DNA of 64,000 nucleotides, from the NCBI RefSeq assembly GCF_000419585.1, contig NZ_ATTH01000001.1, positions 2,519,001-2,583,000 of the forward strand. The letters run 5' to 3'. A program made the position numbers and the translations under genes. Below, in pieces: positions 1 to 64,000 of this stretch (positions within the stretch are counted from its first letter, which is position 1; every line of letters starts with the position of its first letter). The notes beneath the pieces were generated by a model, which saw nothing but the letters and a program-made list of their open reading frames with translations, had not been told where the DNA came from and did not search any database. The stretch is from Salisaeta longa DSM 21114 (GTDB taxonomy: Bacteria; Bacteroidota; Rhodothermia; Rhodothermales; Salinibacteraceae).

Positions 1-39
1 CCGTCGCTGCTCAAAAGGAAGCTGCGAGGCGGGGCGTGA
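1..39 (+). CDS. 3' end of a gene upstream of the DUF5615-like pseudogene (partial)
   Basis: Only the last 12 codons are inside the window, reading PSLLKRKLRGGA and a TGA at 37-39. The stop overlaps the GTG of the next gene (GTGA), so the two are translationally coupled. DUF5615 PIN-like toxins are usually preceded by a DUF433 antitoxin in this arrangement, so that identity is likely by context, but the visible residues are too few to show it. Confidence 0.4.
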   Translation, partial: PSLLKRKLRGGA

Positions 40-362
40 GCGAGGTCGTCCGGTTCTACTTCGATGAGCACGTCGGATATGCCATCCCGAAGGGGGGCGC
101 CGTGGCGTCGATGTCCTGACGCTGGCCGAGACCGGCATGCTCGGGGAGTGATGACGAGCACATGTCATTTGCACGAGACGAGAGGCGGGTCGTCATCACC
201 CATGACGACGACTTTCTTCGGCTGTCCGCTGAAGGGATCGAGCACGCCGGTATCGTGTACGCGCCGCAAGGACGTACGGTCGGAGCCATGGTACAAGGAC
301 TCACGCTCGTTGCTCAGGTCTTAACACCCGAGGAGATGCGCGGGCACATCGAGTTCATTTGA
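36..362 (+). pseudogene. DUF5615 (PIN-like) toxin-type gene, broken by two frameshifts
   Basis: The reading starts at GTG 36 with VSEVVRFYFDEHVGYAIPKG, typical of DUF5615 PIN-like nucleases (acidic residue after the first strand). It shifts at the G6 run near 95-100 into a frame reading RRGVDVLTLAETGMLGE, and shifts again near 146-150 into a frame reading DDEHMSFARDERRVVITHDDDFLRL and on to EEMRGHIEFI. Restoring two bases at the second break would give the familiar LGASDDEH. The THDDDF motif carries the conserved PIN-like acidic residues. It is either a decayed toxin or, because the first break is in a G run, a sequencing error. An attC-like site follows at 381. Confidence 0.75.
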
Positions 363-380
363 CGTTGGCCGTAAAGCACT

Positions 381-496
381 ACATAACCCCGCGCTGCTGC
401 CGACGACGGGCGGCGGCTAATTTCCGGCGGTAGCGTTTCAGCTGCTGGCTCTGTACCTTTTCGCTAACCGTCGTGGCAGAGTTTCACCGTTATACC
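381..496 (+). other. attC-like integron recombination site 1
   Basis: The outer boxes ATAAC (383-387) and GTTAT (489-493) are complementary. Nine-nucleotide unpaired spacers follow on each side. The next arm, CTGCCGACGACGG (397-409), pairs with CCGTCGTGGCAG (468-479) over 12 base pairs with one extrahelical G on the left arm. This R box, spacer, L box with an extra base, and variable centre is the architecture of integron attC (59-base element) sites folded as single strands. The R' box GTTATAC fits the GTTRRRY consensus except at one position. It lies just after the toxin-type pseudogene, where a cassette's attC belongs. Folding energy could not be calculated here. Confidence 0.62.
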
Positions 497-549
497 GCTT
501 GCAGAATCCAATCAATAATCAGTAGAAGCGAAAGTGGAAGAGACTAAAC

Positions 550-1029
550 ATGCCTGAGAATAAATGGCTGCGAGGCATTCTTAGCGGTGCAATCGCATTT
601 GTCGTCGCCAACGTGATAAGCAATATTCTGTTTTTCCATCTTTTCTCGGGTGTGCTTTTCGATCCAGCGTTTCAGAGCGAAAAGGTGATTGCAGTACTGT
701 TTGAGATGGAGCCGCTTCCGCTCATGTTCTCAAACGGACTCCTCTACCTTGCGATTGCGGCAGGCATCGGCATGATTCACGGGCTTGTGTTCGTATACAT
801 TGAGCCCGTCCTCCCGCGCGGCAAGGTCGTCAGGCGTGGCGTTGCTTTTGCAGCCATACTTTGGGGATTGATGGCCCTCTACTTTGAGTTCCACGTGCCC
901 TTCAACATGTTCGGGGAGCCCGTTCTGCTCGTCATGTTAGAGCTTTTGCTGTGGGTAATCGTTCTGCTGACCGAAGGCATCTTGCTATCGCTACTTTTCG
1001 GAAAACGACGCTCTACTGACGGCGCATGA
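550..1029 (+). CDS. Small integral membrane protein, unknown function
   Basis: A 159-residue protein with about four hydrophobic stretches: residues 8-32 (the first, containing GAIAFVVANVISNILFF), about 55-82, about 92-112 and about 125-150. It ends in a basic GKRRSTDGA tail, consistent with a cytoplasmic C-terminus. I do not recognise a named family. It is 97 bases upstream of a second membrane-protein gene in the same putative cassette. Base composition is clearly lower in GC than the core genes from 2330 onward, which supports transfer. Confidence 0.7.
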   Translation: MPENKWLRGILSGAIAFVVANVISNILFFHLFSGVLFDPAFQSEKVIAVLFEMEPLPLMFSNGLLYLAIAAGIGMIHGLVFVYIEPVLPRGKVVRRGVAFAAILWGLMALYFEFHVPFNMFGEPVLLVMLELLLWVIVLLTEGILLSLLFGKRRSTDGA

Positions 1030-1126
1030 GGCCAACGGCCATGCCGTTGCATGCAACGAACTACCGGAACAAGCATGAACACAAGGTGGCAGCATTCCAC
1101 AGTATGGAGCCCATTCGCAGAAGCGC

Positions 1127-1516
1127 ATGAAGTATACTTCTGAACTACTCACATTGTACGCCGGAACGCTGGTACTCATTGGCGTCGCCCTGCTCTTCAT
1201 GCCCGAAGGGTTTAGCATGGCTATGAATTACGAAGAGACCGCCGCACACGCTCTTTTCGCCCAGCTTTTGGGAGCGGCTTTCATTGGCTTCGCTGCCTCA
1301 AACTGGATCGTACGGCATGCCCCCGTTGGCGGTATCTACGGTCGAGCCGTCGTCCTTGGCAATCAGGCCTTTTCCCTTGTTGGGGCACTTGCCTTAATTG
1401 GTGGCTTTCCGGCAAGGCCAGGACCTGCGGTTTGGGTTCTCCTCGTTGTTTTCGCTGGTGGGGCCGTTCTTCATGGCATGCTGCTTTTACGCGGCCCCCA
1501 ACTCAGCGGATCATGA
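1127..1516 (+). CDS. Small integral membrane protein, unknown function
   Basis: 129 residues starting MKYTSELLTLYAGTLVLIG, with about four transmembrane segments (residues 6-26, 42-64, 75-95 and 100-122). It resembles the many short four-helix hypothetical proteins found in cassettes and next to transport genes, but I cannot assign a family. The TGA at 1514-1516 lies 17 bases before the attC-like site that starts at 1534, as expected for the last gene of a cassette. Confidence 0.7.
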   Translation: MKYTSELLTLYAGTLVLIGVALLFMPEGFSMAMNYEETAAHALFAQLLGAAFIGFAASNWIVRHAPVGGIYGRAVVLGNQAFSLVGALALIGGFPARPGPAVWVLLVVFAGGAVLHGMLLLRGPQLSGS

Positions 1517-1533
1517 GAGGAACTTCAGAAGCG

Positions 1534-1663
1534 TCATAACCCAGCGTTGCATCTGGCGGTGGGGTTGGCAGCTTTCCTTGCTGCCATGCGTTTATCAAAG
1601 CGTTTCGGTACATTTCAGAAGCGATGCTAGCGAGCCCGGCCCAAGTGAATGCGACCGTTAGGC
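1534..1663 (+). other. attC-like integron recombination site 2
   Basis: The outer boxes TAAC (1537-1540) and GTTAGGC (1657-1663) pair. The latter is a perfect match to the GTTRRRY R' consensus. After spacers of about six or seven bases, the left L box TTGCATCT (1547-1554) pairs with the complement of the right arm (AGTGAA, 1644-1649) only if G and T are left extrahelical, giving TT-CA-CT. Two extrahelical bases, a G and a T, are the classical attC signature. The variable centre contains a separate hairpin (GGCAGC / GCTGCC, 1567-1584). The total length of about 130 bases resembles long attC sites. Confidence 0.65.
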
Positions 1664-1894
1664 CGCATCGCTCTTGAATCTTTCTCAACGGAGCAAGTGA
1701 ACGCCATACCGGTGTGCACCGCTCATTTCATCCTTGTGCGGCGTTCGAGGCTTCAGGTGAAGCCTCCTCCGTGGGCGGTCGCATCCTCAGGGTCAAAGAA
1801 AAGTCACATGGTATGTTGCTTGGGGGCTCTGTCGTACGTATCGTGTAACCGTCCAGCTGTTGACATTCGGTGAGACAGCTGATCGGCTCCTGCA
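1664..1894. other. Non-coding stretch after the second attC-like site
   Basis: About 230 bases with no convincing reading frame. A short hairpin (GAGGCTTCAGGTGAAGCCTCC, 1747-1767) is present. It is the leader region of the next small membrane-protein gene. I see no further attC-like site here. Confidence 0.5.
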
Positions 1895-2230
1895 GTGATG
1901 TCCAATGGTTCAGCGAACAAAGCGTCGATAGAACGTATGTCCAGCCCACACGACAATTCTAAAGAACGCATTGCGCAGGTGATCGCTGCGTACAAGCGCG
2001 TGCCCTGGCCGCTATGGGCCCTGGTGGCTTTGTTATTTGCCTTTATGGTGTACTGGGATTACCACATGGCCACCGTGCAGGAGTCGGGTGCGCTGGGGCT
2101 CTTCTTGAATAGTCTAGGTTACATGCTCCTTGGGGGTATGCTTTTGATTCCAGGGGGCTTTGCCTGGCTGTACGGCACAGATGCCGTTGAAGCGGCCGAG
2201 GCTTCAAGCCGTCCGAGGGACGTTGAGTAA
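1895..2230 (+). CDS. Small two-helix membrane protein, unknown function
   Basis: 111 residues from the GTG at 1895. ATG 1898 and ATG 1937 (MSSPHDNSKERIAQ) are in-frame alternatives, and the latter gives a more typical short soluble N-terminus. Two hydrophobic segments are visible (PWPLWALVALLFAFMVYW and the GLFLNSLGYMLLGGMLLIPGG region), followed by an acidic/polar tail. No family is recognised. It stands between the last attC-like site and pgeF, so it may be a terminal cassette that has lost its attC, or ordinary chromosome. Confidence 0.6.
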   Translation: MMSNGSANKASIERMSSPHDNSKERIAQVIAAYKRVPWPLWALVALLFAFMVYWDYHMATVQESGALGLFLNSLGYMLLGGMLLIPGGFAWLYGTDAVEAAEASSRPRDVE

Positions 2231-2329
2231 CAAAATGGCAAGGTGCGGCGCTTCACGCCCGCGGTGAACCGAACGCTGCGCGGGGAAGTACGTGAGGCGT
2301 GACTGCTCCGTCCACCAACCTGCCTCGCC

Positions 2330-3112
2330 ATGTCTGATCCGCGGATTGTGCTGCGCCCGGCCGTTTTTTCGGACGTCCCCACGGTGCGCGCGGCCTTCAG
2401 CACGCGCCACGGCGGCGTGAGCACCCCGCCGTACGCCAGCCTCAACCTGGGCGATCATGTGGGCGACGACCCGGCCCGCGTGGCCACGAACCGGTCTCGG
2501 TTTTGCGCGCGCCTCGGGCGGGGGCCGGAGGCGCTGGCAACGGCCGGACAGGTGCATGGCGCCGAGGTGGCGACCGTAACGGCCCCCGGCCACACGCCCT
2601 TCTGCGATGGCCTCGTTACCGATGTGCCGGGGGTGGTGCTGGCAATTGCCGTCGCCGACTGCGCAGCGGTGCTGCTGGCCGATCCCCAAAGCGGCGTTGT
2701 GGGGGCGTGCCACGCGGGCTGGCGCGGGGCGGTGGCAGGCGTTGTGCGCGCCACCGTGGCGGCCATGACGGCCCGCGGCGCGACGCCCGCGCATCTCCGG
2801 GCGTACATCAGCCCGTGCATCGGGCCAGCCGACTTCGAGGTGGGGCCCGAGGTGGCGGCGCAGTTTGACGCGGCCTTCGTGCGCCCGCCCAACGGACACG
2901 CCAGGCCGCACGTCGATCTGCCGGCGGCGCTGCAGGCACAGCTCGTGGCCGCCGGCGTGCCGCCTGATGCCATCGGCGCCGATCGCCTCAGCACCCTGTC
3001 GCACACCGACCGCTTCTTTTCGTACCGGGCGGCCGATGGTCCCACCGGCCGCATGTTTGGAGCCATCGTCCGTCAAGGCCCCGAACAGGCATCAGCGGCT
3101 GCGGAGCGTTAG
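2330..3112 (+). CDS. pgeF: Polyphenol oxidase/laccase-domain purine nucleoside phosphorylase (YfiH family)
   Basis: 260 residues, the usual length for the PgeF/YfiH/LACC1 family. Conserved blocks are visible in order: FSTRHGGVS and YASLNLGDHVGD near the N-terminus, QVHGAEV, DCAAVLLAD, GACHAGWRGAV with the zinc-binding Cys/His, ISPCIGPADFEVGPEV, and a C-terminal FSYRAADG. Family members are zinc enzymes that phosphorolyse adenosine and other purine nucleosides. PgeF has also been linked to editing in peptidoglycan synthesis. The stop overlaps, tail to tail, the stop of the convergent peptidase gene (3109-3112). Confidence 0.92.
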   Translation: MSDPRIVLRPAVFSDVPTVRAAFSTRHGGVSTPPYASLNLGDHVGDDPARVATNRSRFCARLGRGPEALATAGQVHGAEVATVTAPGHTPFCDGLVTDVPGVVLAIAVADCAAVLLADPQSGVVGACHAGWRGAVAGVVRATVAAMTARGATPAHLRAYISPCIGPADFEVGPEVAAQFDAAFVRPPNGHARPHVDLPAALQAQLVAAGVPPDAIGADRLSTLSHTDRFFSYRAADGPTGRMFGAIVRQGPEQASAAAER

Positions 3113-5838
3113 GGTGCTTCGCGCACAACCCGCAGGCCGCGATAGGCCGGGGGCACAGCGGGCGCATCGGGGCTCCAGGTTGGCGTGAGCGTCACGGCCG
3201 ACGCGCCCGTCGGCACGGCGCCGCTGGACGTGGTGGCCCACTCGGCGACGTTGCCGTTCAGGTCGTACAGCAGCACGCCGTCGGCGCTGCCGGGCGGGCG
3301 GCTGCCCACGGGCATCAGCAGCGTGGCGGGCGACTGGCGCAACAGCCGCGCGCGAATCCTTTCGTAGGCGTCGGCGGTGGGCGTGTAGCCGGCCCAGTAC
3401 GCGGGGGTGTTCTCGGATGCCCCGGCCTGCTTCTGGAGCGCTTTGGCTTCTGCCTGCGTGGGGAGGCGGTACGACGCGCCGGTCTGCGCATTCAGCCAGT
3501 CGACGTACGCTTGCGCCTGAGCGGCGGTAAGGCCGTGCGCCGGATGGTTGGCGCGGCCTGCGGGCACGGAAGTTTCGCTATACGCGGCCCACTGCGCCTG
3601 CGTCACCTCAAAGCGGCCCACGAGCAGCGAATCGCCCAGCGCCACCATCTCCGGGAGCAAGCGTCCGTCCTGCATCACGCCGTAGCGCCCGTCCGCCATC
3701 GCGGGCGGCGCGTGGCGTTCCAGCCGTGCCAGCGGTGCTGTATCGGCAAGGAGCCGGTCGGCCACGCGCTCTTCCATCGAGGTGGTGTCGAACAGGTACG
3801 TATCGAACCACTTCAGGTCTTCTTCCACCTTGCGCCGCTGATGCGAGAGGCGCCGGAAGCCGTGTGGCTCGCCGGGATAGCGGAGGTAGCGCACGGGGGC
3901 TTTCCCAATCTGTTGCAGGGCGCGGTAGTGCTCCCAGCCCTGTTCGCTGGGCACGGCCCGGTCTTCCGTGCCAAAGTGGATGAGCGTGGGCGTGATCACC
4001 TTCTCCATCTCAAACAGCGGACTCTTTTCGATGTAGTGCTGGGTGAATTCCCACGGTGGCCCCTTGAAGTACGAGTTGTCGAAGCGCGCGCCGAACGCGC
4101 AGTTGCCGTAGTCGCTCGTCCAGTTGACGTCGCCCGCCCCCGGCGCGGCTACCGTAAACAGCTCGGGATGCTCTACCGTGAGCTGAATGGTGAGGATGGC
4201 GCCGTTCGACCAGCCCATCACGCCCAGCGAATCGGTGTCCACGAGGCCCTCGTCGGCCAGGTGCTGAATGCCCTGCACGATATCCGGAATTTCCAGCTCG
4301 TAGTATTTCCCCTTGATCGACTCGACGAACGCGAGGCCGTGATGGCCGGAGCCGTGGTAGTTGGGGCGGAAGACGAACGCGCCGCGCTGCGCCCACAGCG
4401 GGGCGTAGACGGTCCAGCCCAGGCGCCACGCGTCGAGGTCAACGCCGCTTGGGCCGCCATGAATGACGGTAACGAGCGGGTAGCGGCGGTCGGGGCTGTA
4501 GTTGAGCGGGTAGTGCAGGATGCCGTTGACGGTATCGCCGTTGGCGCCCTGCCAGCGCACCACCTCGGCCCGCGGGATGGGCTTGGCGTCGAGGTAGGCG
4601 TTCAGCGTCACCAGCGTTTCTTCGTCGCGGATGGTGCCGCGCGCGTACGATCCGACGCGGTACACCGGCGGCGTGTCGGCGGTGGAGTGGCTGAACACGA
4701 CGGTTTCCCCCCGCGGCCCAATCGAAAACGAGGTGCTATGCTGCAGGCGGGCGTCGTCGATGGGTTGCGGCTGCCACCCTGCGGCGGTCTTCCGATAGAA
4801 CCGCGGCTTGAGCAGCGGACCGTCGGCCAGTTGCACGTGCACGCCGTCGTCGGTAACGGCATAGCCGCCGTAGCCCACGCCGTTGGGCCAGTTGAGCGGC
4901 ACCTTTTGGTAGGAGCGGTCGGCCAGCGTAAAGTAGTAGAGTTCGGTGATGCCGGCGCCCTCGTGCTCCGGATCGGAGCTAAACGAGTCGGTGGCATAGA
5001 AGCCGGCGCCGTCGGGCGTCCACGTGTAGTTTTCGGGATCGAAGTATTGGCCGGTGAAGAGTTCGGTGCGCGTGCCCGTTTGCAGGTCCAGCAGGTATTG
5101 CAGCGGTTGCCGGCGGGCATCGGCATCGACGGGCGAGGGGTCGATGCTGTACACCACATAGCGGCCGCCGGGGGCAACAGCAACATCACGGATGCGCCCC
5201 TGGTTGTTCGACGCGCGCGTCACCTCTTGCGTGTGCACGTTGACGCGCAACAGGCGCGTGGGGTAGTACAGCGATGTGTCCTCGATGACGATGGCGTCGT
5301 CTTTGGCGTCCTTCAGGGCCTGCTCGTAGCGCGTGTCCTTGGCGCGGGCCACGACGAGCAGTTCATCGTTCGAGCGCCATTGGAAGTCGCCCGCCCCGTG
5401 GGGCAGCGACGTGACGGGGTAGGGCGCGCCGCCGCGGGCGTCCATCAGCCAGATCTGCGGCCCGTCGTCTTCTTTGGTTTCTGTGGCGCGGGAGGAGCGA
5501 AACGCGATATGCGTGCCGTCGGGGCTCCACTGTGGTGCGCTGTTGTTGCCGCTGCGGGTCAGGCGCACCGTGGCCGGCGCGGTGCCGCCGTTGGGGTCAT
5601 CGCGGTAGGTCAGGTACACATCGGAGGTGGTGCGGTCCTCCTCGAAGTCGGGCACCCGCTTCACCCACAGGATGCGCTGCCCCTGCGGACCGATGTCGAC
5701 CTGCGAGAGCGAGCGCTGCTTCAGCACATCCTTGATCGACCACGGGCCTTCGGGCGGCTCGGGGGGCGCTGTGGGCTGGGGCTGGGCGTGCAGCGGACCG
5801 GCAACGAGGAGGGCAAGCAGGCAACACAACAGGCGCAT
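3109..5838 (-). CDS. S9 prolyl-oligopeptidase-type peptidase fused to an FGE/sulfatase-modifying-factor-like domain
   Basis: 909 residues with a signal peptide (MRLLCCLLALLVAGPLHAQ). Residues about 35-420 are a beta-propeller with TolB-like repeats (WSPDGTHIAF). Residues about 430-685 are an alpha/beta hydrolase with HGGPSG, the nucleophile Ser at about 544 in GWSNGA, the Asp in GTEDRAVP and the His in PGEPHGF. The S9 peptidase would normally end here. Residues about 688-909 add a formylglycine-generating-enzyme-like domain with RFEVTQAQW, YRLPTQAEA, LYDLNGNVAEW and YRGLRVVRE. This domain has no cysteine in those motifs, so formylglycine formation is unlikely; a binding or structural role is my inference. 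The protein is probably periplasmic or surface-exposed and degrades peptides. Confidence 0.9.
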   Translation of the reverse strand: MRLLCCLLALLVAGPLHAQPQPTAPPEPPEGPWSIKDVLKQRSLSQVDIGPQGQRILWVKRVPDFEEDRTTSDVYLTYRDDPNGGTAPATVRLTRSGNNSAPQWSPDGTHIAFRSSRATETKEDDGPQIWLMDARGGAPYPVTSLPHGAGDFQWRSNDELLVVARAKDTRYEQALKDAKDDAIVIEDTSLYYPTRLLRVNVHTQEVTRASNNQGRIRDVAVAPGGRYVVYSIDPSPVDADARRQPLQYLLDLQTGTRTELFTGQYFDPENYTWTPDGAGFYATDSFSSDPEHEGAGITELYYFTLADRSYQKVPLNWPNGVGYGGYAVTDDGVHVQLADGPLLKPRFYRKTAAGWQPQPIDDARLQHSTSFSIGPRGETVVFSHSTADTPPVYRVGSYARGTIRDEETLVTLNAYLDAKPIPRAEVVRWQGANGDTVNGILHYPLNYSPDRRYPLVTVIHGGPSGVDLDAWRLGWTVYAPLWAQRGAFVFRPNYHGSGHHGLAFVESIKGKYYELEIPDIVQGIQHLADEGLVDTDSLGVMGWSNGAILTIQLTVEHPELFTVAAPGAGDVNWTSDYGNCAFGARFDNSYFKGPPWEFTQHYIEKSPLFEMEKVITPTLIHFGTEDRAVPSEQGWEHYRALQQIGKAPVRYLRYPGEPHGFRRLSHQRRKVEEDLKWFDTYLFDTTSMEERVADRLLADTAPLARLERHAPPAMADGRYGVMQDGRLLPEMVALGDSLLVGRFEVTQAQWAAYSETSVPAGRANHPAHGLTAAQAQAYVDWLNAQTGASYRLPTQAEAKALQKQAGASENTPAYWAGYTPTADAYERIRARLLRQSPATLLMPVGSRPPGSADGVLLYDLNGNVAEWATTSSGAVPTGASAVTLTPTWSPDAPAVPPAYRGLRVVREAP

Positions 5839-6267
5839 GGCGGCACAAAAGCAAGTCGGGAAAGGCCGTGGGCACCAAAAGATCGGGGGCCCGACCCAGA
5901 AAGTCGAGCCTTTGCCCTCGCTTCATAAAAGAAAGCCAAACATCAGCACCGATGGGTACACCCTACGGTATGAACGACATGACGCACCCCTGCCCGTGCG
6001 CGGCAACACCCGCACCGAGCGCTCAGGGCCGCTGGGTGCACTTGATAGCATGGGCCCCCAAGGAGGATACCTACGTTTCGATGCGAGAGGTCGAATGGGC
6101 CGCATGCAAGCGCCCCTGAAAGCATGAACGTGAGGTTAGGGTTGTGTAAATCACTGCAGAATCAGGCATCCATTTCCCTGCTTGTATGTACTTGTAAACA
6201 CAACAAAAGCAGTACCGATGCACGCTTTCTTTGCTCGCGCACGCTAATCCAAATGACTTAAGGCGTC
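5839..6267. other. Divergent intergenic region, no gene seen
   Basis: 429 bases between the divergent S9 peptidase and peroxiredoxin genes, presumably carrying both promoters. A purine-rich AAGGAGG at about 6059 precedes an ATG-initiated 12-codon frame (6080-6118), which is too short to call. No clear operator is recognised. Confidence 0.5.
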
Positions 6268-6960
6268 ATGACAGAGACAACTACACCAGTATCCGAGTCG
6301 CCCCCTCGTTTGCCGCGCCTCAATGAGCCGGCACCTGCGTTTGAAGCGAAAACCACGCACGGCATGGTATCGCTCGATGATTACAAGGGGCAGTGGCTGG
6401 TCCTATTTTCGCACCCAGCGGACTTTACCCCGGTGTGCACCACCGAGTTTGTGGCGTTCGCTGAGCACTACGAAGAGTTCCAGGCATTGAACACGGAATT
6501 GTTGGGGCTGTCCATCGACAGTTACCATTCCCATATCGCTTGGACGCAGCGCATTAAGGAGAAACTGGGGGTTGAAATCCTGTTTCCCATTATCGACGAC
6601 GTATCGATGGATGTAGCCTCGGCCTATGGGATGATTCATCCCGGCGCGAGCGACACAGCATCGGTGCGCACCACATTTATCATCGATCCGGAGGGAGTCC
6701 TCCGTACGATGTTGTACTATCCAATGGAAGCAGGACGCTCGATTGCCGAAGTGGTTCGTACGGTGAAAGCGCTGCAAACGGCAGATGCCCATGCCGTTGC
6801 TACGCCGGAAGGGTGGGCGCCGGGACAGCCCGTTCTGCTCGGATCGCCACAGTCGCTTGCGGATGCCGAAGGGCGTATCACAGCCGCCGATGCGGAAGGA
6901 TACGACTGCAAAGACTGGTACCTCTGCTTTAAAGATGTACCGGAAACCGAAGGGAATTAG
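6268..6960 (+). CDS. Peroxiredoxin, Prx6/archaeal-type thioredoxin peroxidase
   Basis: 230 residues. The AhpC/TSA fold carries the peroxidatic Cys57 in DFTPVCTTEF, and the long C-terminal Prx6 extension is present (RTTFIIDPEG, YYPMEAGRSIAEVVR). Two further cysteines sit near the C-terminus in YDCKDWYLC (Cys214 and Cys220), with the same spacing as the paired C-terminal cysteines of archaeal Prx6-type enzymes, suggesting a 2-Cys mechanism. It reduces H2O2 and organic peroxides in the cytoplasm, probably with thioredoxin (trxA/trxB are at 54-55 kb). It is monocistronic; a structured terminator follows. Confidence 0.92.
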   Translation: MTETTTPVSESPPRLPRLNEPAPAFEAKTTHGMVSLDDYKGQWLVLFSHPADFTPVCTTEFVAFAEHYEEFQALNTELLGLSIDSYHSHIAWTQRIKEKLGVEILFPIIDDVSMDVASAYGMIHPGASDTASVRTTFIIDPEGVLRTMLYYPMEAGRSIAEVVRTVKALQTADAHAVATPEGWAPGQPVLLGSPQSLADAEGRITAADAEGYDCKDWYLCFKDVPETEGN

Positions 6961-7029
6961 CACCGGCTCCGTCCACAGCGGCCGTTCTGTGCCAGATGAG
7001 TAAAGACATCTAGCAGGCCGTACCCGCCG

Positions 7030-7113
7030 GAACGCCGCGGGCTGCTGTGTCTCGATGCGTCGCTGTAGCACTGCTACAGCTGCTTCGGGCGCTTTGCAGC
7101 CGCGGCGTTTTTC
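7030..7113 (+). terminator. Structured terminator between convergent peroxiredoxin and sppA genes
   Basis: AACGCCGCGGGCTGC (7031-7045) pairs with GCAGCCGCGGCGTT (7096-7109) and is followed by a T run (7108-7112). The approximately 50-base interval encloses a second perfect hairpin, CTGTAGCA-C-TGCTACAG (7063-7079). It is an unusually elaborate form for a simple terminator. It lies between two converging genes. Confidence 0.6.
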
Positions 7114-7142
7114 CGTTGACCCGTTGAGGGCCCGAACAGCGA

Positions 7143-8939
7143 TCAGTTGATACCAATGGACACCGGCAGGCGCGCCTGGGTTGATCCGTGCATGCCCGCG
7201 AGGCGCCGCAGGGTGCGTTGCTGTTCCATCCAGAGGCGCTCCAGCGGCGAGGCCGTCCAGGCCTGCCACAGCTGCGCCGCTTGTCCGTAGAGCTGCTCGT
7301 TGAGCTGCTCGATGAACGTTTGCGGGCGGGGCAGAAGCCGCACGCGGTGCGGGCCGTCGCCCATGCCGGCTTTTTCGGCCGCGATGTTGATGGCCTCGTG
7401 CAGGCCGCCTAGCACATCGACGAGGCCCACCTCTTTGGCATCCTCGCCCGACCACACGCGGCCCTGGGCAATCTCGTGCACGCGGGTGGTGTCCATGCCC
7501 CGCCCGGCGGCCACGCGCTGCAAGAAGGTGTTGTAGGTTTTGTCGATTGACTGCTCCAGGAGCGTGCGCTCGCGGGCCGTGAAGGGCTGAACCTGGGAGT
7601 AGATGTCGGCCAGCGGACTCGTTTGCACGCCGTCGAACGTAACCCCGAGGTTCTCTTCGAACAAGCCGCTCGCGTCAAAGAACAGGCCAAAGACGCCGAT
7701 GGAACCGGTGATGGTGAGCGGGTTGGCCACGATGGAATCGGCAGCGGCCGCGATGTAGTAGCCGCCGGAAGCCGCGAGGTCGCCCATCGACACGATGACG
7801 GGCTTCTCGGCGGCGGTGAGCCGCACGGCGCGCCACATCGCCTCGGAGGCCGCTGCGCTACCGCCCGGCGAGTTGATGCGCAGCACCACGGCCTTCGTTT
7901 CGTCGCTGGTGCGCGCCTCTTTCATTGCTTCGCGGAACGGAATGGAGCCGGCCGAGGCCTGATCGTTGCCGAACGGGTTGGTGCTTGGATCGCCGCTCAC
8001 AATGCTTCCGGTGGCATACACCACGTCGATGCGGCCCCGGCTTTGCGGCTCCAGCCCCACCGACGCCGCCGGCACGCGCTTGTACCCGTCCACCGACACG
8101 GTGGTGAGGGTGCCGTTGGTTTTGGCCCTTAGCAGGGTGCTCACCTCATCGTAATAGCGCAGTTCGTCGATTAGGCCAGCCTGCAGTGCACCCTCGGCGC
8201 CCAGCACCGCGTTTTGGTCGGCCAGTTGCTCCAGGCGCTCGGGCGTCACACCCCGCGCCTGCGCGACGGCCCGCTTAAAGTGCGTGTTTTGCGTTTCCAG
8301 CAAGGCGTTGAGCTGCAGGCGGTTGGCGTCGGAGAGGTTGCGCCGCAGGAACGGCTCCACCGCACTTTTGAACTGCCCAGCGCGCACGATCTTCGGCTCC
8401 ACGTTCAGCTTGTTGAGCGCCTCGGCGAAGAACGGTTGCGTGATGGAAAAGCCGTTGAGCTGAAACGGCGCCAGGGGGGCGGCAAACACGCTGTCGGCCA
8501 CACTGGCCAAAAAGTACGCCTTCTCGCCCATGCCAAAATCTTCGCTGGAGGCGATAAGCGGCTTGCCGCTCTCCTTAAAGCGCATCAGCGCGTGACGAAT
8601 TTCTTCCAGCGTGGCCCACTGCAGCGGGGCTGCAGCGCGCGTGCGCAGCCACACGGCCTGGATGCGCTCGTCGGCCGCGGCCTTGCGCAGGGCACCCTTC
8701 AGGTCGATCAGGTCGTAGCTGGAGCCCTCGCCAAACGCCGCCGCGAAGGGATCGTCAGCGGCCCGCTCAGGGATCGGCCCGTCGATGGTCACCTCGAGCA
8801 CCGAGCCGGGCAGCACCGACGGCGCCGGCGACGACGAGAGCGAGATGGCAAAAAAGAAGAGGAACGCCAGGAGAAACAGCACAGCAAATCCCACGAGCGT
8901 GCCAATGACGCTCGCGAGCAGCGTGGAGAGAAAGCGCAT
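7143..8939 (-). CDS. sppA: Signal peptide peptidase SppA, 67 kDa type (protease IV)
   Basis: 598 residues, close to the long two-domain SppA of E. coli. An N-terminal membrane anchor (FAVLFLLAFLFFFAISL) is followed by two tandem S49 domains. The general-base Lys191 is in RAGQFKSAVEP in the first domain and the nucleophile Ser391 is in GDLAASGGYYIA in the second, matching the Ser/Lys dyad split between domains. LRINSPGGSAAASE is the conserved S49 substrate-binding block. It degrades cleaved signal peptides in the inner membrane. It is divergent from hrcA. Confidence 0.93.
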   Translation of the reverse strand: MRFLSTLLASVIGTLVGFAVLFLLAFLFFFAISLSSSPAPSVLPGSVLEVTIDGPIPERAADDPFAAAFGEGSSYDLIDLKGALRKAAADERIQAVWLRTRAAAPLQWATLEEIRHALMRFKESGKPLIASSEDFGMGEKAYFLASVADSVFAAPLAPFQLNGFSITQPFFAEALNKLNVEPKIVRAGQFKSAVEPFLRRNLSDANRLQLNALLETQNTHFKRAVAQARGVTPERLEQLADQNAVLGAEGALQAGLIDELRYYDEVSTLLRAKTNGTLTTVSVDGYKRVPAASVGLEPQSRGRIDVVYATGSIVSGDPSTNPFGNDQASAGSIPFREAMKEARTSDETKAVVLRINSPGGSAAASEAMWRAVRLTAAEKPVIVSMGDLAASGGYYIAAAADSIVANPLTITGSIGVFGLFFDASGLFEENLGVTFDGVQTSPLADIYSQVQPFTARERTLLEQSIDKTYNTFLQRVAAGRGMDTTRVHEIAQGRVWSGEDAKEVGLVDVLGGLHEAINIAAEKAGMGDGPHRVRLLPRPQTFIEQLNEQLYGQAAQLWQAWTASPLERLWMEQQRTLRRLAGMHGSTQARLPVSIGIN

Positions 8940-9204
8940 GAGAACGTCTGTTCAGGAAGAAGGAAGCGTGCAGGGGCATCTACTACCGCACGGCGCAAAC
9001 GCACGTTTCCATGCATCGGCCGTTTTGGTTTAGACGAACAACAGCCGAAAGCGGTTACACCGCGAGGGCCTGCCGGCAGGGAAACTCCCGAAAACACATG
9101 AAGTATGCCATTATGCGGCATCGCGCCGCAAGAAGACGTCTGGCAAGACCTTTGCTGTCATTCAAGTACGTTCGCAAGGACGACGCACAACCCTGTGAAC
9201 GCGT

Positions 9205-10311
9205 GTGAGCACAACGGCTTCTATGGCTTCCCTCCCCGATGCATCCCATTCCGAGCGTCCGTCGCTCAGCGAGCGCGAGCGCAACATCCTGCGGCTCGTC
9301 GTGCAGCAGTTCATCGACACGGCCGGGCCGGTGGGATCGCGGTCGCTGGCCAAGCGGTACGACATTGGCCTGAGTGCCGCCTCGGTGCGCAACACCATGC
9401 GCGACCTGGAGGACATGGGCTACCTGGGCCATCCGTACACCTCCGCCGGCCGCGTGCCGACGGCCCTGGGCTATCGCACGTTCGTTGACGAGCTGATGGA
9501 CACGCCCTCGCTTTCGGCTGCCGAGCGTGAGACCCTGAAAGCCGAGCTCGCGGCCCTCGTGCGCGACACCGATACGCTGCTGCGCGAAAGCTCGCGCCTG
9601 CTCAGCCGGCTCACCAACCTGCTGGGCCTCGCGGTCAGTCCCAACCTGTCGAGCGGCGTGCTGGAACGCCTCGACGCGGTGCCGCTCACCGGCCAGCGCC
9701 TCATGTTTGTGCTGAGCGTAGAGGGTGGCCTGGTGAAAACCATCGTCCTGGAGTTTGAGATGCAGGACGTGCGTCGCAGCGAACTCGACCGGATGCTTTC
9801 CATCTTGAACGAGCGCCTGGCCGGGCTCACGCTGCAGGAGATTCGCGACACGCACGCCGAGCGCGTGCAGGACATTGACGACGAAACCGGCATCATCCAG
9901 CTCATCCTGAACGAGTCCGCGCCGTTATTTAGCGAGCCGCGCGAGGGGCGCTTGCAACTGGGCGGCACGCAGAACATCTTGACGCAGCCCGAATTCCAGG
10001 AGCCGGATGACGTGCGCCACCTCATTGAAGTGATTGAGGACGAAGACCGCGTGGTTCAGTGGCTGGAAAATGTGCACGAGCAAGATCCGCAGGCAGTCGG
10101 CGAGGCGTTTATCCGCATCGGAAGCGAGACGACGCGCGAAGACATGGCGTCGTTTTCCATCGTGACCTCGCCGTACCGGCTGGGCAACACCATCGGCACG
10201 CTGGGGGTGATTGGGCCCACCCGCATGAACTACGGACGCGCCGTGGCCCTTGTGCGCACCCTGGCCGCCGAGTTGAACCGACCCGCCCCCGAATCCTCGC
10301 GGGCCGCGTAA
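9205..10311 (+). CDS. hrcA: Heat-inducible transcription repressor HrcA
   Basis: 368 residues from GTG 9205 (ATG 9223 is an in-frame alternative). The winged-helix N-terminus reads LSERERNILRLVVQQFIDTAGPVGSRSLAKRY, then SAASVRNTMRDLEDMGYL and SAGRVPTALGYR, the family hallmark. The C-terminal dimerisation/GAF-like domain ends with IGPTRMNYGRAVALV. HrcA normally represses chaperone operons through CIRCE elements. It heads an operon with grpE (46 bases downstream) and dnaJ. I could not find a CIRCE repeat in the 265 bases upstream. Confidence 0.95.
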   Translation: MSTTASMASLPDASHSERPSLSERERNILRLVVQQFIDTAGPVGSRSLAKRYDIGLSAASVRNTMRDLEDMGYLGHPYTSAGRVPTALGYRTFVDELMDTPSLSAAERETLKAELAALVRDTDTLLRESSRLLSRLTNLLGLAVSPNLSSGVLERLDAVPLTGQRLMFVLSVEGGLVKTIVLEFEMQDVRRSELDRMLSILNERLAGLTLQEIRDTHAERVQDIDDETGIIQLILNESAPLFSEPREGRLQLGGTQNILTQPEFQEPDDVRHLIEVIEDEDRVVQWLENVHEQDPQAVGEAFIRIGSETTREDMASFSIVTSPYRLGNTIGTLGVIGPTRMNYGRAVALVRTLAAELNRPAPESSRAA

Positions 10312-10357
10312 CATCGCCCCCCTCCGTCATTACCAACCCTACATTCCCCCGCATCGC

Positions 10358-11038
10358 GTGAGCACTCCCGACACGCCCTCCAACACCGAAACCACCGAAG
10401 CACAAGCCGCGGACGCTCAAGCGGCCGACGGACAAACCCCTGACGCTGAGACGACCGAGGCCCCTGAAACCGAAGAATCTTCGCCCGAGGCGCTGCGCGA
10501 CCGCATCGAGGCGCTGGAAGAAGAGCTTGAAGCGCTCGAAGAAGAGCGCGACGCCATCAATAACAAGCTGCTACGCAAGGCGGCCGAGTTTGAAAACTAC
10601 CGCCGGCGCACCGACCGCGAGCAGTCGCGGCAGTTTACCGCGGGTAAGGTGGACGCGGTGCGGGCCATGCTTGACGTGCTCGACGACCTGGAGCGCTCGC
10701 TGGACGCGGCCGATCAGCTCGAGTCGGCGGACGACCCCGCGGCGGCCTACGAGTCGCTGCGGGGCGGCGTGCAGATGGTCCACCAGAAGTTTTTGGACGA
10801 GCTGTCGGCGCTTGGCGTTGAGCGCATCGAAGCCGAAGGCGCTGCCTTCGACGAGTCGCTGCACGAGGCGCTCATGCAACAGCCCACCGACGACGCGGCC
10901 CCCGGCACGGTGCTCAGCGAGGCCCGCTCGGGCTATCGCCTCGGCGACCGCGTCATCCGTTACAGCCGCGTCATCGTCGCAACCGCCCCCGACGATGCCT
11001 CTGACGATGCGCCCGACGATACCTCTACCGACGCTTAA
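10358..11038 (+). CDS. grpE: Nucleotide exchange factor GrpE
   Basis: 226 residues from GTG 10358. A long acidic, low-complexity N-terminal tail (rich in T, E, A, D and Q) precedes a coiled coil ([33 protein letters not shown]) and the C-terminal beta wing with HEALMQQ and [17 protein letters not shown], the GrpE signature. It releases ADP from DnaK and works with DnaJ, which follows 59 bases later. The C-terminal tail is also highly acidic, in keeping with a salt-adapted proteome, though that is only suggestive. Confidence 0.95.
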
Positions 11039-11097
11039 CTCGTTGCAGCGTTGACGCTGCCTCTCGCCTACGCTCTGCCCCTAACCACACGCCCTTC

Positions 11098-12231
11098 ATG
11101 CCGCAGGACTATTACGACACGCTGGGCCTCGATTCCAGCGCTTCTGACAAAGACATCAAGCGGGCCTATCGCAAGATGGCCATGGAATACCACCCGGACC
11201 GCAACCCCGACGATCCGGAGGCGGAGCAAAAGTTTAAGGCGGCGGCGGAGGCGTACGAGGTGCTCTCCGACCCCAAAAAGCGCCAGCGCTACGATCAGTA
11301 TGGCCACGCGGGCCTCGGCGAAAGCGGCAACGGCGTCGGCTTTCAGGACATCAATGACATCTTCAGCGCCTTCAACGACATCTTTGGCGGCGCCGCTTCC
11401 GGCCGCTCGCGGCGCACCCGCGGGCGCCCCGGCAGCGATCTGCGCGTCACGTTGCCGCTTACCCTGGAGGAGATTGCGCAGGGCGTTGAGAAAAACATTA
11501 AGGTGCGTAAGTACACCGCCTGCGAGGTGTGCGACGGCACCGGGGCCGAAGGCGGCCTGGAGGGCGAAAACTACGTGATGTGCGACCAGTGCGACGGCAC
11601 CGGCGAGATGCGACAGGTGTCGCAATCCGTGTTTGGGCAGTTTGTCAACGTGCAGGCGTGTCCGAAGTGCAACGGCGAGGGCCGCATCATCGAAAACAAG
11701 TGCCAAAATTGCGGCGGTCAGGGACGCTTAGAGGGCGAAGAAACCGTATCGGTAACGGTGCCCGCGGGCGTCATGGAGGGCAACTACCTCACGATCTCCG
11801 ACGCGGGCAACGCGGGCTTGCGCGGCGGTCCGGCGGGTGACTTGCGCATCGAGATCAAGCAGAAAGACCACGCGGAATTTGTGCGCGACGGTCTCGACAT
11901 TTACTACGACCTGCACCTGTCTTTCCCCGAAGCTACGCTGGGTACCGAGGTGGAAATTCCAACCCTGAAGGGCCGTGCGCGCTTGCAGGTGGATGCCGGC
12001 GTGCAGCCGGGGCGCATCCTGCGTATGAAGGGGCGCGGCCTGCCCGACCTCAACAGCAATCGCACGGGCGACCAGATGATTCGGGTGCACGTGTGGACGC
12101 CGCAGCAACTGGACGACGACGAGTTTGAGATCCTCGAAGAACTCTACGATCATCCAAACTTTCAACCCGACCCGGAACCGGGCACGCCGAAGAAGTCGTT
12201 CTTCAACCGCGTCCGTGACGTGTTTTCGTAA
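11098..12231 (+). CDS. dnaJ: Chaperone protein DnaJ (type I)
   Basis: 377 residues. J domain with HPD at residues 32-34, a Gly/Phe-rich linker, then four zinc-finger repeats [24 protein letters not shown] and CQNCGGQG, and the two client-binding beta domains ending [15 protein letters not shown]. It stimulates DnaK ATPase. It is the last gene of hrcA-grpE-dnaJ; dnaK itself is not in the window. An intrinsic terminator follows. Confidence 0.97.
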
Positions 12232-12264
12232 GGCGAGCGTTTCCACCACCTAGCGCTTCTGCTG

Positions 12265-12303
12265 CGCACGCGTCGGCTCATTCGGCGCGTGCGTTTTTGT
12301 TTT
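12265..12303 (+). terminator. Intrinsic terminator of the hrcA-grpE-dnaJ operon
   Basis: CGCACGCG (12265-12272) pairs with CGCGTGCG (12285-12292), followed by TTTTTGTTTT. Confidence 0.85.
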
Positions 12304-12328
12304 ATTGACCGTTGCCAAGGTTCATTCC

Positions 12329-12874
12329 ATGTCCGATCCCTCCACATCCGAACGTTTTCGCTCGGCGATGCGCCGCGTGCCCTCGCCCGTTGTTGTTGTT
12401 ACGGCCGCCGGTCCGTCGGGCGGGCGCGGCATCACGATTGGGTCGTTTACGAGCGTTGCGCTTGAGCCGCCGCTGGTGAGCTTCAACGTGGCGCACGATG
12501 CCAGCATGCATGCGTTGCTGGAGCGGGCCGAGCGGTACGCGGTGCATGTGCTTACGGAGGAACAGGCGCACCTGGCGCAGCACTTTGCCCTGCCCGACCT
12601 ATCGGCCGACGAGCTGTGGGCGCCCGTGGCGCATGAGCGCCGGGCCGACGGGCTGCCGGTGCTGGCCGATACGTCGGCTGTGCTCCTGTGCACGCCGCAC
12701 GGGGCGCTTCCGGCAGGCGACCACACCCTCTTTGTGGGCCGCGTGATGGACGTGGTGCTGCCGCCCGATGCGGGCGCGGTGCTGTACTACAAGCGCGACT
12801 ATCACGCCGTGGGCAGCACGCTGCGGTCGAAGCGGTTCTCGCCCGTAAACCGCGGATCGAGCGCGTCGTCGTGA
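12329..12874 (+). CDS. Flavin reductase-like domain protein
   Basis: 181 residues from ATG 12329; a TTG 24 bases upstream is in frame but falls in the terminator tail. The flavin reductase/FMN-binding split-barrel fold is suggested by FRSAMRRVPSPVVVVTAA, GITIGSFTSVALEPPLVSFNVA, RYAVHVLTEEQAHLAQHFA and HTLFVGRVMDV, the conserved order of the HpaC/DIM6 family. It probably binds FMN and reduces flavin with NAD(P)H. The last 73 bases overlap, on the opposite strand, the end of the TIGR02757 gene. Confidence 0.87.
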   Translation: MSDPSTSERFRSAMRRVPSPVVVVTAAGPSGGRGITIGSFTSVALEPPLVSFNVAHDASMHALLERAERYAVHVLTEEQAHLAQHFALPDLSADELWAPVAHERRADGLPVLADTSAVLLCTPHGALPAGDHTLFVGRVMDVVLPPDAGAVLYYKRDYHAVGSTLRSKRFSPVNRGSSASS

Positions 12875-13659
12875 GCGCCAATGCCAAAGAATGCAAAGTC
12901 GTAGCGCGCCGGGTCGTGCGGCGCCATGCGGCGGCAGATGTCGGTGAGGCGCTGCACCGCCTTCCAGTCGTTCGACTTTCGGTCGAGTAGCCCAAGCGCG
13001 CGGGCCTGCCGTCCGGCATGCACATCCACCGGTAGCAGCAGTTGGTCGGGGGTGATGCGCGTCCACAGCCCAAAATCGACGGGCCCGGGGCGCACCATCC
13101 ACCGCAGGTACATGTTGATCCGCTTGCAGGCGCTCTTGGCCGCGGGCCGCGCCAGGTGCTTGCGCAGGCGCTGCGGCGTGCGCGGATCGGCGTTCAGGAG
13201 GGTGGTGCTAAACCCCTGAATGGCCGGCCCGACGTGCGGGGCGTCGGGGGATAGGTGATCGGCAAAGAGGGCTTCGATGCTTCCGTGGGTTCGGAGCGCG
13301 CGGTGCAGGTTGTGCGTGAACCAGAAGGCATCGGTTGGCTGAAAGGTGCGGTGCACGAAGCCGTCGAGGGCGGCCGCGTCGCGTTCCGCATCGAACGTCC
13401 ACACAAACCGATGCGGCCGGTAGTCCATGCGCGCCGACAGCTCCTCCAGCTTGTTGATGACGGTGCTGCGCCGTCCCCACGCGAGCAGGGCCGCGTACAG
13501 CCCGATGACGGCCTGATCCTTTGGATCGTCGAAGCCGTGCGGGATGCCGATGGGGTCGTGGTCGATGAAGGCGGGCTGTTCGTAGCGCGCCACGAGGCCG
13601 TCGAGGTAACGCTTCAGGTCGCGGAGGGCGTCGGGCAGCGAAGGGGCAGGAGCAGGCAT
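12802..13659 (-). CDS. TIGR02757 (DUF2400) family protein
   Basis: 285 residues. Recognised by YEQPAFIDHDPIGIPHGFDDPKDQAVIGLYAALLAWGRR near the N-terminus, KRINMYLRWMVR in the middle and DFAFFGIGAH at the C-terminus. The family occurs widely in Bacteroidota and related phyla and is distantly similar to helix-hairpin-helix DNA glycosylases, but no function is established. Its 3' end overlaps the convergent flavin reductase-like gene by 73 bases. Confidence 0.88.
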   Translation of the reverse strand: MPAPAPSLPDALRDLKRYLDGLVARYEQPAFIDHDPIGIPHGFDDPKDQAVIGLYAALLAWGRRSTVINKLEELSARMDYRPHRFVWTFDAERDAAALDGFVHRTFQPTDAFWFTHNLHRALRTHGSIEALFADHLSPDAPHVGPAIQGFSTTLLNADPRTPQRLRKHLARPAAKSACKRINMYLRWMVRPGPVDFGLWTRITPDQLLLPVDVHAGRQARALGLLDRKSNDWKAVQRLTDICRRMAPHDPARYDFAFFGIGAHDDALDPRFTGENRFDRSVLPTA

Positions 13660-13698
13660 GCAGGGGGCGGAACGGAAAACAAAGGAGCAGAAGCAGCA

Positions 13699-14523
13699 TC
13701 AGCGGTTGGACGCTAACGTGGGCCACGCGAGCGGCGTTTTGTAGCGCACGGATTCCAGCACGAGGCCATGGGCATCGGCCGCCGGACCCGCGGCGCGCCG
13801 GTCGCGCGTGGCCAGGATGTCGGGCAGGGCGTCGACCGGGCGGCGGTCGTGTCCAATGTCGAGCAAGGTGCCCACAAGGGCCCGCACCATACCATGCAAA
13901 AAGCGATTGCCGACCACCACGAAGCGCCACAGGCCCGGGCGCGGACCGGCACGCCACTTGGCCGTAAAAAGGGTGCACACGCGGTTTTCGGTGTCGGACT
14001 GCGTGCGGCAGAAGGCGCCAAAGTGGTGCGTGCCCAACAGGTCGCGGGCCGCGCGGTTCATGCGATCCATGGCGGGCACGGGGCGGATAAACGCGCGGCG
14101 GTGGCGGTCTAGCGCCAGCGGCTGCGTGCTGATGTAGTAGTGGTAGCGCCGCCGGCGGGCATCGTAGCGCGCGTGGAAGTCGGGCGCCGCTTCGGTGATC
14201 GCGCGCACCGCGCAGCCCGGGGGCGTGAGGCCATTGAGCGAGCGCCGCAGCCGAAACGGATCGACCGTCGCCGGCAGGTCGACGTGCGCCACCTGCCCGC
14301 GGGCGTGCACCCCCGCATCGGTGCGTCCCGAGCCGGTTATGCGCACCGCGTGGCCCATGGTGGCGAGGGCCTCCTCGAGCGCCCCCTGCACGGTGCGCAC
14401 ATCCGGCTGCACTTGCCAGCCGTGGAAGGCGGCGCCGTCGTATTCAATGAGCAGGCGGAGGCGGGGCACAGGCAGCGAAACGTGTACAAGCAAGAACCAT
14501 CCAACAGAAGCCGAACGCCGCAC
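13699..14523 (-). CDS. truA: tRNA pseudouridine(38-40) synthase TruA
   Basis: 274 residues from the furthest ATG. In-frame GTG codons at residues 13, 15 and 19 may be the true start, because the conserved fold begins at [17 protein letters not shown] (residue 21). The catalytic Asp is residue 69 in [30 protein letters not shown] and [17 protein letters not shown] are the other family blocks. It isomerises uridines in the anticodon arm of tRNAs. It is 39 bases upstream of the TIGR02757 gene on the same strand and divergent from ssb. Confidence 0.94.
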
Positions 14524-14693
14524 GTTACGTTCCCGTTACCGGTGTGTCTATCTCCCCAGAACCGCTTCATGTGTGTTTTTCATGTGCGGAGGGCTTGCGC
14601 GTCCGGATAATCCGCGGGCGTCGTGCGTAAGCGTTTTGCTACATACAGCTTTGCGGTTCTCGCGTTTTCCGATACCACAACGACTTCAGACCT

Positions 14694-15182
14694 ATGGCTC
14701 GCGGCGTAAACAAAGTAATCCTGATTGGCAACCTGGGGCAAGACCCCGACCTGCGTTACACCAACAGCGGCACCGCGGTGTGCAACCTGCGCATTGCGAC
14801 CACGGAGAGCTACAAAGATAAGCATGGCGAGTGGCAAGATCGCACCGAGTGGCACACCGTGGTTACCTGGGGCCGCCTGGCCGAGACGTGCGGCGAGTAC
14901 CTCAGCAAGGGGCGCCAAGTGTACGTAGAAGGCCAACTGCAAACCAACTCGTGGGAAGATCGAGACGGCGAGACGCAGTACCGCACCGAGGTGCGCGCCC
15001 GTGAGGTGCTGTTCTTGAGCGGCGAAGGCCGCAGCAACGGCCGCAGCGGCGGCCTGCCGGACCAGAGCCGCCCGGACAATTTCGACCAAACCCAAGAATC
15101 CCGGAAGCAGCAAGGGTCGAGTGGCGGCAGCGGTTCGCAGCAAGAAGACAGTTTTGAGCCGGACGACGATCTGCCGTTTTAG
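14694..15182 (+). CDS. ssb: Single-stranded DNA-binding protein
   Basis: 162 residues. An OB fold with [21 protein letters not shown] and [28 protein letters not shown], a glycine/serine/glutamine-rich disordered linker, and the acidic protein-interaction tip DDDLPF at the very C-terminus. It acts as a tetramer coating ssDNA in replication and repair. Confidence 0.96.
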
Positions 15183-15237
15183 TCACCCACGGCTCCGCGG
15201 CGGCGCTTGTGTCGCCGTTTCATGAAGACAGGCATCA

Positions 15238-15272
15238 GGCAAAGGCGCTGCCACCCGGCAGGGCCTTTTGCT
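15238..15272 (+). terminator. Intrinsic terminator downstream of ssb
   Basis: AAAGGCGCTGCC (15241-15252), loop ACCC, then GGCAGGGCCTTTT (15257-15269): a nearly perfect stem with one bulge and a short T run. The rest of 15273-15510 shows no gene. Confidence 0.7.
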
Positions 15273-15510
15273 TTGCCCCCGAGGATTTCATCTGCGGAGA
15301 TTGGCCCTCTAGGATGCACAATCGTGCCGTCAACGGTTCAGATGGTCTCTCACGGCTGACTACGTAGCTGCACGTGCAACGCACAAAAAACCAAAAACCA
15401 TGCGTCATCGGGAGAAATGAATGCCCGCAGACGCCGGGTCGGTTTGGGGATGCGCGGCCCGCGTTGTATGTTGTACCCAACCGACGCCCTCCAACTCAAC
15501 ACCTGAATCT

Positions 15511-15789
15511 ATGGTAACTGCCATTGTACTCCTGCACACCGAACGCGATGCCGTCAACGACGTAGCCGATGCCCTCGTTACGCTCAGCGGCGTCAGCGAG
15601 GTGCACTCGGTGGCCGGCCGCTACGACCTCGTGGCCATTCTGCGCGTGGAAAGCAACGACGCGCTGGCCGCGCTCGTCACCGAGCACATCCGCGGCATCG
15701 AAGGCATCACCGACTCCGAGACGCTCATCGGGTTTCGGGTCTACTCCTCGCACGACCTGGAGCGCCTCTTTTCCATCGGGATGGGCTAG
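15511..15789 (+). CDS. Stand-alone Lrp/AsnC ligand-binding (RAM) domain protein
   Basis: 92 residues from ATG 15511 (a frame opens upstream at 15421 but encodes no conserved residues). The protein is a single RAM/ACT-like domain: TAIVLLHTERDAVNDVADALVTLSGVSEVHSVAGRYDLVAILRV, then IRGIEGITDSETLIGFRVY. No helix-turn-helix is present. Such SraA/DUF-like proteins bind amino acids or modulate full-length Lrp proteins; the ligand cannot be told here. Confidence 0.88.
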   Translation: MVTAIVLLHTERDAVNDVADALVTLSGVSEVHSVAGRYDLVAILRVESNDALAALVTEHIRGIEGITDSETLIGFRVYSSHDLERLFSIGMG

Positions 15790-15813
15790 CCCTTGGTCGC
15801 TATCCGCTCCGCG

Positions 15814-16584
15814 CTAGGGAAGCGGCTCCACCCGCACGCTATCCAGCGCAATGCGCGACACCAGCGTGAGGGCATCGCGGGCCATGCGCTCGGGGTAGCG
15901 CCCCAACTGATCGGCTGCGAGCGTCGTGTCGGTGTAGTTGCGAAAATCCGCAAAGCGCACGCCGCCCACGCGGCGCTCGTTATAGGCCACCCGAAAGCGC
16001 GTCCCGAACGACTCGCCAGGGCCCACGCCGTAGGCATAGGCCAGGTAGTTCATGGCAAAGGTCTCGGGATGAAACCAGTACACGAACACGTCCTCGTGGT
16101 CTTTGCCGCCGCCCTGTTTGCGGAAAGTGACCGGCACCTGATAGTAGGGCACGCCGCGGATGGTGTCGCGCGTCAGCGGGCCCAGCTGCACGGCGGGGTC
16201 GTTGAGCGGGCCGGGCAGCAGCGCAAAGTAACGCACGGAGTTCACCGCCGTGGCGATGGCGTCGCGCGCGCTGTCGGGCAAGGGGCGCACCGGCGTGCCG
16301 TCGATGGCGCGGTACACGCTGTCGTTGCTTAGCCCTTCCACCACCCGCCGTCCGAGCGTATCGGTGAACGTTTGCTCGTAACGGTAGCGCCCGTCGTTCT
16401 GCCGGAGGGTAAAGCGGGCGTCGCGGAAGGTGAAGCGGACGACGGCATCGTGCAAGCGCGCACTTCCATGCGCGGCCCGCGCGCTGTCTACCACGGCCGC
16501 CGCCGACAGCGGCGGCGAAGACGGTTCGCACCCGGCCCAAACGAGCAGCAGGCTTCCCACAAGAGCATAAACGACGCAGCGCAT
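15814..16584 (-). CDS. DUF6503-like lipoprotein
   Basis: 256 residues from ATG 16584, chosen because it opens a clean lipoprotein signal (MRCVVYALVGSLLLVWAGC, lipidated Cys19). The 11 upstream in-frame residues look non-coding. The mature part reads as a beta-rich LolA/outer-membrane-lipoprotein-sorting-like fold (VRFTFRDARFTLRQNDGRYRYEQTF, VYWFHPETFAMNYL, FADFRNY), typical of DUF6503 proteins in Bacteroidota. It is probably anchored in an envelope membrane. It shares its strand with the DUF2911 gene 40 bases upstream. Confidence 0.75.
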   Translation of the reverse strand: MRCVVYALVGSLLLVWAGCEPSSPPLSAAAVVDSARAAHGSARLHDAVVRFTFRDARFTLRQNDGRYRYEQTFTDTLGRRVVEGLSNDSVYRAIDGTPVRPLPDSARDAIATAVNSVRYFALLPGPLNDPAVQLGPLTRDTIRGVPYYQVPVTFRKQGGGKDHEDVFVYWFHPETFAMNYLAYAYGVGPGESFGTRFRVAYNERRVGGVRFADFRNYTDTTLAADQLGRYPERMARDALTLVSRIALDSVRVEPLP

Positions 16585-16624
16585 ACGGCAGATGTCAGGT
16601 GCAAGGAAATCGGGCATGCGGCGG

Positions 16625-17485
16625 TTACGACTGCTTCCACGACTGCAGGTCGTTGCGCAGCCCTTCCACGCCGCGCGGCGGTTCGCTGGCCTGCTCGGCT
16701 TGCGTTAGGGCACGTTCAGCCGCGGCCACCGCGGCTTCGTAGCGCTCCAGCTGCGCCAACAGCCGGGCCTTCACCGCCAGGTTTTGGAAGTGCGGCGCGC
16801 GGGCAATGGACGCCTCGGCCCACTGCAGCGCCGTTTCGGGCATCAGATCGTTCGACAAGGCGTAGGCCGCGTACTGCAGCGGCACCTGCCAGTCCGTCGA
16901 CTCGTCGATGGCCTGCGCCGCGCGCGCGGCCAACAGCGCAGGCGTATCAACGGAGAGGGGCACCGGCACACGGACGTCCGACCAGTGCAGCATCAAGGTG
17001 CCTTCCGTGCTCGACACGTCAGTAAACGTCACGGTAAACATCTCACGCGTGACGCCCGACTGCGGCGTCACATCCACGCGCAGGGCGTCCTCGGCCTTGT
17101 CATAGTTGTAGGCGCCCCACTGCTTCGCCTGACGGTTGAAGATGATCGTCCAGGTATTGGATCGCGGGATGGTAAACAGCGCATACGTACCGGCCGCAAG
17201 CGACTGTCCCTTAATCTGCACGGGCGTCGAAAAAGAGATGGTGGTGGCTTCGTTCGCCCCCGTACGCCACACCGCGCCGTAGGGCACAAGCTCCCCAAAG
17301 ATGGTGCGCCCGCGCATGCTGGGGCGTCCGTAGGAGACCGCCACGTTGGTCAGTCCAATCGTTTGGGTGACCGAGGCGTTTGGGCTCACGCGGGGGAGCT
17401 GGTCGCCCCGTTCTTGGGCGTGCGCCGGGCGGCAGATCAGCAAGAGGCCAACGGATAGCAGCAAACAGCAGGTCGATCGGAGCAT
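16625..17485 (-). CDS. DUF2911 domain exported protein
   Basis: 286 residues from ATG 17485, which opens a signal peptide (MLRSTCCLLLSVGLLLICRPAHAQ). The DUF2911 block covers about residues 30-185, with VSYGRPSMRGRTIFGELVPYGAVWRTGANEAT, LAAGTYALFTIP and WTIIFNRQAKQWGAYNYD. A short TPR-like helical tail (ALQWAEASIARAPHFQNLAVKARLLAQLERYEAAVAAAE) follows. The family is common in Bacteroidota/Rhodothermota with no assigned function. Confidence 0.88.
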   Translation of the reverse strand: MLRSTCCLLLSVGLLLICRPAHAQERGDQLPRVSPNASVTQTIGLTNVAVSYGRPSMRGRTIFGELVPYGAVWRTGANEATTISFSTPVQIKGQSLAAGTYALFTIPRSNTWTIIFNRQAKQWGAYNYDKAEDALRVDVTPQSGVTREMFTVTFTDVSSTEGTLMLHWSDVRVPVPLSVDTPALLAARAAQAIDESTDWQVPLQYAAYALSNDLMPETALQWAEASIARAPHFQNLAVKARLLAQLERYEAAVAAAERALTQAEQASEPPRGVEGLRNDLQSWKQS

Positions 17486-17619
17486 CGGATGCGAAGCAGT
17501 GGTGGGCAGGCATGGTTGCCTGAATGGTAAGAACGCGCCGGGGCGATCGCAATGCGAAGAGGCAACGATGCCGCGACGTGTGAGCCCACGGCGACCGGCC
17601 CACAAAAAACCGTAGAGAC

Positions 17620-17670
17620 AAAAAAAGAGGCACTGGCCCGGGGGGGAGGGAGGAAGATGGCCAGCGCCTC
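17620..17670 (-). terminator. Intrinsic terminator downstream of tRNA-Glu
   Basis: Read on the minus strand, GAGGCGCTGGCC (17670-17659) pairs with GGCCAGTGCCTC (17638-17627, one G-U) and is followed by seven T residues. The loop is a C/T-rich 20-base stretch. It lies 37 bases beyond the tRNA 3' end. Confidence 0.8.
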
Positions 17671-17707
17671 GAGGGGATCGTACTGCAAGGCGTACTGCTA
17701 CAATGTG

Positions 17708-17782
17708 TACCGCGTACGGGATTTGAACCCGTGTTACCGGCGTGAGAGGCCGGCGTCCTGGACCAGGCTAGACGAACGCGGC
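17708..17782 (-). tRNA. tRNA-Glu (anticodon CTC)
   Basis: The minus strand folds as a cloverleaf. The acceptor GCCGCGT pairs with ACGCGGT (G-U at the first pair). A D arm with GTCTAGCCTGGTCCAGGAC follows. The anticodon stem CCGGC/GCCGG encloses CTCTCAC (anticodon CTC), and the T arm has GGTTCAAATCC. CCA is not encoded. The D arm and anticodon identify glutamate. Confidence 0.93.
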
Positions 17783-18161
17783 AGGTAACACACCATGTCC
17801 GACGTACGTCCCACCTTGGGGTTTCAGATTCATGCGATATCCAACAGGACACGTAGTATAGCGTTCCCAAATCAAAGATGCAAAGAAACATGTCTAATTG
17901 TCGGTGCGTGCGACCACCGACGCGCACACCATGCGCAGGATATGGCTTGGGATCTGCTTAAACGTCAGCGTGCGGACGAATCCGCGGAGGCGTTTAACAG
18001 CCCCCGGCCCGTTGCACACGGCAACGTGGCATGCGCATGGCGTTTTGGACGGGAGCGTGCAGCGAGCCGCAAACGAGAAGGGCCTGTACGTCTTTCCGCC
18101 GTACTATGCGCCGGTGTGCGCGACGATCATTCATCTTACGTCTGAAAGAAAAAACACCCTT
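17783..18161. other. Intergenic region between tRNA-Glu and the parvulin gene
   Basis: 379 bases carrying the divergent promoters. An open frame continues upstream of the parvulin start but shows no conserved protein. Nothing else is recognised. Confidence 0.5.
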
Positions 18162-19226
18162 ATGAAGATTTCGCGCTTGTGGGCGATGCTGTTGGTGGTA
18201 AGCATTGGCCTGATTGGTGCCGGATGCGGACAAAGCGAAAGCTCGTCCTCCGACACATCATCGTCTGATGACCCCACCCCGTATGCTGTAGGCGATCCGC
18301 TTGCCGATTCGACATACGCGCTGGTTTTGTCGTCGCCCTATGGGACCGATACGCTAGAGGCGAGCAACTACCAGCAGCAGCTTAATTTCGTGATGCAGCG
18401 CATGCCACCAAACCAGCGGATGAGCCAGATGGACCGCATCCATCAGGCGGTGGTAAACCAGTTTGTGGCGCAGCACGTGATGCGGGGCGCTTCGGAGGAG
18501 CGCAACCTGCAGCCCGATTCGGCGCGCATCAGCCAGGCCATCCAGCAGCAGATCATGCGGATGGGGGGCGAGGAAGCCTTCGAGAAAGCCTTGCAGTCCA
18601 ACAACCTCACCCGCGACTCGCTGCGCGGCATCATGGCCAACCAGATGCGCCAGCGGATGCTGCGCGACGAGCTGATGAAAACAGCCAGCGCTCCGACGCA
18701 AGAGGAAATCCAGCAATACAGCAAAGAAAACCGTCGCATTGGGGCGCAGCACATTCTCATCAAGGTAGGGGAGAATGCGCCGCAGACGAAAGTCGATTCG
18801 GCCCGTCAAGCCGCGATGGCCCTTCTCGATAGCCTGGAGGCCGGTGCGAGCTTTACCGGCTTGGCGCGGCGCCATAGCGAGGGGCCGTCGGCCACGCGCG
18901 GTGGCGACCTGGGCATGTTCTCGCGCGACCGGATGGTGGAGCCGTTCGCCGAGGCCGCCTTTGCACTGCAAGACTCCGGCGACGTGACGCAAGAGCCGGT
19001 GCGCACGCGCTTCGGGTTTCACCTGATTCGCCTCACCGACGCGGGCACCCCGATGGATACCACGCGGGCCCGTCAGGCGCTCGTGCAAGAGAAACGCCAA
19101 GAGGCGTTCCGCAGCGAGCTCGACGAGCTCATGCGGCAGGTAACCGTGCGCGCCAATCCGGAGATCGTACAAACCGATCTGTCGATTGATCAGCCGATGA
19201 AGGAGCAGCAAGGAAGCAGCTCGTAA
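18162..19226 (+). CDS. Parvulin-type peptidyl-prolyl isomerase lipoprotein (PrsA/SurA-like)
   Basis: 354 residues from ATG 18162, which begins a lipoprotein signal (MKISRLWAMLLVVSIGLIGAGC, Cys22); the frame is open upstream but lacks a signal. An N-terminal SurA-like helical chaperone part (residues about 60-185) is followed by one rotamase domain at about 190-295: IGAQHILIKV, FTGLARRHSEGPSATRGGDLGMFSR and TRFGFHLIRL. It likely helps fold outer-membrane or exported proteins. A strong terminator follows. Confidence 0.9.
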   Translation: MKISRLWAMLLVVSIGLIGAGCGQSESSSSDTSSSDDPTPYAVGDPLADSTYALVLSSPYGTDTLEASNYQQQLNFVMQRMPPNQRMSQMDRIHQAVVNQFVAQHVMRGASEERNLQPDSARISQAIQQQIMRMGGEEAFEKALQSNNLTRDSLRGIMANQMRQRMLRDELMKTASAPTQEEIQQYSKENRRIGAQHILIKVGENAPQTKVDSARQAAMALLDSLEAGASFTGLARRHSEGPSATRGGDLGMFSRDRMVEPFAEAAFALQDSGDVTQEPVRTRFGFHLIRLTDAGTPMDTTRARQALVQEKRQEAFRSELDELMRQVTVRANPEIVQTDLSIDQPMKEQQGSSS

Positions 19227-19271
19227 GCCCCCGCAGCTTCGCGCCTGTATCGTTCATCGGAGCAACATCCG

Positions 19272-19312
19272 AAGCCCTCACCCAACCACGCGGTTGGGTG
19301 AGGGCTTTTTTT
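19272..19312 (+). terminator. Strong intrinsic terminator of the parvulin gene
   Basis: AAGCCCTCACCCAACC (19272-19287) pairs perfectly with GGTTGGGTGAGGGCTT (19292-19307) around ACGC, followed by a T run. Confidence 0.93.
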
Positions 19313-19439
19313 GTGGCGGGCGTGGGTCGCGTTTCCGTCAACATATTCACGAACCAGACGTAACGCGTTCCTTTTGTCAGTCGTAAGTCTGGATAGACAA
19401 TCGCGTCTCTTTCTTCTTGTGCCAAACGCTCCCGTGTTC

Positions 19440-21728
19440 ATGCGCCTGCGCTGGCTGCTTCTTGTTCTGTGGTTTGTCCCTCTCGCCCCCCCGGCCGCCG
19501 GGCAAACAGCGACGATTAGCGGGTACGTGCGCGATGCCGCCACCGGCGAAACGCTCCTTGGGGCCAACGTGGCGGTGCTGGGCACGAGCCGCGGCGCGGC
19601 CACCAACAGTTCGGGGTACTACATCATTCCCGATGTGCCGGCCGATACCCTCACCCTGGTCGCGTCGTACGTGGGCTACGAGCGGTTTGAAACGACCGTG
19701 GTGCTGCAGCCCGGCGAAACCCGGCGGCTCGACATTGCCCTACAGCCCACCGGCATTCGCGCCGAGGAGGTGGTGGTCACCGACGCGCGCGCGGAGGACG
19801 AGGCATCGCAGTCCATTGGCGTGACCTCCATCGACGCGGCGCTCGTCAAGCAACTGCCTACCGTGCTGCAGCCCGATCTCTTTCGCGCCCTGCAGCGGCT
19901 GCCGGGCATCAAGTCGGCCTCCGACTTTTCCAGCGGCCTTTACGTGCGCGGCGGCAGCCCCGACCAAACGCTCATCCTGCTCGATCGCACCACCGTCTAC
20001 AACCCGACGCACTTCTTTGGCCTGTTCTCGGCGTTCAACCCGGATGCCATCAAGGATGTGACGCTGTACAAGGGCTCCTACCCGGCCACGTACGGGGGCC
20101 GCCTGGGCAGCGTGCTGGCGGTGTACAACAAGGAGGGCAACCGGCGCCAAACCGTAGGCGGGCTCAGCCTGGGCCTCCTCTCGGGCCGCGCCTACGTGGA
20201 GGGGCCGCTCGACGTGCGCGGCGACTCGACCGCCGAGGGCTCGTACATGGTAGCGGTGCGGCGCTCCACCCTAGAGCCCCTGCTGGCGGCGCTGCGCAGC
20301 GCTAACGTAGACGGCATCCCCGATAGCTTCTCCTTCTACGATGTCAACGCGAAAGCCACCTACCGCGTCGGTCCCAATGACACGGTGACCCTGGGCCTGT
20401 ACGGCGGGCAGGATTTTCTGAACATCGAGTTTTTGGCCGATGGCCGGTTCGACATCCAGTACGGCAACCAAACCGTCAGCAGCACCTGGACGCACCTGTT
20501 CTCCAACACCGTCTTTGCCAACCTGACAGGCACCTTCTCGCGCTACCTGAGCACGCCGGTGGCTACCATTAATGGTACGCGGTTTACGCAGCGTAACGAG
20601 GTGATCGACGCCTCGCTGAAGGGCGATGTAGAGTGGACGCCGAGCCCGGTGCATACGGTAAAGGCGGGCTTTTGGACCGGCGCGCTGTCGTTTGGGCTGC
20701 GGAATACGTTTGACGGCAGCGAAACCTTTCAGCAGGACGTGGGCAGCGCGTACACGTCGGTGTACGTGCAAGATCGCTACCGGCCGGCGCCCGCGTGGGA
20801 AATCACGGCGGGGCTGCGCGGCAATTACTTTGCCAGCGGTCCGTTTTGGCGCGTGGCGCCCCGCCTGGCCGTCGACTACCAGCTGACGCCGCAGGTGCGC
20901 TTGCAGGCCGCTGGCGGGCGGTACTACCAGTTCATCACGCTGGAATCGAGCGAGCTGTTTACCGGATTTGACACGTGGCTGATTGCCGATGAAGGCGTGC
21001 CGCCGTCATGGGGCGACCAGCTGGCCCTGGGCGTTAAGGCGCAGCTGACGCCGTCATGGCGGCTCGATGTGGAGGCGTACGGCCGTACCATGAACGACCT
21101 GTTCGAGCTCAACCCGTTCCTGCCCGACCGCGCCGGGCTGCCCTATGCCGATGCCTTTCGCTTCGGCGAGGGCCGCGCCTATGGGCTCGAGGTGCTGCTG
21201 CGCAAGGGGCGCGGCCGCCTCACCGGGCTCCTGGGCTACACCCTCAGCCGCACCGAGCGCAAGTTTCCGTTTGTCAACGTCTCCGAGACGGACGGCCCGC
21301 AGTTCTACACGCCCAAGTTTGACCGCACCCACGACGTAACCCTGACGGCTACGTACGACCTGAGCCGTCACTGGACCCTCACCTCGGCCTTCAATTTTGC
21401 AACGGGACAGCCGTACACCGAACCCCAATTCCGCTACACGCTCAACGACCCATTTTCGCCCGAGGTGCAGCCGCGCGTGGTGCTCGTAAGTCCGTTCAAC
21501 GCCGAGCGCCTGCCGCCGTATCATCGGCTGGACGTGGGCATTGAGCGCGCCGGCACGTGGTGGGGCAGCGTCGAATACACGGCGCAGTTGCAGGTCATCA
21601 ACGCCTATGGGCGGCGCAACCCCTGGTTTTATCTGTTCGAGTTTGAAAACGACGGTACCGTCACGCGTACCGAGGTGCCGCAAATTCCGGTGCCGCTTCC
21701 CAATCTATCGCTTACCCTCACGTTTTAA
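19440..21728 (+). CDS. TonB-dependent receptor with CarboxypepD-regulatory N-terminal domain
   Basis: 762 residues from ATG 19440, which gives a signal peptide (MRLRWLLLVLWFVPLAPPAAGQ). Residues 24-105 are a carboxypeptidase-regulatory-like domain (ISGYVRDAATGETLLGANVAVLGT, NSSGYYIIPDVP). The plug domain follows at about 115-225 (FRALQRLPGIKSASDFSSGLYVRGGSPDQTLILLD), then the 22-stranded barrel ending in LTLTF with a terminal Phe. It imports an unknown ligand across the outer membrane. The gene directly downstream (7 bases) encodes a DUF4249 lipoprotein, a standard partner in Bacteroidota. Confidence 0.93.
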   Translation: MRLRWLLLVLWFVPLAPPAAGQTATISGYVRDAATGETLLGANVAVLGTSRGAATNSSGYYIIPDVPADTLTLVASYVGYERFETTVVLQPGETRRLDIALQPTGIRAEEVVVTDARAEDEASQSIGVTSIDAALVKQLPTVLQPDLFRALQRLPGIKSASDFSSGLYVRGGSPDQTLILLDRTTVYNPTHFFGLFSAFNPDAIKDVTLYKGSYPATYGGRLGSVLAVYNKEGNRRQTVGGLSLGLLSGRAYVEGPLDVRGDSTAEGSYMVAVRRSTLEPLLAALRSANVDGIPDSFSFYDVNAKATYRVGPNDTVTLGLYGGQDFLNIEFLADGRFDIQYGNQTVSSTWTHLFSNTVFANLTGTFSRYLSTPVATINGTRFTQRNEVIDASLKGDVEWTPSPVHTVKAGFWTGALSFGLRNTFDGSETFQQDVGSAYTSVYVQDRYRPAPAWEITAGLRGNYFASGPFWRVAPRLAVDYQLTPQVRLQAAGGRYYQFITLESSELFTGFDTWLIADEGVPPSWGDQLALGVKAQLTPSWRLDVEAYGRTMNDLFELNPFLPDRAGLPYADAFRFGEGRAYGLEVLLRKGRGRLTGLLGYTLSRTERKFPFVNVSETDGPQFYTPKFDRTHDVTLTATYDLSRHWTLTSAFNFATGQPYTEPQFRYTLNDPFSPEVQPRVVLVSPFNAERLPPYHRLDVGIERAGTWWGSVEYTAQLQVINAYGRRNPWFYLFEFENDGTVTRTEVPQIPVPLPNLSLTLTF

Positions 21729-21735
21729 AAACATC

Positions 21736-22632
21736 ATGCGACGCTGCCTTCTGCTGCTCTTGCTGGTTGGAAGTTGGGTGGGATGCGATACCGCCTCAAA
21801 CGATGTGCGCCCCGAGGCCGTGGTGCAGTCGTACCAGGTGGCGGGCGACTCGCTCGCGCCGGTGTGGCTGTCGCGCGCGGCGCCCGTCAACAGCACCGAC
21901 CCGCTGCCGGGGCTTACCGGCGCCACGGTGGTGGTGGAGCGCCTGGGCGCCGATGGGCAAACCGTACAGGCCACGTATCCGTACGTAGCGGGCGACTCGG
22001 CCGGGGTGTACGTACCCGTTACGCCGGGCGTGCAGGTTGCGCCGCGGGCCACGTACCGGCTGCGCGCCACGCTGGCCAATGGCACGCGCCTGCAGGCCAC
22101 CACCACCGTGCCCGACACCTTCAGCATCGTGCGCGCCACCAACCCCACGGTGCCGTTCCGAGGCGGCGCGCAGCCGTCCTTTCGGATCACGCGTAGCGAC
22201 GTGGGCGCCCGCCCGCTCTCCGTTATCTTTTCGGTGACCTCGCAGCTCGACTTCACCCGGCCCGACTCGCAGCTCGTCAATCAACTCACCCCGTTCTACG
22301 CCGACTCGTACGACCCGGCAGAGCAGCCCATCGAGGAGCTGCGGCTCGTCACCTCGGGGCTGCTGAACGCCGCCAACTTTACCACCAACCCCGACGGTAC
22401 CATTACGGTCGACCTGCCCTGGATTGGCGTGGCGTTTTACGGGCCAAACCGCGTTGCCATCAGCGTGCCGGACGACAACCTGTTCGATATGCTGCGCTCG
22501 CAAACGGCGCAGCAAGGCGCGCTTGCCCCCGGCGAAATTCCGAACATCATTGAGCACGTAGAGGGCGGCACCGGCGTGTTTGGCAGCTACGCCCGCGTGC
22601 AGCAGGCGGTGCGCATCACGCGGCCGGAGTAG
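21736..22632 (+). CDS. DUF4249 lipoprotein, partner of the TonB receptor
   Basis: 298 residues from ATG 21736, opening a lipoprotein signal (MRRCLLLLLLVGSWVGC, Cys17). Recognised as DUF4249 by the early RPEAVVQSYQVAGDSLAPVWLSR, the Ig-like ATVVVERLGADGQTV and YRLRATLANGTRLQATTTVPDTF, and the position 7 bases after the receptor. Probably a surface lipoprotein that captures the ligand for the receptor; the ligand is unknown. Its stop codon abuts the stop of the convergent DUF72 gene. Confidence 0.85.
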   Translation: MRRCLLLLLLVGSWVGCDTASNDVRPEAVVQSYQVAGDSLAPVWLSRAAPVNSTDPLPGLTGATVVVERLGADGQTVQATYPYVAGDSAGVYVPVTPGVQVAPRATYRLRATLANGTRLQATTTVPDTFSIVRATNPTVPFRGGAQPSFRITRSDVGARPLSVIFSVTSQLDFTRPDSQLVNQLTPFYADSYDPAEQPIEELRLVTSGLLNAANFTTNPDGTITVDLPWIGVAFYGPNRVAISVPDDNLFDMLRSQTAQQGALAPGEIPNIIEHVEGGTGVFGSYARVQQAVRITRPE

Positions 22633-23676
22633 CTACGCGGCGCGCTTTTCTTCCTCGGCCAAAAAGCGCTGGGCGATGGTGCGGGCCAGGTCGGGGGCGT
22701 TGCCCCAGGCGCGGTTGTTGGCCACCACGTTCAGCGTCACGTCGGCATCGAGCGCCTGATAGGCGAGGGCGACGGTGTCGAGCACCATGGCGTGGGCTTG
22801 CGGGGTCTCGGCAAGCGCCTCGGCGGGCGCGTCAAACGGATGGGCGGCAGCGTACGCGTCGGCGTATTTCATGTCGCGGGGGGTCAGCAGGCGGGCGACG
22901 GCCTCATCGGGGCCGCTCGTAAAGCGCCCGTCGCACAAGGACCACTGCTCGCGGATCATGGGCAGCCAGGTCCAATGGCTAAACACGAAGCCCAGCCCGC
23001 GCGTGGCCAGCCAATCGAAGTACACGTCGGTGAGCAGATGCTCGGAGCGCAGTTCAAGGTGCAGCGGCACATCGCCGGCCAGTGGCGCAAAAAACGCATC
23101 GAGCGTATCCACGTTCTGCTGGGGCGAGGGGCTGTCGGCGGTGCGCTGGTACTCTTGCTGAAAGATGATGCCGGCGAGGCGGTCGCCCAGGCACTCCTGC
23201 AGCGGCGCGTGGAAGCGGGTGCGGTAGGCGTCGAGGGCTAGGAACGTGTCGTTGGCCACGAAGTCGCCGCCGCGGCGCAGCGAGCGTGCAATATACTGCT
23301 GCGGCGCCTTCACCAAAAAGCGGGCGTCGGCGGGGGCATGCGCGGCATAGGTGCGCAGCGTGTGGAGCGTACGCGACGGGGCGTTATCGTCGGTAAGCAA
23401 CGGCTGGTAGAACGTAAAGTCGATTTCCAGCACGTTGAAATGCTGGAAGTAATCCGCGACGGAGGCGACGGGCACCTTGCGTTCCTCAAAGCGACGGCCC
23501 GCGAGGGTGCGGCGGCGCGCGGTGGTGTCGTAGGCGCCCTCCGGGTAGATCTGGCCGATCCAGCCCGCGTACCGATCGCTGGCCGTGCCAAAGCGGAGGC
23601 GCGGATGCACCGAGCGAAAGTCGAAGCGTTCAACGGCGGCGGTGCGGTCGGACCGTGCAGGCAACGAAGTGCTCAT
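22633..23676 (-). CDS. DUF72 family protein
   Basis: 347 residues from ATG 23676, whose coding begins MSTSLPARSDRTAAVERFDF; the longer frame upstream lies inside the flippase-like gene. DUF72 (YecE) TIM-barrel features: RFGTASDRYAGWIGQIYP, YFQHFNVLEIDFTFYQPLL, FLVKAPQQYIA, GIIFQQEYQR, LHLELRSEHLL and VVANNRAWGNAPDLA. Function unknown. The start overlaps the stop of the upstream flippase-like gene by 4 bases (ATGA), so the two are coupled. Confidence 0.87.
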   Translation of the reverse strand: MSTSLPARSDRTAAVERFDFRSVHPRLRFGTASDRYAGWIGQIYPEGAYDTTARRRTLAGRRFEERKVPVASVADYFQHFNVLEIDFTFYQPLLTDDNAPSRTLHTLRTYAAHAPADARFLVKAPQQYIARSLRRGGDFVANDTFLALDAYRTRFHAPLQECLGDRLAGIIFQQEYQRTADSPSPQQNVDTLDAFFAPLAGDVPLHLELRSEHLLTDVYFDWLATRGLGFVFSHWTWLPMIREQWSLCDGRFTSGPDEAVARLLTPRDMKYADAYAAAHPFDAPAEALAETPQAHAMVLDTVALAYQALDADVTLNVVANNRAWGNAPDLARTIAQRFLAEEEKRAA

Positions 23677-24779
23677 GGGGCAGCAGAGGACGAAGAAGAA
23701 GCCGGTGAGGGGGCGGCCGTATCGGCCGATCCGTTGGTGTGCTCCTGGGCCATCGACGACATCTCGCGGGCCGCGAGCGGATGCCGCTGCACGTGCCGCG
23801 TAAAGATGTAGGCACCCACGGCAATGAACAGGTAGAAGCCCAGCAGGCGCCACGTGAGCAACGTAGGTACCATCAGGGTTGCGGGCATGAGCGGACCGAT
23901 GAGCACGGCGTAGAGCCCTTCCAGCCCGCCCGCGCCGCCGGGCGTAATCATGATGAGGCCGCCCATGGAAAGCGTCGCAGAGCGAAGCATCAGCAAAAGG
24001 CCCTTCGCCGCCGGATACACGCTCCACACCACCGCCACAATGAGCGCGTAGCGCGAGAGGTTCATGCCGGCGGTGATGAGAAAGCCCTTTACGTAGAACC
24101 CCGCCGACTCGCTGCGCAGCCGACGCCCGCGGCGCGCAAACGTCTTCATCTCGCGCATCACGCGTTCACGGAAGCGCGACAGGTACGGCAGCCGAAAGAG
24201 GCGATCGGCGGCCCACTCCAGCAAGCTGGGGCGAAAGATGAGCGCGTACGCAAAAAACGACGCCCACGCGATAACAATCAGCAGGTAGCCGCCAAAGGCC
24301 CATTGCCCGATGGTGCCCACGCTGGGCGGAATGAGCGGTATCACGAACGACGAGGCCAGCAAGCACGCCACCGTCGCCGCAAACCAGAGCTGATCGAGCA
24401 GCATCGAGAACAGCATAAACGCCGACGAGTCGCCCATCGGGATGCGCCGCTCGCGGGCAATGAACACCATGGTGAGCGGCCCGCCGCCCACAGCCGAGGG
24501 CGTCACGTTGGAGAAAAACTCCCACGCAATTTGCGCCCGCGTGGCCATGCCCAGGCTCAGGCGGCCTTGCGACACGTGCTTGAGGCGCCAGCCGCCCAAG
24601 AACGCGCGCACAGCCACCAGCCCCAGCCCCGCCACGAGCCACCACGCATTCACGTGGCTCACAATCTTTTGAAAAGCCGACAGATCGAACGTGTAGTAGG
24701 CCAAGCCGGCCAGCACCAGCAGGCTCAGCAGCGCCGATCCAACGACGTTTCGTATGGAGACGGGCGACGAGGCGGGCAT
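23673..24779 (-). CDS. Flippase-like / lysylphosphatidylglycerol-synthase-type transmembrane protein (UPF0104)
   Basis: 368 residues with about eight transmembrane segments. AWEFFSNVTPSAVGGGPLTMVFIARERRIPMGDSSAFML and ITPGGAGGLEGLYAVLIGPLMP match the conserved blocks of the AglD/MprF-N-terminal family, which includes lipid flippases. No synthetase domain is present, so it is a flippase-type protein rather than an aminoacyl-lipid synthase. The C-terminal tail is rich in Ser/Ala/Pro. The first gene of a two-gene operon with DUF72. Confidence 0.85.
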   Translation of the reverse strand: MPASSPVSIRNVVGSALLSLLVLAGLAYYTFDLSAFQKIVSHVNAWWLVAGLGLVAVRAFLGGWRLKHVSQGRLSLGMATRAQIAWEFFSNVTPSAVGGGPLTMVFIARERRIPMGDSSAFMLFSMLLDQLWFAATVACLLASSFVIPLIPPSVGTIGQWAFGGYLLIVIAWASFFAYALIFRPSLLEWAADRLFRLPYLSRFRERVMREMKTFARRGRRLRSESAGFYVKGFLITAGMNLSRYALIVAVVWSVYPAAKGLLLMLRSATLSMGGLIMITPGGAGGLEGLYAVLIGPLMPATLMVPTLLTWRLLGFYLFIAVGAYIFTRHVQRHPLAAREMSSMAQEHTNGSADTAAPSPASSSSSAAP

Positions 24780-24818
24780 AAAACGGAACAGGTGGGGAGG
24801 GCAGCAGGCACAGGCACG

Positions 24819-25355
24819 TTACGAAGCAGTGGGCGACGAGGCTCCGTCGGACGTATCCTCAGCGTCGATAGCCGCTCGCAGCCGCTGATAGGTATCGCGG
24901 AGCGACTCGGGCAGCACCCGCGTCTCGCTGGTCGCCGTCATGAAGTTGGTATCGCCCGCCCAACGCGGCAGCACATGCCGGTGCAGGTGGTCCGGGATGC
25001 CCGCGCCCGCCGCGCGGCCCAGGTTCATGCCCACGTTAAAGCCATCGGGCTGAAGCGCCGTGCGCAGCCAGCGGATGCACCGATCGGTGGCCGCCGCAAG
25101 CGCCCGCTGCTCGGCCGTCGTCAGCGCATCGTACGCAGCCACTACCCGGTACGGCACGATGAGCAAGTGGCCGTTGTTGTACGGATAGCGGTTCATGACG
25201 ACAAACACATGCTCGCCGCGCCACAGCACCAGGTTGTCCTCGTCGGCATCGTCGGCCGCGATGGCCGCAAACACCGATGGCGCCTCGGGGCGGTCGGTTG
25301 AGGTGTTCGCATCGGCCACGTAGGCGGCGCGCCACGGACTCCACAGTCGATTCAT
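24819..25355 (-). CDS. HIT family hydrolase (Ap4A phosphorylase/hydrolase type)
   Basis: 178 residues from ATG 25355 (MNRLWSPWRAAYV, the usual start of this subgroup; an upstream ATG adds four residues). The histidine triad His123-x-His125-x-His127 lies in DHLHRHVLPRW. MNRYPYNNGHLLIVPYR is the preceding conserved block. The family hydrolyses or phosphorolyses nucleotide derivatives such as diadenosine polyphosphates. Confidence 0.93.
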   Translation of the reverse strand: MNRLWSPWRAAYVADANTSTDRPEAPSVFAAIAADDADEDNLVLWRGEHVFVVMNRYPYNNGHLLIVPYRVVAAYDALTTAEQRALAAATDRCIRWLRTALQPDGFNVGMNLGRAAGAGIPDHLHRHVLPRWAGDTNFMTATSETRVLPESLRDTYQRLRAAIDAEDTSDGASSPTAS

Positions 25356-25551
25356 GAGCAGCACCAAATTACGGAAACGTATGCAGGCGTTCTATTGGCG
25401 CGCCCAGGATACGGTTCTTGTGGAAGCGGTTTGCGCAAGCGTTTTCCACATAAAACCGAAGGGCCGCCCCGGGAGGAGCCCGGTGGCACGATCAATTGGC
25501 GGGCCGCGACGTACGCCAAGCACGTGTTACGTTCATACAACGCGCGGTTTT

Positions 25552-26370
25552 ATGTACGCCGATTTGCACCTGCACACCCACTGCTCCGACGGCCGCGACG
25601 CGCCCGGCGCGGTGGTTGCAGCGCTCGCCCGCACCGGACTCGCGGCGCTCGCCATCACCGACCACGACACCTTTGCGGGCGTCGAGGCTGCGCAACAAGC
25701 CGCCACGCAGGCCGGACTCAAGTTTTGCACCGGCGTAGAGCTCAGCGTTACGGTCGACGGCACCGGCGTGCACCTGCTCGCCTACGGATGTGCGCCGCAG
25801 CACCCCGCCATGCAGGCGCACCTCGACGCCTACCGCACAACACGCGAAACCCGGCTACACGCCATCCTGGAGCGCCTCAACGCCCACGACATTCCGCTGA
25901 CCATGGACGACGTGCGAGCCGCGACCACGCCCGTGCCCGACGTATGGGGGCGGCCGCACGTGGCCCGCGCGCTGGTGGCCGGCGGCTGGGTGGCCACCGA
26001 AGACGACGCGTTTCGCGAGTGGCTGCGTGAGGGGCGGCCGGCCTACGTCGCCAACCCCGGCGTGCCGGCCGCCGGCGCCCTGGAGCGCGTGCACGCCGCC
26101 GGGGGCGTGGGCGTGTTGGCGCATCCGGGGCACTGGACCTCCACCGCCACCATCCAGGCCCTCATCGACGCCGGGCTCGACGGGCTGGAGGTGATGCATC
26201 CCTCGCACGAGCCGTACCTGGTGCGCTACTACCGCCAGCTGGCCGACCGCCACGGGCTGCTGCAGACCGGCGGTTCGGACGACCACGGGGAGCCCGCGCA
26301 CGAAGCGCGCCGCGGGCGGTACGGGATTTCACGGCAGCACTGGGAACGACTGTGCGAAGCCATTGCGTAG
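25552..26370 (+). CDS. PHP domain phosphoesterase (RNase AM / TrpH type)
   Basis: 272 residues from ATG 25552. The PHP metal motifs are complete: [11 protein letters not shown] (His6, His8), [26 protein letters not shown], and C-terminal GGSDDHG. The family hydrolyses 3',5'-nucleoside bisphosphates and trims RNA 5' ends (E. coli YciV/RNase AM). It is divergent from the HIT gene and lies 44 bases upstream of ribH, with which it may be cotranscribed. Confidence 0.9.
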
Positions 26371-26414
26371 GCGTAGCGCTCGTGTGTTGTCTTCCATTCC
26401 AAGCCGCCCCGCTC

Positions 26415-26888
26415 ATGCCGCGTTTCATCGAAGGATCGCTCGTGGCTGGCGACGCCCGCTTTGCGATTGTCGTTAGCCGCTTCAACGAATTTATCACCGA
26501 GCAGCTGCTCGACGGCGCGTTGCAGGCGCTCAAGCGGCACGGCGCCGACACCGAGGAGACGCCCGTGGTGTGGTGCCCCGGCGCGCTCGAGCTGCCCGTG
26601 GCGGCGCGTCGCCTCGCGCAGAGCGGAGCGTACGACGCCATCATTGGGCTGGGGGCCGTCATCCGCGGGGCCACCACGCACTACGACTACGTGTGCTCCG
26701 GCGCGGCCAGCGGGTTGCAGCGGGCCGCCCTCGACACCGAGGTGCCCGTCATCTTTGGCGTGATCACCACCGAAACCATTGAGCAAGCCATCGAGCGGGC
26801 CGGCACCAAGGCCGGCAACAAAGGCGCCGACGCAGCCTGCGCGGCCATCGAGATGGCCCACGTGATGCGGCAGCTCCCCACGGCCTAA
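26415..26888 (+). CDS. ribH: 6,7-dimethyl-8-ribityllumazine synthase
   Basis: 157 residues from ATG 26415. [46 protein letters not shown] (catalytic His89), [20 protein letters not shown] and [14 protein letters not shown] are the full set of lumazine synthase motifs. It condenses ribityl-uracil with dihydroxybutanone phosphate in riboflavin synthesis, usually as a 60-mer or pentamer. Other rib genes are not in the window. Confidence 0.97.
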
Positions 26889-27328
26889 CGCGGGCTGCGG
26901 TAGTAACGGCGAGCGCGTCCATCATCGTTCGGATGCGGAATGACGCATTCAGATCTTTTCCATCGGGCTTCGTACCGCGCGGCCGCCGCAGACCGGGAAA
27001 CCGGACGACGCGCACAATCCAGCGGACGTACGGCGTCTCCGTGCGGCGGCTATATCGCAAGCAGCGACAGGTTGCACGAACGCGGTCGTGCCGTGTCGGT
27101 GGAGCGGCACCCATGGCAAGAAACGGAGAGGATGCAGGTTGGAGTTCGCTCAGGCCAATTGTACGTCTAGGACATGTTAGCCGCTTGCTCTTAACAGATG
27201 CACAGGCGTGTGTCAAGAGCGTTGACATAACTATAGGTTATGTGTCGCTGTACGCATCATCGAAGCATTCCGCCTGCTCGAAGGTTTGCCGATTTGGATT
27301 GTGCGTTCCCATATCGCAAAGCAGGATC
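26889..27328. other. Non-coding region before the DUF433 gene
   Basis: 440 bases with no convincing gene. A perfect 7-base inverted repeat ACATAAC-TATAG-GTTATGT (27225-27243) lies about 86 bases upstream of the DUF433 start. GC content falls across this stretch compared with ribH. Confidence 0.5.
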
Positions 27329-27547
27329 ATGAACTGGCAAGAACACATCGTCAGCACACCTGACGTACTGAAGGGAAAGCCACGCCTAAAAGGCACACGC
27401 CTTCCCGTGAGCCTCATTCTGGGCTACCTCGCCAACGGCACCACGACGGAAGACCTCCAGCGGGAGTCTCCCGATTTAGAACCGGAAGACGTAGCGGCAT
27501 GCCTGAGCTATGCGCGGGATCTTTCAGAGTTTGAGGTGGCGGTGTAA
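27329..27547 (+). CDS. DUF433 (antitoxin-like) protein
   Basis: 72 residues from ATG 27329. DUF433 winged-helix hallmark: VLKGKPRLKGTRLPVSLILGYLANGTT, then DLEPEDVAACLSYA. The family is the usual antitoxin-side partner of DUF5615/PIN-like toxins. The TAA stop overlaps the ATG of a frame that starts like a DUF5615 toxin but is truncated (see next feature). So it is an orphaned antitoxin-type gene. Confidence 0.9.
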   Translation: MNWQEHIVSTPDVLKGKPRLKGTRLPVSLILGYLANGTTTEDLQRESPDLEPEDVAACLSYARDLSEFEVAV

Positions 27548-27618
27548 TGCGTTTCTTTGCCGACCAGAGAAGTGAGCAGGCGAAACCCACCCACTCGATA
27601 ATCGACCTTCGAAACTAG
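27547..27618 (+). pseudogene. Remnant of a DUF5615 toxin-type gene
   Basis: Starts at the ATG overlapping the DUF433 stop (TAATG). Its first seven residues, MRFFADQ, are the canonical N-terminus of DUF5615 PIN-like proteins (MRFLADxN). After that the reading (RSEQAKPTHSIIDLRN) is unrelated and stops after 23 codons. It appears to be the scar of a deletion that removed the toxin. Confidence 0.6.
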
Positions 27619-27624
27619 AGAGCG

Positions 27625-27933
27625 TTAAACCGCGCGGTCGACGGGCATCTCGAAGGCACGGACGGGATGGTCGAGGTTATGGGTATCGTTATATTCCTTG
27701 ATTGCGCCCATCAGGTCGTCCGCCTGGTCGTTCCCCAGGAAAGCCCACGTCAGCGTCGAGTAGGCTGGCGAGTTTGATCGCCCGAACCATCCGATTGCCG
27801 TTGCCGGCGAGGGTTGGCTGTGGTGGTAGCCTTCGATGTCAATCTCGCTGAACACCTGAATTTTGTGATTACGGTAGATGCGATGCAACTCATCGCGATA
27901 CACGTCGAGGCTCATGATGGCAACAAGCTTCAT
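27625..27933 (-). CDS. Small protein at the end of the RND efflux operon, possibly PII-like
   Basis: 102 residues beginning MKLVAIMSLDVYRDELHRIYRNHKIQVFSEIDIEGYHH. The pattern (strand, helix, then a strand ending near a glycine loop) and WAFLGNDQADDLMGAIKEYNDTH resemble the PII/CutA-like ferredoxin-like fold that sits beside some metal-efflux RND systems. No nucleotide-binding T-loop motif is clear, so the family assignment is an inference. It lies 147 bases downstream of the RND pump, same strand, and may sense the operon's substrate or regulate the pump. Confidence 0.6.
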   Translation of the reverse strand: MKLVAIMSLDVYRDELHRIYRNHKIQVFSEIDIEGYHHSQPSPATAIGWFGRSNSPAYSTLTWAFLGNDQADDLMGAIKEYNDTHNLDHPVRAFEMPVDRAV

Positions 27934-28080
27934 AGCAACAGAGAATTAGAGAAGTAAGTAGCGGAAATACGGCGGTGTGCAATGCTGGAAAGGGACGTGC
28001 TCCAAGATTCTAATCCAGGATTGCTAGCGTACGATCTCAGATTCGTCAACACCCAGCACACAACCGCCCTTGGTGACTAT

Positions 28081-31000
28081 TCATTCTTCGTCGTCCACAC
28101 CTGGTGCGTCTTCCGATGGAGCGGCAGGGGCGTTGTCTCCATCGGACGATGGAGCCTCTGCCGACATGCCGTTCGTGGGCCCGCTGACAAGTGTAGTATC
28201 TGCCAGTTCCTTCCGTATCATGAAGTAAATGAGCGGTACAATAAGGAGCGTCAGCGCAGTAGAAGCGATAGAACCGCCCATCAGCGAGATTGCAAGGCCC
28301 TGGAAGACCGGATCAAAAAGGATGACCACAGCGCCGATGACCACAGTGCCAGCCGTCAGAAGGATGGGGCGCGTGCGTACAGCTCCAGCCTCCACCACCG
28401 CCTGTCGCAATGGCACGTCATCGGCCAGCCGCAGGTTGATGAAGTCGATGAGCAGGACGGAATTCCGTACCATGATGCCAGCTAGGGCAATAAAGCCAAT
28501 CATAGACGTGGCCGTGAAAAAGGCCCCGAGTAGCCAATGCCCAAGCACAATACCGATAAGCGAAAGCGGGATGGCAACCATCATCACAAGCGGCACCATG
28601 AAATCTTGAAACCAACCAACTATCAAAATATAGATGATGAGCAACACGATAGCGAAGGCGATGCCGAGGTCGCGAAAGACCTTGTACGTAATACGCCACT
28701 CGCCATCCCATTTCAGTGCGTAGTCGTTGGAAGCAAAGGGCTGGTCAGTGTAGAGCTGGCTAAGCGAGTAGCCTTTCGGTGTCTCGATAGCATTCAGTCG
28801 CTCTTCCATATCGAGTATGGCATAGACGGGGCTCTCAATGGCGCCTGCCACGTTGCCCATCACATAAACGACACGCTGTTGGTTTTTTCGGTCGATGTGT
28901 TTGGCGCGCACCGTTTTGTCGATCGTGACAAGGTCAGCAAGAGCAAGCACAGCGTTGCCTCCTGCCCTCACGCGTAGATTCTTAAGATCAGCCAAGCTGG
29001 AGCGGTTTTCTTGGCTCAGTTGCATATGCACGCTAACCGGCTCACGCTCTTCGGGCAGGTGCATTGTGGTAACCTCTTGGCCCCCAAGGGCCAGCCGCAT
29101 CGTCTGTGCTATGCGGGCAGCCGGGATGCCGGCGCGCATCGCCTTCTCCTTGTTTATCGTAAACGTGTACTTCGTTTGATCGGCTTCTACGCGCCAATCA
29201 ACATCCACCACCCCCTTCGTGGCCTCAAACACTTGTTTGACGCTGTCGGCCAATGCAAGCTGCGTCTCGAAATTAGGCCCGTAAATCTCAGCGACAAGCG
29301 TTGCACGAACGGGCGGGCCGGGGGGCACCTCTGCCACCTTAATGTTAGCCTCGTAAGGGGCACCAATGTTTTGAAGCGGCCCGCGCATGCGCTTTGCAAT
29401 GGCATGGCTTTGCTCCGCACGGCTGTGCGCAGGCACTAAGTTCACCTGAATATCCCCTTGGTGCGGTGCCGAGCGCATGTCGTAGTGCCGCACAAGACCG
29501 TTGAGGTTGACCGGCGCTGCATCGCCGGCATACGTCTGCACGTTGGTTACCTCAGGCTGGCTGGTTAGGTACGCAGCAAGCTCACGGAGCACAGCGTTGG
29601 TGCGCTCTAGCGTAGTGCCCTCGGGCATGTCCACAATAACCTGAAACTCGTTTTGGTCGTCATACGGCAGCATCTTGACCGTAACTGCACGGAAGTAGAA
29701 AAGCGATATGGAGCCAAGAAGCAACGCGGCCGTCACGCCAATAAACGTCCACCGCTTCCATGAGCTGTTGAGCAGCGGTTCGATGGTGGCTGCATAGGTG
29801 CGATAGATAGCGGTGTCCTCAAGGCTGTAGTCCGACGGTTCTCCCTCCTCTTCCGCACTATGGCTCGCGATGAGGCGATATGCGAGATATGGGGTGATAA
29901 TTAGTGCCACGATCAGCGAGAACGTCATGGCCATGGATGCCCCAATGGGCATCGGGCTCATGTATGGTCCCATAAGGCCCGAGACGAAGGCCATGGGCAA
30001 AACGGCGGCAATCACAGTGAGCGTGGCTAAGATAGTCGGGTTGCCCACCTCATTGATTGCAACCAGCGCCGATTGGAACTTAGGCAACCGCTTCATCTGG
30101 AAGTGACGCTCCATGTTCTCCGCAACAATAATGGAGTCATCCACCACGATACCGGTCACGAAAATGAGCGCGAACAGCGTAATCCGGTTGAGCGTGTAGC
30201 CAAAAAAGTAGTACACGAACAGGGTGAGGGCGAAGCTGATAGGGACCGACAGGAACACAACGAGGCCGCCCCGCCAGCCCATCGCCAGCGCAACGATAAG
30301 CGTTACCGCTGCAATGGCCATGAGCAAGTGTAGCAACAGCTCGCTTACCTTATCGGAGGCAGACTCACCGTAGTTGCGCGTGGTCGTCACTGTTACTTCA
30401 TCGGGCACAAGCGTCGATTGCATGACCGCCAGTTTGTCGAGTGCTTGCTCGGCAATGGTCATGGCATCCTGCCCGCTCCGTTTGGCAACGGCAATAGTGA
30501 CCGCTGGCTGGAGTCCGCCATGCGTTGGGTTCGGCTGCGCCTGTGTAGCAGTAGGCGCTTCATGATCTGTTACATGCGTGGCGTGGCCTGCGCCATAGCC
30601 AAAAGCCACGTATTGGCTGGGTTCGCCGGGCCCGTCGCGTACAGTGGCTACCTGCTTCAAGTAAACGGGGCTCCCCTGGTGCATGCCTACTACAAGATTG
30701 CGGACTTCCTTAGCAGAGGAAAGAAATGCGCCCGTCTCTACAAGGAACGACGTGTCGCCATGCTCAAAAGTGCCTGCATCGGTCTGACGGTTAGCCGCTT
30801 GTATCTGCTGGGCGATGGATACCGGATCGAGGTGGTAGGCCGCGAGACGGTTTGGGTCGAGCGTAACGTTTAAGGCACGCTTATGGCCTCCGTGCACGTT
30901 CACGGCCGCTACGCCGTTGATTGTCTTTAGGTCTGTCGCCATCTCATGGGCGATGCGGCGCAGCTGGTAGCTGTGGTAGTTGGGATCATCACTGTGGAGC

Positions 31001-31446
31001 GTAAGCGTGAGCACCGGCACATCGTCCACCGCGCGCGACTGAATGAGCGGCATGCTGGCACCGGGCGGCATCTGGTCCATGTGCTTGAGCATCTCCTCAT
31101 AGAGCTTCACCATGCTCTGCTCGGAAGGCGCGCCCACATAAAATCGCACAGACACGAGCGCCTGGCCGGGCATCGACGTTGCGTAGACATACTCGACCCC
31201 AGCGATGTTGGAAACCAGACGTTCAAGGGGGGCCGCTACGCGCCGCTGCACCTCCTGCGGGGTAGCCCCCGGGTAGCGCACTGCTATGTCCGCCATTGGA
31301 ACCTCAATTTGCGGATCTTCCTCCTTTGGCGTAAGCCACGCGCTGTATAGACCGATCCCCAAGAAGGCGGCCATTAACAAAGGCGTTAGCTTAGAGTTGA
31401 TGAAGCCGCGGGCAATCGTAGCAGCAAGACCGTTTGTTTGAGCCAT
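28081..31446 (-). CDS. RND family efflux pump, inner-membrane permease (AcrB/HAE1-like)
   Basis: 1,121 residues with the two-fold RND layout: TM1, large porter domain, TM2-6, TM7, second porter domain, TM8-12. EVPMADIAVRYPGATPQEVQRRV and LVSNIAGVEYVYATSMPG begin the first porter domain. The paired Asp of the proton relay is in GIVVDDSIIVAENMERHF (about residues 435-436). A histidine-containing insertion, with GHATHVTDHEAP followed by Gln/Pro/Thr-rich residues, sits at about residues 284-312. The C-terminal tail is acidic. It exports toxic compounds powered by proton influx, forming a tripartite complex with the two genes upstream. The module is clearly lower in GC than the flanks. Confidence 0.93.
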   Translation of the reverse strand: MAQTNGLAATIARGFINSKLTPLLMAAFLGIGLYSAWLTPKEEDPQIEVPMADIAVRYPGATPQEVQRRVAAPLERLVSNIAGVEYVYATSMPGQALVSVRFYVGAPSEQSMVKLYEEMLKHMDQMPPGASMPLIQSRAVDDVPVLTLTLHSDDPNYHSYQLRRIAHEMATDLKTINGVAAVNVHGGHKRALNVTLDPNRLAAYHLDPVSIAQQIQAANRQTDAGTFEHGDTSFLVETGAFLSSAKEVRNLVVGMHQGSPVYLKQVATVRDGPGEPSQYVAFGYGAGHATHVTDHEAPTATQAQPNPTHGGLQPAVTIAVAKRSGQDAMTIAEQALDKLAVMQSTLVPDEVTVTTTRNYGESASDKVSELLLHLLMAIAAVTLIVALAMGWRGGLVVFLSVPISFALTLFVYYFFGYTLNRITLFALIFVTGIVVDDSIIVAENMERHFQMKRLPKFQSALVAINEVGNPTILATLTVIAAVLPMAFVSGLMGPYMSPMPIGASMAMTFSLIVALIITPYLAYRLIASHSAEEEGEPSDYSLEDTAIYRTYAATIEPLLNSSWKRWTFIGVTAALLLGSISLFYFRAVTVKMLPYDDQNEFQVIVDMPEGTTLERTNAVLRELAAYLTSQPEVTNVQTYAGDAAPVNLNGLVRHYDMRSAPHQGDIQVNLVPAHSRAEQSHAIAKRMRGPLQNIGAPYEANIKVAEVPPGPPVRATLVAEIYGPNFETQLALADSVKQVFEATKGVVDVDWRVEADQTKYTFTINKEKAMRAGIPAARIAQTMRLALGGQEVTTMHLPEEREPVSVHMQLSQENRSSLADLKNLRVRAGGNAVLALADLVTIDKTVRAKHIDRKNQQRVVYVMGNVAGAIESPVYAILDMEERLNAIETPKGYSLSQLYTDQPFASNDYALKWDGEWRITYKVFRDLGIAFAIVLLIIYILIVGWFQDFMVPLVMMVAIPLSLIGIVLGHWLLGAFFTATSMIGFIALAGIMVRNSVLLIDFINLRLADDVPLRQAVVEAGAVRTRPILLTAGTVVIGAVVILFDPVFQGLAISLMGGSIASTALTLLIVPLIYFMIRKELADTTLVSGPTNGMSAEAPSSDGDNAPAAPSEDAPGVDDEE

Positions 31447-31498
31447 AGCAAAAGTTTTTGATTACAGCATGTGAAAGAGGAGATGAATCGACGCACGC

Positions 31499-32590
31499 TC
31501 ATCGCGGACGAACCGGCTGGCCGTCGCGCATGCGTCCGCTAATACTGGTAATGTAGCGCTCGCCCTGGCGCAGGCCCGACAGCACTTCGATACGGTTGCC
31601 GCGCTGCTCGCCTGTACGGATCCAACGAAGCAAGGCCGTGCTGTCCTTCACGACAAAGAGCCCTGTAAGTTGGCCGCGCGTAACAAGTGCTTCCTCTGGC
31701 ACAGTGAGCGTCTGCTCCACACCAGATGGATGGAGCACTTGTGCGTACATGCCAGACTTTAGGGCGCCCATGTTTTGACGCAGTAGGCGCACCTGTACCT
31801 TAAACTGTCGACTTGCATAGTTGCCGGCCGGATCAATTTGCGTGACGACACCGCGGCGTGCTACATTGCCCGCTGCACCCACTTCGACTGTTACCGAGTC
31901 GCCCGTAGCGAAGCGATTGATGTCGGCCTCAGGTACCTGCACCACCGCTTTGAGCGCATCCAGCGTCTCAACAACCAGAAGTGGTTGCCCGGGGACGGCT
32001 AGCGCGCCCTCCTCGGTGCGCTTGTCTACCACATACCCGGTGATGGGCGCATCGACGGTCGCATACGCGAGCATCTCATTGATCTCGGCGAGTTGGCCGT
32101 TCAAAGCCTCAACCTGCGCTCTAGCACGTTCATAGGCCGTTTGCGCATCGTCAAATGCTTTTTTCGTGGCGCTTTTCTGCTTGTACAGCCTCTGAATGCG
32201 TTCAAAGTTGATTTTTGCATTCTGGAGCGCGGCCCGCGCTCCCTGCAGTCGAGCGTTCACCTGCCGCTTTTGCGCCTCAAGATTCTCGCTTCGTACGCGC
32301 ACCAGGGTTTGGCCTTTGCGCACACGATCGCCCGTTTCAACGTTGAGTTCCGTAACGATACCCATTAATTTGGTGGACAAGGGTACACGCTGTGCCCCCT
32401 GAATGGTACCCGTGTAACGAAGCATCTGCTGCTGCGCCGTTGCCGTTGCAGCAATGACATCGACAGGTATGGGCGCATCCGCGGAAGAGTCGGGAATGGC
32501 CGTGTCGGTGCTGCAGGCCGTGAGGGTGGTCATGAGGCCAAGGGTAAGCGCAACGAGCACAGGGCGGGAATAGCGGAAAACCGTAGGCAT
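31499..32590 (-). CDS. RND efflux membrane fusion protein (HlyD/AcrA family)
   Basis: 363 residues. Lipoprotein signal with lipidated Cys26 (LGLMTTLTACSTD). A biotinyl-lipoyl-like half (VTELNVETGDRVRKGQTLVRV), an alpha-hairpin at about residues 105-165, then TVDAPITGYVVDKRTEEGALAVPGQPLLVVE and beta-barrel and membrane-proximal domains. It links the RND pump to the TolC-like channel. It lies 52 bases upstream of the pump gene and 50 downstream of the channel gene. Confidence 0.94.
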   Translation of the reverse strand: MPTVFRYSRPVLVALTLGLMTTLTACSTDTAIPDSSADAPIPVDVIAATATAQQQMLRYTGTIQGAQRVPLSTKLMGIVTELNVETGDRVRKGQTLVRVRSENLEAQKRQVNARLQGARAALQNAKINFERIQRLYKQKSATKKAFDDAQTAYERARAQVEALNGQLAEINEMLAYATVDAPITGYVVDKRTEEGALAVPGQPLLVVETLDALKAVVQVPEADINRFATGDSVTVEVGAAGNVARRGVVTQIDPAGNYASRQFKVQVRLLRQNMGALKSGMYAQVLHPSGVEQTLTVPEEALVTRGQLTGLFVVKDSTALLRWIRTGEQRGNRIEVLSGLRQGERYITSISGRMRDGQPVRPR

Positions 32591-32640
32591 GAATGGATCG
32601 GATTGGTGTAAGAAAGTCGATACAGGGGCCCAGGAGGCAG

Positions 32641-34077
32641 TTAGTTGTTGGTTAGGGGCTGCTCGATGAGAAGCTCTAGGCGGTAGACGGCCACGTTATG
32701 CTGATAGAGCGCTCGTAAAAGAGCCAGCCGTCGTTCGGCGAGCGTTGCCTCGGCCTGAAGGACATCGGTGGTGCGAGCCATTCCCTCGGCGTAGCGATCG
32801 GTACGGATGCGGAGGCTCTCTTTTGCCTGCTCTACAGCTTGGCGCGCCTGCGCAATTCGTTCACGCGCCGTTTCTATAGTTCGCCGTGCTGCCAGAATGT
32901 CTACTTCATTTCGCAGCGCTTGCTGCTGCAGGCTAATTTCGGCATGTTGCAACTCGGCCCCGGCTTGTTGTGCCCGACCCACCTGCCGGTAGCCTTCAAA
33001 TAGGCTCCACGACAGCGAGGCCCCTATCGTGTAGCTGGCACCATGCGTACCCAAGGGCGTGTCGTCGTACCAGCCGTAGGTGCCGCGAGCATTTAGCTTA
33101 GGTACGAAGGCCAGCCAACGGGCGCGCACCTGCTCGCGTGCCGCGTCGGCTCGGTAGCGCAGCGCGTCCATGTCTGAGCGGCGCTGGTTGACGGCGTGTA
33201 TGTCAATGGGAGGAATCGCTACGCCCTCTTGTACAAGTGAGTCTGTGGGAGCAATCTGCACATCGTCACGGATGCCCAACAACAGACGCAGCCGATCGGC
33301 CACGTTGCGACGCCGGGCGCGCACGGACGAACGCTGGTTTTCTAGGGCCAGCACACGGACACGTGCTGCCAAGAGATCGGCCCGGTTGATCATCCCCTCA
33401 TCAAAGAGAGCCTGCGCCTGCTTGACATTAGCGCGAGCGGCACGAAGCGCCGCATCGATAACGGCCAACTGCCGCTCAGTAAGCACCACTCGGTAGTAGC
33501 TTTTCTTTACACGAAACGCGACAACAGCCTGTGTGCGCTCTGTTCTCTGGCGTGCTGCGCGTGCGCCTGCTGCCGCAGCTCGTCGTGCAAAGAAGCCATC
33601 GATGTTAAGGAGGGGTTGCTCAACTTCCAACGTTGTTGCAAAATTGTCAGTACGTTGCGGGTTATTGAGCGCCCCAACTTGAAAGTCCTGCTGTGTAAAT
33701 CGCTCTTGCTTCAGCTTGAATCCAAATGCATTGACGGGGTCGGTGGTCGTCCCAAATTGCTCGGCAGCCGTTAGGCGCGGGAGGAAGACGGCTAGAGATT
33801 GTCGCTTCTGCGCGCGGGCCGCCTGCTCCTGGGCTCTCGCACTCCGCACAGCAAAACTTTCGGACTGGGCCCGCGATAGGGCGTCACTAAGCGACAACGA
33901 AAGAGGCTCCGAAGTATCTGACGTTGGTGCGAAGGGCTGGGCGGTCGCTACCGGTGCGCTGATGCATACGAGCATCCCCACGACCAAAAGCCGTCCCAAA
34001 AGATGCCGTATAGAGAAAAGCGATGAGCAGTAACGGTGTCGCTTTATCATCGTGCCAACCATGCAGCTGCGTCGCAT
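32641..34077 (-). CDS. TolC-family outer-membrane efflux protein
   Basis: 478 residues from the furthest ATG; an internal Met (MIKRHRYCSS, residue 10) could be the start of the signal peptide, whose core is LLVVGMLVCISAPVATAQ. Two outer-membrane-efflux-protein repeats follow, dominated by long amphipathic helices (EQAARAQKRQSLAVFLPRL, RTIETARERIAQARQAVEQAKESL). First gene of the RND operon. A short inverted repeat lies just upstream of it. Confidence 0.93.
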   Translation of the reverse strand: MRRSCMVGTMIKRHRYCSSLFSIRHLLGRLLVVGMLVCISAPVATAQPFAPTSDTSEPLSLSLSDALSRAQSESFAVRSARAQEQAARAQKRQSLAVFLPRLTAAEQFGTTTDPVNAFGFKLKQERFTQQDFQVGALNNPQRTDNFATTLEVEQPLLNIDGFFARRAAAAGARAARQRTERTQAVVAFRVKKSYYRVVLTERQLAVIDAALRAARANVKQAQALFDEGMINRADLLAARVRVLALENQRSSVRARRRNVADRLRLLLGIRDDVQIAPTDSLVQEGVAIPPIDIHAVNQRRSDMDALRYRADAAREQVRARWLAFVPKLNARGTYGWYDDTPLGTHGASYTIGASLSWSLFEGYRQVGRAQQAGAELQHAEISLQQQALRNEVDILAARRTIETARERIAQARQAVEQAKESLRIRTDRYAEGMARTTDVLQAEATLAERRLALLRALYQHNVAVYRLELLIEQPLTNN

Positions 34078-34089
34078 TTGATTAAGTAA

Positions 34090-34105
34090 ATTCTTGTGTA
34101 AGAAT
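34090..34105 (-). promoter_or_regulatory. Inverted repeat upstream of the RND operon, possible operator
   Basis: ATTCTT-GTGT-AAGAAT is a perfect 6-base inverted repeat 13 bases upstream of the first gene of the efflux operon, in an AT-rich stretch. Its position suits a repressor operator overlapping the promoter. No regulator gene is adjacent, so the binding protein is unknown. Confidence 0.35.
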
Positions 34106-34291
34106 ATAATGGAGGGGACTGCTAAGGTTCCTGGAGAATAAAATCTGATCGCTACTACATAAACCCTTCCCTCATGGCGATCTTGAGACGTCTGAGCGAC
34201 CTGGTATATGCCTCAGTCCCCATCTCAAAATATAAACATTTTATTAAAAAAGAATATAGAGTTGGTTGGCCAATTGCGATGAGGGGGATAC

Positions 34292-34326
34292 AAAAAACAG
34301 CCCCGTCCAGCGAATGGACGGGGCTG
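34292..34326 (-). terminator. Intrinsic terminator of katG
   Basis: AGCCCCGTCCA (34299-34309) pairs with TGGACGGGGCT (34315-34325). On the minus strand the stem is followed by a TGTTTTTT run, just past the katG stop. Confidence 0.9.
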
Positions 34327-34354
34327 CGGTGCCTCGGTACGTGAGACGGTGGCG

Positions 34355-36905
<2,551 letters not shown>

Positions 36906-39900
36906 CTAGTGCACCTCGCAGGCGTGGGGCACGGCAAAGCCGCCATCGCGCCAGATGAAGGCGTTGCTGGTTTCGTCACGCTCCCAGTACAGCTTGGGGC
37001 GCTCGTTGGGATGGTTACCCACCTCGTCCATGGTGTCGGCGTCGTAGAGGCGGCCGCCCACCATCACCTGCTCGATGCTCGTGCTGTTACGGATGTCCGC
37101 CAGCGGATTCTTCGACAGCACCAGCAGATCGGCCAGCTTGCCCTCCGTCAGCGATCCAATGTCGTTGTGCAGGCCCAGGTAGCGCGCGCCGCTGAGCGTG
37201 GCCGCGCGGAGAGCCTCCATGGGCGTCATGCCGCCCTGGGCAAACATCCACAATTCCCAGTGCGCCCCGAGGCCCTGCAGCTGTCCGTGCGCGCCGAGTT
37301 GTACGCCCACGCCACGGTCCCACAGGTCGTTCGCGGAGGCCGCGAGTTGCTTGTGGTAAAACGCCGAGGCCGGGGCCTTCACGCGCCGCCGGGCCCGCGC
37401 ATCGATGATGGGCCGCGGCGTAAACGTGAGCAGCTTCTCGTTTCTCCAGACGTCGCGCATCTGGTAGAAGTAGTTTTCGCCCCACAGGCCGCCGTAGCCC
37501 ACCATTAACGTAGGCGTGTAGCGGACGTCGGTGGCTTCCCACAGGCGCAGCACGTCGCGGTACAGCGGCGCAATGGGCAGCGCGTGCTCAATGCCGGTGT
37601 GGCCGTCCTGAATCATGGTCAGGTTGTGGAAGAACGTGGAGCCGCCCTCGGGCATCACTAGCATCTCGTAGGCGCGGGCAGCTTCCAGCACCTGTTGCCG
37701 CTGGTTGCGCCGGGGCTGGTTGTAGCTCTTTACCGAGAAGGCGCCCACGGCCTTGAGGCGCCGCAGATGCGAGCGGGCGTCGGCGAGGTCATTGATGACC
37801 GCCTTAAAGTCGCCGTCGGCGCCGTACAGGATGGTGCCGGTGGAAAAGCTGCGCGGCCCCACCATGCGTCCGGCCTTCACGAGCTCGCTCATGCTGAACA
37901 CCGTCTCGGTGGTGGCCGACGGGTCGTGCATGGTCGTGACGCCATAGGCGAGGTTCGCGTAGTAGCTCCAGTTGGCTTCCGGAAGAAGGCCCGAGAAGAA
38001 ATGGTTGGCGTGGGCGTGCACGTCCACCAGCCCGGGCATAATGGTGCGGCCGGCCGCATCGATGACCGTCGTGCCGTCGGGGATGGAGACGTCGGCGGCA
38101 GGCCCCACCGCGGCAATGCGATTGCGGTTGATGACGATGGTACCGTTTTCGATGACGCCGTCGCCGGTCCGCGCAGGGTCCATCGTGATGAGGCGCGCGT
38201 TGGTAAAGGCCATGCGGCCCGTGGGGCGATCGGTGGGCAGGGTAAGGCCGATGGGCGTTCCCGTCGTGTCGATGGCCGGCAGTTCCTGCGAACGCGCCGC
38301 GCCGCCCGCGACAAATGCGAACGTATCCTGCAAATCCCGCGCAAAGTACTCCGGCCCCAGCACCCAGTGCAAGCGCTCGCTATCGGCCGACCAGTGCAGC
38401 GCCGTGCCGGCATCGCGCGTCACCTGTTGCACCGGCAGCGCCGTCATGTCTTTGCTCAGCGTGATGGGCCCCGCCGTCGACGGAAACGGCGCGATGTACA
38501 CGTTGTAGAGGTCGCGAAAAGCCACCCACCGGCCGTCCGGACTCGGCAGCACGGCGTCGACGTACTTCAGGTCGAACAAGGTGCGGAGGCCGCCGCCGTC
38601 AAGGCGCACGCTCTGGTACGTTTTGCCAATGCCCCCGCCGCTCAGAAAGTAAATCCGCGAGCCGTCGGCCGAAAATTGCGGCGTGCGGCCGGCTTCCCGA
38701 ATGAAGTGGCGCGTGCCGGTGGCCACGTCCATCCAGTACAGCCCCGGGGCCACGCCATAAACGAAGCCGAGCATGTTGTTGCCGGTGGCGCGCCGGTACA
38801 CGACCTTCGAGCCGTCGGGCGAAAACTGCGGGTTGTAGTAGTAGCCGGGGCGCTGCGAGAGCTCACGCGCGTTCGAGCCGTCGGCATTCATCAGGTGGAT
38901 GCCGCCGCGGGCCGCGTCGTCCCACGTCGTGTACACGATCTGCTGCCCGTCCGGACTGAAGGCCGGATCGTACGCAAACCGGTCGGGCGACGTGAGCGGC
39001 TGCGGCGTGCCGCTGGGGAGGGCTTTGCGCCAGAGGCGGCCCACGGCGTGAAAGACGAGCGTCTGGCCGTCGGGCGAGGTCACCGCATCGCGGATCATCT
39101 TGGCCGTAAACTGCTCGTTGCCGATGTCGTGGCTAAACGCAACCGCCTCCGTCACGCGCTGCTCCACCTTCGCCTCAAACGGAATGTCGGTTACGGCGCG
39201 GGTCTCTACGTTGATTTTGTGGAAGCCGCCCCGGGCGTAAAAGACAATATGCTGGCTGTCGGGCGTCCAGTCGAAATTGGGGTAGACGCCAAAGATGGCC
39301 CAGGTTTCCTGCTGATCCTTGGTGAGGCCATCGTAGAGGGCCGCCTCGGCACCCGTCTGCCGGTCGTAAAGGAAGAGGACACTCTCGTCGCGCACGCGCC
39401 GCACGAAGGCAATGTAGCGGCCATCGGGCGAAGGTTGCGGCCGCACGGCGCCCCCGGCGCCGGTAATGAGGTTGTCGAGCGCGCCGGTTTCCATGTTGAG
39501 CCGGCGAATGACGTAAATTTGGCCGTTTGGATCTTTGTTGTACGCGAACGTTTCGCCAGACGTCATGTCCTCGCTGTAGTACAGGTAGCGGCCGTCGGGG
39601 CTTACGGCGGGTTCGCCGGCGTCTTTCTGGTTGGTGCGGCGCTCGGTCAGGCGCACGCCGTCGCCGCCGCTGCGGTGGTACATCCACATCTCGCCCGCGC
39701 CCAGCGAGCGGGTGGAGGTAAAGTGTTTGCGGGCGATGAGGTACTGCCCGTCGGGCGTCCACACCGCGTTGTTGAGCAGGCGGAAGTCCGCATCGGTTAC
39801 CTGCTGCCGGTCGGAGCCGTCGGCTGCCATCGTCCAAATGTTATCGGCGCCGTCGCGGTCGCTGGTGTAGCTGATGCGCGATCCGTCGGGGCTGTAGCGC

Positions 39901-40181
39901 GGCTGGATTTGCAGTGCGGGGCCACCGGCAATGCGCGTGGCGGTGCCGCCGTCGATGGGCAGCGTGTAGATGTCGCCCAGCAGGTCGAAGACGATGGTTT
40001 GGCCGCTGGGATGTACGTCCAGGTTCATCCACGTGCCTTCGGTCGTCGTAAACGTGACCGTCTTCGTCGGCCCGTGGGCCGCGGTAATGTCCCACGTGTC
40101 GGCGCCGTCGGGGGCTGGTTGCGCATACGCAGGAGAGGAAAGGAGGAGCAAGCAAGCAGCAACAAGCCAACGCAGACGCAT
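36906..40181 (-). CDS. PD40 beta-propeller / amidohydrolase fusion, exported
   Basis: 1,091 residues from ATG 40181, with a signal peptide (MRLRWLVAACLLLLSSPAYAQ). Residues about 40-650 contain repeated TolB/PD40 blades (YSPDGSRISYTSDRDG, FSPDGQQIVY, PSPDGRWVAF). Residues about 655-1090 form a metal-dependent amidohydrolase: RTIMPGLVDVHAHANHFF with the HxH pair, YGVTTMHDPSATTE, and LTEGKLADLLVLSKNPL. Proteins of this architecture are common in Bacteroidota and Rhodothermota; substrates are unknown. Probably periplasmic. Confidence 0.92.
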   Translation of the reverse strand: MRLRWLVAACLLLLSSPAYAQPAPDGADTWDITAAHGPTKTVTFTTTEGTWMNLDVHPSGQTIVFDLLGDIYTLPIDGGTATRIAGGPALQIQPRYSPDGSRISYTSDRDGADNIWTMAADGSDRQQVTDADFRLLNNAVWTPDGQYLIARKHFTSTRSLGAGEMWMYHRSGGDGVRLTERRTNQKDAGEPAVSPDGRYLYYSEDMTSGETFAYNKDPNGQIYVIRRLNMETGALDNLITGAGGAVRPQPSPDGRYIAFVRRVRDESVLFLYDRQTGAEAALYDGLTKDQQETWAIFGVYPNFDWTPDSQHIVFYARGGFHKINVETRAVTDIPFEAKVEQRVTEAVAFSHDIGNEQFTAKMIRDAVTSPDGQTLVFHAVGRLWRKALPSGTPQPLTSPDRFAYDPAFSPDGQQIVYTTWDDAARGGIHLMNADGSNARELSQRPGYYYNPQFSPDGSKVVYRRATGNNMLGFVYGVAPGLYWMDVATGTRHFIREAGRTPQFSADGSRIYFLSGGGIGKTYQSVRLDGGGLRTLFDLKYVDAVLPSPDGRWVAFRDLYNVYIAPFPSTAGPITLSKDMTALPVQQVTRDAGTALHWSADSERLHWVLGPEYFARDLQDTFAFVAGGAARSQELPAIDTTGTPIGLTLPTDRPTGRMAFTNARLITMDPARTGDGVIENGTIVINRNRIAAVGPAADVSIPDGTTVIDAAGRTIMPGLVDVHAHANHFFSGLLPEANWSYYANLAYGVTTMHDPSATTETVFSMSELVKAGRMVGPRSFSTGTILYGADGDFKAVINDLADARSHLRRLKAVGAFSVKSYNQPRRNQRQQVLEAARAYEMLVMPEGGSTFFHNLTMIQDGHTGIEHALPIAPLYRDVLRLWEATDVRYTPTLMVGYGGLWGENYFYQMRDVWRNEKLLTFTPRPIIDARARRRVKAPASAFYHKQLAASANDLWDRGVGVQLGAHGQLQGLGAHWELWMFAQGGMTPMEALRAATLSGARYLGLHNDIGSLTEGKLADLLVLSKNPLADIRNSTSIEQVMVGGRLYDADTMDEVGNHPNERPKLYWERDETSNAFIWRDGGFAVPHACEVH

Positions 40182-40451
40182 ACGAGATACGGATATTAAG
40201 GAACAGAAACCGCCCTGAAGGTACGAGCGCGGCCGGGCACCTGCAACCGTGCGGGCTTCGTTGCAGAGCAATCGCACGAGCAATCGTGAATCCGCCCTTT
40301 ACGCTTTGAGGATGCCATGGACTTTCGGGTGATGCTGCTGCCATTTTGCACATCATTCCTGAACGGCGTGAGGACGCCCCCCAAAGATTGGCGCGATTGC
40401 CCTGGGCTTTGATAGCCGCCCCTATGAGCTGCGGGGCTCGGCCGTCCGTGC

Positions 40452-40961
40452 TCAGTGATCGTCCGAAGCTTCGTCGTCGTGCGAGTTTTGCGCGGGCTGC
40501 GCGGCGGCGGGCGTGGTACCTGAGCGCAGCTCCGGGTGGCTTATCTTGCCGCCCTGATTGGCCGCGTAGGCCGCCAAGCCAAACGTGCCAAGGCTGAGCA
40601 CCAGCGTCGTGACGACAAGGCCGCGGTGCAACAGCTCGCGGCCGCGGCTCATCCACAGCGTAAGCAGCGCCAGAAGGCCCGTCGCGACGCCCGCGTATAT
40701 CGTGTACTCGCCGGTGCTCTCGTGGGCCTCGATCCACGCGTGCGATACCCCGGCCAGCCCTTCAACAATGTCTTCAGCGCTTTCCCCGCTGTAATAGGCC
40801 GCAACGCCCCCCAGCGCGGCAATGACGAGCAGGCCCAGCGCGGCCCGCTGCACCGCAGCCTGGGCACGCAGCAGCCCGTAGGCCAGACCCAGGGCGCCAA
40901 ACAGCGTACCTAAAATGGGCAAATGGTTCACCATGAGGTGAAGGTGCGCTCCGTTCCACAT
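40452..40961 (-). CDS. Small membrane protein, DUF2231-like
   Basis: 169 residues with four transmembrane segments. It begins MWNGAHLHLMVNHLPILGTLFG; histidines at the membrane face (HLHLMVNHLP) suggest haem or metal binding as in DUF2231-type proteins. The middle loop is EDIVEGLAGVSHAWIEAHE and the C-terminal tail is Gln/Asp/His-rich. Function unknown. It lies 270 bases upstream of the PD40-amidohydrolase start, on the opposite side of that gene from katG. Confidence 0.7.
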   Translation of the reverse strand: MWNGAHLHLMVNHLPILGTLFGALGLAYGLLRAQAAVQRAALGLLVIAALGGVAAYYSGESAEDIVEGLAGVSHAWIEAHESTGEYTIYAGVATGLLALLTLWMSRGRELLHRGLVVTTLVLSLGTFGLAAYAANQGGKISHPELRSGTTPAAAQPAQNSHDDEASDDH

Positions 40962-41347
40962 AGCAGTTGTTCGTGGTTTTGAGAAAAAGCGTCTTCCGTA
41001 AGCTTATAGGACACGCCCGGCGCCCGGTTACGCCTCTGCCAAAGATTGGAGGTAGACTGGTTGTAGACAAGCAGCACGGCAGCGCTTTGCCGTGTATGCA
41101 GGCTGTAGGGCCAGGCCCCACACCACGTATCTTGCTTTGCGTACAGGGCCTTCGGGGCATACAGGGAAGGATTGAGGGCCGCTGCTGTTAGGTTCAAGGA
41201 AGCGTTACAGCATTGGTGCGGTCTCCACTCAGGAGCGCTTGACTTCCCTGGGGGACGTCCGTACCCTACATTGAACCCCAAGGGTCCGTCGCCCACAACC
41301 GGCGGCCGGGCCCGCTTCGTATTTGCGCACACAAGCAACACGTTCTT
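40962..41347. other. Intergenic region before the HiPIP gene
   Basis: 386 bases between divergent genes. No gene or clear regulatory motif is seen; it should hold both promoters. Confidence 0.5.
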
Positions 41348-41767
41348 ATGGACGAGCAACAGAAAACGGATGTATCGCGCCGTGCCTTTCTGCAACGGAT
41401 GGGCCTCCTGAGCGTAGCCGGCGCCGGTGCTGGCGTCTTGCTGTCGGCCTGTGGCGGCGGCTCGAAGGACAAAGCCGCTGCGGGTGGCGGTGCTGGCGGT
41501 GGACAAGCCGCGGGCGGCGGACAGACGAAAACAGCTGCCGCATCCTGCGACGACCTCTCGGGCCTCTCGGCAAGCGAGAAGAAGATGCGCTCGCAGATGG
41601 TGAAGTCGCTGCAGTACGTTGAGAACTCCCCCAACCCGAATAAGAACTGCGCCAATTGTCAGCTCTACCAGCAGGCCGAGGCTGGAAAGAATTGCGGCGG
41701 TTGCCAGCTCTTCCCCGGACCGGTCAATCCGCAGGGGTACTGCACCTCCTGGGTGGCTGCTTCGTAA
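41348..41767 (+). CDS. High-potential iron-sulfur protein (HiPIP) with Tat signal
   Basis: 139 residues. Twin-arginine signal SRRAFLQRMG followed by a hydrophobic run and a lipobox-like LLSAC (Cys35), then a long Gly/Ala/Gln linker. The HiPIP cluster cysteines are Cys101 and Cys104 (NCANCQLY), Cys119 (GGCQLFPG) and Cys132 (GYCTSW); an extra Cys116 is also present. HiPIP carries electrons between the bc complex equivalent and oxidases in Rhodothermus. It folds with its 4Fe-4S cluster in the cytoplasm, hence Tat export. Confidence 0.93.
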   Translation: MDEQQKTDVSRRAFLQRMGLLSVAGAGAGVLLSACGGGSKDKAAAGGGAGGGQAAGGGQTKTAAASCDDLSGLSASEKKMRSQMVKSLQYVENSPNPNKNCANCQLYQQAEAGKNCGGCQLFPGPVNPQGYCTSWVAAS

Positions 41768-41774
41768 AGCACCC

Positions 41775-41790
41775 CGCGGCTTCGGCCGCG
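41775..41790 (+). other. UUCG-capped hairpin after the HiPIP gene
   Basis: CGCGGC-TTCG-GCCGCG forms a very stable tetraloop hairpin 7 bases after the stop codon. It has no T run, so it is not a standard intrinsic terminator; it may act in 3' end protection. Confidence 0.5.
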
Positions 41791-42000
41791 AACGCGCTGA
41801 CGTTCACCGCAGCGCTTGGTTAAAACAGATCCACGTAACGGCCGCTCGTGGACGCATCGCGTCTGGGGCGGCCGTATGTGGTACGGGGCCAGATAAATTC
41901 GCCGCACGCCCGCGATTATGGGAACGCTTGATCGTGCTGTCGCTTCTACAGTGATGCTACGTCACCTGCTGTCCGTTTACGCACCGTTGTTCCCTAAAGC

Positions 42001-42483
42001 ATGGCTACGCTCACCGAAGAGGCAATGAAGCGGCTGGAGGAGCTCATCGTCCAAGAGATGCCCATCACACGGCATCTGGAGTTCTCCCTGTCGGCTGATG
42101 ACGAGGCGCTGCGTGCGTCGGCCCCTTTGCAGCCCAACGCCAACCACATGGGCACCGCGTTTGGCGGCAGCCTCAGCATGCTCGCGACGCTTACAGGCTG
42201 GGCCATGGCCTATCAGGTGGTGGAGGACATGAAGGAAGACATCCGCCGCCGCGCCGAAATTCTGATACAGGAGAGCGATATTGAGTACCTGAAGCCGGTG
42301 TGCGAAAATATTTCGGTGGTGTGCGAGCGCCCCGATGAGGATGCGCTGGAGCGCTTTCGGGAGATGCTGGAGCGCTGGGGCCGTGCGCGCCTCGACCTAA
42401 AATGCCGCATCGATGCCGCGGGCGAGCGCGCCGTGACGTTCATTGGACGCTACGTGGCCCTGGCTGAGGACGACGAACGCTAA
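42001..42483 (+). CDS. Hotdog-fold thioesterase, YiiD C-terminal type
   Basis: 160 residues. [38 protein letters not shown] is the conserved hotdog core of the YiiD-C/thioesterase-like family. It probably hydrolyses acyl-CoA or acyl-carrier thioesters, substrate unknown. recQ starts 44 bases downstream on the same strand and may be cotranscribed. Confidence 0.85.
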
Positions 42484-42527
42484 CCCACGATCCCTGCGGA
42501 TTCGTCTCTTCGCCTTGCGCCCTGTCT

Positions 42528-44345
42528 ATGCCTTCGCCCGTTGTCCCTTCGCGCGCCCAGCCGGCCGACGTGCTTCAGTCGGTGTTTGGCCACGACACCT
42601 TTCGGCCGTACCAGGAGCGCATCGTACGTCGCCTGCTTAATGGACAGCATGCGGTTGTTATCATGCCCACGGGCGGCGGCAAGTCGCTGTGCTACCAGCT
42701 GCCCGCGCTTATGCGCGACGGCGTAGGCATTGTCGTGTCGCCACTCATTGCGCTGATGGAAGACCAGGTGGCGGCGCTTCGGCAGCGCGGCGTGTCTGCG
42801 GCCGTCATCAACTCGGGCCAGTCGACTGACGAGCGCCGGGCGGTGGAGCAGCAGCTCGTAGACGGTACGCTCGATCTGTGCTACGTGGCGCCCGAGCGCA
42901 TCATGCGGCCGCGCTTTCAGCGCCTGCTGCACTGTGCCACCGTGGCCCTCCTGGCCATCGACGAGGCCCACTGCATTTCGCAATGGGGCCACGACTTCCG
43001 CCCCGAGTACCTGCAACTGAGCGAATTGCGGACGGCTTTTCCGGAGGTGCCGTGCATCGCCGTGACGGCCACCGCCGACGCGCCCACGCAGCAGTCCATT
43101 GTACAGCGCCTGCACCTCGACGACGACGCGCTGTTCGTGGCGGGCTTCGACCGGCCCAACATCCGCTACACGGTGGTGCCCAAGCGCCGTAACGCCCGCA
43201 CGCAGCTGCTGCGCTTTTTGAATCGCGAGCACCCGCACGGGGCGGGCATCGTGTATTGCCTCTCGCGCAAGCGGGTGGAGCAGACGGCCGAATGGCTCTC
43301 GGCGCAGGGGCGCACGGCCGTTCCGTACCACGCGGGCCTCTCCGATGAACAGCGGGCGGCGCATCAGGAGCGCTTTCTGCACGCCGACGACCTGGTGGTG
43401 GTGGCTACGGTGGCGTTTGGGATGGGCATCAACAAGCCGGATGTGCGCTTTGTGGCCCACCTGGATGTGCCGAAGACGCTGGAAGCCTACTATCAGGAGA
43501 CGGGCCGCGCGGGCCGCGATGGGGAACCGGCGAGCGCGTGGATGGCGTACCGCCTGGCCGACATCGTGCGTATGCACCGCTTCATCGACGACGGCGCCGC
43601 TAACGACTTCAGCCGGCGGCAGCATCAGAAGCTGGACGCGCTGTTTGGCTACTGCGAGTCGACCGCCTGCCGCCGCACGGTGCTGTTGGGATACTTCGAC
43701 GAGACGTACCCGCACGCGCGCTGCGATAACTGCGACAACTGCTTGCAGCCGCCGCACACGTGGCAGGGCACCGAGGCCGCGCAAAAGGTGCTGTCGTGTA
43801 TTGCGCGCACCGAGCAGCGCTTTGGTGCCGCCCACATCGCCGACGTGCTGACGGGCAGCAACACGAAGAAAATTCGGCAGCATGGGCACGATGCGCTTCC
43901 CACCCACGGCGTGGGCGACAACCGGCCGAAGCGCGCGTGGCGATCGATCATTCGTCAGCTGGTTGCCAAGGGGCTCATCCGCGTCGACATGGCCGGGTAT
44001 GGCGCGCTGCAGCTCGATCCGTCGTGCGCGCCGGTGCTGCGCGGCGAGACGGCGGTGGAGCTGCGGCGGCCCAGCAAAGCGCCGGTGGCGCCGGCGGCCG
44101 CCGATAGCGAGCGGCCCTCGCACGGCCCCGAGCGAGACTTGTTCGATGCCTTGCGGGAAACGCGCGCGGCGCTGGCGAAGGCGCAAGAGGTGCCCCCGTA
44201 CGTCATCTTCCACGACAAAACCTTGTGGGCGATGGTGGAGAAGCGGCCTGCGACGCTGGCGGATTTCCGCCGGTTGCCGGGCGTGGGCGACATGAAGCAA
44301 AAACGCTACGGCCCCGACTTTCTGGAGGCGCTGGCAGACTTCTGA
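42528..44345 (+). CDS. recQ: ATP-dependent DNA helicase RecQ
   Basis: 605 residues. Walker A is [15 protein letters not shown] (Lys52), the DEAH box is [19 protein letters not shown], and motif VI is [10 protein letters not shown]. The RQC zinc-binding region has YCESTACRR and CDNCDNC, then a winged helix, and an HRDC domain at about residues 535-605 ([31 protein letters not shown]). It is a 3'-5' helicase in recombination repair. Full length. Confidence 0.96.
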
Positions 44346-44481
44346 CCCCTGCGTGCCGATGCCCCGCAGCGCACGTGGGCCGGCCCGCGGGAAAACGAAA
44401 AGGCTTCGTAACACCGCTCCGCGGGCATCCAACACGCGGGCCGCGTGTTCATTGAGGGTAACGAGTTGTTATCTGGCCACA

Positions 44482-44673
44482 ATGCGTTCCCCTCTCATGC
44501 CAGCACCCAAACGCACGCCCCGCCGGCAGCCCCGGCGCCAACCGAAGCGCACGCCATCTACGCCCTCCACGCCAAGCAGTCCGCCGCGCGTGCCCAACCC
44601 GTCGCGGCGCGAGCCTAACACCGAGCCGCAAACGCCCAAGCGGCGCCGAACGCCCGCCCCCCCGCAGCGCTGA
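44482..44673 (+). CDS. Possible small basic, proline-rich protein
   Basis: A 63-residue frame, MRSPLMPAPKRTPRRQ and on, that is almost entirely Pro, Arg, Lys, Thr and Ser (PKRTPSTPSTPSSPPR and so on). No domain. Its composition resembles short histone-H1-like or ribosome-associated basic tails, but such frames also arise by chance in GC-rich DNA. It lies between recQ and the helicase gene. Low confidence. Confidence 0.35.
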   Translation: MRSPLMPAPKRTPRRQPRRQPKRTPSTPSTPSSPPRVPNPSRREPNTEPQTPKRRRTPAPPQR

Positions 44674-44686
44674 ATCCGGCGATTCG

Positions 44687-45931
44687 TTACACCAAAAGGG
44701 CCAGGCGGCGGCGCGGACGCGTAACCGCCACGTAGCGCAGGGCGCGCTCTTCCTCGCCGCGGCACGCGCGCAAGTCGCGGTGATCCACAAACACGGTGTC
44801 GTAGGTAGAGCCTTGCGCCTTGTGCACCGTACTGGCGTATGCGTAATCGACCCGTGCAAAGCGCTCGCGCAAATCGTAGTACGCAGACCACTTCGAGGGC
44901 TCCTCGACCGCTGCTTTGCGGCGCCGGTCAAGTTCTTCCTGAAAGCGCTCGTGCTCTTTCTCGTGCAGCACGTGGGCCGTGCGCGTTTGCGTATCGCCGG
45001 GGGCGTGCACCTTCAGCTTCCAGATGGCCCACTCGCTCATGTCGTCGATGGCCACCGTATCGGGCGTCGCCGAGATGACGCGCAGCTCCTCGCTGTTCGT
45101 TAGGATGGGCACCTGCTCGTGGTACCACGACTCGCGGGCCACAATCCACTCGTCTTTCGCAAAGCGGGGCGCATCGTCGCCGTAGCGCGCCATGCGGATT
45201 TCGCGGTTGTAGCGGCGGACGGTTTTGTTGCGGTACGCCAGCACGCGCGTGTCTGTGGCGGCACCGTCTTCGTGCTGAAAGGCGCGCAGGATGCTATCCA
45301 AAAAGCCGGTGCGCCGGTCGGTGATCGCTACGCCCGCGTCGCCGTCGAATGCGCTGCGGAACGGCCCCCCGTCGCCCGCGCGAATTTGGGTGGCCAGCTG
45401 CAAAATCGGATTGTCTTTGGCCTGGCGGTGCACCTCGGTGAGGGTGGGGCCGGGGGCCTGCAGGGCCATCGAGTCGTCTTCGTTTACCGGAGGCAGCTGG
45501 GCCGGGTCGCCCACAAACAGCCATTGCACAAAGATGGGCGTCTTCTCGATAAACGACCACTCGGCGCGGCCAATCATCGAGGCTTCGTCGACGATCACCA
45601 CGCCAGCGGTGGGCTCGCGCTCGCGGTCGTCGGGCTCCAGGGCATAGCCGCCCGAGCCGTCGGGGGCGAGGCGCAGCCCCAGAAACGAGTGCACCGTTTG
45701 GGCGGGCGCCTCCGTGTGGGTCATCTGCTCGCGCAGCACCTGCACGGCCTTGTGCGTCGGCGCGCACACGTACACGGGACAGTCTTCGGCCATGAGGCGC
45801 TCCACAAGGCGGGCGGCCAGGTACGTTTTGCCGGTTCCTGCGTAGCCGCGCAGGCCCGTGAAGCGTTCGCCGCTGGCCAGTCGCTCGTAGACCTCGTCGT
45901 ACGCTGCCTGCTGATGCTCGGTAAGCCCCAT
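44687..45931 (-). CDS. Dda/RecD-like AAA ATPase helicase
   Basis: 414 residues from ATG 45931. Superfamily 1B helicase: Walker A RGYAGTGKTYLA (Lys35), VCAPTHKAVQVL, VVIVDEASMIGR, LFVGDPAQLPPV, and C-terminal ASTVHKAQGSTYDTVFVD and YVAVTRPRRRL. The size and motif order resemble phage T4 Dda and short RecD2-like helicases, acting 5'-3' on DNA. It sits 16 bases downstream of the NAD(P)-binding protein gene, in one operon. Exact role unknown. Confidence 0.85.
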   Translation of the reverse strand: MGLTEHQQAAYDEVYERLASGERFTGLRGYAGTGKTYLAARLVERLMAEDCPVYVCAPTHKAVQVLREQMTHTEAPAQTVHSFLGLRLAPDGSGGYALEPDDREREPTAGVVIVDEASMIGRAEWSFIEKTPIFVQWLFVGDPAQLPPVNEDDSMALQAPGPTLTEVHRQAKDNPILQLATQIRAGDGGPFRSAFDGDAGVAITDRRTGFLDSILRAFQHEDGAATDTRVLAYRNKTVRRYNREIRMARYGDDAPRFAKDEWIVARESWYHEQVPILTNSEELRVISATPDTVAIDDMSEWAIWKLKVHAPGDTQTRTAHVLHEKEHERFQEELDRRRKAAVEEPSKWSAYYDLRERFARVDYAYASTVHKAQGSTYDTVFVDHRDLRACRGEEERALRYVAVTRPRRRLALLV

Positions 45932-45947
45932 GTGTGCAAGGTGTGTG

Positions 45948-47417
45948 CTACGCGTGCTGGTGTGCCGGAGCGTCTGTACGTTCGCGCTGCGCCAATCGTT
46001 GCAGGTGCGCGCCAAAGCGGCGCATCACCAGCAGATGAACGAGGGCTTGCGTGCTCGTGTACAGCGTCCACGGCAGGCGGGGGGCAAAGTCGTGCACCGC
46101 CGCGATGACGCACGACCCGTCCAGCGCGCGCCGAAATTCGAGGCGTCCGCGGCGCTTGGCAGCGGGCGCGGCGAGAAGGCCGCCGGTCACCTCAAACAGT
46201 TGCCGTCCCGAGGGGCTACGCGCCGGGTCGAACTCCAGCGTTAGGATGGGCGTGGGGAGCGGGCGCAGAAAAAATCGGCAGACGCGGCCCTTGGTGACCG
46301 TGCAGCGCAGGAAGGGCCAGCCGAAGCGCGGCAGCCAGCGGACGTAGGCATTGGCCACGTCGTGGGCGGTGTAGCCGGGCGGCAGCGGCAGGCGTTGCAC
46401 CGAGCGGGCGCGGCTTTGCGCCTCGATGGCCGCGTCGTCGCGCGCGCGGAGGTCGGCCCGCGGGTTGGGCACCGGGCGGCCCTGGGCATCCACGCACCGT
46501 TGCAGTGCGCGCTCGTACGACTCGGCGTCACGCACCAGCCACCGCTGCAGCGGATTGTCGCGCACGGTGGCACCCAGGCGTAGGCTGTCGATGAGCGGAC
46601 TGACGAGGGCCCACGGGGCGCCGCTAAAGACGCGAACCCACAGCTTGGAGAGCTGCGGCGCGTCGATGGGCACGGTGGCCATGGGGCGCTTGAGGTCCAG
46701 CACGCGCGCGCTGCGCTTCAGGAGCGAGCGATACGTCATGACGGTGGGCCCGCCAATGTCGAACACCTGATTTTGGGTGGGTGCGGGCTGGTTGAGCAGG
46801 CGGTTGAGTGCGCGCACCACGTCGGGAAGGGCAATGGGTTGCGTGCGGGCCTGCGTCCAGGCCGGCAAAATCATGACGGGCAGGCGCCGCACCAGGTTTA
46901 GCATGAGCTCCAGCCACGTGCCGCCGGGGCCTACGATGAGGCCAGCCCGCAGCGTGGTAACGGGCACGCGCCCCGAGGCCAGGGTGCGCTCAATATCGAG
47001 CCGGTGTTGCAGCGCGCGCGGGAGGGTGTGGGCGTCGGGAACCAATCCGCCAATGGTGAGGATGTGCTGCACGCCGGCCGCCTCGGCCGCCCGCGCAAAA
47101 TTGTCGGCCAGCAGCAGATCCAGGTCCGCCGTGCGGCCCTGCGTCATGCGCGACGAAGGCAGCATCGAATGCACGAGGTAGAGCGCGCGGTCGGCGCCCT
47201 CCAGCGCCTGCTTCACGTCGTACGGATCGAACAGATCGCAATGCCGCCACGTCACGTGCGGCGTGTCGGCATGCACTTTCGCACGCACCGGCGACCGCGT
47301 AAGTGCCAGAAAGCGATGCGGGCCTGCCAGCTCCTCGCGCACGGCCGTGCCCACGAGTCCGCTGGTGCCAGCAATCGCAATGGTCTGGGGAGCGTCGGAA
47401 GCGGCTTCAGGAGGCAT
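45948..47417 (-). CDS. NAD(P)H-binding, DUF2867-type short-chain oxidoreductase-like protein
   Basis: 489 residues from ATG 47417; the frame is open upstream without conserved residues. An N-terminal Rossmann fold with GTSGLVGTAV (residues 17-26) and ALYLVHSML, then a C-terminal START/polyketide-cyclase-like DUF2867 half (YTAHDVANAYVRWLPRFGWPFLRCTV, LFEVTGGLLA, RLEFRRALDG). Such proteins probably bind NAD(P) and a hydrophobic ligand. It is the first gene of an operon with the Dda-like helicase. Confidence 0.83.
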   Translation of the reverse strand: MPPEAASDAPQTIAIAGTSGLVGTAVREELAGPHRFLALTRSPVRAKVHADTPHVTWRHCDLFDPYDVKQALEGADRALYLVHSMLPSSRMTQGRTADLDLLLADNFARAAEAAGVQHILTIGGLVPDAHTLPRALQHRLDIERTLASGRVPVTTLRAGLIVGPGGTWLELMLNLVRRLPVMILPAWTQARTQPIALPDVVRALNRLLNQPAPTQNQVFDIGGPTVMTYRSLLKRSARVLDLKRPMATVPIDAPQLSKLWVRVFSGAPWALVSPLIDSLRLGATVRDNPLQRWLVRDAESYERALQRCVDAQGRPVPNPRADLRARDDAAIEAQSRARSVQRLPLPPGYTAHDVANAYVRWLPRFGWPFLRCTVTKGRVCRFFLRPLPTPILTLEFDPARSPSGRQLFEVTGGLLAAPAAKRRGRLEFRRALDGSCVIAAVHDFAPRLPWTLYTSTQALVHLLVMRRFGAHLQRLAQRERTDAPAHQHA

Positions 47418-47705
47418 AACACGTGAACGACGTGAAGGCAATACACAAACTGCTAAGTCCAAAGCGGCTTGAGAGATTCGCACGACCGGCGGTTTCCGGG
47501 AGTTCTTACGGACTTGTTGCGCTTGCGCACTTGACGACGGCCGAAAGCAGCGGTTTGCATTCAACAATCAGGCGTAAACAAATCTTTATGTGTTGCAACT
47601 AGGAACAGTTGCATGCTTCCATCGATTTATCTGGTTGAGAAAGCGTCAGCGCCCGTGTGGCGTATGGCGTCACATCGATATCCGCAAAAAGATGGGGCAT
47701 CAGCG

Positions 47706-48455
47706 ATGGCTTCTGCAGCAGACACGTCTCCGAACCTTCGCGTGCGGCGCAGCGACGACCGCGGGTTTTCGGATATGGGGTGGACGGACAACTGGATGAC
47801 GTTCTCGTTTGCCGAGTATCATGACCCCGACTGGGTCCATTTCGGCCCGTTGCGCGTCATGGTCGAGAACCACATTCAGCCCCACGAGGGGTTTAGCAAG
47901 CACCCACACCGCGACGTGGAAATTGTGACGTACGTGGCGTCGGGCACGCTTACGCACGCCGACAACTTTGGGCACACCGCCACGATTACGGCGGGCGAGA
48001 TGCAACGGATCAGCGCGGGCAGCCGCGGGATGATTCATGCCGAAGAGAACCATCACGATACGGTAGAGCACAACTACCAGATGTGGCTGGTGCCCGACCG
48101 GGCCGGCACGACGTTCGCGTACGATCAGAAAAAGTATACGCCCGAGGAGCGGCAGGGCCGGTTTCGGATGTACATCTCACCGGATGGGCGTGGCGAGAGC
48201 ATGGCCATCAATACCGATGCGTTCATCTACGCCGGCCGCTTTGCGCCGGGCGATGTTGTGACGCACGCGCTGGGCAAAGGCCGCGGGGCCTGGGTGCAGA
48301 TGGTGCACGGAGCGCTCACGGTATGCGGCACGACGCTGGAGGCGGGCGACGGCGTAGGCATCACCGCCGCCGATCGGCTTGAGTTTCGGGTTGCCGAAGA
48401 CAGCGAGGTGCTGCTCTTTGACGTGCGGATGGACGTGCCACGGCTGTGGACCTAA
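47706..48455 (+). CDS. Pirin family protein
   Basis: 249 residues from ATG 47706; ATG 47664 and an upstream TTG-region Met are in-frame alternatives. The bicupin N-terminal cupin has the metal-binding GFSKHPHRDVEIVTYV (two His) and HAEENHHD (His and Glu), the usual pirin set. The C-terminal cupin carries PRLWT at the end. Some pirins are quercetinases; others modulate transcription or metabolism. Function here is uncertain. Confidence 0.9.
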   Translation: MASAADTSPNLRVRRSDDRGFSDMGWTDNWMTFSFAEYHDPDWVHFGPLRVMVENHIQPHEGFSKHPHRDVEIVTYVASGTLTHADNFGHTATITAGEMQRISAGSRGMIHAEENHHDTVEHNYQMWLVPDRAGTTFAYDQKKYTPEERQGRFRMYISPDGRGESMAINTDAFIYAGRFAPGDVVTHALGKGRGAWVQMVHGALTVCGTTLEAGDGVGITAADRLEFRVAEDSEVLLFDVRMDVPRLWT

Positions 48456-48483
48456 GCGCGCCCCGTAGCCGCGCCAACAGGCT

Positions 48484-49683
48484 TTAGCGCGCCGCCGATT
48501 TGATTCCGCGTTCGTACTGGTCGCGGTAGGCGCGCACGGCCCGAAAGATCGCACTGGCGATATAATCGCGGCCCATCTCGCTGCCCAGAAAGCGCGCATC
48601 GCTCGGGTTGGTCACAAATCCCGTTTCGACGAGCACCGCGGGCATCGAGGCGCTCCACAAGACGTAAAACCCGGCTTGCTTTACGCCGCGGCTGTGGCGG
48701 TTGACCCGGTTGGCAAACTGATCTTCAATGATTTTGGCGAGCTTCTGGCTCTGCCGCATGTAGGCGCTCTGCGTGAGCGTGTACCGCACCAGGGCTTGGC
48801 TATCGAAAGTATCGTACGCCGACTGGTTGTCCTCGTACTTGATGACGCTGTTCTCGCGTTTCATCACCTTGCGGGCGGCCTCGCTCTTGTGCTGCCCGAG
48901 GAAGAACGTTTCGGTGCCGTGAGCTGAGACAGCGCCGGCCGCGTTCACGTGGATGGACACAAAGAGCTTGGCCTCGGCCTCGTTTGCAATCTTGCCGCGC
49001 TTCTTCAGCGGAATAAAGCGGTCGGTGGTGCGCGTGTACACCACGTTGATGCCCAGGCGGTTTTCGATGTACTCGCCGGCCTTCAGGGCAATGTCGAGCA
49101 CGATGTCCTTTTCTTGGAGCCCGTGGGCTTGGGCGCCCGGGTCTTTGCCGCCGTGGCCGGCATCAATGACGATGGTATCGAGCGCCCAGCGTGCCGCGCC
49201 GGTAGACGAGGGGCCGTCGGCGGTGGACGGTGGGGACGGGTCGGGCGAGCGGTCGGCAACGGGGGCCGCGCGGCCTGAGGTGGTCAGGTTGAGCAGAACA
49301 TCGGATGAGGCGCCGTCGCGGTAGGCGGATGCCCGAACGCGCGCGTCGGGTTTGAGCGTAAAGGTGAGCAGCAGGTGGCCGCCCTGTTCCCGCAGGGTGT
49401 AGTCGGCCACGGGGCCCTCGGGCGCAGGTGGCTCGAACGAAGCGGCGCGCCGCGAACCGTACAGGGTCCAGCGCAAGGTGCGGCCGTCGTGGGTGGGGGC
49501 GTTGTATGCCGGAATGCCCTCGGGGGCGCGTACTCGGATCACGTAGCCGCGGCCGTCGGAGCGCTCCACAAACGTGAGGTCGGTCACCGGTGCGCGCGCA
49601 TCGGCCGCCCACGCGGACGCCGCCCACGGGGTGCACACGAGCAAGCATACAGCCAGGCGAGCAAGGAGCGTACGCACAATCAT
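48484..49683 (-). CDS. N-acetylmuramoyl-L-alanine amidase (Amidase_3)
   Basis: 399 residues with a signal peptide (LLARLAVCLLVCTPWAASAWA). An N-terminal AMIN-like beta domain (residues about 30-135) precedes a zinc amidase_3 domain from about 165: TIVIDAGHGGKDPGAQ (His), LQEKDIVLDIALKAG (Glu), LFVSIHVNAAG (His) and PAVLVETGFVTNPSDARFL (catalytic Glu). It cleaves the amide bond between MurNAc and the stem peptide, acting in the periplasm in cell division or wall remodelling. Confidence 0.93.
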   Translation of the reverse strand: MIVRTLLARLAVCLLVCTPWAASAWAADARAPVTDLTFVERSDGRGYVIRVRAPEGIPAYNAPTHDGRTLRWTLYGSRRAASFEPPAPEGPVADYTLREQGGHLLLTFTLKPDARVRASAYRDGASSDVLLNLTTSGRAAPVADRSPDPSPPSTADGPSSTGAARWALDTIVIDAGHGGKDPGAQAHGLQEKDIVLDIALKAGEYIENRLGINVVYTRTTDRFIPLKKRGKIANEAEAKLFVSIHVNAAGAVSAHGTETFFLGQHKSEAARKVMKRENSVIKYEDNQSAYDTFDSQALVRYTLTQSAYMRQSQKLAKIIEDQFANRVNRHSRGVKQAGFYVLWSASMPAVLVETGFVTNPSDARFLGSEMGRDYIASAIFRAVRAYRDQYERGIKSAAR

Positions 49684-50139
49684 GGGATACAGGCGAGCGA
49701 GAAGGGAAGGGGTGCGATGCTACAACCATGCAGTATGCAACACATGCGCCAGAAAGTAAACCCCGCGCGGCCGTCCTGTACGCGGAATCATTGCAAATGC
49801 GCATGAACGCACCGTACACCATAGGGAACGGGTCATCCCTGGAAGAGAGGCCTTTAGGTCATGCCTGTGGTGCGCGGTAACCTCCGTAACGGGCCGCTCT
49901 TGCTCGTACATGGAGATTGCCACGTCACTCACTCCGTTCGTTCCTCGCAATGACACATAGGTTTTTGCTTTTTTGATCCGCTGGGCGTGCAGTTGGTCAA
50001 ATCAATCTGAATAGTCATCTGAACTATCAACGTATCGTTTTTGGCTCCGTTCATGCAAGGCCCACGGCCATTGGACAAAGTACCGGGCGCTTCCTATCCT
50101 TACGGTTGTCCGCTGCCCGCTCGCTTGCCCTGTGCTCCC
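49684..50139. other. Intergenic region with a REP-like repeat
   Basis: 456 bases between the divergent amidase and GH13 genes. It contains a REP-like repeat copy at 49912-49955 and an inverted relative at about 49824-49875. The rest shows no gene. Confidence 0.6.
49912..49955 (+). repeat. REP-like palindromic repeat, copy A
   Basis: GGAGATTGCCACG, then a purine/pyrimidine-alternating middle, then TTCCTCGCAATGACA. The same boundary words recur at 57878 and 58111, and inverted at 58041. The stretch upstream (49850-49870) holds AGGTCATGCCTGTGG, the exact complement of a word inside copy B, so the locus is a mosaic. Confidence 0.75.
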
Positions 50140-51522
50140 ATGCTTCGCTCCCTCGTTGCTGCGCTCCTCACCGCCGGACTCCTGGTCGCCGGCTGCCAGA
50201 AGGCCCCGCCCGCCACGCAACCCGAAGCGGCGCCCGCGGCCGATGCGTCCATTGAAGGTGTCGGCGAACCGGCGTGGGTATCGGATGCGGCGGTCTACGA
50301 GCTGTTCATCCCCGACTTTACCGAAGCGGGCACATTTCGCGCGGCCATCGGCCGGCTGGACGCGCTGGACCGGCTGGGCATCAACACGATCTGGCTGATG
50401 CCGATTCACCCGATTGGCGAGGAGCGCCGCAAGGGGGCGCTGGGCTCGCCTTACGCCATCCGCGACTACTACGCCGTGAATCCGAACTACGGCACGAAAG
50501 AGGATTTTCGCGCTTTTGTGGACGCGGCCCACGCGCGGGGCATCAAGGTGATCATCGACTTTGTGGCCAATCACACGGCCTGGGATCATCCGTGGACCGA
50601 GGCGCACCCCGCGTGGTACACCGGCGGCGCGCCCATGGTGCCGGTGAGTCCGAGCGGCGACACGACCAACTGGACCGACGTGGCCGATCTCAACTACGAC
50701 AACCCGGCGCTGCGCCAGGAGATGATTGACGTGATGCAGTACTGGGTGCGCGCGTTCAACATCGACGGCTACCGCTGCGACGTGGCCGGGTGGGTGCCCG
50801 ACAGCTTCTGGACGGCGGCCATCGACTCGGTCGAGACGATCAAGCCTGTGCTGATGCTGGCCGAGCATGCCGATCCGGCCATCCACCAAAACGGCTTCGA
50901 CTGGACCTACGCCTGGCCGTTTTACGGCGCGCTGAAAAAGGTGTGGGCCGATACCGCCTCGGTGCGCACACTCGCTGCGCAGGTGGATACCACCTTGCAG
51001 GCGCTTCCGCCCGGGGCCGAGCGGCTGCGCTTTACCACCAATCACGACGAGACGGCCTGGGATGCCCCGCCGCCCGCGCTCTTCGACGGGATAGCAGGCG
51101 CTCAAGCGGCGACCATGCTCGCCTTCACCATGTCCGGCATCCCGCTCATCTACAACGGGCAGGAGCTGGGCGTGCGCGAGCCGGTGCCGTTTTTCGAGGC
51201 GACGCCGTACGACTGGTCGCAAGAGAGCGCGATGCGCCCGTTCTTCCGGACGTTCTTCAGCCTCTACAGCGACAGCGAGGCCCTGCGCGAGGGGGCGCTC
51301 GACGTGCTCGATGCCTCCACCGACGACGTGCTGCTGTACACGCGCACGGCCACCGAGGATACGCTTCTTATTGCCGTGAACGTGCGCGACCGCGCGGCCA
51401 CCGTGCCCGTGCCGGCCACCTTCCGCTCCCGCGTGCTCACCGATGCCATCGAGGGCGTGCGCATGGAGGCCGCGGCGATCGAGCTGCCGCCCTACGGCTT
51501 TATGTTGCTGGAGGTGGAGTGA
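50140..51522 (+). CDS. Glycoside hydrolase family 13 (alpha-amylase) lipoprotein
   Basis: 460 residues from ATG 50140, which opens a lipoprotein signal (MLRSLVAALLTAGLLVAGC, Cys19). The TIM barrel is complete: INTIWLMPIHPIG, VIIDFVANHTAWDHPW, nucleophile Asp214 in DGYRCDVAG, acid/base Glu242 in MLAEHAD and Asp303 in TTNHDET. A C-terminal beta domain completes it. It cleaves or transfers alpha-1,4-glucosidic bonds, outside the cytoplasm and membrane anchored. Confidence 0.92.
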   Translation: MLRSLVAALLTAGLLVAGCQKAPPATQPEAAPAADASIEGVGEPAWVSDAAVYELFIPDFTEAGTFRAAIGRLDALDRLGINTIWLMPIHPIGEERRKGALGSPYAIRDYYAVNPNYGTKEDFRAFVDAAHARGIKVIIDFVANHTAWDHPWTEAHPAWYTGGAPMVPVSPSGDTTNWTDVADLNYDNPALRQEMIDVMQYWVRAFNIDGYRCDVAGWVPDSFWTAAIDSVETIKPVLMLAEHADPAIHQNGFDWTYAWPFYGALKKVWADTASVRTLAAQVDTTLQALPPGAERLRFTTNHDETAWDAPPPALFDGIAGAQAATMLAFTMSGIPLIYNGQELGVREPVPFFEATPYDWSQESAMRPFFRTFFSLYSDSEALREGALDVLDASTDDVLLYTRTATEDTLLIAVNVRDRAATVPVPATFRSRVLTDAIEGVRMEAAAIELPPYGFMLLEVE

Positions 51523-51585
51523 GGCGCGGCCGCCGGGTAGGGAAGCGAGCCGCGGGCGCAGCCGCGCAGGGTCGTGAACGGCGCG

Positions 51586-53022
51586 TTACGCGGCGGTCTC
51601 TTCTGCTTCTTCTTCCGCGGCCTGCGCGGCCTCGTACAGGTCGGCGATGACGGTGGCCAGGAGCTCGGGGCGCTCTTGCGCGAGCTGATCCACAAGCGGC
51701 AGAAACTGACGCACGGTCTCGTCATCGGCGGTGCTGTCGCGCCGGCGGTCTTCCAGCAGCGCCGTGGCCGTATCGGCCGGATCTTCGGGCAGCTCGGCCT
51801 TCTCCAGCTCAATGTCGTACGCCTTGGCCATGCGCTCCAGCTCAAATTCGTCCTCGTGCGTGGCCAGGATGATGGCGGTGCCTTCCTTCCCGGCGCGCGC
51901 GGTGCGGCCGGAGCGGTGGATGATGTACTCGTGATCCTGCGGCACGTCGTAGATGAACACGTGGCTCAGGTCCGACACGTCGATGCCGCGGGCCGCCACG
52001 TCGGTGGCTACCATCATGCGCGTTTCGCCACTGCGCAGCCGGTCGATGGCCTTCTCGCGGTCGCGCTGCGACAGGTCGCCCGACATCTCGTCGACGGCGA
52101 TGCCCTGGTTGGAAAGAAATTGCTGCAGGTAGCTGACTTCCTTCTTGGTGTTGGCGAAGATGATGGCCGACTCCGGCTCCTCCAGCGCAATCAGCCGCTC
52201 CAGCGTCCGGTCTTTATCCATCGGGTTTACGAGGTAGTACCGGTAGTCCATCGCCGAGACGCTCACCTGCTCGGTGCTCAGCGACAGAAAGCCGGGGTCG
52301 CGCAGGAACGCGCGCGCCGCGTTGCGCACCTTGGGCGGCATCGTGGCGCTCACCATGTGCGAGGCCCGCTTGTCGTACGTCAGGTAGCCCTCAATCTCCT
52401 CAATATCGGGCAGGAAGCCCATCGACAGCATCTCGTCGGCCTCGTCCAGAATGAACTGGTGGACGGTATCCGCCTTGAAGTTTTTCTTCTTGAGATGGTC
52501 GAGCGTGCGCCCCGGCGTGCCCACCACCAGCTGCGCGCCGCCCTTCAGTGCCTCAATCTGCGGGCCGTAGCCGACGCCGCCGTACAGAAGCGCCACCTCC
52601 AGCTGATTCGTTTCGGGCGTGCCCAGCTTCATCCGCTCAAACTCTTCCTTGATCTGGCGGGCCAGCTCGCGCGTGGGCGTCAAAATGAGCGCCTGTGCCT
52701 CCTCCTTCTCCGGGTCGATCCGGTCGAACAGCGGGAGCAAAAACGCCCCCGTTTTGCCCGATCCGGTTTGGGCTTGCACAATCAGGTCGCGGTCGGCCAG
52801 CATGTACGGGATGGCCTTCTTTTGCACCTCCATCATGTCGGCCCAGCCGGCGGCGTACACGGCCTGCTCTACGCGGTGCGGCAAGCTTTCGAGCGTCGCT
52901 TCGTCGAGCGGCGGATCGGGGGCTTCGAGCGTTCCCACCTCGTCGCGGCGGGCTTTGCGTTGCGACTTTGAGGTCAGGTCGATGACCTGGGTGTAGGGGT
53001 TGGGCGAGGCGTTAGCAGCCAT
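51586..53022 (-). CDS. DEAD-box RNA helicase
   Basis: 478 residues. An upstream aromatic and Q motif region (MEVQKKAIPYMLADRDLIVQAQTGSGKTGAF), PTRELARQI, VVGTPGRTLDHL, DEADEMLSMGF, VSATMPP, and motif VI HRSGRTARAGKEG. The C-terminal tail is acidic and Ala/Glu-rich (EEEAEETAA). It unwinds RNA duplexes in ribosome assembly or mRNA decay (CsdA/RhlE-like). The specific subfamily is uncertain. Confidence 0.93.
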   Translation of the reverse strand: MAANASPNPYTQVIDLTSKSQRKARRDEVGTLEAPDPPLDEATLESLPHRVEQAVYAAGWADMMEVQKKAIPYMLADRDLIVQAQTGSGKTGAFLLPLFDRIDPEKEEAQALILTPTRELARQIKEEFERMKLGTPETNQLEVALLYGGVGYGPQIEALKGGAQLVVGTPGRTLDHLKKKNFKADTVHQFILDEADEMLSMGFLPDIEEIEGYLTYDKRASHMVSATMPPKVRNAARAFLRDPGFLSLSTEQVSVSAMDYRYYLVNPMDKDRTLERLIALEEPESAIIFANTKKEVSYLQQFLSNQGIAVDEMSGDLSQRDREKAIDRLRSGETRMMVATDVAARGIDVSDLSHVFIYDVPQDHEYIIHRSGRTARAGKEGTAIILATHEDEFELERMAKAYDIELEKAELPEDPADTATALLEDRRRDSTADDETVRQFLPLVDQLAQERPELLATVIADLYEAAQAAEEEAEETAA

Positions 53023-53141
53023 GAGAGTGAACGCGGGTCAAAGGGCGCAAAAATAGCGAAGGAAACGCGTAACAGTCCGTACGACGACAGCGGCGGCACG
53101 ATCCTGCGGAACGATGCCTTCACAAAGGGCGCATGGGATCA

Positions 53142-53729
53142 TCAGCGCACCCGAATCCGCTGGCCGGGCCGAATGCTGCCCGAGTCGAGGTTGTTCAGTT
53201 GCTTCAGTTCGCGCACCGAGGCGCTGTACTGCCGCGCGATGCTCCACAGCGTATCGCCGGTTTGCACGGTGTAGTACGCCGACGACTGCGCGGCGGGGTC
53301 GGCGGCGGTGGCGGCCCGCACCATCTCGGCCGAGCGGCCTTGTATGGTGACGGCGTTGGTGATGCGCTCGATGCCGTCTACGGTGCGTGCGGCTTGCAGG
53401 GCCTTGCGGTGGAGCGCGCGCGTCGGGACGTCGCCCCGCAGCGTAAGGTGCCCGCCCGATACGGAGGCTTCAAAGTTGTACGGCCGCAGCGCCTCGTACC
53501 GCAACAGGGCCTTGCGCACCTTGGTGGCCCGTATCGCGTTGCGAACGTGCGCGGCCACCGTTCCGGTTGGCGTAACGGCCAGCGGCTCATCGGCCGGGGC
53601 CCGCGCAGCAGCGGCCGGCGTGGATGCCACGGGACGATTGGGCGAAGGCGCGTCCTGCTGCGGGCTGTTCTGACACCCCCACAGGACGCTACCCAGCGCG
53701 ATGACGATAATAAAAGGCTTGATGGGCAT
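53142..53729 (-). CDS. BON-LysM domain lipoprotein
   Basis: 195 residues from ATG 53729 (lipoprotein signal MPIKPFIIVIALGSVLWGC, Cys19). A BON domain at about residues 60-135 (VRNAIRATKVRKALLRYEAL, GGHLTLRGDVPTRALHRKALQAARTVDGIERITNAV) followed by a LysM at the C-terminus (YTVQTGDTLWSIARQYSASVRELKQLNNLDSGSIRPGQRIRV). The same two-domain order occurs in E. coli Kbp/YgaU, a cytoplasmic potassium sensor; here the lipobox points to the envelope. It lies 65 bases downstream of trxB. Confidence 0.87.
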   Translation of the reverse strand: MPIKPFIIVIALGSVLWGCQNSPQQDAPSPNRPVASTPAAAARAPADEPLAVTPTGTVAAHVRNAIRATKVRKALLRYEALRPYNFEASVSGGHLTLRGDVPTRALHRKALQAARTVDGIERITNAVTIQGRSAEMVRAATAADPAAQSSAYYTVQTGDTLWSIARQYSASVRELKQLNNLDSGSIRPGQRIRVR

Positions 53730-53794
53730 GATCGACACGTAATGCGTGCTTCCTGGCAAACCGGTGGACATACGCGATGTCCTCGGTGCAGGAT

Positions 53795-54862
53795 TCATGC
53801 CGTTTGCGCTTCAATGCTCGGTTCTGCTTCAGCGGCGTGGTACTCGGTCTCGGTGCGCGGCGCTTCGATGGCGCCGTGCTCGGCCAGCCACCGCTCGGCA
53901 TCAATCGCGGCCATGCAGCCGGTGCCCGCCGCGGTTACGGCCTGGCGGTACACATGATCTTGCGCGTCGCCACAGGCAAAAACGCCCGGCACGTCCGTGT
54001 ATGTCGAATCGGGCTTGGTGAGGATGTAGCCGTTGTCGTCCATCGCCAGCCAGCCCTCAAACGGCTCGGTGTTGGGCGTGTGGCCAATGGCCAAAAACAG
54101 CCCCGTCACGTCGTCCATCACGCGGGTTTCGCCCGTCTTGTTGTTGATGACCTCCAGGCCCGTCACCTGGTCCTCGCCTAGCACGTCGGTCACCTCAGTG
54201 TCCCACACAAACTCGATCTTGTCGTTTTCAAACGCGCGCTCCTGCATAATTTTGGAGGCCCGCAGCTCGTCGCGGCGGTGAATGACATACACCTTCGCGG
54301 CAAACTTGGTAAGGAAGGTCGCCTCCTCCATCGCGCTGTCGCCGCCGCCCACCACGGCCACGGTCTCATCCCGGAAGAACGCGCCGTCGCAGGTCGCGCA
54401 GGCCGTTACCCCTTTTCCGATGAGGCGTTGCTCATTTTCCAACCCCAGGTATTTGGCGGAAGCGCCCGTGGCCACAATGACCGTTTGGGCGTAGAGCGGC
54501 GTCTCCTCGTCGACGAGCAGCCGGTACGGGCGCTCCGAGAAGTCGACATCGGTGACGGTGCCGTAGCGCGTTTCGGTGCCAAAGCGCTCGGCCTGTTCCT
54601 GAAACTTGTTCATCATCTCCGGCCCCATGATGCCTTCCGGGAAGCCGGGAAAGTTTTCCACGTCGGTGGTAGTGGTGAGCTGTCCGCCGGGCTCGGGGCC
54701 CATGTACACCAGCGGGTTCAGGTCGGCGCGCGCGGTATACAGCGCGGCGGTCCAACCGGCCGGACCGGTGCCAATAATAACCACCGGGCGCACCTCGGCG
54801 CCGGAAAAGTCGATGCCGTCAAACGCCGATCGATCGGGCATGGTACCGTTGGTAGAAGCCAT
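53795..54862 (-). CDS. trxB: Thioredoxin-disulfide reductase
   Basis: 355 residues. FAD-binding GTGPAGWTAALYTARA, redox-active Cys155-Ala-Thr-Cys158 in GVTACATCDGAFF, NADPH-binding VVGGGDSAMEEA and GVFACGDAQDHVYRQAVTAAGTGCMAA. It reduces thioredoxin with NADPH. trxA is 92 bases upstream on the same strand, so the pair is likely cotranscribed. The C-terminal tail is slightly longer than usual. Confidence 0.96.
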   Translation of the reverse strand: MASTNGTMPDRSAFDGIDFSGAEVRPVVIIGTGPAGWTAALYTARADLNPLVYMGPEPGGQLTTTTDVENFPGFPEGIMGPEMMNKFQEQAERFGTETRYGTVTDVDFSERPYRLLVDEETPLYAQTVIVATGASAKYLGLENEQRLIGKGVTACATCDGAFFRDETVAVVGGGDSAMEEATFLTKFAAKVYVIHRRDELRASKIMQERAFENDKIEFVWDTEVTDVLGEDQVTGLEVINNKTGETRVMDDVTGLFLAIGHTPNTEPFEGWLAMDDNGYILTKPDSTYTDVPGVFACGDAQDHVYRQAVTAAGTGCMAAIDAERWLAEHGAIEAPRTETEYHAAEAEPSIEAQTA

Positions 54863-54954
54863 AGAAGGATTCAGGAAAAGAATCGAGAAAACAACGCACG
54901 CTGCGCGCAGCCCCCAATAGGCCTACGCGCAGCGAATGAAAGGGTAACAATCCG

Positions 54955-55296
54955 TTACGCGGGCTGTCCAATCAGCTGATCCAGCTTCTTGGCGAGCTGT
55001 CCCTTCGGCGCGGCGCCCATCATCTGGTCGGCCACGTCGCCCCCCTTAAAGAACAGGAGCGTGGGGATGGAGCGCACGCCGTACTCTTGCGCCATGCGCG
55101 GGTTGTCGTCCACGTCCAGCTTGCCGATCTTCACGCGGCCCGCGTAGTCGTCGGCCAGTTCGTCAATCACCGGTGCAATCATGCGGCACGGACCGCACCA
55201 CGTGGCCCAAAAGTCCACCAGCACGGGCACGTCGGCATTCAGTACCTCGTCTTCAAAGTTGTCGTCGGTCAGGGTTACTACGTTCTCGCTTGCCAT
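54955..55296 (-). CDS. trxA: Thioredoxin
   Basis: 113 residues from ATG 55296 (MASENVVTLTDDNF); the open frame continues upstream without conserved residues. Active-site WCGPC at residues 33-37 in VDFWATWCGPCRM, cis-Pro in VRSIPTLLFFKGG. Standard length. Upstream of trxB on the same strand. Confidence 0.96.
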   Translation of the reverse strand: MASENVVTLTDDNFEDEVLNADVPVLVDFWATWCGPCRMIAPVIDELADDYAGRVKIGKLDVDDNPRMAQEYGVRSIPTLLFFKGGDVADQMMGAAPKGQLAKKLDQLIGQPA

Positions 55297-55464
55297 AAGG
55301 GCGTTGCTGTACGTGAAGAATCCAATGTAGCTATGTGTGCGTGCACGAAGCGATGCGTTACAAACGACCGCTTTTGCGCTACGCTTTATCGCATGAATGC
55401 TATAAAGCAAGTTCCGTTCCGCGGTGCAGGTTGGGGGCCGGGCCTGCCATCGTGGCAGGAGGCC

Positions 55465-57738
55465 CTACCGCATGCGGGAGGGGAGCGTCCCTTCGTAGGC
55501 GGTGCGGAGCGTATCCACGGGCGCATCGATGAGGACGGGCCCCTCGGCCGCAGCGATGCGCAAGCGCCCGTCGGTGGTTACGGTGCCCAGCCGGTGCGCG
55601 CGCACGGTCGCAGGGAGGGTGTCGGACAGCGCGTCGGCGGCGTCGGCCGGTACGCTGCAAACAATCCGCGACTGATCTTCGCCAAAGAGGACCGCATCGA
55701 GGCGCGCGCCGGGGGCGGCGGGCAATGCAAGATCCAGCCCCAAGCCCTCGGCCGGCAGCACCGACTCGGCCAGCGCCACCGCGAGGCCGCCGTCCGAGAC
55801 GTCGTGGGCGTGTTGCACCACGCCGTTGCGGATGAGCGTGCGCAGGGCCTGCTGCACCGCGGCCTCCTCGTCGAGGTCGAGGTGCGGCGCGTCGCCCGCG
55901 GTTTGGCCGTGGGAAAACGCCAGGTACTCCGAGCCGCCAATGCTGCGGGCGTGCGTCCACGCCGCCGGGGTGAGGAGCACCACCACATCGCCCGGGGCCT
56001 GCACGGCGGCCGTGGTGGGGTGCGCCGCGATGTCGTCGACGATGCCCAGCATGCCAATCGAGGGCGTGGGAAAGATCGCGCCCTCCGGGTGCTCGTTGTA
56101 CAACGACACGTTGCCGCCGGTAACGGGCGTATCCAGCGCCCGGCAGGCGTCGCCAATGCCGCCCACCGCCTCCGCAAACGTCCAGTACACCTCCGGCTTG
56201 TACGGATTGCCAAAGTTGAGGCAGTTGGTGATGGCGACCGGCCGCCCGCCCGCGCACGTCACGTTACGCGCGGCCTCGGCCACCGCAATTTGCGCCCCGC
56301 GGCGCGGGTTCAGGTACACGTAGCGGCCGTTGCAGTCGCTCTTTACGGCGAGCCCCTTGCGGGTGCCCTTGATGCGCAGTACCGCAGCATCGCTGGGCCC
56401 CGGCCCCACCACGGTGTTGGTGCGCACGGTGGTATCGTACTGCTCAAACACCCAGCGCTTGCTGGCGATGTTGGGCGCAGCGAGCAGCTCCACCAGCGCC
56501 TCGCCGGCCGTCGCGGGCGTCAGGTCCTCTATCGAGGCATCGTCAAAGGCATGCACGGTGTCGAGGTACGAAGGCCGCTTGGTCTCGCGGGTGTACACCG
56601 GCGCCCCGCTGCCGGCGTCCAGGTGCGTGGCCTCCAGGTCGGCCACGGTCTCGCCATGCCATAGCACCTCCACCCGTCCCGTATCCGTGACGGTGCCAAT
56701 CTCGACGGCGTTCAAATCCCACTTCTCAAAGATGGCTTGCAGGTCGTCTTCGCGGCCGGGCGCAGCCACAATCAGCATGCGCTCCTGACTCTCCGAGAGC
56801 ATAATCTCGTAGGGTGTCATCTCCGTTTCGCGGGTGGGCACGCGATCGAGTTGCAGCCGCATGCCGGTGCCGCCGGACGCGCTCATCTCGAACGACGAGC
56901 TGGTAATGCCCGCCGCCCCCATGTCTTGCACGGCCAGCGTAACCCCGGCCCGAATGGCCTCCAGGGTGGCCTCCAGCAACAGCTTCTCGGTAAACGGATC
57001 GCCCACCTGCACGCTGGGGCGGCGGTCTTCACTCGCGTCCGAGATTTCTTCCGACGCAAACGTGGCGCCGTGGATGCCGTCGCGCCCGGTGGCCGATCCC
57101 ACGATGTACACCGCGGCTCCCGGTTCGCGGGCCACCGCGCTCGCAATTTCGTCGGCCTTTACCACGCCCACGCTCATTGCGTTCACCAGCGGATTGCCTT
57201 CGTAGGCTTCGTCAAAGTAGACGTCGCCGGCCACGGTGGGCACGCCAAACGAGTTGCCGTAGTCGCCGATGCCGCCCACCACCCCATCAAACAGGTAGCG
57301 CACCCGCGCATCGTCGAGCGGACCAAACCGCAGCGAGTTGAGCGCGCACATGGGCCGCGCGCCCATCGTAAAGATGTCGCGATGGATGCCGCCCACCCCG
57401 GTGGCCGCGCCCTGGTACGGCTCCACGGCCGACGGGTGGTTGTGGCTTTCCATCTTAAACGCTACCCCGAGCCCGTCGCCAATATCCACGAGGCCCGCGT
57501 TTTCCTCGCCGGCGGCCACAAGAAGTTGTGGGCCGTCGCTGGGCAGGGTCTTTAGCAGGTTCAGCGAGTTTTTATACGAGCAGTGCTCGCTCCACATCAC
57601 CGAGTAGATGCCCAGCTCCACAAACGTAGGCGTGCGGCCCAGGGCATCAACAATCCACCCATATTCTTCGGCCGTTAGGCCGTGCTCTTGGGCCAGGGCG
57701 GCGGTTACTTCCGGGTCGTTGGGCAGCGCAGTGGGCAT
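55465..57738 (-). CDS. purL: Phosphoribosylformylglycinamidine synthase subunit II
   Basis: 757 residues, the size of small PurL that works with PurS and Pur[15 protein letters not shown] at the N-terminus, [39 protein letters not shown] and the second-half GNVSLYNE and [13 protein letters not shown] are conserved. It makes FGAM in purine synthesis. purS and purQ are not in the window. Confidence 0.96.
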
Positions 57739-57877
57739 AGCAGGCGTCGTTGGCTGAAAAGGGGCGCACCGGTAAGGTATAAAACGCAGCGGACCGGGTC
57801 AGGTGCGCGGCGCAACACTTCGCGAATCACGTGGGAATTTTCGTGACACGCCCCGCGACTGATTTTTGCTCGTTTGC

Positions 57878-57938
57878 GGAGATTGCCACGTACCACAGGC
57901 ATGACCTACGGCCCTCGCCTTCGCTCCTCGCAATGACA
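57878..57938 (+). repeat. REP-like palindromic repeat, copy B
   Basis: Begins GGAGATTGCCACG and ends CGCTCCTCGCAATGAC. The middle contains CCACAGGCATGACCTACGGCC, the inverted complement of a word near copy A. Confidence 0.75.
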
Positions 57939-57962
57939 TTGAGGACGGAGTGCCAAAACGAT

Positions 57963-57978
57963 GCGTTGGTGGTTCAGA
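57963..57978 (+). repeat. Direct repeat, first copy
   Basis: GCGTTGGTGGTTCAGA, identical to 58223-58238, each located after a REP-like element and followed by a similar GGC...CCAAC-GCACGC stretch. Confidence 0.8.
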
Positions 57979-58040
57979 CGGCCATTCGGCTCGGTTCGCC
58001 CAACTGCACGCGCAACGTACAGAAAAGCAATACCCTTCTT

Positions 58041-58085
58041 GTCATCGCGAGGAGTGAGCGCAAAGCGAGCTACGTGGCGATCTCC
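58041..58085 (-). repeat. REP-like palindromic repeat, copy C (inverted)
   Basis: Reading the minus strand gives GGAGATCGCCACGTAGC and ends CTCCTCGCGATGAC, i.e. the copy B form with two substitutions. Confidence 0.75.
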
Positions 58086-58110
58086 CTGTACGCGCAAAAA
58101 CGATCGGTTG

Positions 58111-58197
58111 GGGAGATTGCCCTTCCATGATGACCTTCGGCTTCCGCTCCAGGATGATCCAAAGGCCTCCAGGCTCACTGCGTTCGCTCGCAATGAC
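58111..58197 (+). repeat. REP-like palindromic repeat, copy D
   Basis: Begins GGGAGATTGCC and ends GTTCGCTCGCAATGAC; its middle carries ATGATGACCTTCGGCTTCC. It is longer than copies A-C. Confidence 0.7.
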
Positions 58198-58222
58198 AAC
58201 AGAGAGAACGTGAGGAAACGGA

Positions 58223-58238
58223 GCGTTGGTGGTTCAGA
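58223..58238 (+). repeat. Direct repeat, second copy
   Basis: GCGTTGGTGGTTCAGA, identical to 57963-57978. Confidence 0.8.
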
Positions 58239-58349
58239 GGGCTGTTCCGGCGGGTTTGGCCAACCGCACGCCATGCGCTCGGAACAAAGTAGCGAATGGA
58301 TGCATCCAATACGATCCGCTAATCACGACAGCGGTGTTCTTTTACATAT

Positions 58350-58715
58350 GGGGATGACACGGCTTCGACGGGTGGTAAACGTGCAGTGGACTGTCCTGCC
58401 GAGCTTCCTGATACGCTCGTAAATCAGGTCAGGAACGTGTAACTGCGGACGATTACTCGTACGCGATGGCGGCGTAAACCCGCCATCTGTCTCTTTCTCG
58501 GCTCGGCTATTGGCCGGTTAGAGACATCGATTAGATAGCCTTGCGCTTGTCCGTTCCGGCTGCACGGACGAGCGTTAAAATCAATCAGCCTTGGCGACGG
58601 CTTGGCCCGGTGGACGGGCTCTAGGCCGAAGCGACACTCAAATGCTGTCCACTATGCAGGTAGAGGTTCAACGTGTACGGCCACTCGGACCCGGGTTCGA
58701 CTCCCGGCATCTCCA
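58350..58715 (+). ncRNA. ssrA: tmRNA (SsrA)
   Basis: 366 bases. The 5' end GGGGATGACACGGCTTCGACGG and 3' end GGGTTCGACTCCCGGCATCTCCA are the paired tRNA-like ends; GGGGATG pairs with CATCTCC (one G-U). The internal tag frame 58445-58477 reads GCG GAC GAT TAC TCG TAC GCG ATG GCG GCG TAA, giving ADDYSYAMAA. It rescues stalled ribosomes and tags nascent chains for proteolysis with SmpB (not in the window). CCA is not encoded. Confidence 0.96.
58445..58477 (+). other. tmRNA tag reading frame (ADDYSYAMAA)
   Basis: Ten codons and TAA inside the tmRNA. The degradation tag ends in ...AMAA rather than the ...LAA of E. coli. Confidence 0.93.
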
Positions 58716-58744
58716 CTAGTAGTTAGTAGCTTGTAGTACGTTGC

Positions 58745-58779
58745 AGCCCCTCGGCTTTTTTGGTCGAGGGGCTTTTTTA
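58745..58779 (+). terminator. Intrinsic terminator downstream of tmRNA
   Basis: AGCCCCTCG (58745-58753) pairs with CGAGGGGCT (58765-58773), followed by six or more T residues. Confidence 0.93.
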
Positions 58780-58793
58780 TTGCGCGTGTGTCG

Positions 58794-61700
58794 TTACGCA
58801 CTGAGGTCGATGGGCTGCAGCGTCTCGGTATCGGTAAACCAGAGCCCGGCCGAGGCGACGCGCGCGTCGGGCTGGGCGTTCCAGTAGCGGGCGTACTGCC
58901 GCACCTGCTGCACGTACGGGTGATCGTCGGGCACGTACGGCAGCGTGGCGTCGTTGGGTAGGCGATCGGTTTTGTAGTCGACGATGTGCCAGCCGTCGGC
59001 GTCCCGGTACAGCAGGTCGATGACGCCGCGCATCACCACGGGCGTCCCCTCGGCGTCGGGCGTGCACGTCACAAACGGATATTCGGCGTAGGCTACGTCG
59101 GCGTCTCGGATCTGCGCGGCCAGCGGGGTCTGGCGGAAGCGCTCCAGGGTGGTGTGTGCGCGCCGGGCGAGGGCCGCGGCATCGAGCGACGGGTCGGGCG
59201 CTTCCAGGCGTGCATTGACGGCCGCCAGGCGCTCCTGAAGCACCGCAACCGCCGGGGGCCGCGGGTCGTCGGCACGGGCCTGCACCCACCGCTCCAGGGC
59301 GTCGTGGATGACCGTCCCGTAGGCCGCGCCGTACCCGCTCGTCCACCGCAGGGGCGTGGCGTTGTGCTTCCCGCCGCTCACGGTGGCCGTTGCAAAGGTG
59401 GGCCGCGTGAGAGCGTCCGGACGGTCGCCACCTCCATCCGCGGGGGGCGGCGCATGCACGTGGGGCATGGGGGGCGGATCGGCGGGGGCCGCTTCGCCAT
59501 CGGCCGGTGCCCCAGTGCGCAGGCGCGGGGCGTCAATGGCTTCGGTGTACGCATGCAGCGGCTGCCACGTCGACGCGCAGGGATCGCCGTCCTTTTTGGG
59601 ACCGTAGGCAATCACCAGCAGATTTTCGGCGCGTGTGGCGGCCACGTAGCGCAGGCGATGCTCCTCGGCGGCCTGGTGCGCGTCCTCCAGCGGCGCAAAC
59701 ACATCGTTCCATCCGCGGGGCGCGTGGGTGGCCGTTGCGCGGTAGGAGCCCTGCTGCATGAGCGGGGCCACGAGGCGTGCGGGGCCGTCGGCGGGGCGGT
59801 ACACGTGCTGGGTGGCCTGGCCGTGCGACCGGCCCTTGGGCCCTGCCAAGAACACCACGGGCGCCTCCAGCCCCTTCGCCTGATGCACGTTCATGATGCG
59901 CACGGCTTGCGGGGAGCCGCTGTGGAGCGTGCGGCTGTCTTCTGGCTCCTCGCCGTGCACGATGTCGTGCAGGACGTTGACGAGGTCCGACCAGTGCGCG
60001 CCCTCGCCGGCGTGGCGTTGCAGGAGGTCGAGCGCGGTGAGAAGGCGTCCGGCCTGCAGTGCGCGCCCCGAGGGGTCGGACGGCGTGGCTACGGCCGGGA
60101 GCAGCCCCAGCCGCTCCACCACGTCGTGCAGCGCCAGTGCGGGCCGCTTCGATTGCAGGAGCGTGCGCACATCGGCCAGCCGCTCCGCGGCGCCCGCGAG
60201 ACGCCGGGCGGTGTCGGACGGCAGCGCGTCGCGCACGGCCGCCTGGCGCGCCCCGGACAGCGCATCGAACGCCGCACCGTCGGCCGCATCGCAGGCCACG
60301 CGGTAGGCGTAGAGGTCGTCGTCGCTGCAGCCCACGAGGCCGCTGCGCAGGTACGCGAGTTGCGCCACGGCATCGTCGGGGCGCACAGCCGCCCGCAGCG
60401 CCGCCAGCAGATCCTGCACCGCCGGGCCATCGCCCAGGTCCTCGCTGCCGGTAATGGCAAACGGGATGTTGTGCGCGGCCAGCGCTTTGGCGTACATCGA
60501 CAACCGCTTCTTTTTACGGGTGAGCACCATGAAGTCGCCGTAGGCCGCTCCGCCCGGAAACACCACATCGGCGGCGTCTTGGGGCCCCGCCATCGGATGG
60601 GCCGTGCCGCGATCGACGGCCGCGCGAATGAACCGGGCAATCTGCTGGGCCTCATCCGCAAAAAAAGCATCCGTGTTGCGGCCGTACGCGCCGGTTTTCA
60701 GCACGCGAACGCACGCATCCGTTCGGCCCGCGGGGCGGTGCGCAGCAAACGGCTCGTAGCTGGCCTGCACGGTTTCCTCGTCCGTCCCCTCGTCCTGATG
60801 CTCCGCAAACAGCTCCGTGAAGGCGTCGTCGCAAAATTGAAGGATCTCGGGGCGCGAGCGAAAATTGAGCCGGAGCGATGTGACGCGCCCGCCGGTTGCC
60901 TCCATCCGCTCGGTGACGGCCTCAAAAATGGTGATGTCGGCGCGCCGGAAGCGGTAGATAGATTGCTTGTCGTCGCCTACGATGAACAGGCTGCCGGGCC
61001 GGGGCGTGCAGGTGCGCCAGTCGGTGGCGGTGGGGTCGGTGCTGGTCAGCAGGAACAAAATCTCGGCCTGGAGCGGGTCGGTGTCCTGAAATTCGTCGAC
61101 CAGCAGGCGCGGGAAGCGCTGGTGCACGGCCGTCCGGATGTCGGGGTGATCGCGGAGCAGCTCGCGGGTCCAGTACAGCACGTCGTGGTGGGTCAGCAGC
61201 CCCTCGGCCCGGCGGCGCGCGGTGTACCGCTCGGCGGCGGGGGTTACAAACGCTACGGCTTGGCGGTGGGCATACGCCGTCCATTCCGTTAGGGGCGGCT
61301 GCACGGCTGCATAAAGGGCCGGATAGGCGTTGTCGCGCAGGTGCCGAGCAGATTCGTACGCCTCACTCCCCGATGCGCCCCAGCGGTTTAACTTCACGCG
61401 TCCCTTTTTCTCTTTGGTTCCTTTGCACAAGGCCTGAAGAAAGCGGGCCTGGTGGGCGGGGGTGTCGAGCGGCAGATGGCGCATCATGTCTTCGGCCCGA
61501 TCCAGCGCTTGTTGGGCGCGGTCGCGGTCGCCCAGCGGCGGGTCCGGGCGTAGCGCTTGCCACCGCTCCACGAACGCCCGCGCGGTGTCCACCGCCTCGT
61601 CAAGCGCGGGCGGCGCGTCGGGCGCGTTGGTGTACGGCGTCAGCTCGGGGTGCGCGCTGAACGTGGCATACAAGCTCTCCAGCCGCTCCATCGGCAGCCC

Positions 61701-62264
61701 CAGCGTGTCCTCCAGCTCAACGCGCAGCGGGTCGCCGGCGCGCTCCTGCACGTAGGCCTGCCACGTGGCGGTGCGCAGCGGCGCAAGGTCGTCTTCCTCG
61801 GCGCCCACCATAAAATCAAGGGGAAGCGCCGCCTCAAACGCGTAGGTGCGCAAGATGCGTCCATAAAACGCGTGCAGCGTGCCAATGAAGCATTGCTCTG
61901 CCTCGGCCTGGGCCTGCCGGATCCGGTGCAGCTCCTCGGTGGGCGCGTCCGATGTGTGTGCGCGTTGCGTGAGGGCTTCGGCCGTGCGGCGCAGCTCGGC
62001 ATGAAAGCGTTCCTTCATCTCGCCGGCGGCTTTGCGCGTGAACGTGATGGCTGCCAGGTCGCGCGGACGGGCCGCGCCGGTGCGCAGCAGCGCCACCATG
62101 CGGGCCACCAGCGTCGTCGTTTTGCCCGATCCCGCCGCGGCGCGCACAACAAAGTTCGTGTCGGCCTCGAAGGAGTCCAGCGACGGGAGGGGCTCGTCGG
62201 GTTGCCACGGCCCGATGCAGGCGCGGGCGGCGTGGTCGGCGGAGGCGTTGGGGGCGGTAGACAT
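58794..62264 (-). CDS. AddA/RecB-like UvrD-family helicase-nuclease
   Basis: 1,156 residues. Superfamily 1A helicase: VRAAAGSGKTTTLVARMVALL (Lys48), LLVDEFQDTDPLQAEIL, LFIVGDDKQSIYRFRRADI, and IMNVHQAKGLEAPVVFLAGPKG. The C-terminal nuclease has GVIDLLYRDADGWHIVDYKTDRLP (the PD-(D/E)xK acidic and lysine residues). It processes double-strand breaks together with the AddB-like protein encoded 42 bases upstream. The tmRNA lies convergently downstream. Confidence 0.92.
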   Translation of the reverse strand: MSTAPNASADHAARACIGPWQPDEPLPSLDSFEADTNFVVRAAAGSGKTTTLVARMVALLRTGAARPRDLAAITFTRKAAGEMKERFHAELRRTAEALTQRAHTSDAPTEELHRIRQAQAEAEQCFIGTLHAFYGRILRTYAFEAALPLDFMVGAEEDDLAPLRTATWQAYVQERAGDPLRVELEDTLGLPMERLESLYATFSAHPELTPYTNAPDAPPALDEAVDTARAFVERWQALRPDPPLGDRDRAQQALDRAEDMMRHLPLDTPAHQARFLQALCKGTKEKKGRVKLNRWGASGSEAYESARHLRDNAYPALYAAVQPPLTEWTAYAHRQAVAFVTPAAERYTARRRAEGLLTHHDVLYWTRELLRDHPDIRTAVHQRFPRLLVDEFQDTDPLQAEILFLLTSTDPTATDWRTCTPRPGSLFIVGDDKQSIYRFRRADITIFEAVTERMEATGGRVTSLRLNFRSRPEILQFCDDAFTELFAEHQDEGTDEETVQASYEPFAAHRPAGRTDACVRVLKTGAYGRNTDAFFADEAQQIARFIRAAVDRGTAHPMAGPQDAADVVFPGGAAYGDFMVLTRKKKRLSMYAKALAAHNIPFAITGSEDLGDGPAVQDLLAALRAAVRPDDAVAQLAYLRSGLVGCSDDDLYAYRVACDAADGAAFDALSGARQAAVRDALPSDTARRLAGAAERLADVRTLLQSKRPALALHDVVERLGLLPAVATPSDPSGRALQAGRLLTALDLLQRHAGEGAHWSDLVNVLHDIVHGEEPEDSRTLHSGSPQAVRIMNVHQAKGLEAPVVFLAGPKGRSHGQATQHVYRPADGPARLVAPLMQQGSYRATATHAPRGWNDVFAPLEDAHQAAEEHRLRYVAATRAENLLVIAYGPKKDGDPCASTWQPLHAYTEAIDAPRLRTGAPADGEAAPADPPPMPHVHAPPPADGGGDRPDALTRPTFATATVSGGKHNATPLRWTSGYGAAYGTVIHDALERWVQARADDPRPPAVAVLQERLAAVNARLEAPDPSLDAAALARRAHTTLERFRQTPLAAQIRDADVAYAEYPFVTCTPDAEGTPVVMRGVIDLLYRDADGWHIVDYKTDRLPNDATLPYVPDDHPYVQQVRQYARYWNAQPDARVASAGLWFTDTETLQPIDLSA

Positions 62265-62306
62265 AGCGCGGTGGAGGGATGCGATGGATGCGGCGACGGA
62301 TCGGTG

Positions 62307-64000
62307 CTACTGAAGAAAATGCGGGACCGGACGCGCTTCTTCGGGAAATGCTTTGGCGGCCAGCGCGCGCTTCCGTGCGTCTAGGTCGGGCACGAGAGCG
62401 TCGTACGCGCCAAACGCCCAACTGCTTGCCGCGTCCAGGTCGGGGCGCATGGGAAACGTACCGGTGCGCAGGAGGCGCATGAGGTGGCGGAGGGTGCCGT
62501 GCAGGGCGGTCTCGGCGCGTTCGTCGAGCGGCCACGACAGGCGGTTGCCCATCTCTTTCACGGAGAAAAACGCGTAGCCTGATTCTGCAACTGGACGGTC
62601 GAAGTGTTGGTGTGCAACGGCTCCGTAGAGCGCCCACTGCAGCGTCTCGCCGTGCTTCAGGGGCCACTCGGTGTCGAAGCTGTAGCGGCTGCCCGTCTTG
62701 TAGTCCCACAGGTGGAGCCGGCCGTCGGCGGCCGTGTCGATGCGGTCGATGCGGCCACGCAGCGGCACCGCCGCACCGTCGGGGAGCCTCAGGCGGAAGG
62801 GCCCCGCGTCGCCCCGCCGCTTGCGGGCGCCCCGGTAGCCAAAGCCCCACTCTACGTGTAGCGGCTCGAAGGCGTCGGCGCGCTGCCGCTCGCTTTCCAC
62901 AAACAGCCGGGCCGGAAGCATCAGTCGTTTGCGGATGCTATCGCGCGACGTGCCCGCCCCGATGTGGTCGCGGGCCGCCCAATCGTCGATGCACGCGTCG
63001 ATGTGGTCCATCAGCCGCTCGTGGGCCGCGTCGGTAGCCAGCGCCTCGGGGTCTTCGCGCATGAACTGCTCGAAGGCCCGGTGCAAGATGGCGCCCTTGC
63101 GCAGTGCATCGAGCCACGGCTCGTCGTGCAGCGCAGGCTCGTTGAGCGGTCGCACGCGCAGCACGTACTTCACGAAGTAGGCGTAGGGCGAGGCGGCGAG
63201 CGTCTGCAGGCGGTTGGCAGAGAGGGGCGCGCCGCGGTACGACGGGTCGAGCGGATCGAGCGCCGGGTAGTCGGCGGCAGACAGCAGGCCGTCGTAGGCG
63301 GTGTAGCGGTCGGCGGCCCGCGCAGCCCGCGCCTGTTCGCCATCGCGTATCCACGGGTGCTGGGCGTGCAGCGCAGCCCGCGCCGTAGACCACGCCGTGG
63401 AGGGGGGCGGATCGCCGGCCGCGGGCGGGGCCGATGCCGGGTGGGTAGCTACGAGCCACGCCTCATCAGCCGACAGGGCCGGAAGCTGCGCCGGCGGCAC
63501 GAATCCTTCGCGCGCGGCAGTGCCGGGCGGTACCTGGTGGGCGGCGAGGTGGTCGCGGTACAGCGTCGAGGCAAACCGCTCCTCGCCGGTGGCCGGATCA
63601 AAGTGCATCGCCACGAGCGTCTGCGCCCCGGTGTGCCGGTCGAGGGCCGCGCGAAAGCGCCAGGCGGCGGCATCGGCGGCGCGGCGCGGGTGCGCCACGG
63701 TGGCGGCTTGCTCCTCCGAGAGCGTCGCCCGCACCGGCCCGCGCAACACCGGGTCGTCGAGCGAGGCCACAGCGGTCGTCTCGTTGTCGAGGCCCACCAC
63801 GTACAGATCGGTGCGCCCCATGAAGCCGGCGCTGTCGAGCGGTACGATATGCAGCGCCCCGGGCTGCGGCCGCCGCGCGCCCACGTACCGCGACGTAAGT
63901 TCGTTGCGCAGCACCGGCAGCACGGCGCCCAGCGACTGGGGCGGGTCGACCGCAAGGGTGCGCCACTCCGGAAAGATCGTGGCGTGCAGCACGCGATGCG
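62307..64000 (-). CDS. AddB-like PD-(D/E)xK exonuclease subunit (5' end outside the window)
   Basis: At least 561 residues visible from an internal Met codon at 63990-63992; the frame stays open to the window edge (HRV before it), so the N-terminus is missing. The C-terminal nuclease has GRIDRIDTAADGRLHLWDYKTGS and LQWALYGAVAHQHF. The cysteines that bind an Fe-S cluster in Bacillus AddB are not visible (the matching ASPYAYFVKYVL has no Cys). It is the upstream partner of the AddA-like helicase, in one operon. No AddB helicase-fold remnant can be judged from the visible part. Confidence 0.8.
   Translation of the reverse strand, partial: HRVLHATIFPEWRTLAVDPPQSLGAVLPVLRNELTSRYVGARRPQPGALHIVPLDSAGFMGRTDLYVVGLDNETTAVASLDDPVLRGPVRATLSEEQAATVAHPRRAADAAAWRFRAALDRHTGAQTLVAMHFDPATGEERFASTLYRDHLAAHQVPPGTAAREGFVPPAQLPALSADEAWLVATHPASAPPAAGDPPPSTAWSTARAALHAQHPWIRDGEQARAARAADRYTAYDGLLSAADYPALDPLDPSYRGAPLSANRLQTLAASPYAYFVKYVLRVRPLNEPALHDEPWLDALRKGAILHRAFEQFMREDPEALATDAAHERLMDHIDACIDDWAARDHIGAGTSRDSIRKRLMLPARLFVESERQRADAFEPLHVEWGFGYRGARKRRGDAGPFRLRLPDGAAVPLRGRIDRIDTAADGRLHLWDYKTGSRYSFDTEWPLKHGETLQWALYGAVAHQHFDRPVAESGYAFFSVKEMGNRLSWPLDERAETALHGTLRHLMRLLRTGTFPMRPDLDAASSWAFGAYDALVPDLDARKRALAAKAFPEEARPVPHFLQ

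Follow-up and report, generated by a model that had tools for sequence, protein, structure and literature searches.

What is the palindrome-rich DNA that stands directly upstream of ssrA in Salisaeta longa DSM 21114, and what spread it? In the window, i.e., the whole 64,000-nt stretch of this genome that was analysed (contig NZ_ATTH01000001.1, positions 2,519,001 to 2,583,000), the repeats sit between the tmRNA at 58350-58716 and the start of a minus-strand frame at 55465-57738, which we take to be purL-like and which is so named through its relatives (the best one, 74% identical, from the MAG Bacteroidetes bacterium GSL.Bin3). The last 78 bp before the tmRNA are free of repeat, and a TTCTTTTACATAT stretch stands directly before the gene; by eye, similar stretches precede the tmRNA in some relatives. 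A sequence-only reading of the region had described REP-containing units repeated in tandem, a third copy lying inverted between them, and the layout of the window palindromes bears this out (Table 1): positions 57878-58271 comprise a complete copy of a dispersed unit and a second, truncated one, the unit being ordered as palindrome, 101-nt spacer (A), inverted palindrome and 26-nt spacer (B). The two blocks that it had paired, 57878-58011 and 58111-58272, are homologous by self-alignment (56 nt ungapped, 79% identity, at a spacing of 260), with 44 of 56 positions matching, where none of 100 single-base shuffles exceeded 30; the 16-base word that it had pointed out occurs exactly twice in the window, the third listed match carrying three mismatches; and the third copy is indeed inverted relative to the palindromes on either side of it. 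Structurally, the window palindromes carry a TGTC tag and a CTCC tail; their stem opens with two complementary AT positions and runs for 5 bp in its outer part, inside which the palindrome is interrupted.

Table 1 Repeat features in the window (positions counted from its first nucleotide)
Feature	Position	Strand	Remark
Palindrome copy 1 (GTC-AT)	57878..57938	-	Head at 57938; GGTCAT motif nested in loop
Spacer A, 101 nt, joins palindrome heads	57939..58039	+	16-base word at 57963-57978
Inverted palindrome (third copy of the earlier reading)	58040..58085	+	
Spacer B, 26 nt, joins palindrome tails	58086..58111	no strand	
Palindrome, second unit	58112..58198	-	Two GGTCAT/GATCAT motifs nested in loop
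Spacer A, second copy, truncated	58199..58271	+	Similarity fades past ~58271; no inverted palindrome follows
Further palindrome of the same family	49912..49955	-	
Probable spacer A copy, opposite orientation	49956..50056	-	Word with 3 mismatches at 50018-50033; end placed by eye

Does the position beside ssrA matter? The same reading had seen here structured non-coding DNA beside a small RNA gene, and the repeats do occupy the space directly upstream of ssrA, but a structured region linked to that gene found no support: the unit recurs at dozens of places elsewhere in the genome, five pieces of the region fold no better than their shuffles (z −0.30 to 0.80), 36 copies of spacer A have no consensus fold (alifold −0.2 against a shuffled-column mean of −0.3), Rfam at E ≤ 0.1 over 50000-64000 returned the tmRNA only, and palindromes lay within 400 bp of only one of 18 ssrA loci of relatives (L302, by the head scan defined below; 0/18 by the detector). 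We regard it as very improbable that the repeats are a structured RNA or a regulator of ssrA; the copy at ssrA is one of many, and no action on ssrA is expected of it. A search for an orthologous empty site at 13 purL loci (one of them, L060, without upstream DNA) found a tmRNA by ARAGORN at a single locus, 3.5 kb off, and the neighbours of ssrA differ among relatives.

Genome-wide, the unit is dispersed. BLAST of 57868-58290 against the 3.40-Mb genome of S. longa gave 146 pieces (E ≤ 10), with dozens of places represented among the longer of them, and a strict palindrome pattern gave 88 matches and none when reversed. In 36 stretches around such matches plus the window (37 in all) we counted 121 palindromes, 62 on the minus and 59 on the plus strand. 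Arrays are common, and neighbours no more than 400 bp apart form 36 head-to-head, 36 tail-to-tail and 8 head-to-tail pairs, with head-to-head gaps of 100-102 nt in 36 of 36 and tail-to-tail gaps of 25-26 nt in 27 of 36 (88-281 nt in the remaining nine). Mean identity of spacer A is 67% across 36 copies, and no relation between the spacer A of this genome and its nuclease gene (below) was seen. Among 41 genomes, the full-length 208-nt unit occurs only in S. longa itself, and the matches in six others cover essentially the palindrome part. As side observations, the loop of 50 of the 121 palindromes holds a nested GGTCAT/GATCAT, resembling a minisatellite growing within a hairpin, and some of the 26-nt B spacers form a small hairpin whose two arms change in step (GGGC/GCCC, AGGC/GCCT; by eye, 8 copies).

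Which enzyme, then, could have moved such palindromes? The familiar answer would be a RAYT (Y1 transposase) acting on ordinary REP elements, and the genome does contain a Y1_Tnp match over the cut-off, but the strict palindrome is absent within 1.5 kb of all four Y1_Tnp loci and the palindromes lack the GTAG tag of such REPs; we therefore set this reading aside as extremely improbable. A different gene lies inside an array ~157 kb before the window (C1:2361959-2362243). Its product of 96 aa is a nuclease with a GIY-YIG domain across most of its length (PF01541 over cut-off), it matched no NCBIfam family, and it is the one match in this genome to the profile of the nuclease group at E ≤ 1e-15. 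PADLOC gave one weak match, UzuA (E 0.0044), which we took as a shared domain. A first survey found palindromes of the window's family flanking four stand-alone nucleases, and an nhmmer model of that single palindrome family turned up few flanked nucleases.

Nuclease loci were compared in three sets, in which several genomes are MAGs and titles may be wrong for single contigs. The order set comprises the 134 PF01541 matches (E ≤ 1e-6) in 41 genomes, i.e., 36 stand-alone, 23 YhbQ-like and 75 other loci, 31 of these last being examined as a UvrC-size control. An alignment of the four first-found nucleases, A1, matches 181 of 394 genomes of the phylum, from which the phylum set takes the 26 best new A1 loci, the four A1 loci being left out. 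The other-phyla set draws on 50 genomes, with titles mostly from other phyla, that gave 33 A1 matches at E ≤ 1e-10; 30 were examined and split into 11 loci of at least 74 bits and 19 below 66 bits. Flanks were searched by a head scan (three fixed heads, at most one mismatch) and by a second scan with a general detector. By either scan, palindromes lay within 400 bp of 24 of the 36 stand-alone genes of the order (20/32 without the four idea-giving loci), of 23 of 26 in the phylum set and of 11 of 11 at or above 74 bits in the other-phyla set (8 by each scan), figures that are partly fitted, since the detector was written after flanks without head hits had been read in all three sets; the head scan, whose design preceded any look at the phylum and other-phyla sets, alone gave 18/26 and 8/11. 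In the order set 12 of 36 loci, and in the phylum set 3 of 26, had no palindrome by either scan. With scrambled heads or tails the detector returned 0 or 1 per set, and reversed heads gave none nearby in the four sets tried.

Are the two merely in each other's company, both accumulating in tolerant intergenic DNA, with recombination between repeats carrying genes along? Palindromes do cluster away from the nuclease genes too, at 600-1400 bp (4/36, 6/26 and 2/11 in the three sets), and the loci are dependent through shared descent. Against such passive company, there is little within 400 bp of other genes (A1 matches below 66 bits 2/19, YhbQ-like 2/23, UvrC-size 1/31, ssrA 1/18), where the 600-1400-bp counts are 0/19, 2/23, 1/31 and 0/18, respectively. 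Fisher's test of the 24/36 stand-alone loci of the order versus the 3/54 YhbQ-like and UvrC-size loci gives p = 5e-10, a value that is too small because the loci are related by descent. At the level of whole genomes, an A1 nuclease is present in 37 of the 41 genomes of the phylum with at least five strict palindromes versus 144 of the 353 others (Fisher 5e-10, from counts by eye); a nuclease-profile match is absent in four of the 41. The low counts at other genes, together with the agreement between nuclease clades and palindrome types within single genomes described below, make passive company rather unlikely in our judgement. Palindromes crowd around the nuclease group, but the nearest ones keep no set orientation: of the 23 loci with palindromes on both sides, 14 have inverted and 9 same-facing palindromes (head scan, by eye).

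Beyond the phylum, tblastn of the S. longa nuclease found 33 plasmid records, all below 60% identity, 14 of which were chosen to spread across genera and examined after the detector had been designed, with its minimum loop set at 4 instead of 6. Of the 14, ten had detector palindromes within 400 bp and two had them at 600-1400 bp. The ten are Planktothrix agardhii, Spirosoma oryzicola, Neorhizobium, Shinella, Sinorhizobium meliloti pSymB, Neisseria gonorrhoeae, Rhizobium CIAT894, Azospirillum lipoferum 4B, Photobacterium and Aeromonas caviae; other CGTC-/CCTC-tagged palindromes stand on both sides in Novosphingobium aromaticivorans, Sphingobium and Sinorhizobium K101 (by eye), and Rhizobium tumorigenes has no palindrome beside the nuclease by detector or eye. 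Two of the records listed as plasmids, NZ_CP119140.1 (L349) and NZ_AP026896.1 (L354), are chromosome-sized at 2.2 and 4.9 Mb, and in P. agardhii plasmid p1 (L343) the nuclease and its palindromes stand between an MmeI-type restriction gene and DISARM drmA.

Across these hosts the palindromes share a common plan, GTC-AT-stem...stem'-AT-C[CT], with differing sequences, and come in two types. Near nucleases, 141 distinct palindromes are interrupted (S-type), of which 131 have GA directly after three variable stem bases and 113 have GA flanking the inner part on both sides, directly or one base off; 33 distinct ones are perfect hairpins (C-type), 22 of them ending in CCA. The GA pairs of the S-type could form tandem G-A mismatches in a folded strand. 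A further palindrome, GTCGTCCC...GGGAC.., flanks nucleases of one clade (L229, L234 and L236) and was missed by the detector (by eye).

Evolutionarily, nuclease clade and palindrome type go together. On a tree of 78 nucleases, 63 of them labelled (17 C, 46 S) and 15 uncounted, palindrome type changes 3 times versus a shuffled mean of 15.1, with none of 500 shuffles as low, a result to be read with the labelling rule having been set after an earlier tree had revealed the pattern, and with near-copies favouring the clustering of labels. A split with support of 99/85 divides the tree into halves of 29 rows with 16 C and 2 S and of 49 rows with 44 S and 1 C, on few columns and with the bootstrap unsettled. 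Within two single genomes (G036 and G016), nucleases of both halves stand beside their two types, as they do in a third (G033) with one exception (L182), which speaks against passive company.

Comparisons between related species show presence and absence of the element at the same site. In A. lipoferum 4B the nuclease lies between sufB and sufC, with two palindromes on each side, and in A. ramasamyi, A. oryzae and Azospirillum sp. B510 the two suf genes are present with neither nuclease nor palindromes; the ends of the insertion are not base-exact, as the outermost palindromes lie ~20-50 nt from alignable DNA. On pSymB of S. meliloti Ak57 (L348), a full nuclease gene adjoins a second unit that has only the 3' part of the gene, and Sinorhizobium K101 and C101 have palindromic sequence at that site without the nuclease (loose alignment). 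The truncated copy in L348, standing between palindromes, resembles a miniature derivative. One would expect such sites from an autonomous element together with a deletion derivative and solo palindromes. No target duplication was readable at the insertion sites compared.

These sites also bear on whether the palindromes are landing sites, that is, whether a homing-type GIY-YIG gene prefers palindromes spread by something else. REPs are reportedly targeted by some insertion sequences (Tobes and Pareja 2006), and homing endonucleases with GIY-YIG domains are known, according to the part of PMC1564403 drawn on here. Against this, many of the genes have complete palindromes on both sides rather than the halves of one, clade and type agree, and the site in the Azospirillum relatives has no palindrome; we consider landing sites unlikely. 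Alternatively, the palindromes could serve the host, as terminators or in RNA stability or protein binding, with the nuclease processing them as a host factor; such roles are known for REPs of other types (PMC3733652, in the part used here), and the palindromes are widespread. Yet they are patchy, the strict pattern having at least one match in 153 of the 394 genomes of the phylum and none in most, and they show insertion polymorphism, so that we hold this reading to be improbable.

Because palindromes of the same plan crowd around its genes, we suggest that the GIY-YIG enzyme spreads them, and we favour, with somewhat better than even confidence, the interpretation that the region upstream of ssrA is a REPIN-like non-autonomous element, belonging to a class of palindromes mobilised by small stand-alone GIY-YIG nucleases. 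Mechanistically, the nuclease would recognise the folded palindrome, as a hairpin or cruciform, and would cut at or near the GTC|AT base, after which host repair may copy the unit. DNA hydrolysis by GIY-YIG enzymes proceeds without a covalent intermediate, and homing-like, repair-driven spread is therefore likelier than strand transfer. More broadly, we posit that there is probably a phylum-spanning class in which tiny GIY-YIG nucleases move GTC-AT palindromes of lineage-specific architecture, with the CGTC-REPs (dRS3, RPE-4 and RPE-6) included and the window arrays as REPIN-like derivatives with a fixed 101-nt spacer. The association of nuclease and palindromes was observed directly, and cutting and mobilisation are what we infer from it. 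If true, the missing enzyme of the CGTC-REPs is a nuclease that works by hydrolysis rather than a transposase. Palindromes of such a plan occur in many bacterial phyla; with a candidate enzyme recurring beside palindromes of matching architecture, their spread could be examined in vitro. Such an enzyme would also decide, for one group, a point that the consulted part of PMC1564403, which makes no mention of 'palindrom', leaves unsettled: whether additional GIY-YIG proteins behave as molecular parasites. Among the open-licence papers (no preprints) that our searches listed, none connects GIY-YIG nucleases to repeats of this kind; the consulted part of PMC3733652 makes no mention of 'GIY', and in that of PMC9465073 RayT and a GIY-YIG gene share one pangenome table, unlinked.

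How does this compare with known systems? The closest are the CGTC-tagged REPs of Di Nocera and colleagues (2013, PMC3733652), which, in the part of that paper drawn on here, include dRS3, RPE-4 and RPE-6, have A. lipoferum, S. meliloti and Neisseriae among their hosts, and share with our palindromes the GTC tag (CGTC, often TGTC), AT at the stem base, a short unpaired tail and head-to-head dimers. The window palindromes have the terminal tag in its TGTC form and the complementary AT at stem positions one and two; they differ in their 5-bp outer stem, where CGTC-REPs have a perfect stem of 8-9 bp with a 4-5-nt loop, and in a CTCC tail in place of the mostly CCA one. The perfect stem is found in the C-type palindromes elsewhere, and those beside nucleases in Alphaproteobacteria and Neisseria look identical in kind to CGTC-REPs. 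Among CGTC-REPs, as described in that part of the paper, head-to-head dimers predominate and clusters are rare; S. longa has 36 head-to-head, 36 tail-to-tail and 8 head-to-tail pairs, and its arrays are common. The paper reports no association with transposase genes and no dedicated transposase, whereas here a nuclease gene was found beside such repeats. UPF0213 GIY-YIG proteins of known structure (1zg2, 1ywl) and YhbQ-like proteins have the same small domain, but YhbQ-like genes in the order are singly conserved and, for the most part, have no palindromes. With GIY-YIG homing endonucleases the element shares the PF01541 domain and the repair-driven spread expected of it, and differs in a protein of ~96 aa filled by the domain, in being intron-free, in the multicopy palindromes flanking it and, judged from protein length and domain extent, in lacking the extra C-terminal NUMOD-type region. 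Finally, with REP/RAYT systems, BIMEs and REPINs it has in common two inverted palindromes across a spacer in many copies, tandem mosaic arrays, and many non-autonomous copies alongside few enzyme genes, while the GTAG tag is absent and, with no Y1 transposase alongside, a nuclease of unrelated fold stands in its place.
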